Assembly (NCBI RefSeq): GCF_000315915.1
Contig: NC_020189.1
Location: 682,001-746,000 of the forward strand
DNA length: 64,000 bases
Source of the DNA: Henningerozyma blattae CBS 6284
Taxonomy: Eukaryota; Ascomycota; Saccharomycetes; Saccharomycetales; Saccharomycetaceae
Direction: 5' to 3'
Position 1 is the first letter of the stretch, and each line of letters starts with the position of its first letter. The translations under genes and the position numbers were made by a program. Positions 1-64,000 of the stretch are shown here, piece by piece. Under the pieces are notes generated by a model. The model worked only from the letters and a program-made list of their open reading frames with translations, made no database searches and was not told the DNA's origin.

Positions 1-335
1 ATCTCTGAATCAGACAAAAAAGTTAGGTAGCTTGAGTATTTCCACACCGACTAACGAATTACTGATAGTCTCGAGCCAAATGCACTCACGTCATCATGTA
101 AAGATATAGGAAAAAACTTCCTACCTTCTTAAGATTTGAACAAAAAGTATCCAAAAGTTATATTTTTTCTTATTCCGAATTTCATCCTCTTTATATAGTT
201 TTCTTAGAGGTGCTATCACTTCGGACGACACTATTAGGATAATTAATTAGGGTTCGAGATATATAATAAATCATGTATATATTGAACTATGACAGAAATG
301 CAGGTTGTGCTTGATAAAAAAGACTAGATAATAGC
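1..335. other. Non-coding edge, downstream of VPS29
   Basis: AT-rich sequence beyond the VPS29 stop codon. In S. cerevisiae ARD1 converges on VPS29 here, but I see no coding segment resembling it before the window edge. The stretch may hold the VPS29 3' end plus flanking DNA of a gene outside the window. Confidence 0.4.
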
Positions 336-1582
336 CTATGCATCCTTTTTATATACAACCTTATCAACTTTTACTTCACCATCCAACAGCATATAAACGT
401 ATAGTGTGCAAACACTTGCTTGTATATCCAAAAGAACAAAACTTGGGGAACTAGCACCATTGACATCGAATTCTGAAATTTGGAAAGAAGATTTAGTAAT
501 TGGCTGTTTATTGTCCTTAACTTCTTGGGTTATCTCATCTTCTTTTTCGTCCTGTTCGCTATCTGACTTCATTTTGGGTTCTTTTTCTAATTCTTCTTTT
601 TGGTTCTGATCAAAGTCTTGTGAGGTATCTTCAATCTCCTTAGATGTATCTTGTTCCTTACGGTTTATTTTTTGATCAACATCTGAAGTAGATTCTGTAT
701 CTACGGTGAAAGATTTTTCAGATCTTAAGTTCGTTTCCGTATATTCATTAGTTATATCTTTGGCAGCTTTTGTTACTGTATTTTTTTCTTCACTACTATC
801 AAGTTTTACAACATCTTGTTTGTTGTCTAATTCTGAATCTTTATTGGTAACCTCATTATCCGTGTTATCTGTAATGTTGTCTTTAGCTTCTTTTTTAATT
901 TCTTCTTTGGGTGCCTCTGGTATATCAATGAATTCTGATTCAAAATCATTAGGTATTGGCCAATCAGTATTAAAAGCACCCGTGCAGCTACCTGGATTGA
1001 CAAAAAATTTACCTTCTAATGTATAAGCCTCTACATTGTGAGTGCCACCCCACAACATTATATCAACATCTAATTGTCTTGCTAATGCTAGTAATGATAG
1101 TGGATCACTCTTTGGTACAATAGTATAACCGCTACAACAGCCAATTCTGAATCCACCTTGCTCAAATACTGCAGTCATGGGTATTTCTTGGCTTTGTTTT
1201 GAATGGTTTATTGATCCGGTATCTTTAGATGGTAAGATTATTTTACCATTGTCAAACTCACCACGAACTGGTACTATATTTGGAGTTATTGATTGGACAA
1301 ATTTTAGAAAGCTGTATGATTTGGTACAATTACCCAATAAAATAACTTTTGAAATCTTGTTTGGAACATTTAGTAGTTTTTGAAATTTACTTGGTAAATC
1401 CTAGACAAATTTTTTATTTAATAATGCATTAGAGTTATACTTATCATCAGTACTCAATAAAATTATGGTAATAGTTAGTAAAATAAAATTTGATCGAAAA
1501 TATATCAGTTTCCCTGTTATACTAAAATACATACAATCGCTCTATCTGGTATATGTGCATCTGCTAAAGCTAATATCAACAT
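336..1582 (-). CDS. VPS29: Vps29, retromer subunit (two exons)
   Basis: Retromer core subunit that binds Vps35 and works in endosome-to-Golgi recycling. The coding sequence joins exon 1 (1535-1582) to exon 2 (336-1400), giving 370 residues. Exon 1 encodes MLILALADAHIPDRAI and exon 2 resumes with DLPSKFQKLL, which together match the conserved Vps29 N-terminus. The metallophosphoesterase-type fold is visible: DAH near residue 8, LLGN near 37-40, VRGEFD, GGTHN and NPGSCTGAF. An upstream in-frame extension to 1723 exists, but the family begins at the chosen methionine. S. cerevisiae VPS29 also carries a short 5' intron. Between the two halves of the fold lies a Lys/Glu/Asp-rich, probably disordered insertion of roughly 150 residues, which makes the protein longer than the yeast (282) and human (182) forms. 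DIA4 is the upstream neighbour, as in S. cerevisiae. Confidence 0.95.
1401..1534 (-). other. VPS29: VPS29 intron (134 bp)
   Basis: The 5' splice site is GTATGT (plus-strand ACATAC 1529-1534), the branch point is TACTAAC (plus-strand gttagta 1474-1480), and the 3' site is TAG at 1401-1403. Removal joins the exons in phase 0 and restores the conserved Vps29 N-terminus. Confidence 0.95.
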
Positions 1583-2157
1583 ATTCTTTTGACTATATAC
1601 CCGTAATTTGGGATTATTTTTGTCCTCTTTGTTGAAGTAAAATAAGCTTTGATAGCTTCTTCGTTCTTTTTTATATAAATGTTTACCATTGTTACTCGCA
1701 ATTTCATATCGTTTAATTTCCAAGCCTTATTTAAAAAGGGTCGCTATTTTGGAAATCGCTAATTTAATAGATAATCTAAACAAGCAAGTAGAAAATTTAC
1801 GATAAACATCTATTAAGCTGTAATAATTTGGAAGTTAGATAAAAACTGTACCAGATACAGAATTGGCGAGTTAGTGAAATAGCTTATAATTATATATTCA
1901 GTTCCTTAGAATAGTAAAACAAAAATAGTTATTTTTTAAATATTAATAAATGCAAATTCACAGGTACATATATCTCAGTCAATATATAGATATATATCAC
2001 TTTGCTAGTAGGATATGCATAAGGTAGCTAGTAAGAGGTATATAGGGATAAATGTTTTATGGCTATTCTTACAGAATATATGATGAATAGAAATAGTTCA
2101 GAAAAGATATTTTGGAATTGAAATATAAAAGAATTAGAAAAAAAACAAAGAGAATAT
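1583..2157. other. DIA4-VPS29 intergenic spacer
   Basis: Tandem minus-strand genes flank this AT-rich spacer, which should hold the DIA4 3' end and the VPS29 promoter. No RNA gene or repeat was recognised. The short open frame running into VPS29 exon 1 is judged leader sequence. Confidence 0.5.
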
Positions 2158-3534
2158 TTAAATATAACTTCTATTATTCATATAAGGTCTTAAACAAGTT
2201 GGGATATCAATTCTGCCTGTTGTTTTGTTATAATAATTTTCGACTAATGTCATCATTACTCTTGGTACAGCCATTGCAGTACCATTTAAGGTATGGACAT
2301 GTTCAAATTTCCCTGTAGATTCATTCTTATACTTAATGTGTAGTCTTCTACTTTGATAATCTCGACAGTTAGATACACTAGATAATTCTCCGAAGGAACC
2401 TCTACCTGGCATCCATGCCTCGATATCACATTTTAGATAGGCCGATGCACCTAAATCGTTGGTTGGCATATTTAACATTTTAGCTGATATACCTAAAGAG
2501 CCAATAATATCACATTGAACGTTCTTCAAATATTGTAATTGTTCAGTACTGTCACTTGGCTTGGACCAAGTAAATAGCTCAACTTTACTAAATTCATGGA
2601 CTCTGTATAAACCTTTAGTGTCTTTACCTCTTGCACCTGCTTCAGATCTATAACTTCTGCTTATTCCAACATGTCTTAATGGGCCTTTAGATAGATCTAA
2701 GATAGAATTGACATACATGCCTGCCAATGGAATTTCAGCAGTGGCAATTAAACCAAAATCTGTGTCTTTAATATGATAAATTTGTTTTTCATTTCCCATA
2801 TCCCTTGGTCTAAACCCACATGCATTAATGATTTCATTTTTAACAACTGCAGGCGGTATAACTAAACCAAATTCACGTCTTTTAGCTTTGTCAATCGCAT
2901 AAGAAATCAACGCTCTTTCTAAATCGGCACCTTCGTTTGTCAAGAAATACCATGACGAGCCTGTAATATCAACAGCAGATTGAAAATTGATCATTTTTTT
3001 AGCTTTCATGATTTTGACATGATCTCTTTCTCTATCTAAAGAATATGATTCCTTTGGATTCAACCATTTTACAATAACAGCTTCATTCTTCGGAGCAGAT
3101 GGATCAATTAAGTTTGGTAAATTATTACAAATTTCATTAATGGTTGTTTCTAAGTCTTTCAATGTTGATGAAATATTTTGATATTCTGTCTTTAAGTTTA
3201 ACAATTGTTCTTTAATTTTCTCAGTATCAATGTCTTCTATCTCGCCATTAGCATTAGTTATACTTGAGCTGTTTTTAGCTAGCTGAAGTGTAGATTCTAG
3301 AACATGTCTCTTTTGTTGAATTGAAATCAGATCTTTATTTAAACTTTGATAAGATTGGTAATTTTTTGGTAATGTTTTCAAATCATTGATAATATTTTTA
3401 CTATTAACCATTTCTCTATGCAAGATGGATTTTTCATAATCCGGTATATTTGAAATTATTTGTTTAACATCGAATTGAGGTTTCTTTAATATGTATCTTT
3501 TAGCAGCTGTGATATGGAATGATCGTTTAAACAT
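2158..3534 (-). CDS. DIA4: Mitochondrial seryl-tRNA synthetase
   Basis: Class II aminoacyl-tRNA synthetase that charges mitochondrial tRNA-Ser, 458 residues (S. cerevisiae Dia4 has 446). The first about 20 residues are basic and hydroxylated (MFKRSFHITAAKRYILKK), as in a mitochondrial presequence. A predicted helical arm with heptad-like Leu/Lys/Glu spacing covers roughly residues 60-160, as expected for SerRS. Motif 2 is visible as SRSYRSEAGARG. Motif 3 is visible as NGTAMAVPRVMMTLVEN near the C-terminus. It sits directly upstream of VPS29 on the same strand, the same order as YHR011W-YHR012W. No frameshift was seen. Confidence 0.96.
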   Translation of the reverse strand: MFKRSFHITAAKRYILKKPQFDVKQIISNIPDYEKSILHREMVNSKNIINDLKTLPKNYQSYQSLNKDLISIQQKRHVLESTLQLAKNSSSITNANGEIEDIDTEKIKEQLLNLKTEYQNISSTLKDLETTINEICNNLPNLIDPSAPKNEAVIVKWLNPKESYSLDRERDHVKIMKAKKMINFQSAVDITGSSWYFLTNEGADLERALISYAIDKAKRREFGLVIPPAVVKNEIINACGFRPRDMGNEKQIYHIKDTDFGLIATAEIPLAGMYVNSILDLSKGPLRHVGISRSYRSEAGARGKDTKGLYRVHEFSKVELFTWSKPSDSTEQLQYLKNVQCDIIGSLGISAKMLNMPTNDLGASAYLKCDIEAWMPGRGSFGELSSVSNCRDYQSRRLHIKYKNESTGKFEHVHTLNGTAMAVPRVMMTLVENYYNKTTGRIDIPTCLRPYMNNRSYI

Positions 3535-4158
3535 ATTTAATTTTAATGAAAAATTATTACAGTAATTTGTGAATTGATAATAGTTATGTTGTTCAATCTA
3601 TCAAATTGAATATGAGGAATTTAGAGAGAGAATATTTATATATCACTGAAGTATTCTGACTACACAATTCACTGAATTTTATGTATCTGTATTAAAAATA
3701 TGCTATTAATAATTAAGGAATCGTCTATATATATTGTAATGACTTTTCTTAAATCACTAATTTGAATAATATTATACATGTGATGCTGAAAAAAGTTTGA
3801 AAAAAACCATCCCGTTAGAGTATCTATTACCAAAACGGGAATATCACCTAGAATGACAAAAAAAATAAGTTTATAGATATATTTTTAATTAGGCAAATTA
3901 TGTAGTTAATGGCGCATGAAAAGTTATGGGAGAGAAATGATACATTGTTATAACTATAATTTTGATCAATGCAAATTAAATATTATTACGAATCTCAATA
4001 AAATTTAGAACGAATATAGAATAGCATAGAATACGTTAAAGAAAATGAGATATTAATGCCTAAAATGGAGGTATATGATATTTAAACGGTTAAATTATTT
4101 TATAGTTAGTTATTATTATATATTTATGTTAAAGTAATTAAAATAAAGATAAAATAAC
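3535..4158. other. RPL27-DIA4 intergenic spacer
   Basis: AT-rich spacer between two minus-strand genes. It holds the RPL27 3' end and the DIA4 promoter. No RNA gene or repeat was recognised. Confidence 0.5.
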
Positions 4159-4964
4159 TTAGAATCTCAACTTGGAGAAGAACCATTGGTTCTTACCAGC
4201 TTGGTGTCTTTCTTCGAAAGCCTTCTTGATAACTTTCTTAGCTTCTTCTCTTTGAGATGGTTGTTCGAAAGTTTCAGTAGAGACAACAGACTTGAAAGCT
4301 TCAACATCTAAACTGTATCTAGTTGGCAATAAATGGTTGTAGTTAATGACCTTGATGAATGGCTTGATCTTAGTTCTCTTGGCAACCATCTTAGCGGAGT
4401 GCTTCTTAGTGACCTTTAATGGGTATCTTTCAATACCAGCAACTAAAGCATGACCGAATGGGTGAGATTTAGAACCTTCATCGTGTGGCTTGACGATAAC
4501 GACCTTCTTACCAGCGTAACGACCACGGACAACGACAGCTGTTTAAAATGTGAAAATATATTAAAGATAATACAAATGTATTTCCAATAAATATAATGAA
4601 TTGTTAGTAAATTTATCCAGAAAAGTGCAGTAAAAAAAGTATCATTCAACAAGTTCCAATTGTTTGAAATTTCTTTGTCATTCATCATTTTTTATAGACG
4701 TATCGTTTTACAGTAAGTTATCTTTGGTTTGTTCTAATTCTGTTTTTTCAATATTCTTCACTATAAGTGGTACCTTGTTTCAATATTTTGTATTACAATG
4801 TTCCAATGAGAGTCCGTCATTTATATTCCACAAATCATTCGTGAACTCTCGAAATTTCAATTCTCAATTAGATTTTTCATTTTCAATCGATATGGATGGA
4901 TACTTTCAATAGTTGTGTCAAAAATATACATACCAACTTTACCAGCTTTCAAGAACTTAGCCAT
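4159..4964 (-). CDS. RPL27: Ribosomal protein eL27 (two exons)
   Basis: 60S large-subunit ribosomal protein L27. Exon 1 (4934-4964) encodes [10 protein letters not shown] plus the first base of an alanine codon, and exon 2 (4159-4538) encodes the rest. The spliced product is 136 residues, exactly the S. cerevisiae Rpl27 length. The conserved stretches [26 protein letters not shown] and [11 protein letters not shown] are readable. The ortholog pair is RPL27A (YHR010W) and RPL27B (YDR471W). Here one copy lies between the chromosome VIII-type neighbour DIA4 and the chromosome IV-type neighbour UGO1. A Rap1-like site lies about 340 bp upstream, the usual arrangement for ribosomal protein genes. 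Confidence 0.97.
4539..4933 (-). other. RPL27: RPL27 intron (395 bp)
   Basis: The 5' site is GTATGT (plus-strand 4928-4933), the branch point is TACTAAC (plus-strand gttagta 4603-4609), and the 3' site is CAG at 4539-4541. The intron splits an alanine codon. Small open frames inside it are chance. Confidence 0.95.
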
Positions 4965-5701
4965 TTTTGGTGATGTTTTGTGTATTTATGAGCTTAAAAC
5001 CACTAAAGTACAATGTCATATATATTCGTACACATTTTTCATATAGCTCACTTTAACGCTATCCATCAATTTTCAACATTATCGAGCCCAGTTCTTTGTC
5101 AGTTTTCCCACTGTCCTGTGTGGGCTTACGCTTCCTTCCCCAGTTAGTACAAGTCTGAAGCTCCTCCTGTAAGCTCTCCTCCTGAAACTCATCTTGCGTC
5201 TTTTCCCAATCGCGTTTCTCATTATTCATCGCTTTCCGAAATTTTTCAAAAATTTCAATTTTAATTTTTTAAAAGAAAACAAATTAAAATTGAAATTGTT
5301 TCGGGATGCACGGGTTTGCAGACAGTCTTGCATTAGTCAATTAGTTAATTGATTAATTTTAAAAATCTGTAAATGTATAAATTTCCAATTTAGCTTTCCG
5401 GGGTTTTTTTCCCTTTATGATATTGAACTGGATTTGAGATAGAATTTAAAATTAACGCAGAATAAGGAAGCCATTCAAAGACGATATATATATATATATA
5501 TATATATGTATTGAAATATTATTGAGATACAAGGGCAAACTTAATTAGGAAGGAAAGGTGATGCGAATTAAGAGTTAATAATACGGTGAATAATACAGAG
5601 TGTTTGACGATATTCTAAGCAATAAAGATCTTTCGACAAAAATAAATAAATAAATAAAACATCGAAAAAAAAAATATAATCTTAAAATCAAGCTGGTAGA
5701 A
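4965..5701. other. RPL27/UGO1 divergent promoter region
   Basis: Divergent spacer. Besides the Rap1-like site at 5304-5317 it contains CTTTCCGAAATTT near 5231-5245, an element shared with two other promoters in this window. An (AT)n microsatellite lies at 5484-5507 and an A-rich tract just before the UGO1 start. Confidence 0.6.
5304..5317 (-). promoter_or_regulatory. Rap1-like site of the RPL27 promoter
   Basis: On the minus strand this reads AAACCCGTGCATCC, matching the Rap1 core ACCCRTRCA. It is about 340 bp before the RPL27 ATG, the usual distance in yeast ribosomal protein promoters. It gives a local reference for the motif this species may use. Confidence 0.7.
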
Positions 5702-7498
5702 ATGGATGAGGCTACAATCCGTGCTAATGTAAGACCTTATTATAACCCAGAAACTTTCAATATTGGATATCCTGTAGTGTTTAACCCTGATAAAGGTGTA
5801 TTGGATCGTAATGGCAACTCTATAGCTTCCAATTTAAATATCGTGAAAAACTCTGCAGAGAATCAACTATTGTTAAGAAATTTTAATAATTATAATGACA
5901 ATTCTCATGGTTCACTGACTTCTAGAGCAATTAAATGGTTATTAACGTCATTGAATTTAAAGAACTCAGATCCCATTATGAATCAAAATAATACCACTAA
6001 TCATCTAAGTAATAATCTTTCCGTATCAAATATGAATATTTTGAACGGTGGTAATAATGGTAGTAATATTAACATGAAGAAAAATTTATTGGATTTTGAA
6101 TTAGTTGATTTTTTTAATATAAAGAATTGGAATAATATCTTTAAATTAATAATTAAAAATTTTTTGAAAAACTATTTTATTCATTTTTTACAACAACCTT
6201 TTGAAATTTCTAAATTTTATTTACAAATAGCCAACTTCAATGATACAATTGTGGATCAAAAATATTTATATTCGAATGCTAAAATCAAAACTAATAATGA
6301 CCCTATAGATAATCAACCGATTTTGTTACAGAATCAAGATTTCGATGAAGATGATGATATAGATTTTTTCCCTTTGAATAATGGTAGCAATGATAATACA
6401 CAACCTATAAGTGATCAAGAGGATTCGAATGATAATTCAAGATCTACCCCAATGGATCATTCTTTGATCCATTCTAATAAGATTAAACCCAAATCTTTTG
6501 GTATATTTGAAATAATGAATTCCATTATAATTGAAGAAGGGTTTAAGGGTCTGTGGAAATCCATTAATACATCATTTATTTATAATTTTTTAAATCTTTC
6601 ATTAAACACATGGTTCATTGGGTTTTTATTACCAATTTTTAATATTAATATTAATTCTACTGATTTGTATTTAATTACTTCAAACCATTTATCAATTGCA
6701 TCTAATAATGATAACATTAATTCCACATCTGTTAAGAATTATCTATTATTAACATATTTATCCAATTATATGACAAGTTTAATCCTATTACCTATTGATT
6801 TAATAAGAACCAAATTTTTAATTACATCATTAAACATGGTTAATGCAAACACAGATGAAAACACCATCCAAGAAAGAAATTTTTTCAATTCAATAAAGAC
6901 ATGGTCTTGGAGACAAAATTTAAAGATCATACCTATAGATCTTTATCTATTAACATTTTTAAATTCATTAACTAAAAAAAATGTAACATCAAGCATATCC
7001 AATATTAATAATAATTATGATTATAATTTTTCAATTTTCAATAAATTAACATTCAATTATCTTTTCCAGGAGAATCCATGTATAAATATCTTTGGACAAT
7101 CCATTTCTTTATTGCATAACGGGTTATCCTTTTGTTTATATGAAATTATGGGTATTATGATCAATTTACCTATTGAAACATTATTACATCGTTGCCAAAT
7201 TGATTTCTTATTAAATAATCAAACTCGTATAATGAGTATAGAGGGAGAAGAAAAATCAAATGCATATAAAGTGACAAGAGATGAAATGATAATTAATCCA
7301 ATCAAATATGAACCAATATTGCAATCAGCCGGTGATACTACTAATGAAAAGAAGGGATTGAAAATGTATGAAGATTCGAGTATATTGGATCTTTGGAAAG
7401 GTTGGAAGATCAATGTCATTAGTGTATTGTGTCAGCACAGTATTCATTTTTTAAACCGTCAAACCAAGGCGTTTGATGATATTGAATTAGAATTTTAA
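5702..7498 (+). CDS. UGO1: Ugo1, mitochondrial outer-membrane fusion factor
   Basis: Degenerate mitochondrial-carrier-family protein of the outer membrane that links Fzo1 and Mgm1 during mitochondrial fusion. It has 598 residues against 502 in S. cerevisiae. The N-terminus (RANVRPYYNPETFNIGYPVVFNPDKGV) is the recognisable Ugo1 signature. Hydrophobic segments include FIYNFLNLSLNTWFIGFLLP and YLSNYMTSLILLPIDLIRTKF, the latter with a carrier-like PxDxxRT motif. The added length comes from Asn- and Asp-rich linkers, for example around nt 6330-6450. It is divergent from RPL27, as UGO1 (YDR470C) is from RPL27B (YDR471W). Confidence 0.93.
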   Translation: MDEATIRANVRPYYNPETFNIGYPVVFNPDKGVLDRNGNSIASNLNIVKNSAENQLLLRNFNNYNDNSHGSLTSRAIKWLLTSLNLKNSDPIMNQNNTTNHLSNNLSVSNMNILNGGNNGSNINMKKNLLDFELVDFFNIKNWNNIFKLIIKNFLKNYFIHFLQQPFEISKFYLQIANFNDTIVDQKYLYSNAKIKTNNDPIDNQPILLQNQDFDEDDDIDFFPLNNGSNDNTQPISDQEDSNDNSRSTPMDHSLIHSNKIKPKSFGIFEIMNSIIIEEGFKGLWKSINTSFIYNFLNLSLNTWFIGFLLPIFNININSTDLYLITSNHLSIASNNDNINSTSVKNYLLLTYLSNYMTSLILLPIDLIRTKFLITSLNMVNANTDENTIQERNFFNSIKTWSWRQNLKIIPIDLYLLTFLNSLTKKNVTSSISNINNNYDYNFSIFNKLTFNYLFQENPCINIFGQSISLLHNGLSFCLYEIMGIMINLPIETLLHRCQIDFLLNNQTRIMSIEGEEKSNAYKVTRDEMIINPIKYEPILQSAGDTTNEKKGLKMYEDSSILDLWKGWKINVISVLCQHSIHFLNRQTKAFDDIELEF

Positions 7499-7549
7499 TG
7501 AATAGTTGATGTCTTTTACATTTTATTTTTTTACTCCCATATTATGTAC

Positions 7550-7550
<1 letters not shown>

Positions 7551-7582
<32 letters not shown>
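7551..7582. repeat. (TA)16 microsatellite
   Basis: An uninterrupted TA run of about 32 bp in the short spacer between the convergent UGO1 and SDC1 stop codons. Similar tracts lie at 5484-5507 and near 62696-62718. Confidence 0.9.
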
Positions 7583-7585
<3 letters not shown>

Positions 7586-7596
7586 TAATTAATGGT

Positions 7597-8114
7597 TTAT
7601 TCTTTTGGCTCAGAGTTCTTCAACTCTTTTAGTTTTAATAATTCATTCTGTTCAATCAAATATTACCTAGTACTCGTAATGGATCTTTTGGTTGTTCAAT
7701 AGATATCAATCTCATCCCATTTAAAAGAGTAGGTGTTACATACTTGTTTAAATACTTTCTTGTTTGAGAACCACCAACAGTGGCACTCAAATCTATACTA
7801 TCTGCCAAAGATTTATTTTTTTTCAATTCATTATCCTTTGCACTATCTTCTTGTTTAATTGAGGGAGTATCTACATTTGCAGTTGCATTTGCATTTGCGT
7901 TTGCACTTGTGGTTGCACTGTTATTTGCCAATGAATCTGTGCTTCCCAAATTTGTCCCTGGAGCATCATTACCGTTTGTCTGGGCAATTTCATTAGAATT
8001 CACATCGGTCATAGAATGATCTATAACCCCTTCATCACTCACCTGGAGTTTGACACCAGTATCTTGTGATTGTTCTTGTTCTTTATCGTTGATCAATTGG
8101 TTGATGTTAGACAT
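7597..8114 (-). CDS. SDC1: Sdc1, COMPASS Dpy-30 subunit, apparent one-base frameshift
   Basis: Dpy-30-type subunit of the COMPASS (Set1) histone H3K4 methyltransferase. The open frame from 8114 stops at 7656 after 152 residues, just after KYVTPTLLNGMRLISIEQPKDPLRVLGNI. That is inside the second helix of the Dpy-30 motif. Stepping back one base at the A/T run 7658-7660 continues with LIEQNELLKLKELKNSEPKE and stops at 7597, giving 172 residues. S. cerevisiae Sdc1 has 175 and reads LGEYLIEQ at the same place. The N-terminal half is Asn/Ala/Thr-rich linker. The cause may be a sequencing or assembly slip in a T run, a real mutation, or recoding. Neighbours match YDR469W-YDR470C. Confidence 0.85.
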
Positions 8115-8740
8115 GCATCAGTGTTTGATCTATTGCAATATCATAACTCAAACTCATCATCATCATCATCATCATCATCATTATTATTATCACAATTATA
8201 TTTTGTTATTATTATAAATTCTCAATCACGAACACACGTGACTTGCCATAACCCTCAATAACCCTTTCCAACCCTACTTTATCGCGATGATAACCCTTCC
8301 CGGGGCGGTGTTTGCGCACAACGTTTTACAAGGCACCGTTTAATGGAGCCACCACTCAACCGCAACTTAACATAACGGCTTTGAAAGTCACACCCTGAAC
8401 AAAGATGGTCTCAATTTCCAGATTCCAAGTGGAGTAGTATAAAGTTTAACCGTTGCTAAGTTGTAGGGGTACCTAACGTAACTAACAACTTTTTAACATC
8501 CAACAAGATCGTTTTACCCCAGATCACATTTCCAATCCCTTATCAAGGATCGCTTATAAGACACTGTTTGAAATAAAAAGTCTAGCAAAAGAAAAAATAA
8601 AAAAAAAAGAAAAAATAAAAAGGAAAAATCAAAGTCTAATTGGAATAATTAAATAAGTAAATAAAAATTAAGAACAATATTAAACAAGACTTTGTTCAGC
8701 TAGAAGTAACTCCCTTAAAAAATTGTGATTTGCCGCCCTA
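8115..8740. other. SDC1/TDA3 divergent promoter region
   Basis: Divergent spacer with a (CAT)n run at about 8154-8190, one CACGTGAC box at 8235-8242, a G+C-richer patch near 8281-8345 and A-rich tracts before the TDA3 ATG. No RNA gene was recognised. Confidence 0.5.
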
Positions 8741-10495
8741 ATGAGTAGAATGGAATTCCAACTCAAGGACGATCTTAAATATACCCATACATCAACAACC
8801 CAGCCTCGTAAAGATGGCTCTATACCTAAAAATGCTGGCAAGAAAAATATCATCATTGTAGGTGGTGGTATCATTGGTGCGTGTACTGCGTACTATTTAA
8901 CCAGACATCCAAATTTTGACCCCTCGTTATACCATATTACCATTTTTGAAGCAACATCTGTGGCTTGTGGTTCTTCTGGTAAGGCTGGAGGTTTATTAGC
9001 AGCCTGGGCCTTTCCAGAACAGATTGTGCCCTTAAGTTTTGATTTACACCAAGAATTGAGTGATTTATACGATGGTGAAGAAAATTGGGGGTATAGACGA
9101 TTGAATATCATTTCATTGGAGTCTAATATGAGACGATACAAGAAATTCAATAAGAATTTGATGATGAATGATTCATTTGATAATGATTCTATTGATAATG
9201 AGAAAGAGTTGGAAGAATTGAGGAAAATTAATCAAAAGAGAAGAGAAGAGGATAAGAAAAAGCCATTCCCTTCCAAGAGAAAGGGCTATTTCTTTATCAA
9301 TGATGATGAAGATGAAGATGAAGATGACGAAAATGGAGATTCACAAAGAAATGAAGCTCAAATATATGAATCACAACAAAATTTTGAAGAATCTCATACT
9401 CCGAAATCCTCTCCAGGAGACATGTTGAATGAAGAAGTAGAGCAACAACAACAACAACAACAGCAACAAACTCATACTCCACAAGAAGAATTACCTCAAC
9501 AGATAGATCAATCTGAACATTCAAGAACCCCTGAGAATCCATCGATGAATCCTTTACCTCCACAATTGAATTGGATCAAGACTCAAGGTATTAGTAATTG
9601 GTCTGCTTTAGGTGATACTGATACTACAGCTCAAATCCATCCTTTTAAATTTACTCATTTCATCTTACAAAAAGCTATGGAAACAGGTGCAGTAGATTTG
9701 ATTTCTGCCAAAGTAACAAGAATTATTAAAAATAGTGATAATTCAGTCTCTGGTGTAGCTTATGTTTTAACTGAAAATGGCAAAATCCTTAATAATAATA
9801 ATACAAGTAATAATACTACAAATAATTCAAATATAACACCAAACAGCCAACCAAGTAATGAAACATCCCCCAATACTAGTACTAATGAACCTTCTTCCAT
9901 TGATTTCAAAAATGAACTAGAAATGGTAGATGCAGAAAATGTAATATTAACAATGGGTCCATGGACATCTAAATTATTACCAAATTGTCCAATTTATGGG
10001 CTAAGAGCTCATTCAATTACTATTCAACCAAGTGTAGAAGAAATTTCACCATTTGCCATCTTTACAGAATTAAAAATTGAAGATTCTAAATATTTTTCAC
10101 CAGAAATTTATCCAAGAACAGATGAAGTTTATGTCTGTGGTGAAGGTGATACAATGGTAGAATTACCTGAATTGGCTAGTGAAATAGTTATTGAAAAGGA
10201 AAAATGTGACGAATTATATTATTATGTTTCTAAATTGGCTCCTACATTATCAGAAGGTTATATTAAGACAAGACAGGCATGTTATTTACCTGTTTTAAAC
10301 GTTTCTAATAGTTCAGGACCATTAATTGGTGAGACTAATTTGAAAAATCTTTTTGTGGCAAGTGGACATTCATGCTGGGGTATAAATAATGCCCCTGCAA
10401 CTGGGAAATTATTAGCTGAATTATTATTGGAAGGTGAAGCCTCATCTGCTGATATTTCAGCTTTAAACCCAACATTATTTTTTACGGTAGATTGA
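8741..10495 (+). CDS. TDA3: Tda3, FAD-dependent oxidoreductase
   Basis: DAO-family FAD-dependent oxidoreductase linked in S. cerevisiae to late-endosome traffic and retrograde transport. Its substrate is unknown. It has 584 residues against 523. The dinucleotide-binding Rossmann motif is at residues 37-50 (IIIVGGGIIGACTA), and the C-terminal FAD segment includes ASGHSCWGINNAPATGK. A long acidic and Gln-rich insertion at about residues 150-270 accounts for the extra length and includes a poly-Gln stretch. An Asn/Thr/Ser-rich insertion follows near residue 350. The position beside SOD2 and ERG11 genes matches YHR009C. Confidence 0.93.
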   Translation: MSRMEFQLKDDLKYTHTSTTQPRKDGSIPKNAGKKNIIIVGGGIIGACTAYYLTRHPNFDPSLYHITIFEATSVACGSSGKAGGLLAAWAFPEQIVPLSFDLHQELSDLYDGEENWGYRRLNIISLESNMRRYKKFNKNLMMNDSFDNDSIDNEKELEELRKINQKRREEDKKKPFPSKRKGYFFINDDEDEDEDDENGDSQRNEAQIYESQQNFEESHTPKSSPGDMLNEEVEQQQQQQQQQTHTPQEELPQQIDQSEHSRTPENPSMNPLPPQLNWIKTQGISNWSALGDTDTTAQIHPFKFTHFILQKAMETGAVDLISAKVTRIIKNSDNSVSGVAYVLTENGKILNNNNTSNNTTNNSNITPNSQPSNETSPNTSTNEPSSIDFKNELEMVDAENVILTMGPWTSKLLPNCPIYGLRAHSITIQPSVEEISPFAIFTELKIEDSKYFSPEIYPRTDEVYVCGEGDTMVELPELASEIVIEKEKCDELYYYVSKLAPTLSEGYIKTRQACYLPVLNVSNSSGPLIGETNLKNLFVASGHSCWGINNAPATGKLLAELLLEGEASSADISALNPTLFFTVD

Positions 10496-11135
10496 ATTTG
10501 AATTGTAAATAAAATTTTTTTTTCTCTTTATCTCACACTTCCTTAGTCTCTTTATAATTTTCATTATTTCTTTTCCCTCCATTGTCATCACTTTATTTCT
10601 CCTGTTTTTATGTTTATTGTCCTTAAGAATTACTTCCTTTTCTTTTCCCCTCCCTCTCCCGTACCCTTACACACACTTTTTTTATTTATTATTACTTATT
10701 TTCTTATTTATTCTGTTTATCATGTAACTCTTCCCCCTCCCGTTGTGTCATTTCTAAATGAATTTTTACTTCACTCACATTAAAGATTTTTAACTATTTA
10801 TAAAAATCTGTTAATGAATTATTAACTATTCCCCCTTCTCTTACGTGTAAAAAAACAAAAAAAAATAAAAAAAGAATGTATATATATATATGTATGCAAG
10901 TATGTATATACATGTGTGTGTGTGCGTGTATTTGTAATTGATCATTTATATATGAATGTCCATTACATAATTGAAACTATTTATAACCGTAATTAATTAT
11001 TTGCAAAAATTTCTATCAATTATATATCTATATTAGATAATATTTGAAATTTTATATAATGTGCATTAAATAGGGTGAATGGAATGGAGTGAATTGAATT
11101 GGGTGAATTAGATAGGGTGCGGTATATAGGGCGTG
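10496..11135. other. Convergent spacer TDA3-PKH3
   Basis: Convergent 3' region with T/C-rich and TA/TG-rich tracts. Near 11070-11150 lies a degenerate repeat of TAGGGTGAATGGAA-like units just past the PKH3 stop. No gene was seen. Confidence 0.5.
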
Positions 11136-13562
11136 TTAAATGGGATGTGAATTTTTAAATGCAGCTCTTGCACCTTTACCTGCAGGATTAATTTGATTTG
11201 AATTTAAATTTAATTCATCCATACTTAAAGGATCATTTGAAGTTGAATGATTATGATTATGATTATTATGATTATTATGATTATTATGATTATTATGATT
11301 GTTATGATTATGAGTATGATGATCTATATGAGACGGTAAATCAAAAGTTTCATGGCCATTTAAAGTCAAATCTATGATTGCACTTTTAGTAGCTTTATGA
11401 ATAGTTGCCTTTAAAGGGGGACTATTGGGGATTGAGTTTAATACTTCCACTCTACTACTACTAATGACCATATTTGATGGTACATTATATTTTTTAACAG
11501 AAGGTCTTGGACTTATATGTGTAGCATGTGTAGAGTGAGGAGCGTGAGGTGGGTGAGTGGTATGTGGAGGGTGTGAAGGATGTGTAGTGTGTGATGTTGT
11601 ATTATGATTTAATTCAAAATGATTTTGTAAGTTTGTATTTGAAGTTACACGTTTAGATTTTCCATTTAAAATTGGAGAAGACGGGAGAATTTTCTTCTTT
11701 TTCAAAATATCATTACTATTAATATTGTTATTAGTGTTATTATTATTAGTAGTAGTAGTAGTATTATTAGTATTATTAGTATTGTTAGTATTATTATTAT
11801 TAGTAGTACTAGTACTAGTAGTATTATTATTATTATTATTATTCAATGTTAAAGTATTGAAATTATTCACCAACGAATTCTCACCATCTCCATTACTAAT
11901 CAACTGTCTTTGGTTGAAAAACGATTGAATCCAAGTGGTTTCTTTATTAATAATATTTGATGAAGTTGATGTAAGTGGCATGTTTGGTAAAGATAAAAAC
12001 CATAATTTTGATTTATATTTTTCCAATATTAAATAACCAGTGGAATTTTTTTCATTAAATTGGAAATCATACATTGATAGATTTGGGTCACTGATATTTA
12101 TTATAATGTTGTTATTATAGGATAAATTTCCATCTTTGAAAAAAGTTAATAATTGAGGAGGCTTTGTATTTAAAAATTGAGGGTAATTAGACACTAGACT
12201 TGCTATTAAGTCATTAGAAATGGAATTATAAGAATTGATTGACATCTTAGGACCATTTACATTGTATGGAATTTCATAAATGAAAAGATAATCTTGTTTA
12301 ATTATGGGCAATGGAGGCGCAGGTGCTTGCGCAGGTGCTTGCGCAGGTGCTTGTGTGGGTGACTTTGCAATTGTACTTGAGATACCCAATTTCTTTCTCC
12401 ATTCTACAATACTTGTAGTTGTGTTTGAAACTTTTAAAGGTTTTTTATATTTTTTCTTGGCAGAAATGATTGGGGATGTCGAAGGTGATGAAGATTTATG
12501 ATTTGTAATTTGAATATTTCGTAATGGTGTGTCTATTATATGTAATTGTCTGTTCGAGATTGTTGAATTCATCTTACTTGACAAGGGGGAGGTCGAGGGT
12601 GATGAGAGATTGGAAGGATTATTGAAGGTACTATTGTGTAAATTGATCAATGGAGTTTGCCAGATACCTCTCCATATGGAATCTTTATCTTGCCAATTGA
12701 TATCATTAAACCAAGGATGAAGTTTTATGTTGGGGATGGTGATTCTATCATTAGGGTTTAACGTTAGGATTTTACGTGTAAGGTTTATGATTTGAGGGTT
12801 TGTCAAATTTGCAGTGTTGTTATTTGGATGGAGAAGTAAGTTATTATTATTATTATTCCATGGATAATCCAAAGAAACGATTTTTTCAAACGTTTTCAAT
12901 TCATTTTCACCTCTGAATGGCGGGGTACCATTAATAAATTGATAAAGAATGCAGCCTAATGCCCAAACATCTGAAGCAAATTTACATTGATTGAATAATA
13001 GCAATTCAGGCGAAACGTATTCTGCTGTGCCTACAAACGAAGAACAAGTAGACATATTTGCCGGTGGAGACGCTGCCCCAAAATCAGTAATCATAAGTTT
13101 CCCCCATTTATCAAGCAAAAGATTCTCTGGTTTCAAATCTCTATGGATAATACCGCATGAATGGATATATTCCAAAGTATCTATTATTTGAACCATAAAA
13201 TGCTTGGAATACAATTCGTCGAATGTGCCATTCGTTTGAATATGCAAGAGAGAAAGTAACTCTCCACCTTTAGCATAATCCAATACGAAATACAAGTTTT
13301 GTTTGTCATGGAATGTATAATATAATTTGATGATTCCCGGATGGTTTGTCTTACCTAATAAATTCAGCGTATTTTTTTCAATATTTACATATTTGACTTT
13401 ATTTTCCTTTATGATATGGTTTTTGGAACAAACTTTAATAGCATAAGCTTTCTTCAGGTTTCTCTTATCGAGGGCCTTGTATACTGTCGAGTAGGCGCCA
13501 TGGCCTAATTCTTGTTTAAAGATGAAATCTTGAGGAGTATGTTTTTTAACAGTGGCAGACAT
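11136..13562 (-). CDS. PKH3: Pkh3, PDK1-type AGC kinase
   Basis: Serine/threonine kinase of the PDK1 group, which activates other AGC kinases in membrane and sphingolipid signalling. It has 808 residues against 898 in S. cerevisiae. The kinase domain spans about residues 13-290: GHGAYSTV at 20-27, Lys43, HRDLKPEN from 140 (catalytic D142), DFG at 160-162 and GTAEYVSPE. A second block (about 425-555, starting QDYLFIYEIPYNVNGP) is shared with Pkh3 and may be the PH-like region of PDK1 kinases. The tail carries long Asn/Thr tracts, His/Thr/Pro repeats and an (HNN)n stretch, and ends with the Pkh3-conserved PSNMVISSSR and a GARAAFK-like end. PKH1 and PKH2 lie in other contexts, so synteny favours PKH3 (YDR466W). 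Confidence 0.93.
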   Translation of the reverse strand: MSATVKKHTPQDFIFKQELGHGAYSTVYKALDKRNLKKAYAIKVCSKNHIIKENKVKYVNIEKNTLNLLGKTNHPGIIKLYYTFHDKQNLYFVLDYAKGGELLSLLHIQTNGTFDELYSKHFMVQIIDTLEYIHSCGIIHRDLKPENLLLDKWGKLMITDFGAASPPANMSTCSSFVGTAEYVSPELLLFNQCKFASDVWALGCILYQFINGTPPFRGENELKTFEKIVSLDYPWNNNNNNLLLHPNNNTANLTNPQIINLTRKILTLNPNDRITIPNIKLHPWFNDINWQDKDSIWRGIWQTPLINLHNSTFNNPSNLSSPSTSPLSSKMNSTISNRQLHIIDTPLRNIQITNHKSSSPSTSPIISAKKKYKKPLKVSNTTTSIVEWRKKLGISSTIAKSPTQAPAQAPAQAPAPPLPIIKQDYLFIYEIPYNVNGPKMSINSYNSISNDLIASLVSNYPQFLNTKPPQLLTFFKDGNLSYNNNIIINISDPNLSMYDFQFNEKNSTGYLILEKYKSKLWFLSLPNMPLTSTSSNIINKETTWIQSFFNQRQLISNGDGENSLVNNFNTLTLNNNNNNNTTSTSTTNNNNTNNTNNTNNTTTTTNNNNTNNNINSNDILKKKKILPSSPILNGKSKRVTSNTNLQNHFELNHNTTSHTTHPSHPPHTTHPPHAPHSTHATHISPRPSVKKYNVPSNMVISSSRVEVLNSIPNSPPLKATIHKATKSAIIDLTLNGHETFDLPSHIDHHTHNHNNHNNHNNHNNHNNHNHNHSTSNDPLSMDELNLNSNQINPAGKGARAAFKNSHPI
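11262..11318 (-). repeat. (HNN)n coding microsatellite in PKH3
   Basis: Repeats of a TGATTAT-type nine-base unit encode alternating His and Asn near the PKH3 C-terminus. The repeat stays in frame, and its copy number is probably variable. Confidence 0.8.
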
Positions 13563-13743
13563 TGAGTAAAGTGTAGTGGTATTGCATTTGTGAAGGCGAG
13601 GTTGAAGGCTAAGTGAAGGCGATTTCTTGTTTTTAAGATTGTCTTTGTGTTACTCTTTTGTTAGTTTGTCCTTTGTCCTTTGCTTGCCCTTTGTCTTTTA
13701 AAATCTATTTTCTTTTTCTAATTCTTATTTCCAATTCTTATTT

Positions 13744-13793
13744 TGTTAATTCTAATTCTAATTCTAATTCTAATTCTAATTCTAATTTTAATT
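13744..13793. repeat. TAATTC hexamer tandem repeat
   Basis: About eight head-to-tail copies of a TAATTC-type hexamer, decaying at both ends, upstream of PKH3. It has no recognised function. Confidence 0.8.
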
Positions 13794-13945
13794 TTACTTG
13801 TTTGAAAGATCTGAGTGCCTTAAAATAGGGAATACGCAATGCAATTTGATATCTGAGGCGAAAGCATAGAGAAACCGTAGGGCAAAAAAAGTAAAGATCA
13901 AAGGGAATATTGTATTGTAGTATTATAATGGGAGAATGGCCGCCA

Positions 13946-14096
13946 CCCGTGCACCAGCAAAATTCGCCCGTGCACCTCAAAAACTCCCTCCGTGCATCCC
14001 CGCTTTCACCCCGTGCATCCGCAAATGCTTGCCACCCGTGCACCACCCCCTAACAGCCGTGCACCGCGTATTTTCATCCGTACACCATCCGTGACC
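13946..14096 (+). promoter_or_regulatory. Array of seven Rap1-like sites before SOD2
   Basis: Seven copies of CCGTRCAYC have CCGT starting at 13947, 13968, 13990, 14011, 14036, 14057 and 14078. A partial eighth copy (CCGTGACC) is at 14089. Spacing is 21, 22, 21, 25, 21 and 21 bp, about two helical turns. Most copies are preceded by C or AC, giving CCCGTGCAYC, which fits the Rap1 core and equals the site in the RPL27 promoter. The spacers between copies differ, so the motif is conserved and not the whole repeat unit. Aft1-type (TGCACC) or another factor remains possible. Confidence 0.7.
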
Positions 14097-14124
14097 GCTC
14101 TCCGCCTCGGACTCCGCGGCTGCC

Positions 14125-14132
14125 TATATAAG
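14125..14132 (+). promoter_or_regulatory. TATA box of SOD2
   Basis: TATATAAG lies 40 bp after the last Rap1-like repeat and about 180 bp before the SOD2 ATG. Confidence 0.6.
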
Positions 14133-14310
14133 GGAACATATATATATAGATATATATATGTGTGTAATAGGATGAGCCTATTGTATCTATTATTAGTGTA
14201 AGTATAATCACAAGCACAAGCGTAAGCATACTTTTTCGAGCCTTTTTTCACTATACATTCACCATTGCATACATAATTGCTTAGACACTAATAGAAAACG
14301 CCCCTCAACA

Positions 14311-15033
14311 ATGCTCTCCCGTTCTGCAATTGCCCTACGTTTTACTCGTCCAGCCGTACGTGCTCTATCCACCACCGCTACCCCCTCAGTAAGTCTTCCA
14401 GACTTGGCCTGGGACTTCTCTGCCCTAGAACCTTATATCAGTGGTCAAATCAATGAACTTCATTACACTAAACACCACCAAACTTACGTTAGTGGTTTCA
14501 ACACTGCAAATGCTCAACGTCAAGAACTTCTCGAAGAATTGAATCGTGCCACTGGTGGTGGCGACCCTAATGCTCCTACTCCACAACATATAGCACAAAA
14601 ACTTGTTGGTCTCGAGCGTAACATTCGTTTCCATGGCGGTGGGTTCACCAACCATTGTCATTTCTGGAACAGTTTGACTCCAGCTTCCTTGGGAGGCGGT
14701 TCTTTAGATCTCAATTCTGATCTAGGTCGTCAAGTCGTTGCACAATTCGGTTCTCAAGAAGCTCTACAAAAACGTGTTAACGAACTACTGGCGTGGATTC
14801 AAGGTTCAGGTTGGGTTTTTGTGACCAAAGATGTCTCTGCAGGTAAACCTCGTATCGGCCTTGTCACTACACAAAACCAAGACACGGTAGCACCAGGAAC
14901 CACCATTCTATTAGCCATCGATGCTTGGGAACATGCATACTATTTGCAATATCAAAACCGTAAAGCTGAATACTTCTCTGCCATCTGGCACGTGATCAAC
15001 TGGTCACATGCACAGAAACAATGGGAAAAATAA
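14311..15033 (+). CDS. SOD2: Mitochondrial manganese superoxide dismutase
   Basis: Matrix Mn-superoxide dismutase that converts superoxide to peroxide and oxygen, 240 residues (S. cerevisiae 233). Residues 1 to about 26 form an Arg/Ser/Ala-rich presequence (MLSRSAIALRFTRPAVRALS). All four metal ligands are present: H51 in NELHYTKHH, H115 in GFTNHCHFW, and D204 and H208 in AIDAWEHAYY. The GGG-type second-sphere motif is also present. The gene is richer in C-ending and CGT codons than most neighbours, suggesting strong expression. ERG11 follows, as in YHR008C-YHR007C. Confidence 0.97.
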   Translation: MLSRSAIALRFTRPAVRALSTTATPSVSLPDLAWDFSALEPYISGQINELHYTKHHQTYVSGFNTANAQRQELLEELNRATGGGDPNAPTPQHIAQKLVGLERNIRFHGGGFTNHCHFWNSLTPASLGGGSLDLNSDLGRQVVAQFGSQEALQKRVNELLAWIQGSGWVFVTKDVSAGKPRIGLVTTQNQDTVAPGTTILLAIDAWEHAYYLQYQNRKAEYFSAIWHVINWSHAQKQWEK

Positions 15034-17094
<2,061 letters not shown>

Positions 17095-17188
17095 ACAGAC
17101 GCATTTTTTATTTATATATTGTAATATATATATATCTATGTATACTTTACTTTTTTACTTATTTATTTATAACAATCAAATCAGTCAA

Positions 17189-18127
17189 TCAGTTAAACAT
17201 TTCTTCATAATTGTAAAAGTGACAATTATTCTCTATAAACTCCACGGGTAATTCGTCAATAGGGCATTGTGTCATATCTAACGGTATTAGTTCTTCTTCA
17301 TTTTCTTCTTCTCGAGCTTTCTCCTCCACTTCTCTCTCCCGTCTTGTAATCTTCATTATAAATTTTTCAAATGGTGAACCCTTCACTTCTTCATTCTCTA
17401 CATCTTTAAATAAATGATAATCACTCATACATTTCGGTATATCTCTTTTACCTCTTCCATGACTTCTCCAATTCATATATTCTTCTTCTAAATCTTCTAC
17501 TTCTTCTTCTTCTAATTCTCTTTTCCTATCGCCAATCACAGGTTTCATCATTAACCCATTATCACCATATTTACTAAACACGCCACCATAATCTCGACTA
17601 TCCTTAGCGACAATAGCCATTGCTTCTATAGCATCCTTATTTAATAGTACATTAGGTTCCACTACACTCTTGGCAGTAGAGATAAATCTTAAATTACCTG
17701 TTGAAGTCTTGATACGTTTTAATTTCCCTGATTTCACTTCAGATTTCATTCGAAAACCTTGAGGTAAACTCTTACATTGCCCTGTACTAATATGATTATC
17801 CATCCAGTCATTACTATTATGAAAAAATTCTCCACATTGTGCGCAATTCCCTGAATATTTAGACCGTTCATTTTGTTTAATACCCTTTGGATAGATAAAA
17901 TGTCGGCATTTTAAATGCATCTTAAATGTGTCTTTACGACTAAACCCTCCAGAGACATGGCATCGTAAGTCCGCTGGTAATTTTTCATTATAAAATGGAC
18001 ATTTAAAAGCTTTTTCAATAGCATGTTTTTTAATATGTCGAGTCAAATAACTCATCAACCGGAATGACGCATCACAATAATGACAGATATAATTGCCCTC
18101 TACTCCTTCTTCACCATTCTTTACCAT
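17189..18127 (-). CDS. Stp1/Stp2-type zinc-finger factor without the N-terminal latency domain
   Basis: C2H2 transcription factor of the Stp1/Stp2 family, which activates amino-acid permease genes in response to the SPS sensor. It has only 312 residues against 519 (Stp1) and 541 (Stp2). The first finger begins at residue 13 (YICHYCDASFRLMSYLTRHIKKH). Two more divergent fingers follow (FKCPF..DLRCHVSGGFSRKDTFKMHLKCRH and CAQCGEFF..H..C), then the family-typical SGKLKRIKTSTGNLRFISTAKSVVEPNVLLNKDA and an acidic tail. The N-terminal regulatory part, which holds Stp1/2 in the cytoplasm until Ssy5 cleavage, is missing. Only 236 bp separate the start from PFA5, and the upstream DNA has stops in frame. 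The position fits STP2 (YHR006W) or STP1 (YDR463W). Confidence 0.85.
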   Translation of the reverse strand: MVKNGEEGVEGNYICHYCDASFRLMSYLTRHIKKHAIEKAFKCPFYNEKLPADLRCHVSGGFSRKDTFKMHLKCRHFIYPKGIKQNERSKYSGNCAQCGEFFHNSNDWMDNHISTGQCKSLPQGFRMKSEVKSGKLKRIKTSTGNLRFISTAKSVVEPNVLLNKDAIEAMAIVAKDSRDYGGVFSKYGDNGLMMKPVIGDRKRELEEEEVEDLEEEYMNWRSHGRGKRDIPKCMSDYHLFKDVENEEVKGSPFEKFIMKITRREREVEEKAREEENEEELIPLDMTQCPIDELPVEFIENNCHFYNYEEMFN

Positions 18128-18363
18128 TGCTTATGTGCTTTTTATGCTGCTCTTCTTTCTTTTATTCTTTGCTCTTTATGCTTTTTAATCTTGTTTCATG
18201 AAATTTTTAACGGATTTTCTTTTTTTATATAGACTCTAGACCGAATTTGTTTACACATGATCTTCATATCTCGGAGTCCCAATTTAAGTAAAAATATAAA
18301 CAACAATGTGTTTTAAAATAAAATGAATTACATAATAATAAAATTTCACCCTTCTACCCCAGT

Positions 18364-19524
18364 ATGACAATGAATTGGCCTAAATTTAAAAAACCAAAAT
18401 GGTTTAAATTCATCGTACCGTCAATCGTCCTTGGGTTACAAGTTTATGGGACTTGGGGATTCTCTCATAAATTATGTTATAATATGATTTATAAGACATT
18501 CCATAGAGAATCCATTGCTATAGGTTTAATAACAATTGTCTCGACTCTAGATCTAGTCGTTATCGCTCTTTGGGTTCAGGTAGTTTTAATTATTGGTCCT
18601 GGCAAACAACCATTTGTACCACCTTTCCAATTATTTACAAATGATACGGAAAGTGATGATGATGATAATGAAACTGCAGTATTACCTCCAATAACATATC
18701 AATGCGATCCTCATGGTTATCCCTTCTGGTGTAGTGAATGTCAAAGTTTGAAATTGGAAAGAACTCATCATTCTTCGGCAATGGGTCATTGTGTTCCCAG
18801 ATTCGATCATTATTGTGTTTGGGTAGGAACCGTGATTGGTAAAGACAATTACTTATTATTTTTACAATTCGTCGCTTATTATGCAATAAATTTATCCATA
18901 ATTTGGGTTTCAATCGTATCATATATTCATATGATTATTAGAAAAAGGCCTAATCAACCACATCATCATTTTAATACAAATTTAATTATCATCCTAGTAT
19001 TTGCTATATTAGGTTGGTTGTTCACAGTAGGCTTATTCTTTGCAAATATTTATTATATTTCTAAAAATCGTACTTCTTTAGAAATGCTTTTACAAAAGCA
19101 TAAAAAAAATTCTCCATTAAAAAAAAAATTCATCTGCCATTATTCCAAAATTAATAAATCTAGATACGTAGTGGAATTTACCAACGATGGATTTTTCGAT
19201 TTTTGGAATAAAAGCAAAATTTATACAAATATTAAAGAATTTTTAGGTTCAAATATACTGTTTTGGTTTATACCTTTACCTATGAATAGATACAAGTCCT
19301 CTCCACCTTTCTTTATCAATAATAATTATGAAATTAATACTGATGAAAAATTTTCAACTCAAAATAAGCATTTACACTTAGAGAATGTTTTAGGTCCCTA
19401 TTTAGAAACTTATGGTGATGAAACAATACGACGAATTAATGAAAAAATCAATAATATGGAATATATTACAACTTTAGATGCTTATGGCGATAAATATATG
19501 AATGAAAACGATAATACATTATAA
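18364..19524 (+). CDS. PFA5: Pfa5, DHHC-family palmitoyltransferase
   Basis: Membrane protein S-acyltransferase, 386 residues against 374 in S. cerevisiae. It shows two N-terminal membrane helices (about 15-35 and 50-75), the cysteine-rich domain starting YPFWCSECQSLKLERTHHSS, and two later helices (about 168-195 and 205-235). The catalytic motif reads DHYC at residues 148-151, as in S. cerevisiae Pfa5, in place of DHHC. The C-terminal cytosolic tail is Asn/Lys-rich. The nearby AMD1, SRC1/HEH and TOM1 match the YDR457-459 neighbourhood. Confidence 0.95.
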   Translation: MTMNWPKFKKPKWFKFIVPSIVLGLQVYGTWGFSHKLCYNMIYKTFHRESIAIGLITIVSTLDLVVIALWVQVVLIIGPGKQPFVPPFQLFTNDTESDDDDNETAVLPPITYQCDPHGYPFWCSECQSLKLERTHHSSAMGHCVPRFDHYCVWVGTVIGKDNYLLFLQFVAYYAINLSIIWVSIVSYIHMIIRKRPNQPHHHFNTNLIIILVFAILGWLFTVGLFFANIYYISKNRTSLEMLLQKHKKNSPLKKKFICHYSKINKSRYVVEFTNDGFFDFWNKSKIYTNIKEFLGSNILFWFIPLPMNRYKSSPPFFINNNYEINTDEKFSTQNKHLHLENVLGPYLETYGDETIRRINEKINNMEYITTLDAYGDKYMNENDNTL

Positions 19525-19811
19525 ATACAATTATTCTATAGATATATAGATTTACATATCGGATTACTAATTAAAACGATATATGAATTAATTATTAAGG
19601 ATTGTACAATGAGTTTTATTATTATGAATTGGTGTAAATGAGTATGTTTTTTTGTTTGTTTTTAGTTTTAAAAAGTATTTTTTTATTATAATAGATTAAA
19701 TTGGATTAATAATTTTATTAATTAACGACAAAAGAGTCATGCAGTGTTTTTTTTATTGTTTTGTTATTTTATGTTATGTTATAAGTTAATTAAGATCAAT
19801 TATAATATTGT

Positions 19812-22229
19812 TTAGATATCTTGTTTAAAATTAGCAAAATGTTCCATTAATTCTAATTCTGTTGCCAACGTATCATGTCTAAAATTAATTCTAACGTTTG
19901 GAACATTTGTCTTTGTAACATCGTTACCATCAACACCTTCTTTTCTAAAATTTTTACCTAGCCAATGCTCTTTAATTTGAGCTTCCCAACCACTTTGTAA
20001 AACAGAATTTCTTGCTAATTCACACATATCAACATTAGATAATTTATAAATTTGTGCTGCAACTGAATATTCTTCAATTAATGGTTCTCTTGTATAGGAA
20101 AATTGTAATGGATCATCGGTAGATAATGAAACATTTAAACCTCTTTTGAAATAATGTGGGAATGGATTTTTATCATACGTTAAAAATAATGCATTATTTG
20201 ATAATGGTGACATGGCAATGCCAACTTGATCCAAATAATATAAATATTGAACAAATGGAACTTTTCTTAATAAAATACCATGAGAAATACCTTTAGCTAG
20301 CATATAAGCAGAAATTAAATGTTCTGGATCACCAGCTTCACCACAGTGTGGACGTAATACCAATGTATTAAACCCTCTTTTAGCTCTCCATTGATTTAAT
20401 GATGCCATACTTGAATATAAATAATACAAGTAATAAGAGTATGGAGGATTCTGAGCAGATTCCCATAAAGATGGTTTGGGATACTTTCTATGAAATCTAC
20501 GATCTACTTTAGATTCATCATCAACAGAATCAAACCCAATTACACGTTGTAAAAAAATATGTAATTTAGGATGAGATTGAGGATTTTTAGTAACTTCAAA
20601 TAATGGTTGGAAAATATTCTTACAAACATCTTGGAAATTCTTAATGATACCGGTTCGTTTATAAATATCATATAAACGTGGAATTTGAATTAACCAACGT
20701 ACATTGTGTGATATTAATTTATTATCAACAATCCAGCTTGCCAATTTATCCCATTCATCCATTGATCTACCATAGATGGAAATTCTATATTCACAATTTT
20801 GATATTTGGAATATTCTAAATCATTAATAACTTGGCCAGTAATTTCTGCTAGATAAGACCCTTTGATATAATTATTAGTCTTTAAAAATATTTCTCTTAG
20901 ACGAGATTCACCAATCGGATTATATTTCAAATTAAATTTGTCGAATCTATGGAAAGTATCTTTATGAGCATGCATATCTAGAGTATCAATAGAAAGATCA
21001 TAACCAGTTAAATTTAAAGATTGGAATACCTCTGATAATGTTAAAACCTTACCATCTCTGAATATGACTTTTTCATTACCAGAATTTCTCAATTTATATT
21101 TAATGAATCTTAATAAATGTTTTTGGTTCATACAGGCAGAATGATGAACGTGAGTATCTACTTTTCTGACATTATAAAAATCTCTATGTGGATTTTTCTT
21201 TGAAACATTTGTTTCTCTATATTCATTCAATAAATAATATAGATTCCAACGAGCTTCTAAATATTGTAGCCTTCTAAATGCAAATGATTTAGCAGGGCCA
21301 TCAGAAGAAATGGCAATCATTTTATCTAAATCAGAATAATAATCCCTTAAAGTAGGTATATTTGCAATTAAACTTTTCTCATCATTGATCTTATGAACAA
21401 TGTAAGAATCATCATCATTTATATTAAAATCCCACTCTAAATCTTCACCTGGAATGTCACACTTATTAATATCAAAAATTTCCGCATCTGGAACTCTAAG
21501 TGTCTTTGACACAGTCTTTGTTTCAGGATCATAAGAAGGTTGAGGTGGAGGTGGATAAACTTTCCAGTTTGGGCTATTGTTAGGGTTTTGGAAGTCTTTT
21601 TGTAAAGATAAGTTTTGATATTTCTCTCTAACAGTTCTACATTCTCTAACATTTGAATATAAACCGATTAATTCGGGTGAAGGATCTTCTAACAACTGTT
21701 CACTAGCATCCTCAGCTAAGATTCCCATCTTGTAGGAATTATCGCTGTCATGCTTTTGCAAGTTATTATGTAAATCGATACTGGAATTCTTTTCAGAAGA
21801 AGTATGCCAAGATTCACTTTTAGGCAAAGGATCAGGAACGCTATACTTTGCACCAGAAGAAAGAGTTCTAGTTTTGCCGCCAGCTCTCGTACTCAAATTG
21901 CTCATTTGAGTAGCCATTTGAGAAACTTGTTCCACCAATGCAGAGTCTGTAGAAGGTGGTTCATCTACAGCATGTTGCTTAAAATTGTTTTCAAAGAGTT
22001 GATTATTTTCGTGATAAGAAAATTGAGCCAAAATAGCAACTGGTACTCCATCTGATAATCTGGAAGAAATTCTTGTAGCAGGAGCTTCCGAAGATTCACC
22101 AGAAGGAATATATACTAAAGGATCATGATTCTCATTATCCAAAAATAAGCCTGAGGAATGGGAATCCGCTTCATCATAAGATGGGGCTGGATATAAATCT
22201 AGATCTGGGGAAGCTGATGCCTTTGTCAT
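19812..22229 (-). CDS. AMD1: AMP deaminase
   Basis: Converts AMP to IMP in the purine nucleotide cycle and adenylate balance. From the ATG at 22229 it has 805 residues, against 810 in S. cerevisiae. The open frame extends upstream to 22358 without another ATG, and alignment of ..[14 protein letters not shown] with the yeast N-terminus supports 22229. The long variable N-terminal region is followed by the deaminase barrel: the zinc site [18 protein letters not shown], the family stretch [15 protein letters not shown], and [21 protein letters not shown] near the C-terminus. The barrel appears intact and highly conserved. It is divergent from the SRC1/HEH gene, as YML035C is from YML034W. Confidence 0.97.
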
Positions 22230-22659
22230 TGGTTCTAAAGAATAATGGAGGTTAAAATTTATAGAAACAGTTTGCCAAGAGACTTCAATCGTTGGTAATA
22301 AGATTAATAACAAGAAAAACGATATATTAGGAAAGCAAAACGGTACGCATAAAACCAAGAAAAATTTTTAAAGAGGAATAGCATTTTGTAAACTAAAATA
22401 TTTTTCAATGCTCTTTTTATATAGTTTTGGGAAATCGAAATGCACTAAATAAAGGCCGAACAAAAAAAAAAAATACCGTGCACAAGTGTAAATTTGCCTT
22501 TGAAAAAAATCGATGAGACGAGCACAACGTTTCATAATACTCGAAAGAAAAAAATATGGAGTAATTTTAGTGAAAATCCTCGGAGTTCAGAAGTAAAATA
22601 CACAGACCTATTGAACTTGGTTTCAATTAACAATATTTAATCTAGAAATAAATCAAATA
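22230..22659. other. AMD1/SRC1 divergent promoter region
   Basis: A divergent spacer of 430 bp with A-rich tracts, one Rap1-like ACCGTGCAC at about 22474-22484 and no coding segment beyond the spurious AMD1 frame extension. Confidence 0.5.
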
Positions 22660-25206
22660 ATGTATACTAAACACTTGGAACCTGGATTCAATACTAAGCT
22701 TCTGAAATTAGCACAATTAAAACAAATCTTGAGAGAAAATGGTGTAAAATATCCAGAAAAGGCTAAGAAGTCACAATTAATGAAGTTATATGAGACTGAA
22801 ATTACACCAAAGCTTCCAAAATTGCGAACTGAACACCAGAATCGTAAAAAAAAAGAAGCTGACTTGAAAAACCAACAACAATTAAAGCATGATAATAATA
22901 AGTCTTTCCCTCAAACTCCTAAGCATTCAACAGACAAATCTTTTTATAACCTTATCACGGCTAGCAAGTATACTATGTTGGGTGATAATCCTGTTCGAAC
23001 AAATAGATCTCCATCCCCTTCTAGAGATAATTTAGGGTTAAATACCCCTCTTGATACAAAAAATTCATCTACTATTAGGCATGCACATAATATCAACTCC
23101 AATGCACTTGGTGACCCAAAACCAAAAGTCAGATCATTGAGAGAGATTAGAAAAGCTGCTAATAAGGGAACTAAATCATATAAAGACTGTAATAAAAAAA
23201 AGAGAGATGAGAGCGTTTTAGAAGAGGATGATCTGGATTTAAAACTGTCCGCCAACTCGAGCAACTCTGACACATTTAATAGACCACCATTGAAGAAGCT
23301 AAAAACAGAGAACACTAAAAGTACTAAATATACATCTCAGGTTTCAATAGAAGCTGAATTGGGAACAGCTGCTTTAGATTTGAACAGGAATATAGAAGTT
23401 TCGTTTTCAAAAAATTCAAACTATATTGTCCCTGAAGAGAAAGGTGAGACTAACTTTTCATTATCTGATACACAATTTAGCAAAGAATCTTCTCCAAGTG
23501 TTAGAATATCTCTAAATTCCAGTTTGTCAAACGAAATATCGTTGAAGCCGAATAAAAATCTCATTAAAACAAAAGATAATACTAATAATAATTTTAAACA
23601 TTTGTCTCCTGATTTACAAAGTATTTTAGATACTTCAACTAATCGAGGCTCAATAGATTATATGACAGAATGTACACCTAAAAATAATAGTCCAGAGAAT
23701 GTTGATCTTTTCAATGAAATTATTAATAGTGCCCATTCAATTGCTGAAGATACATATGAAACAGATAAAGAAAATTTTAATAAGAATTCTAAAAAGCAAT
23801 TATCAATGAAACTTCTTGATACTTACATTGCAAATAGTAAAAATGCTATATTTTTAAAAAAAACTAACTTTTTATATCAGTTACTGAAGGGTAAATTTTG
23901 TAAAATCATTTCTTATCACTTCACAGCCAATATTAAAACCTATTCAGAATCATTAATTAATCATATGAGAAAAATCATAATAACCCTAATTTATTTTATT
24001 TCCAAGACATTCATATTTATAATTGAATGCATCTATTTACTATTTTTCTTAGCCTTATATGGTATTTATAAATTAGGCTTTATATTGTATCTGGCTGTTC
24101 TTTCCCTAATGTCAATTATTCATAATTATTATAGAATCCATAAGAAGAAGTTACGCTGTTTTTTTATCAATACTGCAAAAGTATCTTCAATATTGCTCCC
24201 TATATTGTTTTTAATCTGGTACAGAGAACAAAAGTTAGCTACAGGTTATTGTGGTTATTCTTTATCTCCACCATCAATTATACATTCAAAATCAAATGTT
24301 TTTTCTCAAATGATTTTTAAATTTGATGCATGGCTAAAACAAAAATTTAGCCCCAGTTGTGTAAGCTGTCCAAAAAATGCTTTGTATACTTTTAATATGA
24401 ATGCTAACTGTCAAAGCGGATTTGAGTTTACATATTCTTTTTTCAATTTTTATGGATTAATCCCAATGAGAAGACACTGTGAAAAGATGAAATTAGACAC
24501 CAAAAAGTTGAACAAGATACTAACAAATATAATGGCTATACTCACAAAAAAAAATACAGAAGCTATCTACTTTTTAAATTCTAATTATGTAACATTTTCA
24601 AAGGATGACTTATATGAATTTTTATTGGGTAGGTATTTTAATGATGGTAAAGAAGTCGATATATATTTTGAGACAGTAGTTAAAAGCCTAAAAAATAATC
24701 CGGATATCGTTTGGAAAGAGGTGGAAGATCTCTCTGGTAGCAAGTATGATAAACATAATAATGTTACGATTTCAGCAGTGGAAGAAGTGTTCTATTCTAC
24801 AAAAACTAATTTTCCAGGATTTAACTATTTATTTAAAAATAAACTAGCCCCTTTTCTCCTTATGCTCATACTCTCACCGCTTCTATATATTATTATAACT
24901 ATTTTCCTCATAACTCTTGTCAGTTATAAAACGTATCTAACAAGAAAAAAAGTTCAGCACATTGTTCAAAGGGTTGTAATTGATTTAAAATCTGCAAAAA
25001 GATCTGATAACTCCTTGGATTATAGGAATACAACACAAATTAAAGAATTAATTTTTGAAGAAGAAAAAGATATGAAAACTTTGAGAAATTTGTGGAAACT
25101 CATCAGATTGGAGTTATCCAATTACTTAGAGGTTACAAATTATATTAAAGAACAAGATGGTGAGATTATTGAATGCTGGGAATGGGACTCTAATGAACGT
25201 TACTAA
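22660..25206 (+). CDS. SRC1: Inner nuclear membrane LEM/HEH protein (Src1/Heh2 type)
   Basis: Inner nuclear membrane protein that anchors chromatin and takes part in nuclear pore quality control, 848 residues (Src1 834, Heh2 663). The helix-extension-helix domain is at about residues 8-50 (GFNTKLLKLAQLKQILRENGV). A long Ser/Asn-rich linker with basic clusters suited to nuclear import follows. Hydrophobic segments cover about 440-500 and 505-525, then a lumenal Cys-rich part (ATGYCGYS, CVSCPKNA), a membrane helix at about 730-760 and a C-terminal MAN1-like domain. The frame is uninterrupted, unlike S. cerevisiae SRC1 with its alternatively spliced intron. Neighbours include both AMD1 (SRC1 side) and TOM1/PFA5 (HEH2 side), so it may represent either ohnolog. 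Confidence 0.88.
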   Translation: MYTKHLEPGFNTKLLKLAQLKQILRENGVKYPEKAKKSQLMKLYETEITPKLPKLRTEHQNRKKKEADLKNQQQLKHDNNKSFPQTPKHSTDKSFYNLITASKYTMLGDNPVRTNRSPSPSRDNLGLNTPLDTKNSSTIRHAHNINSNALGDPKPKVRSLREIRKAANKGTKSYKDCNKKKRDESVLEEDDLDLKLSANSSNSDTFNRPPLKKLKTENTKSTKYTSQVSIEAELGTAALDLNRNIEVSFSKNSNYIVPEEKGETNFSLSDTQFSKESSPSVRISLNSSLSNEISLKPNKNLIKTKDNTNNNFKHLSPDLQSILDTSTNRGSIDYMTECTPKNNSPENVDLFNEIINSAHSIAEDTYETDKENFNKNSKKQLSMKLLDTYIANSKNAIFLKKTNFLYQLLKGKFCKIISYHFTANIKTYSESLINHMRKIIITLIYFISKTFIFIIECIYLLFFLALYGIYKLGFILYLAVLSLMSIIHNYYRIHKKKLRCFFINTAKVSSILLPILFLIWYREQKLATGYCGYSLSPPSIIHSKSNVFSQMIFKFDAWLKQKFSPSCVSCPKNALYTFNMNANCQSGFEFTYSFFNFYGLIPMRRHCEKMKLDTKKLNKILTNIMAILTKKNTEAIYFLNSNYVTFSKDDLYEFLLGRYFNDGKEVDIYFETVVKSLKNNPDIVWKEVEDLSGSKYDKHNNVTISAVEEVFYSTKTNFPGFNYLFKNKLAPFLLMLILSPLLYIIITIFLITLVSYKTYLTRKKVQHIVQRVVIDLKSAKRSDNSLDYRNTTQIKELIFEEEKDMKTLRNLWKLIRLELSNYLEVTNYIKEQDGEIIECWEWDSNERY

Positions 25207-25479
25207 ATATAGGACTAGTTTTGTATAGTAAGTTATTTTATTATTTTTATGTAATTATAGATCTAATCAAGATTTAAAAAATAATTGAATTTAATTTTTG
25301 TTTATTTTTTTTTATTTTAAATGTTTTTCCAAAATATCTGAAAGTTAAAATTTACAATTAACTCTTTTTTAGAATTAAACTAATTTTTAATATATTTTTT
25401 TAAATAGAATATTATATAAAGCATATACTACTATTAAATGACTTAATAAATAAGATAACATATATTATTTAAATTTTGA

Positions 25480-28400
25480 TTAAGCGATCCCAAAACCTTC
25501 ATGACCTTCGTTAATTGCTAACAAAAGTGAGCCCCGGAGAGTTTCATAGGAATTGTAAGCTGGTAGATCCAATTGATTAAAACATGTATGAGATGAAGGT
25601 AATCTATCAGTTGACCCATAATCTTTATGAATGGAAAATTTACAAATACCATTTACACCAGAAAGCTCTTTGAATCCATTTAATGGAACCTTACTTGTAC
25701 CGGTGACGAATTGTAATAATTTTGCTCTTTCTTCAGTATCAAATGATTTAACAGCTCTCCAAAAGTATCCTATTTGTTTACAAGATGCTGTGTAAGTTAC
25801 GTAGGTAGTATTATTTTTCCAATCATCGACATCAATGTCAGGAAGACCACTTATTAGAAGTTCTAATTCTTGTTCGTCAAATATAGAAATCAAGTCTTTA
25901 GGAATTAGTGCATGGAATCCTTGTAAAAAGTTCTCCATTTGACCACTCACTGAAGTTTGTAATTTATATTCTACTATTTTTTTAACGTAATCATGCTTAT
26001 TTTCTTGAGTAACCTGCACGTTGCGACCATTCTCAATTAAATCAATTATTTTGTGCTCACCATAATCATCGGTTTCGACAGAAAAAGTTTCCTCAATGAC
26101 ACCTGTAATATCATTTTCAAGCATCCAAATTAAAGATTTATAGTACTCTAAATCCAAAGATTCCATATCTTTTAATGAAACAGATTTACCTAGAATATTT
26201 TTGTAAACTTCTCTACTAAAATGACAATCCAGATAACATTTATCTCTAATTGCCTTACCAATTACCATACCAATAAACTTGAAAAACGAATAATGCTCTG
26301 GGTTAATACCAGATGTACGATTTGGTCGGAAAGTAGTTTTTTCAGAAGCAACCGGGATAAATAATGCATAATCAGGATTAAACATTTGTCTAGATAGAAC
26401 TTGGTACCATTCTCTGGTTAAACCACCAGCATCAACACCACTTTCTCCTTTGAAAGTAATTTCAAGTTTCGATTTTTTGATTTCTTCGTCTGATTTAAAG
26501 AAAAGAGCTCTGTAGGAGTCAAGGAAAACTTGGTCACGACGCACAGTAATAGACAATTTTGGTCTATCTTGTGTGTCTGAAGTCAATCTAGCGGTAAAAT
26601 AATATCTCTTGTTGTCAAAATCAAGAATTTTAGTGTTCTTTATCAATAAAGAGAATGGGCCACTCATTAATTTTGGGTTAGAACGAATCATATGATTTAA
26701 TAGTTTTTTATGAAGGTCAGTGAATGGGAAGAACAAGTTTTCCACAGTAACATTAGAAAAGTCAAGCTTGGTTACATCTTCATATTTCAATATACCCTTT
26801 GGACTGGATTGAACAGAGTTCGTATGCTTACATACAACCATCAATGATTCGATTAGGGGGAGAAGAATGGTAGCAGAAGAAGAAAACGTTTTTCTACTTT
26901 CAAAATCTGACAAACAACAGCTCAGAGCCTTCCACATCTCGCCTAAATTCATTTGATTATACAAAGTCATCAATTTTTCAACATTCTCTGAGCCATATTT
27001 ATTCGTATGCATGTACAAGTAATCTACCGCAGTTAATACTTTTAGTAGTTTTGATTGATTAGAACTAGGAATTGTAAATTTCTGAATAATTTCTGAATTG
27101 ATTTCGGCACTGCTACCTACTATAGAGCTTGCAGCTGCTAAATCTTTTAAATCATTTGTTAATATTTGTACCGTTTGTTTTGCAATATTTAATAGTTCTT
27201 CTGTAAAGATAGTAATTGAGTCATTTAAAAATGACAAATTGTGCATGATATTCAGAGTCTGCTGAAAAACTTTAGTATTACAACTATCTAGCTTAATGAT
27301 GGAAACTAGTCCTACTAATTCATCATTAGTAAACTCTGGTAGTTGAAGTTTTCGTTTAATATGCCCTTTTTCATTCAATGATTTAGAAATAGATACTATA
27401 GGTTTTGAGCAAATTTGAATGATTCTGGTTAAAAGATCCATCAGTACACTTTCATCAGTTATAACCTTCTTATTTAGTAAAAGAAACAAGTATTTAATTG
27501 GAAAGATAGTAGTTTTAATGGTTCCTTCCTTTTTGAACTTGGTAGGAGACTTAGATCCAATAAACTTTTCATGTTCTGTAATAAAGTAGTATCTTAATCT
27601 TGAGTCAGCCTCAATTAAGTTCTGTAAAATTTCAATGGCTTGATTAGCAACTACCAGTGGGGTACAATCTGCGGGTAGCTGTTTCATATTTGGCGTAATT
27701 TGAGGAGATTTCCCATTTGTTTGGGATTTTGCCGTAATGTGAGAAAACACTTTTTCTAAGGAATGCTGATTTTCAACTACCTCAGTTAAAATAATAAGTA
27801 GCATATTTATGATGTCACTACGGTTCTGTTTACTTGAACATAGACGGAAAAAAAGTTCATGATATGCCTCTCTTTGAATATAAGGCTGGGAGATAAATGT
27901 TGATCTTAGAATGGCAGCAATTCCATGCCTATCAACCAGCGGAGAAAAATAAAGACGAGGCGTCTTTTTCTTTTCTTCTTCATTAGCTTCAACTGTCATA
28001 TTATCGGTACCATTAATTGCTCTATCAGAAACCTGGGCGATTGTTGCATTACTACGAATAGTCTCAATTATATTATTTATCCTGGATTCTGCCGCCTCCT
28101 GCTCCAAAATTTCTTCCCTAATTTCTTGGGGAATGGCGTTCAAAAAATCTGAGTCAACTTCCCTAGAATGAATATCTGAATTCATCGCTTCTGCTCTCCG
28201 TTCACGTATATGTTCAGCAAACACATCTGCTCTCATATCTTCCGGTAAAGCACATAAAAATTCAGGATCAATATCTGTACCTCCGATATCAACTTCTTCT
28301 CCGTCGATTGTAACGTATACTGGCTCATGATTATCAGGGCTGTGATCAGAATGCATACCCGCATCCTCCTCATTTGTTGTTGACCCATCATCATGCTCAC

Positions 28401-31400
28401 TATCCACCTCCTCAATTTCAGGTTCAGAATTACCAGCTTCCGATTCAGCTTCACTAGCGGAGAGAATATTGAAATAACTGTTTTCCCCACGTGCTTCTAC
28501 GCCATCTTCTATCTTTAAATTCAAACGAGCTCGTTCTCTACTGGCATCCTTAATTCTATTAATTATAGTATTTAATGTATAAGTTGCATATTTCTTTGAA
28601 TCGTAAAACATGTCAAATATATCTTTCCATCTTGAAACAGAAGATTTCAGAACTATTCCATCCGGCATTCTTTCATCAAAAGAATCGCCAGAGAATAGCA
28701 CCCCGGCATATGGTGGACGGTCAGATCTTGGACGGATACCTGAACCTACACTTATTAATTGATCAGATATATCATTTTCAACTTCTTCTAGACCAGTTGG
28801 GCCCAGTGGATTCACCAAATTACTTTGACGTCTACGTCCAGGATTTAATAATGATAATGATGGCAGACCAAATGATAAATGGTTTTGATTATTACGGAAA
28901 GAACGTGATTGGTGACGACCATGTGTACGAGCATTTTGAATTCTAAATAGAGGTTGTGTTTCGGAATGGAATACATGCTCAATTCCATGGAATTGCTCAT
29001 CATCGTCTTCAGCAGATGGTTCATCATCTATAACTTCAATGCCGTCTGGAGTTACCCATCTTCTATTCAATCCACCGGTTATTGAGAGTTCATTCTCTAA
29101 TTCTTCAATTTCATCTGAGCTGTTATTTTCGTCGGATGTTGAGAATTCTGAAAGTCCTGATTCCCAGTCAGATTCACCTATACTATAGGCTGAGAGGTTA
29201 ATATTTGATCCAACTTCATCATTGGATGCATTAACACTATCAGTCTCGTTTTCATCATCATGTTCCAATGTAATTTCAATAGGTTCATCGTACATTTCAA
29301 TATCGGAACTTGAGGTATCTGTATGCATACTTTGATCACTCTCATCTGCATATTCAATTTCAAACGGAATACTTTCACCCTCCATAGAATAATCCCTGGA
29401 TTCTGATTCAGCGTCTCCATTATCTAATTCATCAGATCCTTCATTATCAGTGCCTGAAGCGACATTTTCATCATCATCATCACTAAAAACAACCTCATAT
29501 CCACCATCTTCATCATCTACAAATGCAATATCTTCGTTGTTTCCAATTAAGGAATCTTCATCATCATCATCAGCATCATCTTCTTCGATATCATCCATTT
29601 CATACATACCTAATACTGAATTTCTAAACATATTCTGAGCGTCTTCTTTATCGGATTCTACATCAACGTCATCATCATCATCATTGCTTTCAATTTTGAA
29701 CAATTCAGAGAAACTATTTCTGGCTGAATTAATTGCGTTTAAAGGGCCTACAGCAGCATTAAATATATTTTTTGTTGACGGATAATTCAAGTCTAAATTA
29801 GACATACATTCAGTAATGACAGCAGGAACATTTAGGTCTATCATATATTTGCAAATTTGGTATTGATCAGCATCAATTTTATTAGAATCCAAAATTAATC
29901 TCAAGTACGGAGCTTGTAAGAATACCATGGAAGATATAATTTTGAACCAGACGTCTAATTTTGTCGAATTCACTTGGATGGATTTTGATGTGCCTATTAC
30001 ACCTTTCATGGCTTTTACAATGGTTTCTATTGTAAATTTTCTAATAAATGACATATCAGGGTCAATAATTTTAGGGTCACTTTTTCTATTTTTGTCGTCA
30101 TGAACTGATGCTACAAATCCGACTAAAACAGACCGGGCTAACATACTTATCACTTCCTTACGTTTCATTTCATTTTTATCATGCTCATTTTCAATTTGTT
30201 TATCCAACAATTGATAGAGAAAAAAATTAAGAGCAGTAGCTTTTGGCTTAGGCTTTTCCGTGTACAAGTTTCTTTTATTAAAAGTTAGAAACTCAAATTT
30301 AGATTGCTTGTAACTACTAACAAGTTCCACTAATACTTTTAATAAAAACATCATGTAAGCACATACAGGGTTTCTGGAAGGTTCGATCTTTTTTGATTTA
30401 TTCTGAGTATTAGTATTTCCTTCTTCAACATTTGGAGGTTCTGAAATCCAGTCCTTTTTAGAAGCTGCTATCAGCTGTGCTAGAATTAAATGAACAATGC
30501 CAGTTCTTTTAAACAAGGTTGCTGCATTGGCATTATTAGATTCAGAATCATCACTTAAATCGGAGTTTTTATCAAATACTCTAGCTACAGTAAGTCCGCT
30601 CAATTGTAATTTATCATCATATTCAATGAATCTTGCATTTTCAGAAAATATATCGACAAATAGCTCAGGGTTTCTCATTACAACATATGCTTTTTCTTCT
30701 AATAGACTTTTCAGCTCTCGTTCTTTCTCACGGTGATCACCAATAGCTCTTGTAGTAAAACTTTTATTTAATTCATATCTTATTAGGGAAGACACGACTT
30801 TATCAGTTTCGAAACATCTTCTTACCAACAACAAAAATGAAGATTCCAAAAAGTTTATTTTATCTGATTTTTGGAAGCTACCAATGGTTTTTAAAATTTC
30901 AGATAATATTCCCGAAGTTGTAATTTCTTGAATATACCTTTCTTTCTGAGCATAAAATATCAATATCCTACAGGTTGCCAATGCTGAATAAAAATTTGAT
31001 ATAGAGTTGAGTCTTATCAATTTGTCAAACATATTTTGTTCAAGGTCCTTTGAGCTTCTGAAAAAGGTTTCCTGTAAAGTTAAAGACTTTTCTTTTGTAG
31101 CTTGGTATTCATCTGATTCTTCAACTATCGGAATATTGGATTTTGCCATAATAATTTCATAAACATATAAGGCCTTAGAAAACCAGGATTCATTGACATA
31201 TTTAGGACTTAAATTAGTTTTCAAATATTCCGTAAATTTTTCTAGTAAATTGTAAGATTTTTCATACACATTCTTCTCATTCAAATAGATGCCAAACAAG
31301 TGAATTAAAGATGATAATTTAACAGAATCTACAACGCTAGTTCTAAATATTAAGTCTAAGATTTTTCTTTCAACTGTTTCAAAAGGTTCATCATTATTTT

Positions 31401-34400
31401 CAAATATTTGAATTAATGTTTTGGCAAATGCATTAACTAGTTTTGGATACAATGGTAATACTTGAAATATTTGATTTATTAGATTATCTTCAAAAAATTC
31501 ATGTCTCAATTCTTTTAATTCTTCCGTGACGTTTGGATGTCCGATAGATTCTTGATCAGAGTACATAAAATACTCAGATTGTAAATATTTAGTGTTAACA
31601 AGTTCCAAAAATTTTGTCCACTCAGAGTCACTAAAATCTACAGGTTTTTCCTCAGTCACCTTAGGTAACTTACGATCATTAGCAACAAGATATTTATACG
31701 CTCTATACTCGGTTAAACCAGCATCTTCCAAGACATTTTGTCTCTTTCTAAATGCACCAATTAATCTCCAGTCAAGTTTGAAAAGGTTCTGTGAAGGATA
31801 ATTAGATTTAGTAAATGTATTTTTCATCAAAGTTAATAGTTGCTTAAATACAGCGTACGGTATATTTCTAGAGCAGGCGTTAAATAAAAGTCCTTGCTTT
31901 CTTAGATCATTGAGAAGACCTAAACACAACAATTGGATTGATTCTGCCAATCCTTCATTTAATAAAACTCGACTATATTCGTTACCTAAAAGATCATAAT
32001 AACATTCAAGATTCGATACAATTTCCATAGTTTCAGGTTGCATTGACCTATTCAAAAATGTTAGACAATTAATAAAACAGCTTAAACTTAGGATTTCATC
32101 TGAGTTTTTAACATAGCTTATATCTTCAATCATTGATAAATTCTCAAATGATCTCATAATGTCATATATTTGTTTTACCGCATCAATATATAATTGAAAC
32201 CCATTTTTTTGATAAAATAAAAGAATTGATAAGGTTTGTAAAATACCACCACCAGACAAAGTAGTTTTTGGATAACTGAATACAAATGAGTTAAAATGAA
32301 AAACGACCAGAAAGTATGGAATAGTAGACTTATTAAATTCAACAGCTTTCATCATTTCAATAATTTGTGTAATCACTTCATCCATAACGTGAACTCCAAC
32401 CAGAAGTGGAGAGTCACGGAATGACTCTTTTACCCTTGTAACTCTCAAAAGACATCTAAATAAAGTAGATATGCTTGATTGAATATTGCTTAATATGGAA
32501 CGTATTTCATAAGTATTTTTAAACTTTGCCGATGTTTTGTTATCCTTTATTTTAGTATTGTGGCGTTGAGTCGTATCTGTTGGTTTAGATACACGAATTT
32601 GTAAAGGTGGTGTATTACCGATAGATTCAGATATAGTTTCATCAAAAACAGAATCTGGTAATTTTTCCCTAATATAGATATCCTCCAATAATGCTTTTTG
32701 AAACAACTGTCTTAATAACGGAATTAGTTCAAGTCCATGATGTTCGAAATATTTAATAATTTGTTCTGCTCTAGATCTTGAAAGGGTGGTAATATTAATA
32801 TAAACGTCCGTTAAAATATAAAGAGAAGTTGAGATAAATGAAAAACGTTCTAGTAATCTTTCTATATCAGAGTTATCTCTCGAAGGTTCTGCTTTTAAGA
32901 TAAAACTCGAAGAATTTGGTGAGCCTAAAAAATCCTTGATGGATAATAGAGAACTAATAATATTATCCATCAAAGTTGGAAATATAAAATCCTTGTGATG
33001 ATCGTCAAATAATTGTAAAACATCAATGAAATTTAACATCGTCTGAGAAGAATTATAATCAAAGGGAGGCCTTTGCATTACAACAATATTCAAAATATCT
33101 TCTGATTTCAAATTTGGAGGAAGTTCATTGAGTATCGTATTTTCTAACGTTAAGCCATAGAAAAAATCAGCAAAACAATCAATAATTGATGTTGATGGTT
33201 GAATATCCCAGAATTCCAATTCGTTAGCACCTTCTTCATTATCAAGTACAGGCTGATCTTTTGATCTATAGAACATATCATTTTCGTCCGAAATTTGGTT
33301 ATACAAGTATGGCTGTTCGAAAACAACATTTTTACTGATATGCTTAACCATGTCACAAAACCCATCAAGAATTAAAGGTTTTAATGTAGGATAATGTCTT
33401 GATAATTCATCAAATGAAGTTCCTAATTCAATGGATTGCTCTTTCCAGGTTAATAATCTTGCAAATTCTTGGTTTGTAATCGATTCAAAAATATATTTCA
33501 TTAAATTTTTCTCTTTGACTTGATTTAAACCATCATTGTTTAAACTCAATGCAGATAAAACATCCGGTAACATTATCAACAGGTCTGAATATGGAACAAT
33601 GAATCCCTGAAAGTGATCAATTATATATGGAATAATTCCGGTTTCCACTAGAATTGGGTAAATAGTCGGTTCTGAATTTATAATCTTTTGAATTATATCT
33701 AATGTATATGTTAGAATCTTATAGCCGAAAATTGGCTTATTTTCCAATACTATTCTTAATGAAACTAATATTGGAGAATCAATTAAATTTCTAATTCTAT
33801 CGCTTGAATCAATTTTTAATAATTTAATCACTAGTTTTAATAAACTTTTAATATAATTAACCTGTCTAAATGAAATTGAATACTCTTCAACTGGCTTCAC
33901 AGGAGAATCATTTGTATTAGGATTTTTGATTGCATATCTAACTTGATTTGTAATTGAAGTCACTAAAATATTTAAACCATCGTTATTTATAAATTCCACT
34001 GTCGAATCATTATCAGTAAGTAATAACTCCAATAAATGATTTGCAGATGATAATGTCCTTTTGAATAATCGTTCGTTATTATTATCATCATTGTTGCTAT
34101 TAGTTGAAACAATATCTAACAGTATTTGGATTAAACCAGCTGATATCAGGGAATTATGTAATACCTTTACATCTGCTAGGTTTGAAATAATGAAAAAGAG
34201 TCTAACATTATATTCTTCATCAACTTCATTATGACAACTTGGGTCTCGTAGAATTTTGTTGATATAGCGTAATATTTGAAACAATAAACCATGAGACATA
34301 TTCCCACCTAGGTGTCTTAAAATGTCGGAACACCATATGTGCTTTAATGAAATGCATTCTAATGCAAAAATAGCATCAAATCTTAGTTGCTTTGGTACTC

Positions 34401-35724
34401 TTAATTCAGATAATGAAATAAAATCTATTAAGTTATTAAAGATGTAAGGATCGATTTCAAACAGTTTTGAACTAACTTGTGGAGGTATTATAATAGTATT
34501 AATTAGGGCAATAGAAACAAACTTCAATCTAATAATTAAGTTCCTTAAATCTTTATTTTCATCTGAATCATTGGAGAATGATTTGACAATATTTATTTTT
34601 ATTGAATAGTCGAACCAATGACTTGATGGTAAATTTTCCATACCTTTATTATACAATTCTTGTAAAGATAAAGAACTCACTTCTTGTGCTGATAGGTTAA
34701 ATTTCTTCATCGAATCTATTGTTTTTCTTGAGGATAGTGGTGTATTAATATTAGATAGTGAGTTATGTGTTGTAACATCGAAAATTATATTTGAATTTGA
34801 AGTTGCATTTGTATTTGTATTTGCATTTGTATTTGTATTTGTATTTGTAGAGGTAGTTGGGGTATTATTACGGCCAATATTTGTAACAGAAGTAACGGTA
34901 GAAATCGAAGTAGAAGTAGGAATAGATGCAATTAGAGAATTAACTGGATCATTGATTAGGTTTGTACTAGAATTTTTCTTAGTATGATTTTTATTGGAAG
35001 ATGAAGTTGCAGATGTAGAGTTAGAAGTAGATGTGTAATACGTATATTTTAATCTTGACCATTTTGAAGGATGCTTTTTCTTATCAAAAAATAAATCAAC
35101 CAGTGAAAAATGGTCACCAGTGTCATTATTACTTGAAGAAGGTAAGGCTAAAGCAAATTTTAAAATTTTTTTCTTTAAATGATTATCGTTTAAAATATTA
35201 ATGTTGTTATCCGTACTGTTATTAGCATTATGAATTCTTTCTCTTGCAATAACATATCTTTCACCTATGATGGCAATTACTTTAAGAGCAGATAATTTAA
35301 TAATAAAATTTGGACAATTTAATAAATTATTCATTACATCTAAGGAAGAGTAGATAAATCTATTTTCTGTATTGGTTAATAATCTACATGTGAATTCACA
35401 CAATTCCACAGTGACAGCTTCATCATCTGCTGACATTTCAATTAAATTAACGGGGGATTTTTCTAAATCAGTTGATTCATATTTGTATTTCCTAATAATC
35501 TGGTATAAAATTGTATCAATTTTATTTAATACGGGGATCCAAATAAATAAATCATCTTTCGATCTATTCCAATCTCTAATATCTTTTAGTTGACTAATGA
35601 ATTTAACATTACTTTTATTTTCATCAGCATCCTCACTATTTTTTATGATATTATCAATTAAAGGTTTATAATTCTTAGCATTATGCTCTTTTTGCAATTT
35701 TTCGTATCTTGATAATTTAACCAT
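25480..35724 (-). CDS. TOM1: Tom1, giant HECT E3 ubiquitin ligase
   Basis: HECT-type ubiquitin ligase of the HUWE1 group, used in degradation of excess histones, unassembled ribosomal proteins and Cdc6, and linked to mRNA export. It has 3414 residues against 3268 in S. cerevisiae. The N-terminal two thirds are helical-repeat sequence. A very acidic region covers about residues 2000-2200. A ubiquitin-binding-like stretch follows (PEFLCALPEDMRADVF and SDFLNAIPQEIREEIL). The HECT domain fills about the last 340 residues (VDAGGLTREWYQVLSRQMF), with the catalytic Cys3381 in SHTCFNQLDLP, 34 residues from the end as in yeast Tom1. A Thr/Asn-rich expansion lies near residues 290-310. It is convergent with SRC1/HEH. 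Confidence 0.97.
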   Translation of the reverse strand: MVKLSRYEKLQKEHNAKNYKPLIDNIIKNSEDADENKSNVKFISQLKDIRDWNRSKDDLFIWIPVLNKIDTILYQIIRKYKYESTDLEKSPVNLIEMSADDEAVTVELCEFTCRLLTNTENRFIYSSLDVMNNLLNCPNFIIKLSALKVIAIIGERYVIARERIHNANNSTDNNINILNDNHLKKKILKFALALPSSSNNDTGDHFSLVDLFFDKKKHPSKWSRLKYTYYTSTSNSTSATSSSNKNHTKKNSSTNLINDPVNSLIASIPTSTSISTVTSVTNIGRNNTPTTSTNTNTNTNANTNTNATSNSNIIFDVTTHNSLSNINTPLSSRKTIDSMKKFNLSAQEVSSLSLQELYNKGMENLPSSHWFDYSIKINIVKSFSNDSDENKDLRNLIIRLKFVSIALINTIIIPPQVSSKLFEIDPYIFNNLIDFISLSELRVPKQLRFDAIFALECISLKHIWCSDILRHLGGNMSHGLLFQILRYINKILRDPSCHNEVDEEYNVRLFFIISNLADVKVLHNSLISAGLIQILLDIVSTNSNNDDNNNERLFKRTLSSANHLLELLLTDNDSTVEFINNDGLNILVTSITNQVRYAIKNPNTNDSPVKPVEEYSISFRQVNYIKSLLKLVIKLLKIDSSDRIRNLIDSPILVSLRIVLENKPIFGYKILTYTLDIIQKIINSEPTIYPILVETGIIPYIIDHFQGFIVPYSDLLIMLPDVLSALSLNNDGLNQVKEKNLMKYIFESITNQEFARLLTWKEQSIELGTSFDELSRHYPTLKPLILDGFCDMVKHISKNVVFEQPYLYNQISDENDMFYRSKDQPVLDNEEGANELEFWDIQPSTSIIDCFADFFYGLTLENTILNELPPNLKSEDILNIVVMQRPPFDYNSSQTMLNFIDVLQLFDDHHKDFIFPTLMDNIISSLLSIKDFLGSPNSSSFILKAEPSRDNSDIERLLERFSFISTSLYILTDVYINITTLSRSRAEQIIKYFEHHGLELIPLLRQLFQKALLEDIYIREKLPDSVFDETISESIGNTPPLQIRVSKPTDTTQRHNTKIKDNKTSAKFKNTYEIRSILSNIQSSISTLFRCLLRVTRVKESFRDSPLLVGVHVMDEVITQIIEMMKAVEFNKSTIPYFLVVFHFNSFVFSYPKTTLSGGGILQTLSILLFYQKNGFQLYIDAVKQIYDIMRSFENLSMIEDISYVKNSDEILSLSCFINCLTFLNRSMQPETMEIVSNLECYYDLLGNEYSRVLLNEGLAESIQLLCLGLLNDLRKQGLLFNACSRNIPYAVFKQLLTLMKNTFTKSNYPSQNLFKLDWRLIGAFRKRQNVLEDAGLTEYRAYKYLVANDRKLPKVTEEKPVDFSDSEWTKFLELVNTKYLQSEYFMYSDQESIGHPNVTEELKELRHEFFEDNLINQIFQVLPLYPKLVNAFAKTLIQIFENNDEPFETVERKILDLIFRTSVVDSVKLSSLIHLFGIYLNEKNVYEKSYNLLEKFTEYLKTNLSPKYVNESWFSKALYVYEIIMAKSNIPIVEESDEYQATKEKSLTLQETFFRSSKDLEQNMFDKLIRLNSISNFYSALATCRILIFYAQKERYIQEITTSGILSEILKTIGSFQKSDKINFLESSFLLLVRRCFETDKVVSSLIRYELNKSFTTRAIGDHREKERELKSLLEEKAYVVMRNPELFVDIFSENARFIEYDDKLQLSGLTVARVFDKNSDLSDDSESNNANAATLFKRTGIVHLILAQLIAASKKDWISEPPNVEEGNTNTQNKSKKIEPSRNPVCAYMMFLLKVLVELVSSYKQSKFEFLTFNKRNLYTEKPKPKATALNFFLYQLLDKQIENEHDKNEMKRKEVISMLARSVLVGFVASVHDDKNRKSDPKIIDPDMSFIRKFTIETIVKAMKGVIGTSKSIQVNSTKLDVWFKIISSMVFLQAPYLRLILDSNKIDADQYQICKYMIDLNVPAVITECMSNLDLNYPSTKNIFNAAVGPLNAINSARNSFSELFKIESNDDDDDVDVESDKEDAQNMFRNSVLGMYEMDDIEEDDADDDDEDSLIGNNEDIAFVDDEDGGYEVVFSDDDDENVASGTDNEGSDELDNGDAESESRDYSMEGESIPFEIEYADESDQSMHTDTSSSDIEMYDEPIEITLEHDDENETDSVNASNDEVGSNINLSAYSIGESDWESGLSEFSTSDENNSSDEIEELENELSITGGLNRRWVTPDGIEVIDDEPSAEDDDEQFHGIEHVFHSETQPLFRIQNARTHGRHQSRSFRNNQNHLSFGLPSLSLLNPGRRRQSNLVNPLGPTGLEEVENDISDQLISVGSGIRPRSDRPPYAGVLFSGDSFDERMPDGIVLKSSVSRWKDIFDMFYDSKKYATYTLNTIINRIKDASRERARLNLKIEDGVEARGENSYFNILSASEAESEAGNSEPEIEEVDSEHDDGSTTNEEDAGMHSDHSPDNHEPVYVTIDGEEVDIGGTDIDPEFLCALPEDMRADVFAEHIRERRAEAMNSDIHSREVDSDFLNAIPQEIREEILEQEAAESRINNIIETIRSNATIAQVSDRAINGTDNMTVEANEEEKKKTPRLYFSPLVDRHGIAAILRSTFISQPYIQREAYHELFFRLCSSKQNRSDIINMLLIILTEVVENQHSLEKVFSHITAKSQTNGKSPQITPNMKQLPADCTPLVVANQAIEILQNLIEADSRLRYYFITEHEKFIGSKSPTKFKKEGTIKTTIFPIKYLFLLLNKKVITDESVLMDLLTRIIQICSKPIVSISKSLNEKGHIKRKLQLPEFTNDELVGLVSIIKLDSCNTKVFQQTLNIMHNLSFLNDSITIFTEELLNIAKQTVQILTNDLKDLAAASSIVGSSAEINSEIIQKFTIPSSNQSKLLKVLTAVDYLYMHTNKYGSENVEKLMTLYNQMNLGEMWKALSCCLSDFESRKTFSSSATILLPLIESLMVVCKHTNSVQSSPKGILKYEDVTKLDFSNVTVENLFFPFTDLHKKLLNHMIRSNPKLMSGPFSLLIKNTKILDFDNKRYYFTARLTSDTQDRPKLSITVRRDQVFLDSYRALFFKSDEEIKKSKLEITFKGESGVDAGGLTREWYQVLSRQMFNPDYALFIPVASEKTTFRPNRTSGINPEHYSFFKFIGMVIGKAIRDKCYLDCHFSREVYKNILGKSVSLKDMESLDLEYYKSLIWMLENDITGVIEETFSVETDDYGEHKIIDLIENGRNVQVTQENKHDYVKKIVEYKLQTSVSGQMENFLQGFHALIPKDLISIFDEQELELLISGLPDIDVDDWKNNTTYVTYTASCKQIGYFWRAVKSFDTEERAKLLQFVTGTSKVPLNGFKELSGVNGICKFSIHKDYGSTDRLPSSHTCFNQLDLPAYNSYETLRGSLLLAINEGHEGFGIA

Positions 35725-36871
35725 GGTAAAGTAAGAATCAAAAACGATTTTCTAATGTGAATTCTTATATTTCTCCGGGTTTAGGATTTAACCAGTGTAT
35801 ATATATATATGTATATATAACTTGGTCTAGTGGTTTAGTTATCCAACGAGAAGTGGTAATTTCTTTAAAATTGGTTCCTTGGAACGAAAACCAATCAAAT
35901 GGGGAGATAATAAATAATTCTTTCTATAAGGTATAAAAATACTCCTTCTCACTAATAAAAAAATGAAATGAAAACAGGTAAAAATTTTTTAGTTCGGAAT
36001 ACAGTAATAATGCCCCAATGTAGGATATCTCTAATTTTCAAAACTAATTTTTTGCAACTTTATTTTCACGTATTTCCTTTTTTTTTTTTCAAATGAGAAA
36101 CGATCTCCCAACTTTGTAATTCAGCTAATAAGGAGATATGTTGAGGTTATAGGAGCAAAAGAATCGATTGTCAATAGCTTAAAGACGTCTCTTATTGAAG
36201 ATATACAATTAGTAGTTGATCAAGTTGATTGAAATAAATTCAAATATCTTTCAAATATATTGAATTGACAAGAATTGTCTTATTTGATAAAATCTTATTT
36301 TTGTGATCTATCATTCCTCGATAGTTAAGCTAGCTTCTCTGTATAATATAGGATCCGTTGCAAATTTTAAGTCAAGCCATCACCAAAAGTATCCGAGGAT
36401 ATTCCGAAAAGCGAGAAAAAAGAGAATTTGGGGAAAGAACTTTGCCCGAACATTGGAAATTTCGGAAAGCGGGTAACTATCTTTTAGATGGTGAGATATA
36501 TATGATATTAAGGGTTGAATTATTATAAGGCTAATAAGATATGAAATATAAAGTATATATATAAGGGTATTTAACATTGAAGAATGTGTTTCCATAAGAT
36601 TTCTCGGTGACCTTCAGAAACGATGGGTAACTCCGCAGTTAATATCTCAAGAGGAATCTATTTCGCGAAAAACAGGAGCCACGAAAACGAAAATAATAAT
36701 AATCTAGATGATCAAATTGAACTAGTGACATTTCAAAAAAAAAAAAAATTAAAATAAAATATAATAAAATAAATAAGATACACCAATCGAGTAAAATTTA
36801 TTTTTATCTATTTTTTGTTTCACTGTCGCTGGTAGATAACATTAGAATGCTGCAATACTGTTTTAGCCAAC
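35725..36871. other. TOM1/NDC1 divergent promoter region
   Basis: A divergent spacer of 1.1 kb. It contains AAATTTCGGAAAGC near 36458-36472, the reverse complement of an element also found upstream of RPL27/UGO1 and PPN1/YOX1. It also has TA-rich tracts near 35800 and an A-rich run before NDC1. No gene was recognised, and the 71-residue minus-strand frame at 36380-36595 looks like chance. Confidence 0.5.
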
Positions 36872-38566
36872 ATGAGAATGAGCAAACGCATATTAAAGTA
36901 TTCTGTCATATTTAATGGAATATGTAAAATACGATACAATAATACAGTTAAATATACAGTATTTCCCCTGGCATTAGTTGAAGCAGCACTAGTTGTTTCA
37001 TTTTCGACGTTCAATTCTCTTTGGGCATTTTTTACTATAATATTGAGGAAGTTTTTATTAATTTTTATTTCTTCTATTATAGTTGTAATAATAAAAAATA
37101 TCTATTTCCATATTGATTATATTGTATTTTCAAAATTTTTAATTCTAGATATTCTATCCAAATTATTTTCTTTTAAAACATTGATTATTCACTTATCATT
37201 TTCTATTTCCATTTTAAGTTATATTATTTCATTGAATTCAATAATCACTTCAGAGAAAGCGTATCAACTAATAATTTTGACACCAATAATCTACACATTA
37301 CAGCATATAATTTTTGATTTAGATAGACCACCATATGGTTACACTTCAACATTTATTCAAAATAACAATAATGGCTTTTATTTTTTAAACAATAGGATAA
37401 TTATTAAATCGATTCTATTATCTGCTTGCAATTTCATATTATCTATATTATTTTGGTTAGATTTTAATTCTTTAAATTTCATAATACCACTATTAATCTT
37501 CCTTCATTTTGAAATAATTATGCTATCCTTTAATAATAAAATTATGATGGGACCAATTTATAAGAACCATTTATTATCAACCTATTCGTCATACCCTATA
37601 AAAACTTTACTTGATGGGTTAAAATACAGGCCTAATAGTAATCAAGCATTTGTAAGGGTAACAGCTTTCCAAGAGCTTTCATTACGTGCTATATCCCTGG
37701 ATCCTAATGATCGTAAAGAGATTTATTACATCAAATACTTTAATCCAATATTTAAGTTGTGTTTGGATGTTATTGAAAATACATACGAAGAAATTAACGA
37801 GTATTTGATCACTTTAGAGCCAGATGCATATAAGCTCGATCGAAATAGAAATAAAAAATTTACTCCAAAATATCGATATACTAAATATGGATATTCTAAT
37901 ATTGAAACTTCAAATTCTACTTCAATAATTCATAGTTTTGGGCAAAAATTAATGAAATCTTTCAACATTTTTTCCTTTAATAATGAAAAAATTAATAAAA
38001 ATAAATTAGCAGAAAAATTAGTTCCAATACCTATGTTATTTACGTCAAGTATGCTATCAATAACAAGTCTTTTAATTGTTGGTATTAATTCAAAAGATTC
38101 CTTAATATCAGAATTAGTAAAATTATCATTAAATGAATCATTAATTAAAATCAAAAATTCAATTGGAGTGATGGGAAACTGGGTTGAGAAATGGGAAGAT
38201 TTAAAGAGAAGTAATCTTAAAACTGATGAATTAGAAAATGAATCTAATAATAATCATAATAATCTCGATTTGATATCAGCTTTATATGAAGTTTCAGTTG
38301 GATCATTCTTGGAAATCATTTCGGAATGTAAAGATTCATTAAATGATGTAATATTGGATGACGATGTTGTTCAATTAAGTAAATGGGTCCTTGAGACTTA
38401 TTCGTATAAAGACAACAAATATGATGACTATCTACAAAATAATGACAATGAGTATTATCGTAAAGATGCTTTTCGACCTGTAGATGATAGTTCTGTCCAA
38501 TGTTTTATTGATGATGATGATGATTATGAAGAAGAATATCGTAAATATTTAAACGATCCCTATTAA
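36872..38566 (+). CDS. NDC1: Ndc1, nuclear pore and spindle pole membrane protein
   Basis: Multi-pass nuclear envelope protein that inserts nuclear pores and spindle pole bodies, 564 residues against 655 in S. cerevisiae. The N-terminal half has about six hydrophobic segments. The conserved stretch after the membrane part reads STYSSYPIKTLLDGL..FVRVTAFQELSLRAISLDP, equivalent to the Ndc1 LISNLSSTPMETLLSGL and TRLTAYQELAYRATSLDP. The C-terminal half is soluble and ends in acidic Asp/Tyr-rich sequence. Divergence is strong, but motif, topology and context next to TOM1 agree with YML031W. Confidence 0.9.
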   Translation: MRMSKRILKYSVIFNGICKIRYNNTVKYTVFPLALVEAALVVSFSTFNSLWAFFTIILRKFLLIFISSIIVVIIKNIYFHIDYIVFSKFLILDILSKLFSFKTLIIHLSFSISILSYIISLNSIITSEKAYQLIILTPIIYTLQHIIFDLDRPPYGYTSTFIQNNNNGFYFLNNRIIIKSILLSACNFILSILFWLDFNSLNFIIPLLIFLHFEIIMLSFNNKIMMGPIYKNHLLSTYSSYPIKTLLDGLKYRPNSNQAFVRVTAFQELSLRAISLDPNDRKEIYYIKYFNPIFKLCLDVIENTYEEINEYLITLEPDAYKLDRNRNKKFTPKYRYTKYGYSNIETSNSTSIIHSFGQKLMKSFNIFSFNNEKINKNKLAEKLVPIPMLFTSSMLSITSLLIVGINSKDSLISELVKLSLNESLIKIKNSIGVMGNWVEKWEDLKRSNLKTDELENESNNNHNNLDLISALYEVSVGSFLEIISECKDSLNDVILDDDVVQLSKWVLETYSYKDNKYDDYLQNNDNEYYRKDAFRPVDDSSVQCFIDDDDDYEEEYRKYLNDPY

Positions 38567-38798
38567 CTAATGAATATTAATAAATCCCTTAATATATGTA
38601 ACAATATTATATAATAATTAACATACACATTGTATAAGTAACATTCAAATTATTTTCTATTTTTTTTTCTATTTTTTCTTTCTTTTAAAAAAAAAAGTAC
38701 TTATAAAATAATAAATACTTGTATATGTATGTATATTTATGAAGTTAATGTAGATTTCTAAAGAATATAAAAAACAAAAAATATTATTATTATTATTA

Positions 38799-39129
38799 TT
38801 ATTTTTTAACATCTGATGAATTCATTCCTGGTGGTCTGTTTGGAGATGAAGTAGCAGAATTATCTAAAAATACAGGTTTTAAAACTTGTTCATCAAAACT
38901 ATGGAACCATTGAGAATCGGATCTAAAGATATTACCCAATTTATCTCTAATTCTTCCAGGATTTGTATCTACTGAACTCTTTGGTAAACTTACAGGAGTT
39001 CCGCTTATTTCACGATCATTCATATCATCATCATTAGTTAGCATAGTGTTTGGATTTGGTAATTCAGTTGGTTCATTAATCAATCCAGTCATTGATGAAT
39101 GTAAGTTTAGATTGCTCTTTGTAATATCA

Positions 39130-39167
<38 letters not shown>

Positions 39168-41129
39168 ATTATTATTATCTTGGTAATTATTCAAATAAAT
39201 TTGAGAAGATCTCGAATTGAAAGTATTTGGTGCTTCAATATCAAATTCATCATCAGAGATATCATTTTCATCAATACAACCAGTCTTAATATGTAAAACT
39301 TCCAACATACCAGCAGTAGTCCCCCCAAAGATAATAACTGTTAAAACAACAACGACTAATACAGTAGCTAATAAAGTAAATTTAAATTCACCTTTAATAC
39401 CCATAGCTAATGCAACACCAACAGCACCTCTTAAGCCAGCCCAAAATGTCATTACTTGATAATTGTAAGGGATTTCTTCATTGTAAGGAGAATTATTTGG
39501 ATCTGAAGAAGACATATAACTTCTTGAGTTGTACTTGAATCTATAAATCCAATTAATAAATCTTGATAAGGGGAAAACAGAACACCAACGAGCAACACAA
39601 ATAGAGATGGCGGTAACAATGATTAATAGAGGTTTATAGACTAATTCCACTTCAGTAAATAATTCCAATCCTAAGTAAATGAAAATAAAATTTTCTGATA
39701 ATCTTGATAATAATTGGAAAATATATTTAATTGTGATTTGTGTTCTTCTTGACATATTAAAATAAGCATAATGTTTTAAAGTGATCCCACAGAATAATAA
39801 TGATACAATACCCGAGACATGGCACCCATTAGAGAAGAAATAAGATTCATAAGCAATTAAAAGAATTAAACAACTTTCAATCTCTGGATACCTTCTAATA
39901 TGAGTATGTTTTAAAATCAATGCGACCAAGAGACCAATCATTAATCCAATCATTAAAGAGACAGAAAATGTAACTAAGAAAATACCAATACCTTTAAACA
40001 AAGATGAAAATTTGGCAGGTTGACCATGAAATTTTTGACAAGTTTCAAACATAACAATAGAAATAGCATCATTTAATAATGATTCACCTAAAATGATGGT
40101 AAATAATTTTGGATCTACTTTATAAGCATTAAAAATGGATAAAATTGTGACTGGATCAGTAGCAGATAAAGTTGCACCTACAGATAAGGCATCAACAAAT
40201 GAAATATTAACACTTTCTAAACCTAATGAAGTCCAAATGAATATAATAAAACCCAAGACACATGCAGAGATAAAAGTACCAGGGATGGCAAAAACCAAAA
40301 TTGAAATGATATTATTAAAGAAATTGATTTGATTTAATTCATAACCAGAATTTAAAATGATAGGTGGTAAAAGGACATTAAAGAAATAAGAACTATCAAA
40401 AGTGACTGCATCTTGAATGTAATGACCAGGAGACATTCTAATGATTAACCCTATAACCATACCATAAAAGATTGATAAAACAGTTTCATGAACTGCAGTA
40501 ATATGATTTTGAGTTAAGAAATAACTTGACCATAAGGCAGAAATCAATAAAAATAACATGATGAATAAAGCCCATGAAGAAAAAATTTCTTCTTCTGAAG
40601 CATCTGCATTTCCAGAACTATCTGGATCTGTTTCATCTAAAAGACCATCGCCATTTGGATCTTTCTTTAAAGTCCCATCTGGGTTATATAAAGGGCTATT
40701 ATCGATCAATTCATTGGAAGGTAATGGTAATAATTCATCTGCATCATCATCGTTTATCAAATCTATACTACTGGGTATTACTTTATTTTTATTTTTATTT
40801 TTATTTACATTATCTAATGGTCTATTATTTATAACTTTATTTGGAACTGCTTTATTTTCCACGTCTAGAATGTTTTTATTATTATTACCTTTTAAAGGAG
40901 GTGGCGGCGGACGTCGATCATCATCGACAATAATATTTCTCTTTGCAATTGTATCTTGGATCTTGGTTGGTTCCCAAAGGTTTTTCTTTATTTGCTCATG
41001 GTAGGGTATCGTTTCGATCTCGTTTTTTTGATTGATTATATCTGTCGTAGTCTTTGGAATAACATTGGCAAGGGAAAATGATGAGTATATGACCAATGAA
41101 TTTAACACCACAAAATTATTAATTTTCAT
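38799..41129 (-). CDS. NHX1: Nhx1, endosomal Na+/H+ exchanger
   Basis: Cation/proton antiporter of late endosomes and prevacuolar compartments that controls lumenal pH and traffic. It has 776 residues against 633 in S. cerevisiae. It starts with a signal-like hydrophobic stretch (VVLNSLVIYSSFSLANV), then an extended Asn/Lys/Pro-rich lumenal segment of about 140 residues. About 11-12 membrane helices follow, including the inhibitor-type motif FFNVLLPPIILNSGYEL and the ion-site segments ATDPVTILSIF and GESLLNDAISIVMFE. The tail carries a long poly-Asn run. The added length is in low-complexity ends, and the transporter core looks complete. It corresponds to YDR456W. Confidence 0.96.
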
Positions 41130-42059
41130 AATTTATTGAGTATTTGATATGTTGTGTTTGTGTTGTGTATGTGTTTTTTTGTTTCAGTATTCTATGTAAT
41201 TAGCATGAAATTTGAACAATATATATATATATGTATAAATATATATATGTAGATTTGATATTACACCTCTTTTTTTAAACAAAAAAAAAAAAAAAACAAA
41301 AAAAAACAGGTATTAATTGGATTTTGCGCCGAATAAATTCTAGTTTTAATAGAAAAAAGAGTGAATTTAATAAATCGAATATAGTTGTTATACGATATCT
41401 ATTTGTATTTTGTTTTCTCTTCACGATCTATTAATTTGATAATATTTCTTTTTTTTTTTTCTTGCATAATTGGATCCTTATTTTCTTTATTTAATTTTTA
41501 ATATATATTTTCTTTTGGTCTTATTATCCCAAATTTTTTTTCCTAAGAAGGTTAAAAAAAAAAAAAGGACAAATGTCAGAAAATAGTTACAATGACGAAT
41601 GTAAAAAAAAAAAAGAAAAATTTCCGTTGGCACTTTCAAAGACAAAAAAAAAAAGTCTTACCCAACCCTAACTATTTGAATATGTAGCCCTAATATTTTG
41701 CAAAGATATAAATATTAAAATATTACAAATAAATCTGTCAAAGTATCAAATTAAACATAATAGGCCCTGAAAAATCACTTTCTAGGTGAATTGAAGATAT
41801 GCTAATGACAGTTCTACGTTGAAAGAATGTGGAGGACCCAGAGCCGCCCGTACAAGTTTCTTAGATCTGATTACACGGAGAAAACTGAGGTACCAAAACA
41901 CCATAGCGAAAGTGAAAAATTAAAATTCAATTCAAATGAAAAAAAAAAAAAAAAAATTAACTTTCATTCATGTTAATGTATAAAAGTTTGCAATTTAGGG
42001 ATATTTGCAAGTTAAATCGATTTATCAATCAAACTCAAAGAATCATCACTATTATAACT
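41130..42059. other. NHX1/GUK1 divergent promoter region
   Basis: Divergent spacer with several long A or T runs (41279-41298, 41450-41460, 41940-41956), a TA-rich patch near 41221-41250 and a CCAACCCTAAC box near 41663-41673, which resembles a Tbf1-type TTAGGG site. The last 90 bases are in frame with GUK1. Confidence 0.5.
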
Positions 42060-42620
42060 ATGTCTCGTCCAATTGTTTTATCCGGTCCAAGTGGTACAGG
42101 TAAGTCTACTTTATTGAAGAAATTATTTGCTGAATATCCAGACACTTTTGGGTTTTCTGTTTCTTCCACCACACGTAATGCCAGACCAGGTGAAGTTGAT
42201 GGTAAAGATTATAATTTTGTTAGTGTTGAAAATTTCAAAAAAATGATTGACGAAGATAAATTTATTGAATGGGCTCAATTTTCTGGTAATTATTATGGTA
42301 CCACAGTTGCATCTGTTCAACAAGTCATTGCATCTGGTAAGACCTGTATTTTGGATATTGATATGCAAGGTGTGAAAGCTGTTAAGAACAAAAAGGAATT
42401 GAATGCCAGATTCTTATTCATTGCCCCACCATCAGTCGAAGATTTAAAGACTAGATTGGTTGGCAGAGGTACTGAAACTGATGAATCTATTAAGAAGAGA
42501 TTAGATGCTGCTACAGCAGAATTGGAATATGCCAAGACTGGAGCTCATGATCAAACCATTGTTAATGATGATTTGGATAAAGCTTATACTGAATTGAAGA
42601 ACTTTATTTTTGAAAAATAA
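42060..42620 (+). CDS. GUK1: Guanylate kinase
   Basis: Phosphorylates GMP to GDP. From the ATG at 42060 the protein has 186 residues against 187 in S. cerevisiae and begins [16 protein letters not shown], with the P-loop GPSGTGKS at residues 8-15. The GMP-binding [20 protein letters not shown] and the lid region are intact. The open frame continues upstream in frame to an ATG at 41970, adding 30 residues ([20 protein letters not shown]...), discussed as a finding. The family length supports 42060 as the main start. Its position beside USA1 and TSA1 matches YDR454C interleaved with YML028-029. Confidence 0.96.
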
Positions 42621-42972
42621 ACATTTGTGAATTATTTGTTTGTGAAATTTTGTATCTTTACTATATATATGAATGTTTGTATGTATGTATGTATGTGATA
42701 AATAATAGATTGAAAAATTAAGTGCATTATTACGCTATTAATTACGTTATTGGGAAACATACACCCGGTGTAAGGGTTAATTTCCTAATGATTAAGAATG
42801 TATGGAGTTTTCGCGAGGGTTGAATTGTATGAAAAAGAGAGAGAGAAGAAAGATTAAATAGAAATAGTAAAAATTAAAAAAAAAAAAAGTATAATAAATA
42901 AAAATAAAAATAGAAAAAAAAAAAAGGATTCGCATTGTGGAAAATAAAATAGACTCAAATAAAAGTACCACA
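42621..42972 (+). other. GUK1-USA1 intergenic spacer
   Basis: A tandem spacer of 352 bp with a short (TATG)n run near 42677-42696 and A-rich tracts before USA1. No gene was recognised. Confidence 0.5.
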
Positions 42973-45540
42973 ATGTATTCTGTCAAAGTGGATATCTTTT
43001 ATAAGGATACCATTAAAAGTTTATTCAAATTAAATATCCACAAGAGAACGAGGATATTGTATCTTTTAGAATATTTATATTTTAAATTACAATCAGATGA
43101 TAGATTTGAAATAACAAAGGATATCAATCATTTTGAATTGATTGATATGAATACGGATCAAGTATTGGATAATCGAAAGAAGATTAATGATTATTTAATT
43201 GCGAAAAGTGGTTCAAGGGAGGGTACGAGGGAAGGTACGCCAGAGGATGACAAATTCTTGTACATGTGTATTGGAATCCGGTATAAAGAGACAACGATTG
43301 ACCTCCCCACAAGAAAGCTAGATGAGAGTAATTTTGCTAATATTAATGTTATAATTGAAACGAACAATAATCTAAATTATGGGGATTATGAAAGGAAAAT
43401 TTTGAGAAGAAGATTTAATGATTTGAAAATGAATGAAACGACGATTGTCCAATTGCGTAAGGAATTGGAATTGATGATTCAAGAGATGTATGCAAGACAA
43501 GATAAAAAGTATTGTACGGGTGAATATACAGTGGGAGAGTTTATGATTAAGGGTGTGGATCAAGTTTTCCCAGTGGAGGGGCAGGGGCAGGGGCAGGGGC
43601 AGGGGCAGGGGGACTCAATGAGAGACTCAATGAGTCTTGGTCAATTGATTCAATTGGATATCCCCAAGAGAGAAAGACAAACGTTTAAAATATTTTTCAA
43701 AACCAAGCATCAAATGAAGCTCAACGGTGAAAATGATTGTATCCAATTCATGCCGCATATGGATATGATCGAAGATAGTTTGAACGTGGATCGTGACGAG
43801 ATTCTTAGAGTGGAGGAATTGATTGGGTTTGTTTATAATAATATCATCAACATCAAGAATTTGGAGATGGACGATATTAAATTGATCTACCAGGGGAAAT
43901 TGATTAGTGATGAATGTTTTTTGAAAGAGGATGTGATGGATTTGATTGATACCAAGAAGCCTTATAAGATATATGTGTGTTTGAAGAAGGCAGAGGATTC
44001 GATTGAGTATGGATATTGGAGGAAATTGTTTGAAAAAAACGAGCATCACGACCATGAGCAATGCGAGGGGACACTTGCCGGGACTGAAGCAAAGACTGAA
44101 GCAAAGACTGAAGCAAAGACTGAAGCAAATACTGAAGCAAAGGCTGATATAGTGAGAACAGGAGAAATGTATGAAAAATGTTTAATCGATGGACAAGAAG
44201 TGTTTTTGAGAGTAAACTCGATAGAGAAGAAAAAGGCAAGGGGCAAAGATAGTGCCAGTACAATAGCAAGCAGTGATGATGATGAAAACGTCTATTTATC
44301 CATTGAAGGGCATGAGATTGCTATTGGGCCTCAAGATTGCCAAGTGGATATTCCTAACAAACAGATCAAGTTGACACCCAGGATTCTTGCCAAGATCGAG
44401 GGCCAATTGGACATGAAGATATCAAGAGAAGCAGTCAAGACAAGCTCGCCTGTGCCTGCGCAAGCGCAGGCACAGGCACCCACGCCTACACATGCGCATG
44501 CACCCACGCCCACACCAACACCACCACCACCACCCACACCCACACCCACACCCACACCCCATCCCAATGGCCTCTACACATGGATCATGAACGGATTGAT
44601 CGCACTGGTGTACGAGATCATCCCGGTGTTTTGCCGCAGCATGTATCTGATCATATTAAACACGTTTGGCCTAATGTTTCTAATCTTGGAATTCAGCTCA
44701 TTCTTACCGCTATGGCTGACCATAGCGATTAGTATGTGTGTCATCGCACGCACCATCTCGAATAACCCAGAGATCATTGAGATGTGGAAACCAATCATAA
44801 GACGGATCCCGGCATTGACACCTGAAGAGACAAGAAGAGGCAAAGAATACTTGTTTTCCAGTCGAATGGTGGAACGGATGGAGAATGGCCTACAGAACAG
44901 CATCTGCCAAGATCCAGCCATTATCGAGTTCCTGAGTGCACCTGGATTACAAACACAACGCACCCGGTTCATCTACAATCTGTTGAGCAACGAAGAGTTG
45001 GAAGCCAGCAGTAATGACATGAGAGATCAGGCACGCCTACCCAAGGCTTTGAACAGCACAAATGTTTCCACGAATAATAAGATACAATACATTCGTATTT
45101 GTGTCACTGAATGGGAAAATGCCACCCACATTCGGACTTTGGACGCCCGGTCACGCCGGTCACGTGCGCGCGGCCACGCAGCCCTGCTGCGGCTGCTGGC
45201 GAGCCCTGGCACCGGGGCGAACCCTGGCCCCGCCCCAGCACAACCCCGCCAGCCCTGGCACGCACGTGCCAGGGCTTTCTGGGCACGTGCCACCCACCTG
45301 GTCCGCGGCGCCGACGCCCTGCAGCGATTGGCGCTCCACGTGACGCCAGACCCGCACGCCGACGGGATAGCCGTGCAGCTGGCCAAGCACGTGATCCTCC
45401 TGGCCCTGCTCCTATTTTTGCCACTGCAGCAGCACGTGCACGGGGCCGTCGCAGCACGTGCCACTCCATCCAACGACAATGCTGACAACCCTGCAGATCG
45501 GGCTGGCCACGGCGATGCTCGCGCCGTGCATGCCGAGTGA
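42973..45540 (+). CDS. USA1: Usa1, ERAD scaffold linking Hrd1 and Der1
   Basis: ER membrane scaffold of the Hrd1 ubiquitin ligase complex in ER-associated degradation, similar to HERP. From the first ATG (42973) it has 855 residues against 838 in S. cerevisiae. The frame is open further upstream to 42937 but only through a GTG. A ubiquitin-like region lies at about residues 235-345 and includes MDDIKLIYQGKLI. Low-complexity repeats follow: (GQ)n near 202-213, (TEAK)n near 372-392 and Pro/Thr/Ala repeats near 493-533. A membrane hairpin lies around residues 535-600, and a further hydrophobic stretch (HVILLALLLFLPL) is near the C-terminus. Base composition shifts sharply to G+C-rich in the last 400 bp. 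Identity rests on synteny (YML029W), size and architecture, since sequence similarity is weak. Confidence 0.8.
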   Translation: MYSVKVDIFYKDTIKSLFKLNIHKRTRILYLLEYLYFKLQSDDRFEITKDINHFELIDMNTDQVLDNRKKINDYLIAKSGSREGTREGTPEDDKFLYMCIGIRYKETTIDLPTRKLDESNFANINVIIETNNNLNYGDYERKILRRRFNDLKMNETTIVQLRKELELMIQEMYARQDKKYCTGEYTVGEFMIKGVDQVFPVEGQGQGQGQGQGDSMRDSMSLGQLIQLDIPKRERQTFKIFFKTKHQMKLNGENDCIQFMPHMDMIEDSLNVDRDEILRVEELIGFVYNNIINIKNLEMDDIKLIYQGKLISDECFLKEDVMDLIDTKKPYKIYVCLKKAEDSIEYGYWRKLFEKNEHHDHEQCEGTLAGTEAKTEAKTEAKTEANTEAKADIVRTGEMYEKCLIDGQEVFLRVNSIEKKKARGKDSASTIASSDDDENVYLSIEGHEIAIGPQDCQVDIPNKQIKLTPRILAKIEGQLDMKISREAVKTSSPVPAQAQAQAPTPTHAHAPTPTPTPPPPPTPTPTPTPHPNGLYTWIMNGLIALVYEIIPVFCRSMYLIILNTFGLMFLILEFSSFLPLWLTIAISMCVIARTISNNPEIIEMWKPIIRRIPALTPEETRRGKEYLFSSRMVERMENGLQNSICQDPAIIEFLSAPGLQTQRTRFIYNLLSNEELEASSNDMRDQARLPKALNSTNVSTNNKIQYIRICVTEWENATHIRTLDARSRRSRARGHAALLRLLASPGTGANPGPAPAQPRQPWHARARAFWARATHLVRGADALQRLALHVTPDPHADGIAVQLAKHVILLALLLFLPLQQHVHGAVAARATPSNDNADNPADRAGHGDARAVHAE
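43578..43611 (+). repeat. GGGCAG hexamer repeat coding for (GQ)n
   Basis: About five copies of a GGGCAG hexamer in frame within USA1. Confidence 0.9.
44084..44148 (+). repeat. 12-bp coding repeat, (TEAK)n in USA1
   Basis: Five near-identical copies of a 12-bp unit encoding Thr-Glu-Ala-Lys, one with Asn. The reading frame is preserved. Confidence 0.9.
45161..45460. promoter_or_regulatory. Cluster of seven CACGTG boxes
   Basis: CACGTG occurs at 45161, 45263, 45284, 45337, 45388, 45433 and 45455, all inside the 3' coding part of USA1. CACGTG is the core bound by Cbf1 and Pho4. The cluster is about 0.6-0.9 kb before the TSA1 ATG. Whether it regulates anything is inference. Confidence 0.5.
45251..45276. 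repeat. Inverted repeat, 12-bp arms, 2-bp centre
   Basis: AGCCCTGGCACG is followed by CA and then the exact reverse complement CGTGCCAGGGCT. One CACGTG box sits within it. It lies in USA1 coding sequence. Confidence 0.9.
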
Positions 45541-46064
45541 AAAAAAAAAGGTGCGTCTTTTTCAAGGACACAAAACAAGCCAAACCAAGCCATACCAAGC
45601 CATACCAAGCCATACCGAAATACGCCAAACAGAACCTCATCGAAGCTGGAAGAAACTCGTCCGGTTGGCCCGAGAGGACGGACCGAGAGGACACCCCTCG
45701 TGCAAAGAACATTGCACTGTGCTGTCGTGATGACCACTGGACTGGCAAAACGACCACTGCCTAACCGCAATCTTGCTATTGCTATTCAATGATCCAATGC
45801 CTACCCGATGGCAACTACCCATTGGGTCATCTAGTCCAATCCTATCCTCTCTATCCCAATTCGGAACCACTACTACTCTCTTTTTCACCCAGGTCATCAT
45901 CACAACTGTCATATATAAGGAACTCTTGATATAATTCTTTCAACACACTCAAAGGTTTCTCTTTTTCTCTTTTTCTTTCTCCTTCTCTCCCTCTCTCTGC
46001 AATTGCAATTCAATTACACCTCACTCAATCTCTCATCCCCTTCTAGCCCCACCACACACACACA
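45541..46064 (+). other. TSA1 promoter region
   Basis: A tandem spacer of 524 bp between USA1 and TSA1, more G+C-rich than most spacers here. It contains four head-to-tail 10-bp units (AAGCCAWACC) at 45577-45616, a TATATAA box at 45912-45918 about 150 bp before the ATG, and C/T-rich tracts up to the start, as in strongly expressed yeast genes. Confidence 0.6.
45577..45616 (+). repeat. Four 10-bp tandem repeats
   Basis: AAGCCAAACC is followed by three exact AAGCCATACC units. The period of 10 bp equals about one helical turn. Confidence 0.9.
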
Positions 46065-46652
46065 ATGGTCGCCCAAGTTCAAAAACAAGCCCCAGCTTTC
46101 ACCAAAACAGCCGTCGTCGACGGTATCTTCGAAGAAGTCTCCTTGGACCAATTCCAAGGCAAATATGTCATCTTGGCCTTTGTCCCAATGGCTTTCACTT
46201 TTGTCTGCCCCACCGAAATCATCGCCTTCTCCGATGCCATTGAAAAATTCAGACAACAAAACTGTGAAATCCTATTTGCCTCCACCGATTCAGAATACAC
46301 TCTGTTGTCCTGGACCAACCTAGCAAGAAAAGACGGTGGCCTGGGTCCAATCAATATCCCACTATTATCCGACAAGAACCACTCCTTGGCCAGAGACTAC
46401 GGTGTGTTGTTGGAAGACGAAGGTGTTGCTCTAAGAGGTTTGTTTTTGATCGACCCAAAACGCGTCATCAGACACATCACCATCAATGATTTGCCAGTCG
46501 GCAGAAACGTCGATGAAGCTTTAAGATTGGTTGAAGGTTTCCAATGGGTCGACAAGAATGGTACTGTTTTGCCATGCAATTGGACTCCTGGTAAAGCTAC
46601 CATCACTCCAAATGTTGACGACAGTAAGGAATATTTCCAAAACGCAAACTAG
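46065..46652 (+). CDS. TSA1: Tsa1-type 2-Cys peroxiredoxin
   Basis: Cytosolic thioredoxin peroxidase and redox-activated chaperone, 195 residues (Tsa1 196). The peroxidatic Cys48 is in FTFVCPTE and the resolving Cys171 in VLPCNW. The GGLG (91-94) and C-terminal YF (190-191) motifs, which make eukaryotic peroxiredoxins sensitive to overoxidation, are present. Codon use is strongly biased (TCC, GCC, CCA, AGA), as in abundant yeast proteins. The same locus corresponds to TSA1 (YML028W) and its duplicate TSA2 (YDR453C). The adjacent USA1 favours the TSA1 name. Confidence 0.95.
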
Positions 46653-47424
46653 AAAAAATCATCTATATAGAAACCTTCTTTTGAATTTAAATATATACAT
46701 CTATACTTGCCTCTACTCTACTCCACTCTACTCTACTCTACTCTTCTCTTCTCTTCTAATTCATTCCCATCGTTATCCCATCGTCATGCCATCCCCTATT
46801 TTTTTTTCAGTATCTGGCTTGCCTTTGGGCCCGTTTCTTTTTCCCCAATCGGTCCCGAGATCCGATCTGGACCGTTTGCGGAAACCCTACAGGAAACAAA
46901 ATCCCAATCGCAAATCATTTTGTTTCTTTTTTTTCCATCAAACATTCTACATTTCCATGAAAAGGTAACCCCGGGTTATCCGAAGGAATGTTGAGGGCTG
47001 ACACCGGCCGTGTCAGGTTTCTAGGGTTGGCGCACGTCAGTAAATCAGGGTGGGAAAAAAATAAAAAGGTATAGGGAATTCGAACGTTTAAGAAGTTAAA
47101 AGGCGGTTTCTCTTCTGAGGGCGGGATACTAAAGGGACAATAAACAACAGTAATAAGGAGTAATAATGATGATAAGATGATATGGTCGTGGTGAGTGTAT
47201 TTTTATTTTTTACCTTGGTTTTTTATTATCTTATCAACCCACTTATAAGATAATCCATTCATAAATTCAACAAAAAAAAAGGTAAAACGAAACATATAAA
47301 TACAAACATTGTCTCGAACTATTTGTGTTGGATAGAACCCATTTATTCTTGTGTAATGTAAAAGAAAAGAAATACAGCAACATTATCTATAAATATTTCT
47401 AATTAGATATTCAGATAAAAAAAA
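46653..47424 (+). other. Spacer between TSA1 and the 47.4 kb gene
   Basis: A tandem spacer of 772 bp with CTCTA/CTTCT repeats just past TSA1 (46710-46760), two inverted repeats (46850-46874 and 46998-47016) and a G+C-richer stretch between them. No gene was recognised. Confidence 0.5.
46998..47016. repeat. Inverted repeat with 7-bp arms
   Basis: CTGACAC, a 5-bp centre (CGGCC), then GTGTCAG, about 410 bp before the next ATG. A companion imperfect palindrome at 46850-46874 runs from CGGTCC to GGACCG around AGATCCGATCT. Both could be sites for a dimeric factor or parts of the TSA1 3' end. Confidence 0.6.
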
Positions 47425-48441
47425 ATGACTTTTTCAAATTTTGAAAATACTATTCATAATGATGGTTCTGAAAACGGCAATAATAGAAGATTGCTTATTT
47501 CAAATTCCTCGTCTTCTACAGCTCGTACGACAAGTAGTAGCAGTAGTAGTACTGCAAGTAATGCAAGCACGACTACTGCTGGGAGTAACGTTTATTATTA
47601 TATGAATTATACTCCAAGTACGTTTAGCTTTAACTATTCAACTCCTTATCCAACTCCTTCCCCTGAAGAAAGTCAATTTGAAGAATTGGCTGATTATTCA
47701 GGTACTACCACTGTCAATTCATCTCAGTCCGAAACTTCCACAGATGATTTATCTGACGTTTCCACTATAATTGACACCGATCATAATATCAATAATGAGT
47801 CTGACAATACTTCTTCTTCCTCATCTTCCCATAGAGCAGATATTGAAACCTTATCAGATCTAGATTTTGACAAAACCGTGGAAGAAGATGAAGAAGATGA
47901 AAAGATCTTAGATGAAGTGGAAAATGAACAATATCAAAAAAACACTAATAAAGATAATGATGATGATGAAGGTGGTCATTACAATAATAACAATACTAAT
48001 AATAATAGTAATAATACACCTGTAGCAAGCAACTCTACAAGTATCTTTGATAATACCAATAGAAGTAATACAATTAATTATCGCAGTAAACACTTTTGTT
48101 GTGATACGCATAAAAGAAGTAGATCAAAAGTTCCAAAAACATATAGTTTTAGAAACTATTGTGTCATTGCAGGTACTCTTTCACCTCCTCCATATGACCT
48201 TTATCTCTTTGATACCCCACCTACAAAATCCACCAATTTCAATGAGAGGGTTGAGAATTTCTTTGAAAGAGGGAGAGATTTACATACCCATATTCATGAT
48301 GAATTGGCAAGGGGACCTACAAAAAAGAAGGCTAAAACTAGAGTCTTTTTTAAAGTTATAAAAGGTGACAAAATAAAATCTACTATTGTTACTACAAATG
48401 GTAGTAAATTAAAGACAAGAGTTGTTTACTTGAATAAATAA
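47425..48441 (+). CDS. Unrecognised Ser/Asn-rich protein with a PPxY motif
   Basis: I do not recognise this 338-residue protein, and no counterpart lies between TSA and PPN1 in the S. cerevisiae gene order as I know it. Residues 1-100 are rich in Ser, Thr and Asn. Residues 105-175 are strongly acidic. An Asn tract covers about 187-200. A basic, less biased C-terminal part starts near residue 215 and reads HFCCDTHKRSRSK. It contains LSPPPYDLYLFD, with PPPY at 254-257, a possible ligand for WW domains such as those of Rsp5. The end is basic (RVFFKVIKGDKIKSTIV...TRVVYLNK). No membrane segment or signal peptide was seen. The well-formed C-terminus argues for a real gene. Confidence 0.75.
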   Translation: MTFSNFENTIHNDGSENGNNRRLLISNSSSSTARTTSSSSSSTASNASTTTAGSNVYYYMNYTPSTFSFNYSTPYPTPSPEESQFEELADYSGTTTVNSSQSETSTDDLSDVSTIIDTDHNINNESDNTSSSSSSHRADIETLSDLDFDKTVEEDEEDEKILDEVENEQYQKNTNKDNDDDEGGHYNNNNTNNNSNNTPVASNSTSIFDNTNRSNTINYRSKHFCCDTHKRSRSKVPKTYSFRNYCVIAGTLSPPPYDLYLFDTPPTKSTNFNERVENFFERGRDLHTHIHDELARGPTKKKAKTRVFFKVIKGDKIKSTIVTTNGSKLKTRVVYLNK

Positions 48442-50029
48442 TAATAAATTGAATTCTTTTTTTTTTTTTTTTCATTCTTTTTGAAATATAATAATATTTC
48501 GATTAAAATTTAATTCATTTCATAATTTAAAAAAGTTTTTTGGTACTTTTCTATTTCCCTCTTTAAATCTCGTTCGTTCTTTTTAGGTGATCTTTTCCTT
48601 TTATATATATTCTGACCTATTGATTATTTTATCCCACTATATGTAATTTTTTTTTATATATAATTTTAATAATATTTTAATAATACTATACTATTGTCAG
48701 ACATCAGAATCCTTTATATTAGTATTGCTATTAGTCATAATTAAGAGAATAATTCTTTTTTTGTATATTGTTTATAGTATAGAAATCTCCTAAATTATGA
48801 AAAATATAAAAATGGCCAGCAGTCGAACTGTTCAAAATATTGTTGCTCATAGTTTAAATCTTAGTTAAGTAATCTGTTTTGAATAATTATTATATTATTA
48901 TTATTATAAAAAATCTCCTTCCTTCTTTCGAAAGGGAATATATAATATATACAATAAACAGTTATAAACTTTTGGGGTATTTTCGTGGTAATTTATATTC
49001 CAAAAAATATATAAGATTAGATGTCGATTGAAATATTGTCAATTTATACATTATTTTTTGGACAAGAGAAGTCAATTCATCGTCGTCTATAAGTGAAACT
49101 TTTTCACCTAATTAACCTCACAAGACTTATTTATCTCTCATGCTTAGTATATCCTGTAGAAGCTACATGATATACTTTAATTAACGACAACGACTTTTCT
49201 AATTGGGGGTTTTATTACTAAGGCATATTCACGTTATACTCTCTTTTATCTTAAACCAGTATATCTACTGTTGTATGTATAAAGACCATGAATATCTAGC
49301 ACTATCATTTTGTACGTAATATTTCAAAATTTTTAATTTATTTTTGTTACACAATTTAAATATATTACAAGATGTAAAACTTTAATATTTTTTTCTTGGA
49401 CACAATTTCTATAAACAAAACAATAAATATTTAAAGGAATAAAAAAAAACCGTTACATACCATAAAACTCAAAATTTAGTGAAAAACTTCCCCGCAATTC
49501 TTTTTTTTTTTTTATTTTTAAGATTCCGATTTTCCGACAGTACACTTTCAACCAAGAAATTACTATTTTAGTGCATAAATTTAAACAAGAGAAAAATTGA
49601 ATTATAATGTCATATATTCAAACATCAATATATGGCTATAAACATGCATTTTTTTTTAAAAAAAAAAAAAATAAGTCTAATATAAGTGATAATGAAATAA
49701 GCCTGTGACGCATTACTAAAACTAAAAGAATAAATTCTCAAAGATGAAAATAAAAATAGGGTACGATAGAATATCATAGAGTAACATTGAAGGTAATTTA
49801 GTATTAGATTAGTATTAAGTTAATTAGATAAGATATTTATCCATTTTCTTAAAGTATTATTAATCACCACTAAATTTCATTGTTCAATCTATATTTATTA
49901 TTGAATAGAAATTCATTTCCTAAACGGGACAAGATGTTATTTTCTACAATCACATAAAAGGAAACATTGTTATACTACTAATCAATTGAGCTATTAAGAA
50001 ATCAATTCTAAGGTTGTCCAAAATCTAAT
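48442..50029. other. Long convergent spacer, no gene seen
   Basis: 1.6 kb of very AT-rich DNA between two convergent stop codons, with long T and A runs (for example 48458-48472, 49501-49513, 49651-49671). No open frame of interest, tRNA B-box or recognised snRNA was found. It is long for a region that needs only two 3' ends, so a non-coding RNA or decayed gene is possible. Confidence 0.4.
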
Positions 50030-52063
50030 CTAATCTTTATAACCAGATTTTGCAAATGCTAAATCTAAATATTCTTGCCATATTTCATCATCCAAATATA
50101 ATTTTTTCATCAGTTCGAAATATTCAGGTACAATTAATGTTTCCATATTATAGGGATCTGAATTGGAAACATATTCAATATCCACTTCAAAACTCTGTCT
50201 TATTGCACCTTCTTTTGAAATATCATCATTATCACTTGCCATTAATTCATAATATTTGTGATTAATTTTCTCCAAGTTGATATAATATTGTACATATCGT
50301 ATTGGTGTAAATAATTGATTTTCATAAGCTGGTCCTAATTTATGATTCGTTAATTTTGGTATAGTCTTATCATTTTTAATTATCAAATTTTCTAATTCAT
50401 CATCATCATCATCATCATTAGCTTGATTATCCATTGATATAGTTTCTTTTTGTAAAATTTTTTCTAATTCATGGAAAAAATCATTCCAACTCTTATTATT
50501 TTTATTAGCTACTTGTAACTCATCTTCTAATCCAGTGATATTATATTCCCAAACTCTAAAACTTGGATTAAATGTCGGTATGATAGACGCACCTATACTA
50601 ATTATATTGTACTCTCTAATTAATTGATCTAAATCACGTCTTAACTTTCTCTTCTTTTTTTTATCCTTTTTATTTTTCTTTTTCTTTTTCTTAATCTCAA
50701 ATTCGTCTCCTTCTTGTTTATCTACATCCTCTATTCCTTCTATTTCTTCGAATACTTTTTGATAATATTCTTTTCTAACTTTATCCATATATGAGCCCTT
50801 ATTTACAGGTGCTGCACCCATCATTTGAACTTCTTTAGATTCTCTTGCCAAATCTCTTATATATTCATCAATTGATAAATTATTATCATAAAATTCATCA
50901 TCATCATCATTATTATCATTATTACTTGTAAACTTGGAAGATAAATATATTGAGTCTATTGAATCTCTTGTATCTACTGGTATGAAATGATCAATATTCA
51001 TATGACCATAAACATTCCCAATAATAATATCACTAAATTCATTAATCCATAGAGTAAACTTATCGAAACAAGATTTTTGGAAATTTTTCTTAATTGGTGG
51101 AACATGACCAATAATCCAAACTTTCATATTACGTTTTCTCATTTCCGTAAGGATTTGACCAAACCAAATTAATAATTTATAACCAGGTTGGTTTTTTTTA
51201 GTACAATTATCTACCAAGGGATTTGATTTAAATAAATATAAGGTATTAATGGAAATGACAGCTAATTTATTTGGAATAATTTCTGTGAAAAATGAAACAC
51301 CATTATCAAAAAATCTTTGTTGTTCTTGTGGGATGAAATGTCTCCAAATTCTATAAAATTCTCTTGTCTGTAAAGTGGGGCCCATGGAAAACATATTATG
51401 AGGGAAAACATCATTATTACCGATACTTGGTATCACATTTACTCCTAGATCATATGGGTTTTCATCAACATCACCATTACTATCTTTAAAGATATCATAT
51501 AATACATTGGACAATTTTAAATTATAATCGAAAATTTCAGCCTCAGTTCTTGGATAATTTCTATCATTATCATGTCTAATATTATCGCCTGTCCACATAA
51601 CAAAATCTATTTTATCTTTTAAATTTTTGTCAATCCATTTGAAAGTTTCATTCATTAAAATAATTGGAGTATCACAACCTGCCATAGCTTTACCAAAAAT
51701 CGGAGCTTTATTACTCTTGGAAGAATCATCAGTTTTCGTTCTATGACACATTTCACCGATATCTGAACCTTCTAGATAAAACTGGTCAGGATGGATATCT
51801 GTGATATGCAAGAATCTACCATGTAATGTTTTATTTTTGTTTAAACTTGGATTCCAAATAATGATTGGTTTAGTATCTGATAATCCTAAATGATCATATT
51901 TGGGTAATATTACATCTGGACTACTAATATCTTTATTCAAGGTTACAGGGCTATTTTGAAGGTCAACTGTTGGTTGTATATCCTTGGTAAAAGTAAATAT
52001 AGATATTAAAATAAAGAGAGTTGTAATAATAACTAATATTGAGAAATGTAATCGTTTAACCAT
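50030..52063 (-). CDS. PPN1: Vacuolar endopolyphosphatase
   Basis: Cleaves inorganic polyphosphate chains in the vacuole, 677 residues (S. cerevisiae 674). An N-terminal signal anchor at about residues 7-25 (FSILVIITTLFILISIF) suits a type II vacuolar membrane protein. The calcineurin-like phosphoesterase motifs are in order: HITDIHPDQF, MWTGDNIRHDND, SIGNNDVFPHN, WIIGHVPP and YGHMNID. A Lys-rich insertion (about 465-490) and poly-Asp runs are species-specific. It corresponds to YDR452W, and YHP1/YOX1 is the next gene, as here. Confidence 0.96.
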   Translation of the reverse strand: MVKRLHFSILVIITTLFILISIFTFTKDIQPTVDLQNSPVTLNKDISSPDVILPKYDHLGLSDTKPIIIWNPSLNKNKTLHGRFLHITDIHPDQFYLEGSDIGEMCHRTKTDDSSKSNKAPIFGKAMAGCDTPIILMNETFKWIDKNLKDKIDFVMWTGDNIRHDNDRNYPRTEAEIFDYNLKLSNVLYDIFKDSNGDVDENPYDLGVNVIPSIGNNDVFPHNMFSMGPTLQTREFYRIWRHFIPQEQQRFFDNGVSFFTEIIPNKLAVISINTLYLFKSNPLVDNCTKKNQPGYKLLIWFGQILTEMRKRNMKVWIIGHVPPIKKNFQKSCFDKFTLWINEFSDIIIGNVYGHMNIDHFIPVDTRDSIDSIYLSSKFTSNNDNNDDDDEFYDNNLSIDEYIRDLARESKEVQMMGAAPVNKGSYMDKVRKEYYQKVFEEIEGIEDVDKQEGDEFEIKKKKKKNKKDKKKKRKLRRDLDQLIREYNIISIGASIIPTFNPSFRVWEYNITGLEDELQVANKNNKSWNDFFHELEKILQKETISMDNQANDDDDDDELENLIIKNDKTIPKLTNHKLGPAYENQLFTPIRYVQYYINLEKINHKYYELMASDNDDISKEGAIRQSFEVDIEYVSNSDPYNMETLIVPEYFELMKKLYLDDEIWQEYLDLAFAKSGYKD

Positions 52064-55000
52064 ATTAAAGATATAATATATGTTTTGTTTTATTTCCCTA
52101 ATTTATTTTATTTTACTTTCCCCTTTTTTTCCAGTGTATTTGGTTATCTTATTTAATATTTTCTGGTATTATTATTATTATTTTTTTTCTTGGTTTAGGG
52201 TGAAGGGTTATTATTACCAAACTGAATAAAGTTTTAACTGTTTCCTCTTCAAACAGTTTTTTCTTTTTTTATTTTTTTTTTTTTTTTTTTTTTTTTTTTC
52301 AACTCAATAGCATTTTTTTACATAGGGAAATTTCAATTAGAATAGCTTAGATTGCGAAACGTGGAAAATATCGGGTAATTAAGAAATTTCGGAAAGTGGA
52401 CAGTTTTTCCCAGATTGAACGAAATCTTGGTTTTGCTCGGTATTTTTTCAGTATGATAATTTCTTTTTTTTTCCGGAGTCTTTGAATGAATGAGTCGTGT
52501 AAAAAAACAGGGTGTGAAATGTTTTGGAGGGTAGCAACCGTCAAGAATGTATGACCAGAGTAAAGTAAATAACAGTATCAAGAAGTGCCAACTTACCAAC
52601 TAATAACCGACACGAAAAAAAATATACAAGTGTATATATATTAATGGAAATAGTTTCTTTATTTGGCAGTAAAGTAGCGGTAGTGGTACGAATTGGAGCA
52701 ATAACCCAAACAATTAATGATTTCGCAACAGTCTTGGTCTTATCCAAACAAAATAAACGAGATACGAACAAACCAAATCTAAAAACACAACAATTATTTG
52801 TAAATTATATGGAATTGCTAAACGTTGAAAAAAAACAAACTACTCTGTACCATTTTTTCCCGTTTTAATCTTGAAAGTAATAACAATTCAACTCAAAAAA
52901 GATGTTCGAGATAAAGGATGGCGGTTTGTAATCTTCTTGGCGGGAATCTGTATTGAGAGAGTAATGACATAGATCTATTACTAAATTGCCCAATTTATTA
53001 GGTAAAGAGGTTTTATTTTTTCTAGTTGACTACCTATGGACTCGAAGGTTAAATCCAGATAGGTTCAACATATTATTCAAAAAGGATAATTTATGCAAAG
53101 GAAAAATATAACCACAGATCAAAGTTGGTAATCATATAATATAATAGTTACCCAAAATGAAAAAAACGCGTCGGGCCTTTCCTAGAAAGTAAATAAAGAC
53201 TAAAAAAAAAGAAACGATAACAAAAAGTAAAGGAAACAATGTAGTTGTGAAATTTAGATTCTTATGTTACTTGATTGAAGTAAATTGGAATGGCATAAGT
53301 CAACCTTGATTGGCCAATTGGAAACTTGGAGTTTGAAGATTGAAAGTTGGAAATTGCAAAAGGTAAATGTAAATAATGTAATAATTACTGTTTTTTCTTT
53401 TTATTTTTACTGTTTGTGTAAACATATAACAATGAGTATTGAAATTAAAACTTGATCTAACATCATGTAAAAAAAGAAAAATTGATTGAAACCGGTAAAG
53501 TAGTTTTTCAACAAGGTAAAAATCCAATTGGTCCAGTAGTGTCATATCAGATCTAGGATGGAATGATTAACCGGAATAGTCGTTATGCTTCCATATTGTC
53601 AAATTCTTTCATTACCCAGAAAGGCAAGTAATAACGCCAATGCGAAAAAAATTGAAAAAAAAAAAATAAGCCAAATGACAACAGAAATGTAACGGCACGT
53701 AGAAACTAGTGTAATAAATTATACCATTCGAACGATATTAACAGAGCAGGGACCACAACACTTAGTCCACAGGTAAACACTAATCAAGTAAACAAATAAA
53801 TATTTCCATTTGTTCAAGATCTAAACGCAAACACAAACGAAACGCCAATAATACGACGCCAAAGGAATAATAATTGCACTGGTTGTAATATCATGACCCA
53901 AAGTGTAATTAATGGGGAAAAAGCAGATACAAAACAATTGGAAATCTTGTAAAGTAAACAAACAGGAAAATGGACAACAACAACAACAATAATAATAAAA
54001 ACAATTAACAATAACAATTAACTACTAGCAATATCGAATCAAGCAAACAGAAGACCCAGACGGAAAGATCCAGATCAAAAAACTGAGATAAAAATAAACA
54101 ATCGGCTTGCAGTAACGCGTACGTAGAGCGCTGGGTTATTCAATTAACGATGAAGTTTAGGAAAAAATTAGACAACAAAGAGTATTGAACATCGAATAAA
54201 GAGGTAAACAGACGAGCTAGAGTGATTAACAAAACAACAAACAAAATACACACCAGGGTATCATCATTAATTTCAGGAAACAATATGCTTGTGCTTGAAA
54301 AAAAACTCACTCTGATTACCTGGATAAGAAAACAAGCAAGCAAAATGTATTAAAGTTTTCGTCCGCATTGGGTTGCCATCTCGAAGGGATGCCCTTCCCG
54401 ATCTGGCATTTTTTCAATACTTGTCGAGCTCGATTGGGCATCGTAATGTGCCAAAGGCGGGCCACAGAAACCGTTGCACAACGCGTATGGCTAAACGCCA
54501 AAAAAGCATCGGTTCCCGATCGGTCCATCTCTGTCCATTTTGGAACAAACGCGCGAAAAAATGCTGCCAAAACAGGTCGAACACAGTCCGAGACACGGAC
54601 GGAAAGGAAACTCCACGTGACGAACACGATTCCCATCTCCGTTTTAGGAATTGAGCATGTGGCTGGCTAACCTGTTTGGGCAACCCCTCTTGCCTTTGCA
54701 CGCAGTGTTCTGTGGTGCCCTATTTGGGTGCCGGACTGAGCCTGTGTCAACAACGCGAACACGGTTCGCGAACCACTTTGATTACCTGATTTGGCCGTGC
54801 GAAGAATGGCCCTGTGCCAATATTTCTGGAAGCAACCATTAATTGATACTTTAATTGATTAGTCCAGCTAATTACGCCTTAAAAAGTATAGTGAAAAATA
54901 ATGATATTTTATTATTTCAGTTTATTTTACCATTTTAGAGGAATTAATTAATCAAATCAATTATCAAAAATCAAATTTAAAATTTATTTTTATTATTTTT

Positions 55001-55442
55001 TATCTTTTATTGGCATATAGGGATTCAAATAACAAAATCAAGGTTCGATGGCCTACTTGTGAATTGTATATATATTCTTGGGTTAAATCCATAACATTTA
55101 TTTTAAATTTTATTTTATTTTTAAATTATTCCTTCTTGTTTGCAATGGCTCCCCTACCCTTTTTATTTTTATTTATTTTTTCCTTCGTATTATTATTATT
55201 ATTATTATTTAACGTTTGATTATTTCGAAAAAAAAAAAAGATAATAATCAATACCAAGTTGATCATTAATTACACAAAAACCGTATTCTTTTTATAAAAA
55301 AAGAAAAAAATTAAAAAAAATATAATAGTTATAGCTGTTTATTTTTTTTGTTCTTAATTTTCATTTTTTTTCTTTGATTTTGTAATTATTACATTCTCAT
55401 CACAGCACATCTCGCAATTCTAAATATTCCCCCAAATCTACA
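52064..55442. other. Unusually long PPN1/YOX1 divergent region
   Basis: 3.4 kb without a recognisable gene. It contains a 28-base T tract at 52272-52299, a copy of AAATTTCGGAAAG near 52384-52396, MCB boxes ACGCGT at 53166, 54115 and 54481, and a distinctly G+C-richer block at about 54355-54840. That block holds an SCB-like CGCGAAA (54552), a CACGTG (54614), an Mcm1-like CCTATTTGGG (54719) and TTCGCGAA (54775). Short open frames in the G+C-rich block overlap on both strands and look like chance. Confidence 0.6.
54115..54782. promoter_or_regulatory. MCB/SCB-type cell-cycle elements upstream of YOX1
   Basis: ACGCGT is at 54115-54120 and 54481-54486, CGCGAAA at 54552-54558 and TTCGCGAA at 54775-54782. 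An outlying ACGCGT is at 53166-53171. These match the MBF and SBF consensus sites of G1/S genes. S. cerevisiae YOX1 is a G1/S-regulated gene, so the assignment to YOX1 is plausible, though the sites are 0.7-2.3 kb from its ATG. Confidence 0.55.
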
Positions 55443-56918
55443 ATGAATGGCCAACAAGTTTTACCTTCTATTTCTCAACTGTTAACTATCTCTCAGCCAA
55501 GTAGTGAGTCATCCAATAATACCAACAACACATCACCACCACCACAACAACAAAACATTTTGAATAACCGTAGCAATAGCAATTATGGTAATAATTCAAC
55601 TCCGACAGTAACTCCAGTCCCTAAAAGATTCATCACTTTACCTCCCTTAGTTCCTTCTATGAATTTGAATTCAAATGTGGATGTAGGCGTTCAAATTAAT
55701 AACAACGCAACCACTACCGCCGCTGCTCCTTCTTCCAACAATGTAAACACACAAATACCTTCTCCTTCACCAGCACAAGGTCCATTTATTCAAAAACATT
55801 TCTCCAACAGTGCAAACCTTTTGATCGCTAACGATTCTAATTCTATTCTAAACACTCCTCCACCAACACGTTCCTCAAGCTCCAGTAGTACAACAGGTCC
55901 TATGATGATGAACACTCAACAACACCCTCATCATCCTTTGCAAAATTCACAACCACACCCTCAATACACTCAAGTTCCACAAACTCAACCCCATTTACAT
56001 CCACAACATATCAATATTAATATTAACAAACAAATTGCAGCTGCCAATGCAGTTGCATCTTTAAACATGAACAATCAAGTCCCATCCCCATCCACTCCTT
56101 CTGTTAAGGCTAAAAGACCTGATGTATTCACTCCATTATCTGCTGCAGCAAAGGCTATTATTACTCCTTGTACAAACGACAAGAAGAGAGCATTTGCCTT
56201 TATCACTCATTCTCAAGAAACTTTCCCCAAACGTGAACCCAAAATTGATAATGCTCCTCTAGCTAGACGTAAGAGACGTAGAACTTCCACTCATGAATTA
56301 AATATTTTACAAAATGAATTTCAAATTTGTCCTACTCCGACTAAAAATAGAAGATGTGAATTAGCTCAAGTTTGTAATATGAGTGAAAAAGCTGTTCAAA
56401 TTTGGTTTCAAAATAAAAGACAAAGTGTTAAAAGACATAATAAACAGCATCTATCTTCTTCAAACTTATCCAATAAATCAATGGATGAAAGCTTAGAAAA
56501 TAGTGATGATCATTCCAATTCTAATAATTCTACTCCATTACAACCAACTACTCCTTCCTCAAATAAAAGAATTGTTAATTCTAATACTTCTAAATCATCA
56601 CCAAATCATACCATCAAAATCATTGGCAATAAAAATGATTTGGAAAAAAATAAAGAAAATATCGAAATTAGTCCAAGTAGAACTCCAGGGAAAAGATCTC
56701 AAGCTTTAACTTTCCATCTAAAATCTGATATGAAGATATTAACTCCAATTAAGACTTCTCCAAACACTAGAGTCAACAAATTGATCAATGGCTCTAACCC
56801 AAGTGTTAATTTCAATGTTAATACTGGTAATAATGAAGCCATGGATAACGAAAATAATTTAACTCCAACAAAAAGAAGAGGTAAAGTTTTAGCTGACTTG
56901 GGTAACAGAATCCAATAG
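55443..56918 (+). CDS. YOX1: Yox1/Yhp1 homeodomain repressor
   Basis: Homeodomain protein that works with Mcm1 to repress M/G1 genes, 491 residues (S. cerevisiae Yox1 385). The homeodomain covers about residues 274-335, from [20 protein letters not shown] to the recognition helix [15 protein letters not shown]. Long flanks rich in Asn, Gln, Pro and Ser precede and follow it. The tail contains several TPxK and SP/TP sites and a KENIE segment, possible Cdk and turnover signals. The locus is shared by YOX1 (YML027W) and YHP1 (YDR451C), so it could be either ohnolog. Confidence 0.9.
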
Positions 56919-58029
56919 GTATTTCCAATTCCAATTGATTTTAAAATAGTTGTCTTTTTTTCTTTTCTTTCTTTATTATTCATTTGGCATTTTCACTTCG
57001 ATAACAACTTTTTAACTTCAATATCAAATTTCGATTCAATTCTCAATATCAAATTTCGATTCAATTCTCAATACCAAATATTTTTTTAGTCTTTCATTTT
57101 TCAAATTTCATTTTATTTATTACAAATTTCTGGGTTAACGGTTTTCTTTTATTTTTTCAGGGCATTTATTATCATGTATATTTCAATTCTGTATATTACT
57201 ACTTCATTATTATTTCATCTTTCTTTTGATATCTGATACATTCTAAAAAGAAAAAAATCAGTATTTATAGTCCATGGATGTGCTATATGTAATATTATAC
57301 AATAATACTTTTTAATTTAATTATTTTTTTTTATATAAAAACATTTTAAAAAGATAATATTTTTTTTCAAATAATAAGTTTATTTTTTTTGCAAATGAAA
57401 AATCACTAAAATTTTTTTTTAAAATTAGATGATAATTCCGAAACTCCGGCATTGGCGGTAAAAAAAAAGGGATAAAGAATGTTTAAAATTAATCAAACAA
57501 TGGAAGAGGAAAAACTACAAAACTACATAAAATATATTTTCTGTAATCCATGACGGTCAAGTTGACGGAAGTTTTATAGAATTTAAAATTTAAAAGAAAA
57601 GATATATATTGTCAGGTAGTGTGAGCTACGTTAGTCACATGTATAAACCAAGATCACGTGATATCGGAATGAACATGTAGATTAACAAGTAGGTGAATCA
57701 TGAACATAAATTCTATTTAAGAATCTAAAGCTAAAATAATAAACTAGAGGGTTAAAGTAGAACAAAGAGGTAAGAACCAGAAAACAAAAAGGACGAAATA
57801 CAAAAGATGGAAGTGTATAGTGAACAAAGCGGAACGTAATAATAATAATATTTAACTTACATAGGCTCAGGTATATAGTTGTATAGTTTAATAAACAGTT
57901 GGTATTAAACTAGCAGCCAAAAAGATATACTACTGGGAGTAGCAAAGCATAAAATTGTTACATATATAAATTATGCTCACGTGATACACAATATTTTCTT
58001 GAAAAAAAATAAAATTTAAAGAAGTAAAG
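56919..58029. other. YOX1 3' flank to tRNA gene
   Basis: AT-rich spacer with a 25-bp tandem repeat at 57019-57079, two palindromic TCACGTGA boxes (57654-57661 and 57977-57984) and A-rich tracts. The A run at 58003-58010 is the T-type pol III terminator of the tRNA on the minus strand. RPS18, which lies near here in S. cerevisiae, was not found. Confidence 0.5.
57019..57079 (+). repeat. 25-bp tandem repeat, about 2.4 copies
   Basis: Two exact 25-bp units starting CAATATCAAATTTCG (57019-57043 and 57044-57068), then a partial third, in the YOX1 3' flank. Confidence 0.9.
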
Positions 58030-58101
58030 CACTCACGGTGGGGGTCGAACCCACAATCTTCTGATTAGAAGTCAGACGCGTTGCCATTACGCCACGCGAG
58101 C
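58030..58101 (-). tRNA. tRNA-Arg (anticodon UCU)
   Basis: 72 bases with no intron. The acceptor arm GCTCGCG pairs with CGTGAGT (one G-U pair at each end region) and G is the discriminator. The A box TGGCGTAATGG, the anticodon loop ACTTCTAAT with TCT, and the B box GGTTCGACCCC are clear. It is nearly identical to S. cerevisiae tRNA-Arg(UCU), which decodes AGA. Confidence 0.96.
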
Positions 58102-58794
58102 TCTATTTCTTAGAAAATATCGTATAGTGATCTGGCTAGTATATTTGCAGATGACTATAACTCTGATTATTCCTATAACTTTAACTTACTTATCTTATTC
58201 TGTGTAATTCTATATAGATGCCTCATGGGCATTGATTTATATACAAGCGAGTTTACGCGTCGCAACATGTTGACATGAACGTCTCTGATTTAGTTAGGGC
58301 TTGTAAGCTCCTAACCCTTGACACAGTGTACTGACAGTATCACTAGGTCACAGAAAAAGATGAAAAACAAAAACGTAAAACAAAGAGGGGCATATGTATG
58401 AAAGATTCGGAAGAATTGTTTAAAGAAGATATATTTAGAAGATATACCAATAAAAGCTAGAGCGATATATATATATAGTAAGTAACATTTCTTAATTAAA
58501 AGAACTATGAAACAGTAGCAGTTGTCGAATTTTTGAAGTTCTGTATTATATATGGCACAAAAGTGCAATATATTTAGTGTGAACCCATGAGTAAATAATC
58601 TATACTAAATAAAAATAATCCCAACAATGAATATTATCATACTACACAACCATATTTTGACAGTTTTAATTCACAAAATACTTCAAGGTAAGTCTATATT
58701 TGCTAGAATATTAAAAATACTACGAAAAAGGGCAAAAAAATGAAAGTTATTAAAAGAATAATATATATTTATGTAGTTATTATTGGAAAATTTT
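58102..58794. other. tRNA 5' flank and YML6 3' flank
   Basis: AT-rich spacer. A CAACATGTTGACATG stretch at 58262-58276, about 165 bp upstream of the tRNA, loosely resembles an LTR end, but no complete LTR could be delimited. No gene was seen. Confidence 0.4.
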
Positions 58795-59499
58795 TTATTT
58801 ACAAGTTAATTTATTTATCGTTTGTAAAGCATTAAGATCGATTAAAACTTTACGAGCTCCTAACAAATCTACAACTCTTAAATCAGAAGGAGAAACTCTA
58901 TCTTCAATATCTGGATTATCAGTTATAAATATTGAACGAGGAATGATCTTATCTTCCAAAGTCGAATTATTCTCCAAAACATATAACCTTCCTTCACGAT
59001 ATTTATGTGAAAATGCATTACGCATAGCTAAGTTCCAAGTTTTTGAATTTAATTCTGTTGAAAAATCATTTGGAGCACGTCTTGCTAAAGCACGACCACC
59101 AGTAGATCTCGTTGGCGAATTAGCATCACCTACACGAGCACGACCAGTACCTTTTTGTTTATATAATTTACGACGAGAATAGCCGTTTGTGGATCTACTT
59201 GGTGGATTTGAAGCACCTACACGTTGAACATCTCTTTCATAAACTACTGCAGACCAAAGTAAGTCACGTCTTAACGGTTGAAATAATAAATTTGTTGGAA
59301 CACATTGAAATCTTAAAGGCTCTAAATTTGAACCAGTTCGTATAGTTACTAAAGTATAATGAGGTGGTGAAACAGCATTCGGTAAAATTTTTGTTGTAGT
59401 AGAGGTGCTTGCAGTATTAGCACTTTGAGCAAAATTTCTAAACCCAATGGTTGCTTTTGAAATGGAAGGATAAAACCTCTCCACAAATTTAGACCACAT
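58795..59499 (-). CDS. YML6: Mitochondrial ribosomal protein uL4m
   Basis: Mitochondrial large-subunit ribosomal protein of the L4 family, 234 residues. An N-terminal presequence rich in Ser, Arg and Thr covers about residues 1-30. The L4 core is readable: [17 protein letters not shown], the loop [25 protein letters not shown], then [20 protein letters not shown] and a conserved KVLIDLNAL near the end. Position next to UTP6 and YOX1 agrees with YML025C. The start codon is well placed and no break was seen. Confidence 0.92.
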
Positions 59500-59647
59500 A
59501 TAAAAATCGAATAAACTTTTGTTAATCTTTTTAAAATTGAGCTGTTTTTAATAATTTAAAGGGTTTATTTTTATAAATTAATGGATTTAGTTTTTAATTT
59601 TTATTTCAAATCTTTGAGACCCGGGTAATTATATTTTTTAAGATAGA

Positions 59648-59670
59648 GAATTTTTTCAATCCGATGAGCA
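59648..59670 (+). promoter_or_regulatory. PAC and RRPE-like elements of UTP6
   Basis: GAATTTTTTCA (59648-59658) resembles the RRPE element, and CCGATGAGCA (59661-59670) contains the PAC core GATGAG. They lie about 90 bp before the UTP6 ATG, the typical layout of ribosome-biogenesis promoters. Confidence 0.65.
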
Positions 59671-59756
59671 TCATTGAAAAAAAAAATATAATATTTTAAC
59701 ATTATTAAGAAATTTCAATAAAAAATTGAGAAGCAAAAAGAAATAACAACCAAACA

Positions 59757-61073
59757 ATGTCAAAGACAAGATATTATTTGGAACAATGTATACCAGAATT
59801 AGACGATTTAGTAGAGAAAAAAATCTTTACTAAAGATGAAGTTTCTAAGATTATGAAAAAAAGAACTAATTTCGAACATCGGTTAAGTTCTAGAGGTTCC
59901 TCTACACAAGATTATATTCGTTATATTGAATATGAAATCTTGGTCGATAAGTTACGTTATAAAAGAGTAAAACGTATTTTCCAAGCTAAAAAAACGAATT
60001 CTGTTTCCGATTGGTCTATAATTCGTAGAATTCAACAAATTTATAACCGTGGTTGTAATAAATTTCCATCTGATTTAAGATTATGGTCTAACTATTTAAA
60101 TTTTATGAAATCATCTAATTATTCTAAACATTTTTCTTATAAACAAATCCATTCTATTTATAACTCCCTCTTAAAATTGCATCCTAATGTGGTAGAAATA
60201 TGGATATCATGTGCTAAATATGAATATGAAGTTCATGCGAACTTTAAGAGTTGTCGAATAATTTTCCAAAACTCTTTAAGATTTAACCCTGAGGATCCAA
60301 AGCTTTGGTATGAATACATTAATTTTGAATTAAATTTTATTACTAAATTGATTAATAGAAGAAAAGTGATGAAATTAATCAATGAAAGAGAACAAGAATT
60401 AGATATGTTAAATGATCAAAGTAAAGAGAGTAAACAAAATGATGATACAGTGAAGATAACTAGTGGGAATGATATGAAAGATAAATTGAATGAATTACCT
60501 GAGGCTGATATTAGTATGTTGGGTAATGCTGACACTAATCCTGCATTACGTGGTGAAATTGCATTAAGTATATTTGATATTAGTATGAAAACATTGGGGA
60601 ATAATTATTTGAATAAGCACCGTGGGTTTTATACCATGGAATCCGGAGGACAGTTTGATAAAGAATTGCGTGTGGACACTGTAGTGTATTTGTTTAAAGA
60701 ATCTATGAAGTATGTGGAGTTGTTTTGTAAATTTAAAGATTTAGATCGTATTTATTTGATCAACCATATTATTCAATATTGGAAGGGGGAAATTTTTGAT
60801 CTCACACTAAAAGAAGTATCTTTGGAGAAATATATAATGATTATATTTATGGATATTATTAATAATATTCGTTTTATGGAGATTGAAGAATTGAATATTG
60901 AACAATTACAATTATCAGTAAAGAAATATATGTCATACCGTACTAAAAACGAAGGTGAAAGAGAAGAATTGAAGAAAATGTACAGTGAGTACTTGAATGA
61001 TAATTATTTGGCAAAAATATCGCCAGATGATAAAAGATATGGTATATTAGATTTAATTATTGAGAAGTTATAG
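59757..61073 (+). CDS. UTP6: Utp6, SSU processome subunit
   Basis: UTP-B component of the U3 snoRNA-containing small-subunit processome, required for 18S rRNA maturation in the nucleolus. It has 438 residues (S. cerevisiae 440). The N-terminus ([34 protein letters not shown]) is the family signature, followed by HAT helical repeats at about residues 45-200 ([13 protein letters not shown] and [15 protein letters not shown]). The C-terminal part is acidic and helical. It is convergent with ADA2, with only 51 bp between stop codons, and matches YDR449C-YDR448W. Confidence 0.96.
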
Positions 61074-61124
61074 TGTAGTGTATTGTATGTAATAATATAT
61101 AATGTTACAAATTTGCAAAATTTT

Positions 61125-62432
61125 CTATGTCCAATTCTGAGATTGGAAGAATTCGTAAATTCTATTTGCCCTTGTGGAATCGATTTTTAATAAATCTTTA
61201 CAGTTTTTCTTTTTCATGATACCACCGGTTTTAATCAATTCTCTAAACATCATTTCTTTAATGGCTAAATAAGGTTTTGGCAGGATTTTCAATTGTAAAC
61301 ATAATTGTTGTTCCTCCTGTGATAAGATATTGAAATCCGATGCAGATTGAATATCATGAACAGTTAGAGACTTCTTTTTCTCCACATCTTTTTCTCGTTG
61401 TTGTGTTGAATCCAATTCGTTATAATTATGAGAGTTTGTTCTATTGTGTCTTGGAAAGGAGGGTGTGTCTAAAGTATTTGGGTTTGAAGACAATTTTTCT
61501 AGAATCAATAATTTTGCATGTTTTTCTCTTTCATATTTCAAACCTGCTTCAATAGTCGTAAGACCATTTGATCTCCATTCTTGTAATTTTTTAATTTTTA
61601 TTCTACAATTCATTTCATCGAGGATATCTTTGGAAAATTCTTTAAAATCTGCAGCGGTCATGATTTGTGAATAATGTTTGATCTTATTGTATAACTCTTT
61701 GACTTCTTTTGATCTTTTTTTCTCTATAGATTGTAATTTTCTATAATCCATCAAGTTATTTTCAAATAATAAACGTTTCTTCTCTGCTCTCATAGTTAAC
61801 CGCGAATAATAAATATCTATAATAGCCAATTTTAATTCTATATCCAACGGTTGATCATCTTCTTCAAAAATCATATCTTTAACAGGACCCTCTGCTTCAT
61901 TTTCGAATTCTGTTTCGAATTCTAATCTAGCAGGCATGAACCCTTGAATTTCATGACAACTTGGGATGGATGCCATCTGTTTCCTTGGAGGATCGAGTGG
62001 TTTCTTGGAGAATTGCTCTATTCTTGATCTTCTTTCACGTAGGAAATCCTGTTGTGAGATATCAATCTTTTTGGTAATATCTGGGATTGGATAATATGGA
62101 CTATTCAAATAATATTTTTCATAATGAGCTTGTATTTCTGCCTTTGTTCTGCTCCCTGTATGATCAGCAATATCTTGCCAATTACCCAGCCCTAAGGTCT
62201 GAGCACCTTTTATTAATGCTAATTCTTCATCTGCACCCCAATGAGGCGAAAGTATAGGATATGAATTTGTTTCGATGATTCTATAATCATGAAACGGCCT
62301 GTGGTTGCCGTTATAGGAGCCTTTAGAGAAACATGGAACACAAAGATCGTATTCTGGACAGATGGCACATGAAATACGGACCCTATTAGTACAATCTGCC
62401 GAACAGACGTCACAGTGGAACTTGTTTGACAT
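61125..62432 (-). CDS. ADA2: Ada2, SAGA/ADA coactivator subunit
   Basis: Adaptor that joins and stimulates Gcn5 in the SAGA, SLIK and ADA histone acetyltransferase complexes. It has 435 residues against 434 in S. cerevisiae. The ZZ zinc finger is at about residues 5-50 (FHCDVCSADCTNRVRISCAICPEYDLCVPCF). The SANT domain is at about 60-115 (WGADEELALIKGAQTLGLGNWQDIADHTGSRTKAEIQAHY). The middle domain and a C-terminal SWIRM domain (about 350-435, ending NRIYEFFQSQNW) are intact. Confidence 0.97.
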   Translation of the reverse strand: MSNKFHCDVCSADCTNRVRISCAICPEYDLCVPCFSKGSYNGNHRPFHDYRIIETNSYPILSPHWGADEELALIKGAQTLGLGNWQDIADHTGSRTKAEIQAHYEKYYLNSPYYPIPDITKKIDISQQDFLRERRSRIEQFSKKPLDPPRKQMASIPSCHEIQGFMPARLEFETEFENEAEGPVKDMIFEEDDQPLDIELKLAIIDIYYSRLTMRAEKKRLLFENNLMDYRKLQSIEKKRSKEVKELYNKIKHYSQIMTAADFKEFSKDILDEMNCRIKIKKLQEWRSNGLTTIEAGLKYEREKHAKLLILEKLSSNPNTLDTPSFPRHNRTNSHNYNELDSTQQREKDVEKKKSLTVHDIQSASDFNILSQEEQQLCLQLKILPKPYLAIKEMMFRELIKTGGIMKKKNCKDLLKIDSTRANRIYEFFQSQNWT

Positions 62433-62695
62433 TATTGATTCTGTTTCGTATAGATGTGCTTTATATATTTGAAAATGGACTTATGGATTTAATATATGAA
62501 AATGGGACGCCTCGCGCGTAACAGAGAAAAGTCACGGGTGTACTGTAAAAACATACCTAATAGAGTATATATTATGAGCCCTGTTAATTTAGGTAATTAC
62601 CTAAACAATAGATCGTAAGATATAAAATTATGCTACCCTTACTAGAAGTATAATTACCCCAAATAATTAATGAACAATAAATATGATAAAATCAG

Positions 62696-62726
<31 letters not shown>

Positions 62727-64000
62727 TTAAATTTTCCACCTAAAATTAATATATTAGGGCTTATTTTTAGAAACAAGAGCTGTGTAAGAAAGAACCCTTA
62801 TAATATTGAACATGATCTAAACATAAATGTGCTATGAGGTTTTTAAATTTAGAAACATCTTGGAGCAATATAAAACTAAAGGTTAATATTTCACTAAACT
62901 AAACAGGCTAATTAAAGCCTGTTTCCAAGTTGTCCTGATGTTGGAATTCTTCTTGAGAAATAAATGTCATTTCATAAGAGAGCTACCATGCAATTAATCA
63001 ATAAAAATAGAAAGATATCTATCATTTCAATTACTCATAAACGTAAACCAGATAACTTCTTAGTCATTAATTCTGACACTAGCCAAATCATCATCCGTAG
63101 GCTATTATCCAATTTAAAGCTTGCAAATTTAGACATAATTTGTGTTGATAATTAGAGCTAAAGAAATAGTACCATGATTGACCAAGTTATAAAACAAACA
63201 AATGAAACTATATTTATCGTTTATAATGCTATATATATCCCGGTTGCTCTTTGTGGCCTACTAGAAGCTGATAAATTCAATTATTAAACAATCTCGGAAG
63301 ACCACTTGAAAACAGCAATTAGTGTACAATTGCTCTCTTAGGGCACCCAATAGGTTATAAAAAATTATGATTTTACTGATCTTCATGTGTGTCCCAATAC
63401 TCCGGTTTTGAAGTACCTAATTCCAAATCTAGTCACAATTCTAGGATAAATGGGCGGAGAGCTATTGTCCATGTAGTAATCACACAAACATACTTCATCG
63501 AAAAGATACATTATAAAAGATAAGTGATTAAGTTTTCATCTCACAATAATGCACATATCCATCAGAAGGGTTAAAAGGAGTAGATCATCACTTATCAACG
63601 GTAAAAGTAAGTAATCAATAATCTGAAATCTTAAGCTATTTTAACACCTTTCAAAACACTGAATGATATGGCTTTTGAAAATTCTATATAACCAGAGATA
63701 TGAGTTTAATACTATTATTTAGTAGACCTAACTAGAATAGGCTCTACAAGCCAAAAAAAAAATGATTCACTGATTGCAAAATCCAATGGCCTGATGCAAC
63801 AAAATGCAGTTGCAGTGCTATATCTCTAAAATAATCTCAAAACCACCATCTCGAATTCTAAAAAGTACTAGTAATTATTGTTATCTTATTTAGTATCGCC
63901 TTTTATTTAACAGACAGTATTATCTGCTTTATTGTCACAGATGAGTATTTTAGTTACATACCACAAGAACGCACTCTACTTGAAGCTTTTAAGTACACAA
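62433..64000. other. Right-hand edge, no gene recognised
   Basis: 1.57 kb upstream of ADA2, including its promoter (CGCGCG-type patch near 62512) and a TA microsatellite at about 62696-62718. The only notable frame (62964-63155, 63 residues, basic and Ile-rich) has no recognised homolog and is doubtful. RPS17, the expected neighbour in S. cerevisiae, was sought by its short first exon and protein sequence and not found here. Confidence 0.4.

Follow-up and report, generated by a model that had tools for sequence, protein, structure and literature searches.

The yeast Henningerozyma blattae CBS 6284, a species also called Tetrapisispora blattae, carries seven copies of the motif CCGTRCAYC in close succession upstream of SOD2, the gene for mitochondrial manganese superoxide dismutase, and this arrangement raises the question of which protein binds there and what so long a row of sites does at a single promoter. 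In an exact scan of the window (the whole 64-kb stretch of DNA that was analysed), eight matches to the motif were found compared to 0.28 expected from shuffles, and none of 100 shuffles contained eight or more. Seven of the matches, all on the plus strand, form the array (13947-14086, Table 1), and the eighth lies on the minus strand near RPL27. GC content is 62% in the array stretch and 31% in the window. A sequence-only reading of this DNA had described seven same-strand motifs at steps of 21, 22, 21, 25, 21 and 21 bp, start to start, with a partial eighth after the seventh, and the scans returned exactly this series, the last copy being a degenerate CCGTGACC. That reading had also placed all of the sites on one face of the helix, a description that had to be given up. 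At 10.5 bp per turn the helical phases of the seven sites are 0, 0, 34, 34, 171, 171 and 171 degrees and, as the 25-bp step turns sites 5-7 about 137 degrees away from site 4, the array is composed of two phased blocks of four and three sites, which remain separate at 10.4 or 10.6 bp per turn as well.

Table 1. Features of the SOD2 and RPL27 regions, in window coordinates.
Feature	Position	Strand	Basis
RPL27 coding exon	4162-4542	-	PF01777
Single CCGTGCATC site in sense orientation, 349 bp before the RPL27 start	5305..5313	-	exact match
PKH3-like kinase, divergent neighbour	11136..13562	-	ORF, PF00069 and PF25347
Rap1-like site 1, CCGTGCACC	13947..13955	+	exact match; flank CCAC fits ACAY
Rap1-like site 2, CCGTGCACC	13968..13976	+	exact match
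Rap1-like site 3, CCGTGCATC	13990..13998	+	exact match
Rap1-like site 4, CCGTGCATC, ends first phased block	14011..14019	+	exact match; phase 34 degrees
Rap1-like site 5, CCGTGCACC, opens second block after 25-bp step	14036..14044	+	exact match; phase 171 degrees
Rap1-like site 6, CCGTGCACC	14057..14065	+	exact match
Rap1-like site 7, CCGTACACC	14078..14086	+	exact match
Degenerate eighth copy, CCGTGACC, starts 11 bp after start of site 7	14089..14096	+	relaxed scan, sequence
TATA-like box TATATAAG, 39 bp after end of site 7	14125..14132	+	sequence; function putative
SOD2, mitochondrial Mn superoxide dismutase, 240 aa	14311..15033	+	ORF, Pfam Sod_Fe_N and Sod_Fe_C, homologues

Pfam matches for both neighbouring genes bear out the divergent PKH3/SOD2 promoter that had been proposed as the setting of the array. 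The motifs, in sense orientation relative to SOD2, start between 364 and 233 bp upstream of its ATG, and the array, at least 385 bp from the PKH3 start, is nearer to SOD2 than to PKH3. The SOD2 protein itself is rather divergent, its ten best outside hits being 52-57% identical. One CTGCC[TA], which we take to be an IFHL-like motif, was found at -191 before SOD2, and no consistent match to it was found near the ribosomal-promoter sites of this genome.

As the core alone is no proof of Rap1, the letters flanking it were examined. This was done on the 84 distinct CCGTGCACC sites outside the window among 100 listed of the 104 in the genome. CA occupied positions -3 and -2 in 35 of the 84, compared to a background of 6% (p 1e-20), and CAY preceded the core in 31 of them. 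The preferred letters before the core, which lie outside the search pattern, read [A/C]-C-A-[T/C] (ACAY), and flank and core together give ACAYCCGTGCAC, in agreement with the Rap1 string WACAYCCRTAACATY published as a consensus (PMC2585575, excerpt). In the array, position -3 is C in six of seven sites, -2 is A in four and -1 is a pyrimidine in six. Sequence of the ACAYCCRTRCAY type, 5' flank included, as is expected of Rap1 sites, is thus present, and so is a conserved Rap1 protein in the same genome. The Rap1 DNA-binding domain had a single match in the genome, protein TBLA_0B00240, which aligns to 1ign, the solved S. cerevisiae domain, and whose DNA-binding region shares 64% identity with P0147, P0128 and P0138 (132 of 207 columns, gaps included). 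The stretch between the two Myb-like halves is shorter in this protein (L017:619-2697) than in S. cerevisiae Rap1.

Ribosomal promoters provided a further line of evidence. The sequence-only reading had pointed to the same motif in the RPL27 promoter, and both the exact match on the minus strand and the identity of RPL27 were confirmed (Table 1). Its proposal that the motif be scanned against ribosomal promoters gave a divided result: CCGTRCA occurs within 500 bp upstream of four of nine ribosomal genes, sense in all four, and is absent from the promoters of the other five, so that its use is above chance and not general. Without RPL27, which had been chosen earlier for its motif, three of eight ribosomal genes have the core (p 0.007-0.012). 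For RPL30, whose start codon lies behind an intron, the 1100 bp before the coding exon were scanned instead. Four more ribosomal genes (L36e, L1, L23 and S13/S18 families) lie downstream of other CCGTGCACC sites, and an L15e gene is found near another, at more than 1 kb and antisense. The SOD2 array shares its sense orientation and its range of distances from the ATG with the ribosomal-promoter cores of this genome. Pfam backs the names given here to members of the ribosomal, eIF5A, SOD and kinase families; other names are provisional assignments by eye, in most cases added to a family match (PSA1, GPM1, AAT2, VMA4, SSU1 and TRP4, together with RPL8, RPL30, RPS12, SNU13 and NHP2). IPP1 had no Pfam match. 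Because of the flank, which was no part of the search, the conserved DNA-binding domain and the cores in ribosomal promoters, Rap1 is well supported by sequence as the best candidate for the array motif, and the earlier assignment of the motif to the Rap1 type is upheld at that level.

Closely spaced same-strand sites recur elsewhere in this genome. CCGTRCAYC occurs 213 times, compared to 102 for its reversed control, and CCGTGCACC 104 times (four of them in the array), compared to 40. Of the 213 CCGTRCAYC matches, 100 were located individually. Same-strand pairs of CCGTRCAYC with 8-16 bp between them number 16, six in the SOD2 array and ten at eight other loci, and the reversed control of this 9-mer search yielded none. 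The same kind of search with an 8-mer and a wider gap returned 24 pairs against 23 in its reversed control, an unexplained result that counts against this form of the test, and a search for triples returned eight matches against nine in its reversed control. The spacing preference therefore rests on the 9-mer control, the convergent count (no convergent pairs genome-wide, six in the reversed control) and the offset profile. With SOD2 excluded, a spacing of 20-22 bp is found in 11 of the 18 close same-strand pairs (p 1e-7); counted by locus, the figure is 9 of 13 (p 4e-7). In the offset profile of 84 sites, which counts a pair of two exact sites twice, once per side, the largest same-strand peak is at 21 bp, with 18 counts compared to 0.07 expected per offset; there is a smaller same-strand peak at 14 bp, and none at 21 bp on the opposite strand. 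The scoring schemes behind this profile and the relaxed scan were made by hand from the Rap1 consensus. Pairs of the smaller, 14-bp class were seen at C1:1484138 (L039) and C1:1449160 (L002), and a spacing of 35 bp, equal to 14 plus 21, is likewise visible in the profile.

In the pair and triple searches, arrays of weaker sites aside, the seven sites of SOD2 are the longest run of exact sites seen. Five of the eight triple matches are in SOD2. One is at C1:1613062, where a fourth site comes 66 bp after three regular ones, and one at C1:2433861, where three sites are followed by a degenerate fourth, by relaxed score, 21 bp further on. The last is a 20-bp repeat at C3:1411392-1411438 on the minus strand, with three exact units containing CCGTACA, a tandem repeat probably unrelated to promoters. 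By relaxed score, C1:2433861 and C7:505115 (L014) come closer to the SOD2 array; the latter has three exact and several weaker, irregular same-strand sites in a stretch of about 100 bp, which is followed by CA-rich DNA and has a CorA-type transporter gene nearby. The genes beside the other tandem loci include this CorA-type transporter, a SLAC1-family (SSU1-like) pump and glutamine synthetase. Single sites had no orientation bias in 67 contexts, many of which reach only 500-700 bp each way (L037 was omitted, as it overlaps L036): 12 were sense-only, 10 antisense-only, 12 both, 10 within an ORF and 23 none of these.

What the array does is best approached through UASrpg, the Rap1-dependent element of S. 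cerevisiae ribosomal promoters, which has the same core and flank (ACAYCCRT), mostly in same-strand tandem pairs, with sites a few hundred base pairs upstream, measured there from the transcription start and here from the ATG (PMC2585575, excerpt). According to the same excerpt, the preferred gap between tandem 15-mers is 2-6 bp, which by our arithmetic corresponds to 17-21 bp from start to start. The SOD2 array shows this kind of close, same-strand tandem spacing. It differs from UASrpg in having seven strong copies instead of one or a pair, in belonging to a non-ribosomal gene, and in consisting of two phased blocks joined by the 25-bp step. Tandem sites are reportedly the subject of a study by Lascaris and others (1999). 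With the tandem layout of S. cerevisiae ribosomal promoters as the analogy, we consider it probable that the array serves SOD2 as an extended upstream activating region of the Rap1 type. Several Rap1 molecules would bind side by side on the array, exclude nucleosomes and bring the general transcription machinery to SOD2. Four results were counted against such a region: codon usage, the lack of orientation bias, the five ribosomal promoters without CCGTRCA and the two reversed controls that came close to or exceeded the counts for the motif.

Codon usage bears most directly on the strong SOD2 expression that the sequence-only reading had suggested. SOD2 is average by this measure (0.27, rank 24 of 51 genes), compared to 0.64-0.89 for 12 ribosomal genes and eIF5A, and this proxy lends no support to constitutively high SOD2 expression. 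Among the neighbours of the other tandem loci, 15 of 17 genes or gene parts score 0.15-0.32, the outliers being glutamine synthetase at 0.66 and one other at 0.69; four hand-picked genes with single sites score 0.44-0.77. In S. cerevisiae, tandem Rap1 sites on the coding strand are described as necessary for maximum ribosomal-gene expression, and the effect of Rap1 as levelling off after a few sites (PMC3540036, excerpt). Since Rap1 activation is thus reported to need few sites, and since codon usage is average for SOD2 and low at the tandem loci, it is more likely that the extra copies make occupancy robust, low in noise or conditional than that they raise output in proportion to their number.

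The array might instead be a nucleosome-free barrier or insulator built by Rap1, which parts the PKH3 and SOD2 units or stops silent chromatin. Its position between divergent genes at a distance from the PKH3 start would suit this, as would the codon usage of PKH3, which is as unremarkable as that of SOD2, and two or three tandem Rap1 sites can block heterochromatin in S. cerevisiae (PMC3355138, excerpt). However, about 0.62 Mb separate the array from the closer end of the 1.32-Mb contig, and its proximity to SOD2, the nearby TATA-like box and its sense orientation relative to SOD2 also speak against a barrier, which we consider unlikely. Less likely again is that a different factor, for instance Aft1/2 or a zinc-cluster protein, binds the sites and puts SOD2 under metal or stress control. 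SOD2 is a metal enzyme, and the CorA-type transporter, the SSU1-like pump and glutamine synthetase encoded near other tandem loci are in keeping with this idea, but the genome-wide flank fits Rap1 and the core precedes several ribosomal genes. The Aft1/2 core is CACCC, and this sequence stands at the motif end in none of the seven array sites, so Aft1/2 is an unlikely binder.

Tandem duplication or replication slippage could in principle have left the row behind without any function. The spacers of units 1 and 2, the most alike of any pair, match at 7 of 12 positions, and a 22-nt stretch including the motif is found again, at 86%, 89 bp away. Neither the best spacer pair (p 0.33) nor the spacers as a whole (mean identity 0.30, p 0.13) are more alike than shuffled ones, yet the motifs are nearly perfect, and the same spacing occurs at unrelated loci. 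Recent duplication of a unit is accordingly unsupported, the earlier remark that the sequences between the motifs differ was borne out, and we regard a functionless leftover as improbable, even more so than binding by another factor. The faintest chance is given to the proposal that the array is a telomere-sized Rap1 array inside a chromosome-internal promoter that competes with telomeres for Rap1 and possibly serves as a programmed replication-fork obstacle; if this were true, SOD2 output would depend on Rap1 dose or on the state of the telomeres. In yeast, telomeric Rap1 arrays and internal TG tracts likewise contain many adjacent Rap1 sites. The SOD2 array is unlike them in its mid-chromosome place in a promoter and in its varied spacers, which are neither TG1-3 repeats nor the near-identical units of an interstitial telomere tract. 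No telomere-type repeat was found in the last 1000 bases of 15 contig ends, and the sixteenth end consisted entirely of N. Rap1/Gcr1 glycolytic promoters, which also have a Rap1 site upstream of a metabolic gene, are a further comparison, and the GPM1-like gene of this genome (family PF00300; named by eye) has the motif upstream; unlike the SOD2 promoter, glycolytic promoters as a rule combine one Rap1 site with Gcr1 sites (PMC3540036, excerpt).

In one collection of open literature, outside of which most subscription papers lie, no description of seven Rap1 copies before SOD2 was found. The tandem layout is already known, and the seven-copy SOD2 array is an unusually long case of it. With seven clean copies, two phase blocks and a genome in which 21-bp tandem pairs recur, the extended activating region that we favour offers a natural test case of how the number, spacing and helical phase of Rap1 sites shape one promoter. 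It may, in addition, be informative on how chromosomes cope with long Rap1 arrays in their interior, a question that arises because arrays of this kind impede replication forks and favour breaks in S. cerevisiae systems: with Rap1 bound, an S. cerevisiae telomere fragment that carries seven consensus sites blocks forks in vitro (PMC8191780, excerpt), and breaks away from telomeres are promoted where multiple Rap1 proteins are bound (PMC4532487, excerpt).

Several other features were observed in the window and the genome. A GC-rich island at 45100-45450, with 150-bp windows reaching 0.76 GC compared to a window mean of 0.31, precedes a TSA-type peroxiredoxin gene (46065, PF00578) by about 0.6-1 kb, and three Rap1-like sites with one mismatch each are found by it at 45371, 45435 and 45524. 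The last part of an 855-aa open frame (42973-45540), which has no Pfam match, crosses this island; the frame possibly represents a true gene whose reading continues into non-coding sequence. Tandem repeats of 21 bp were also seen in apparent repetitive cell-surface genes at two contig starts, C1:1-4000 (L018) and C9:1-4000 (L031), the former with five minus-strand CCGTRCAY matches. Finally, the minus strand of the window contains a match to snR13 (8-122) and a tRNA-Arg gene (58029-58101).
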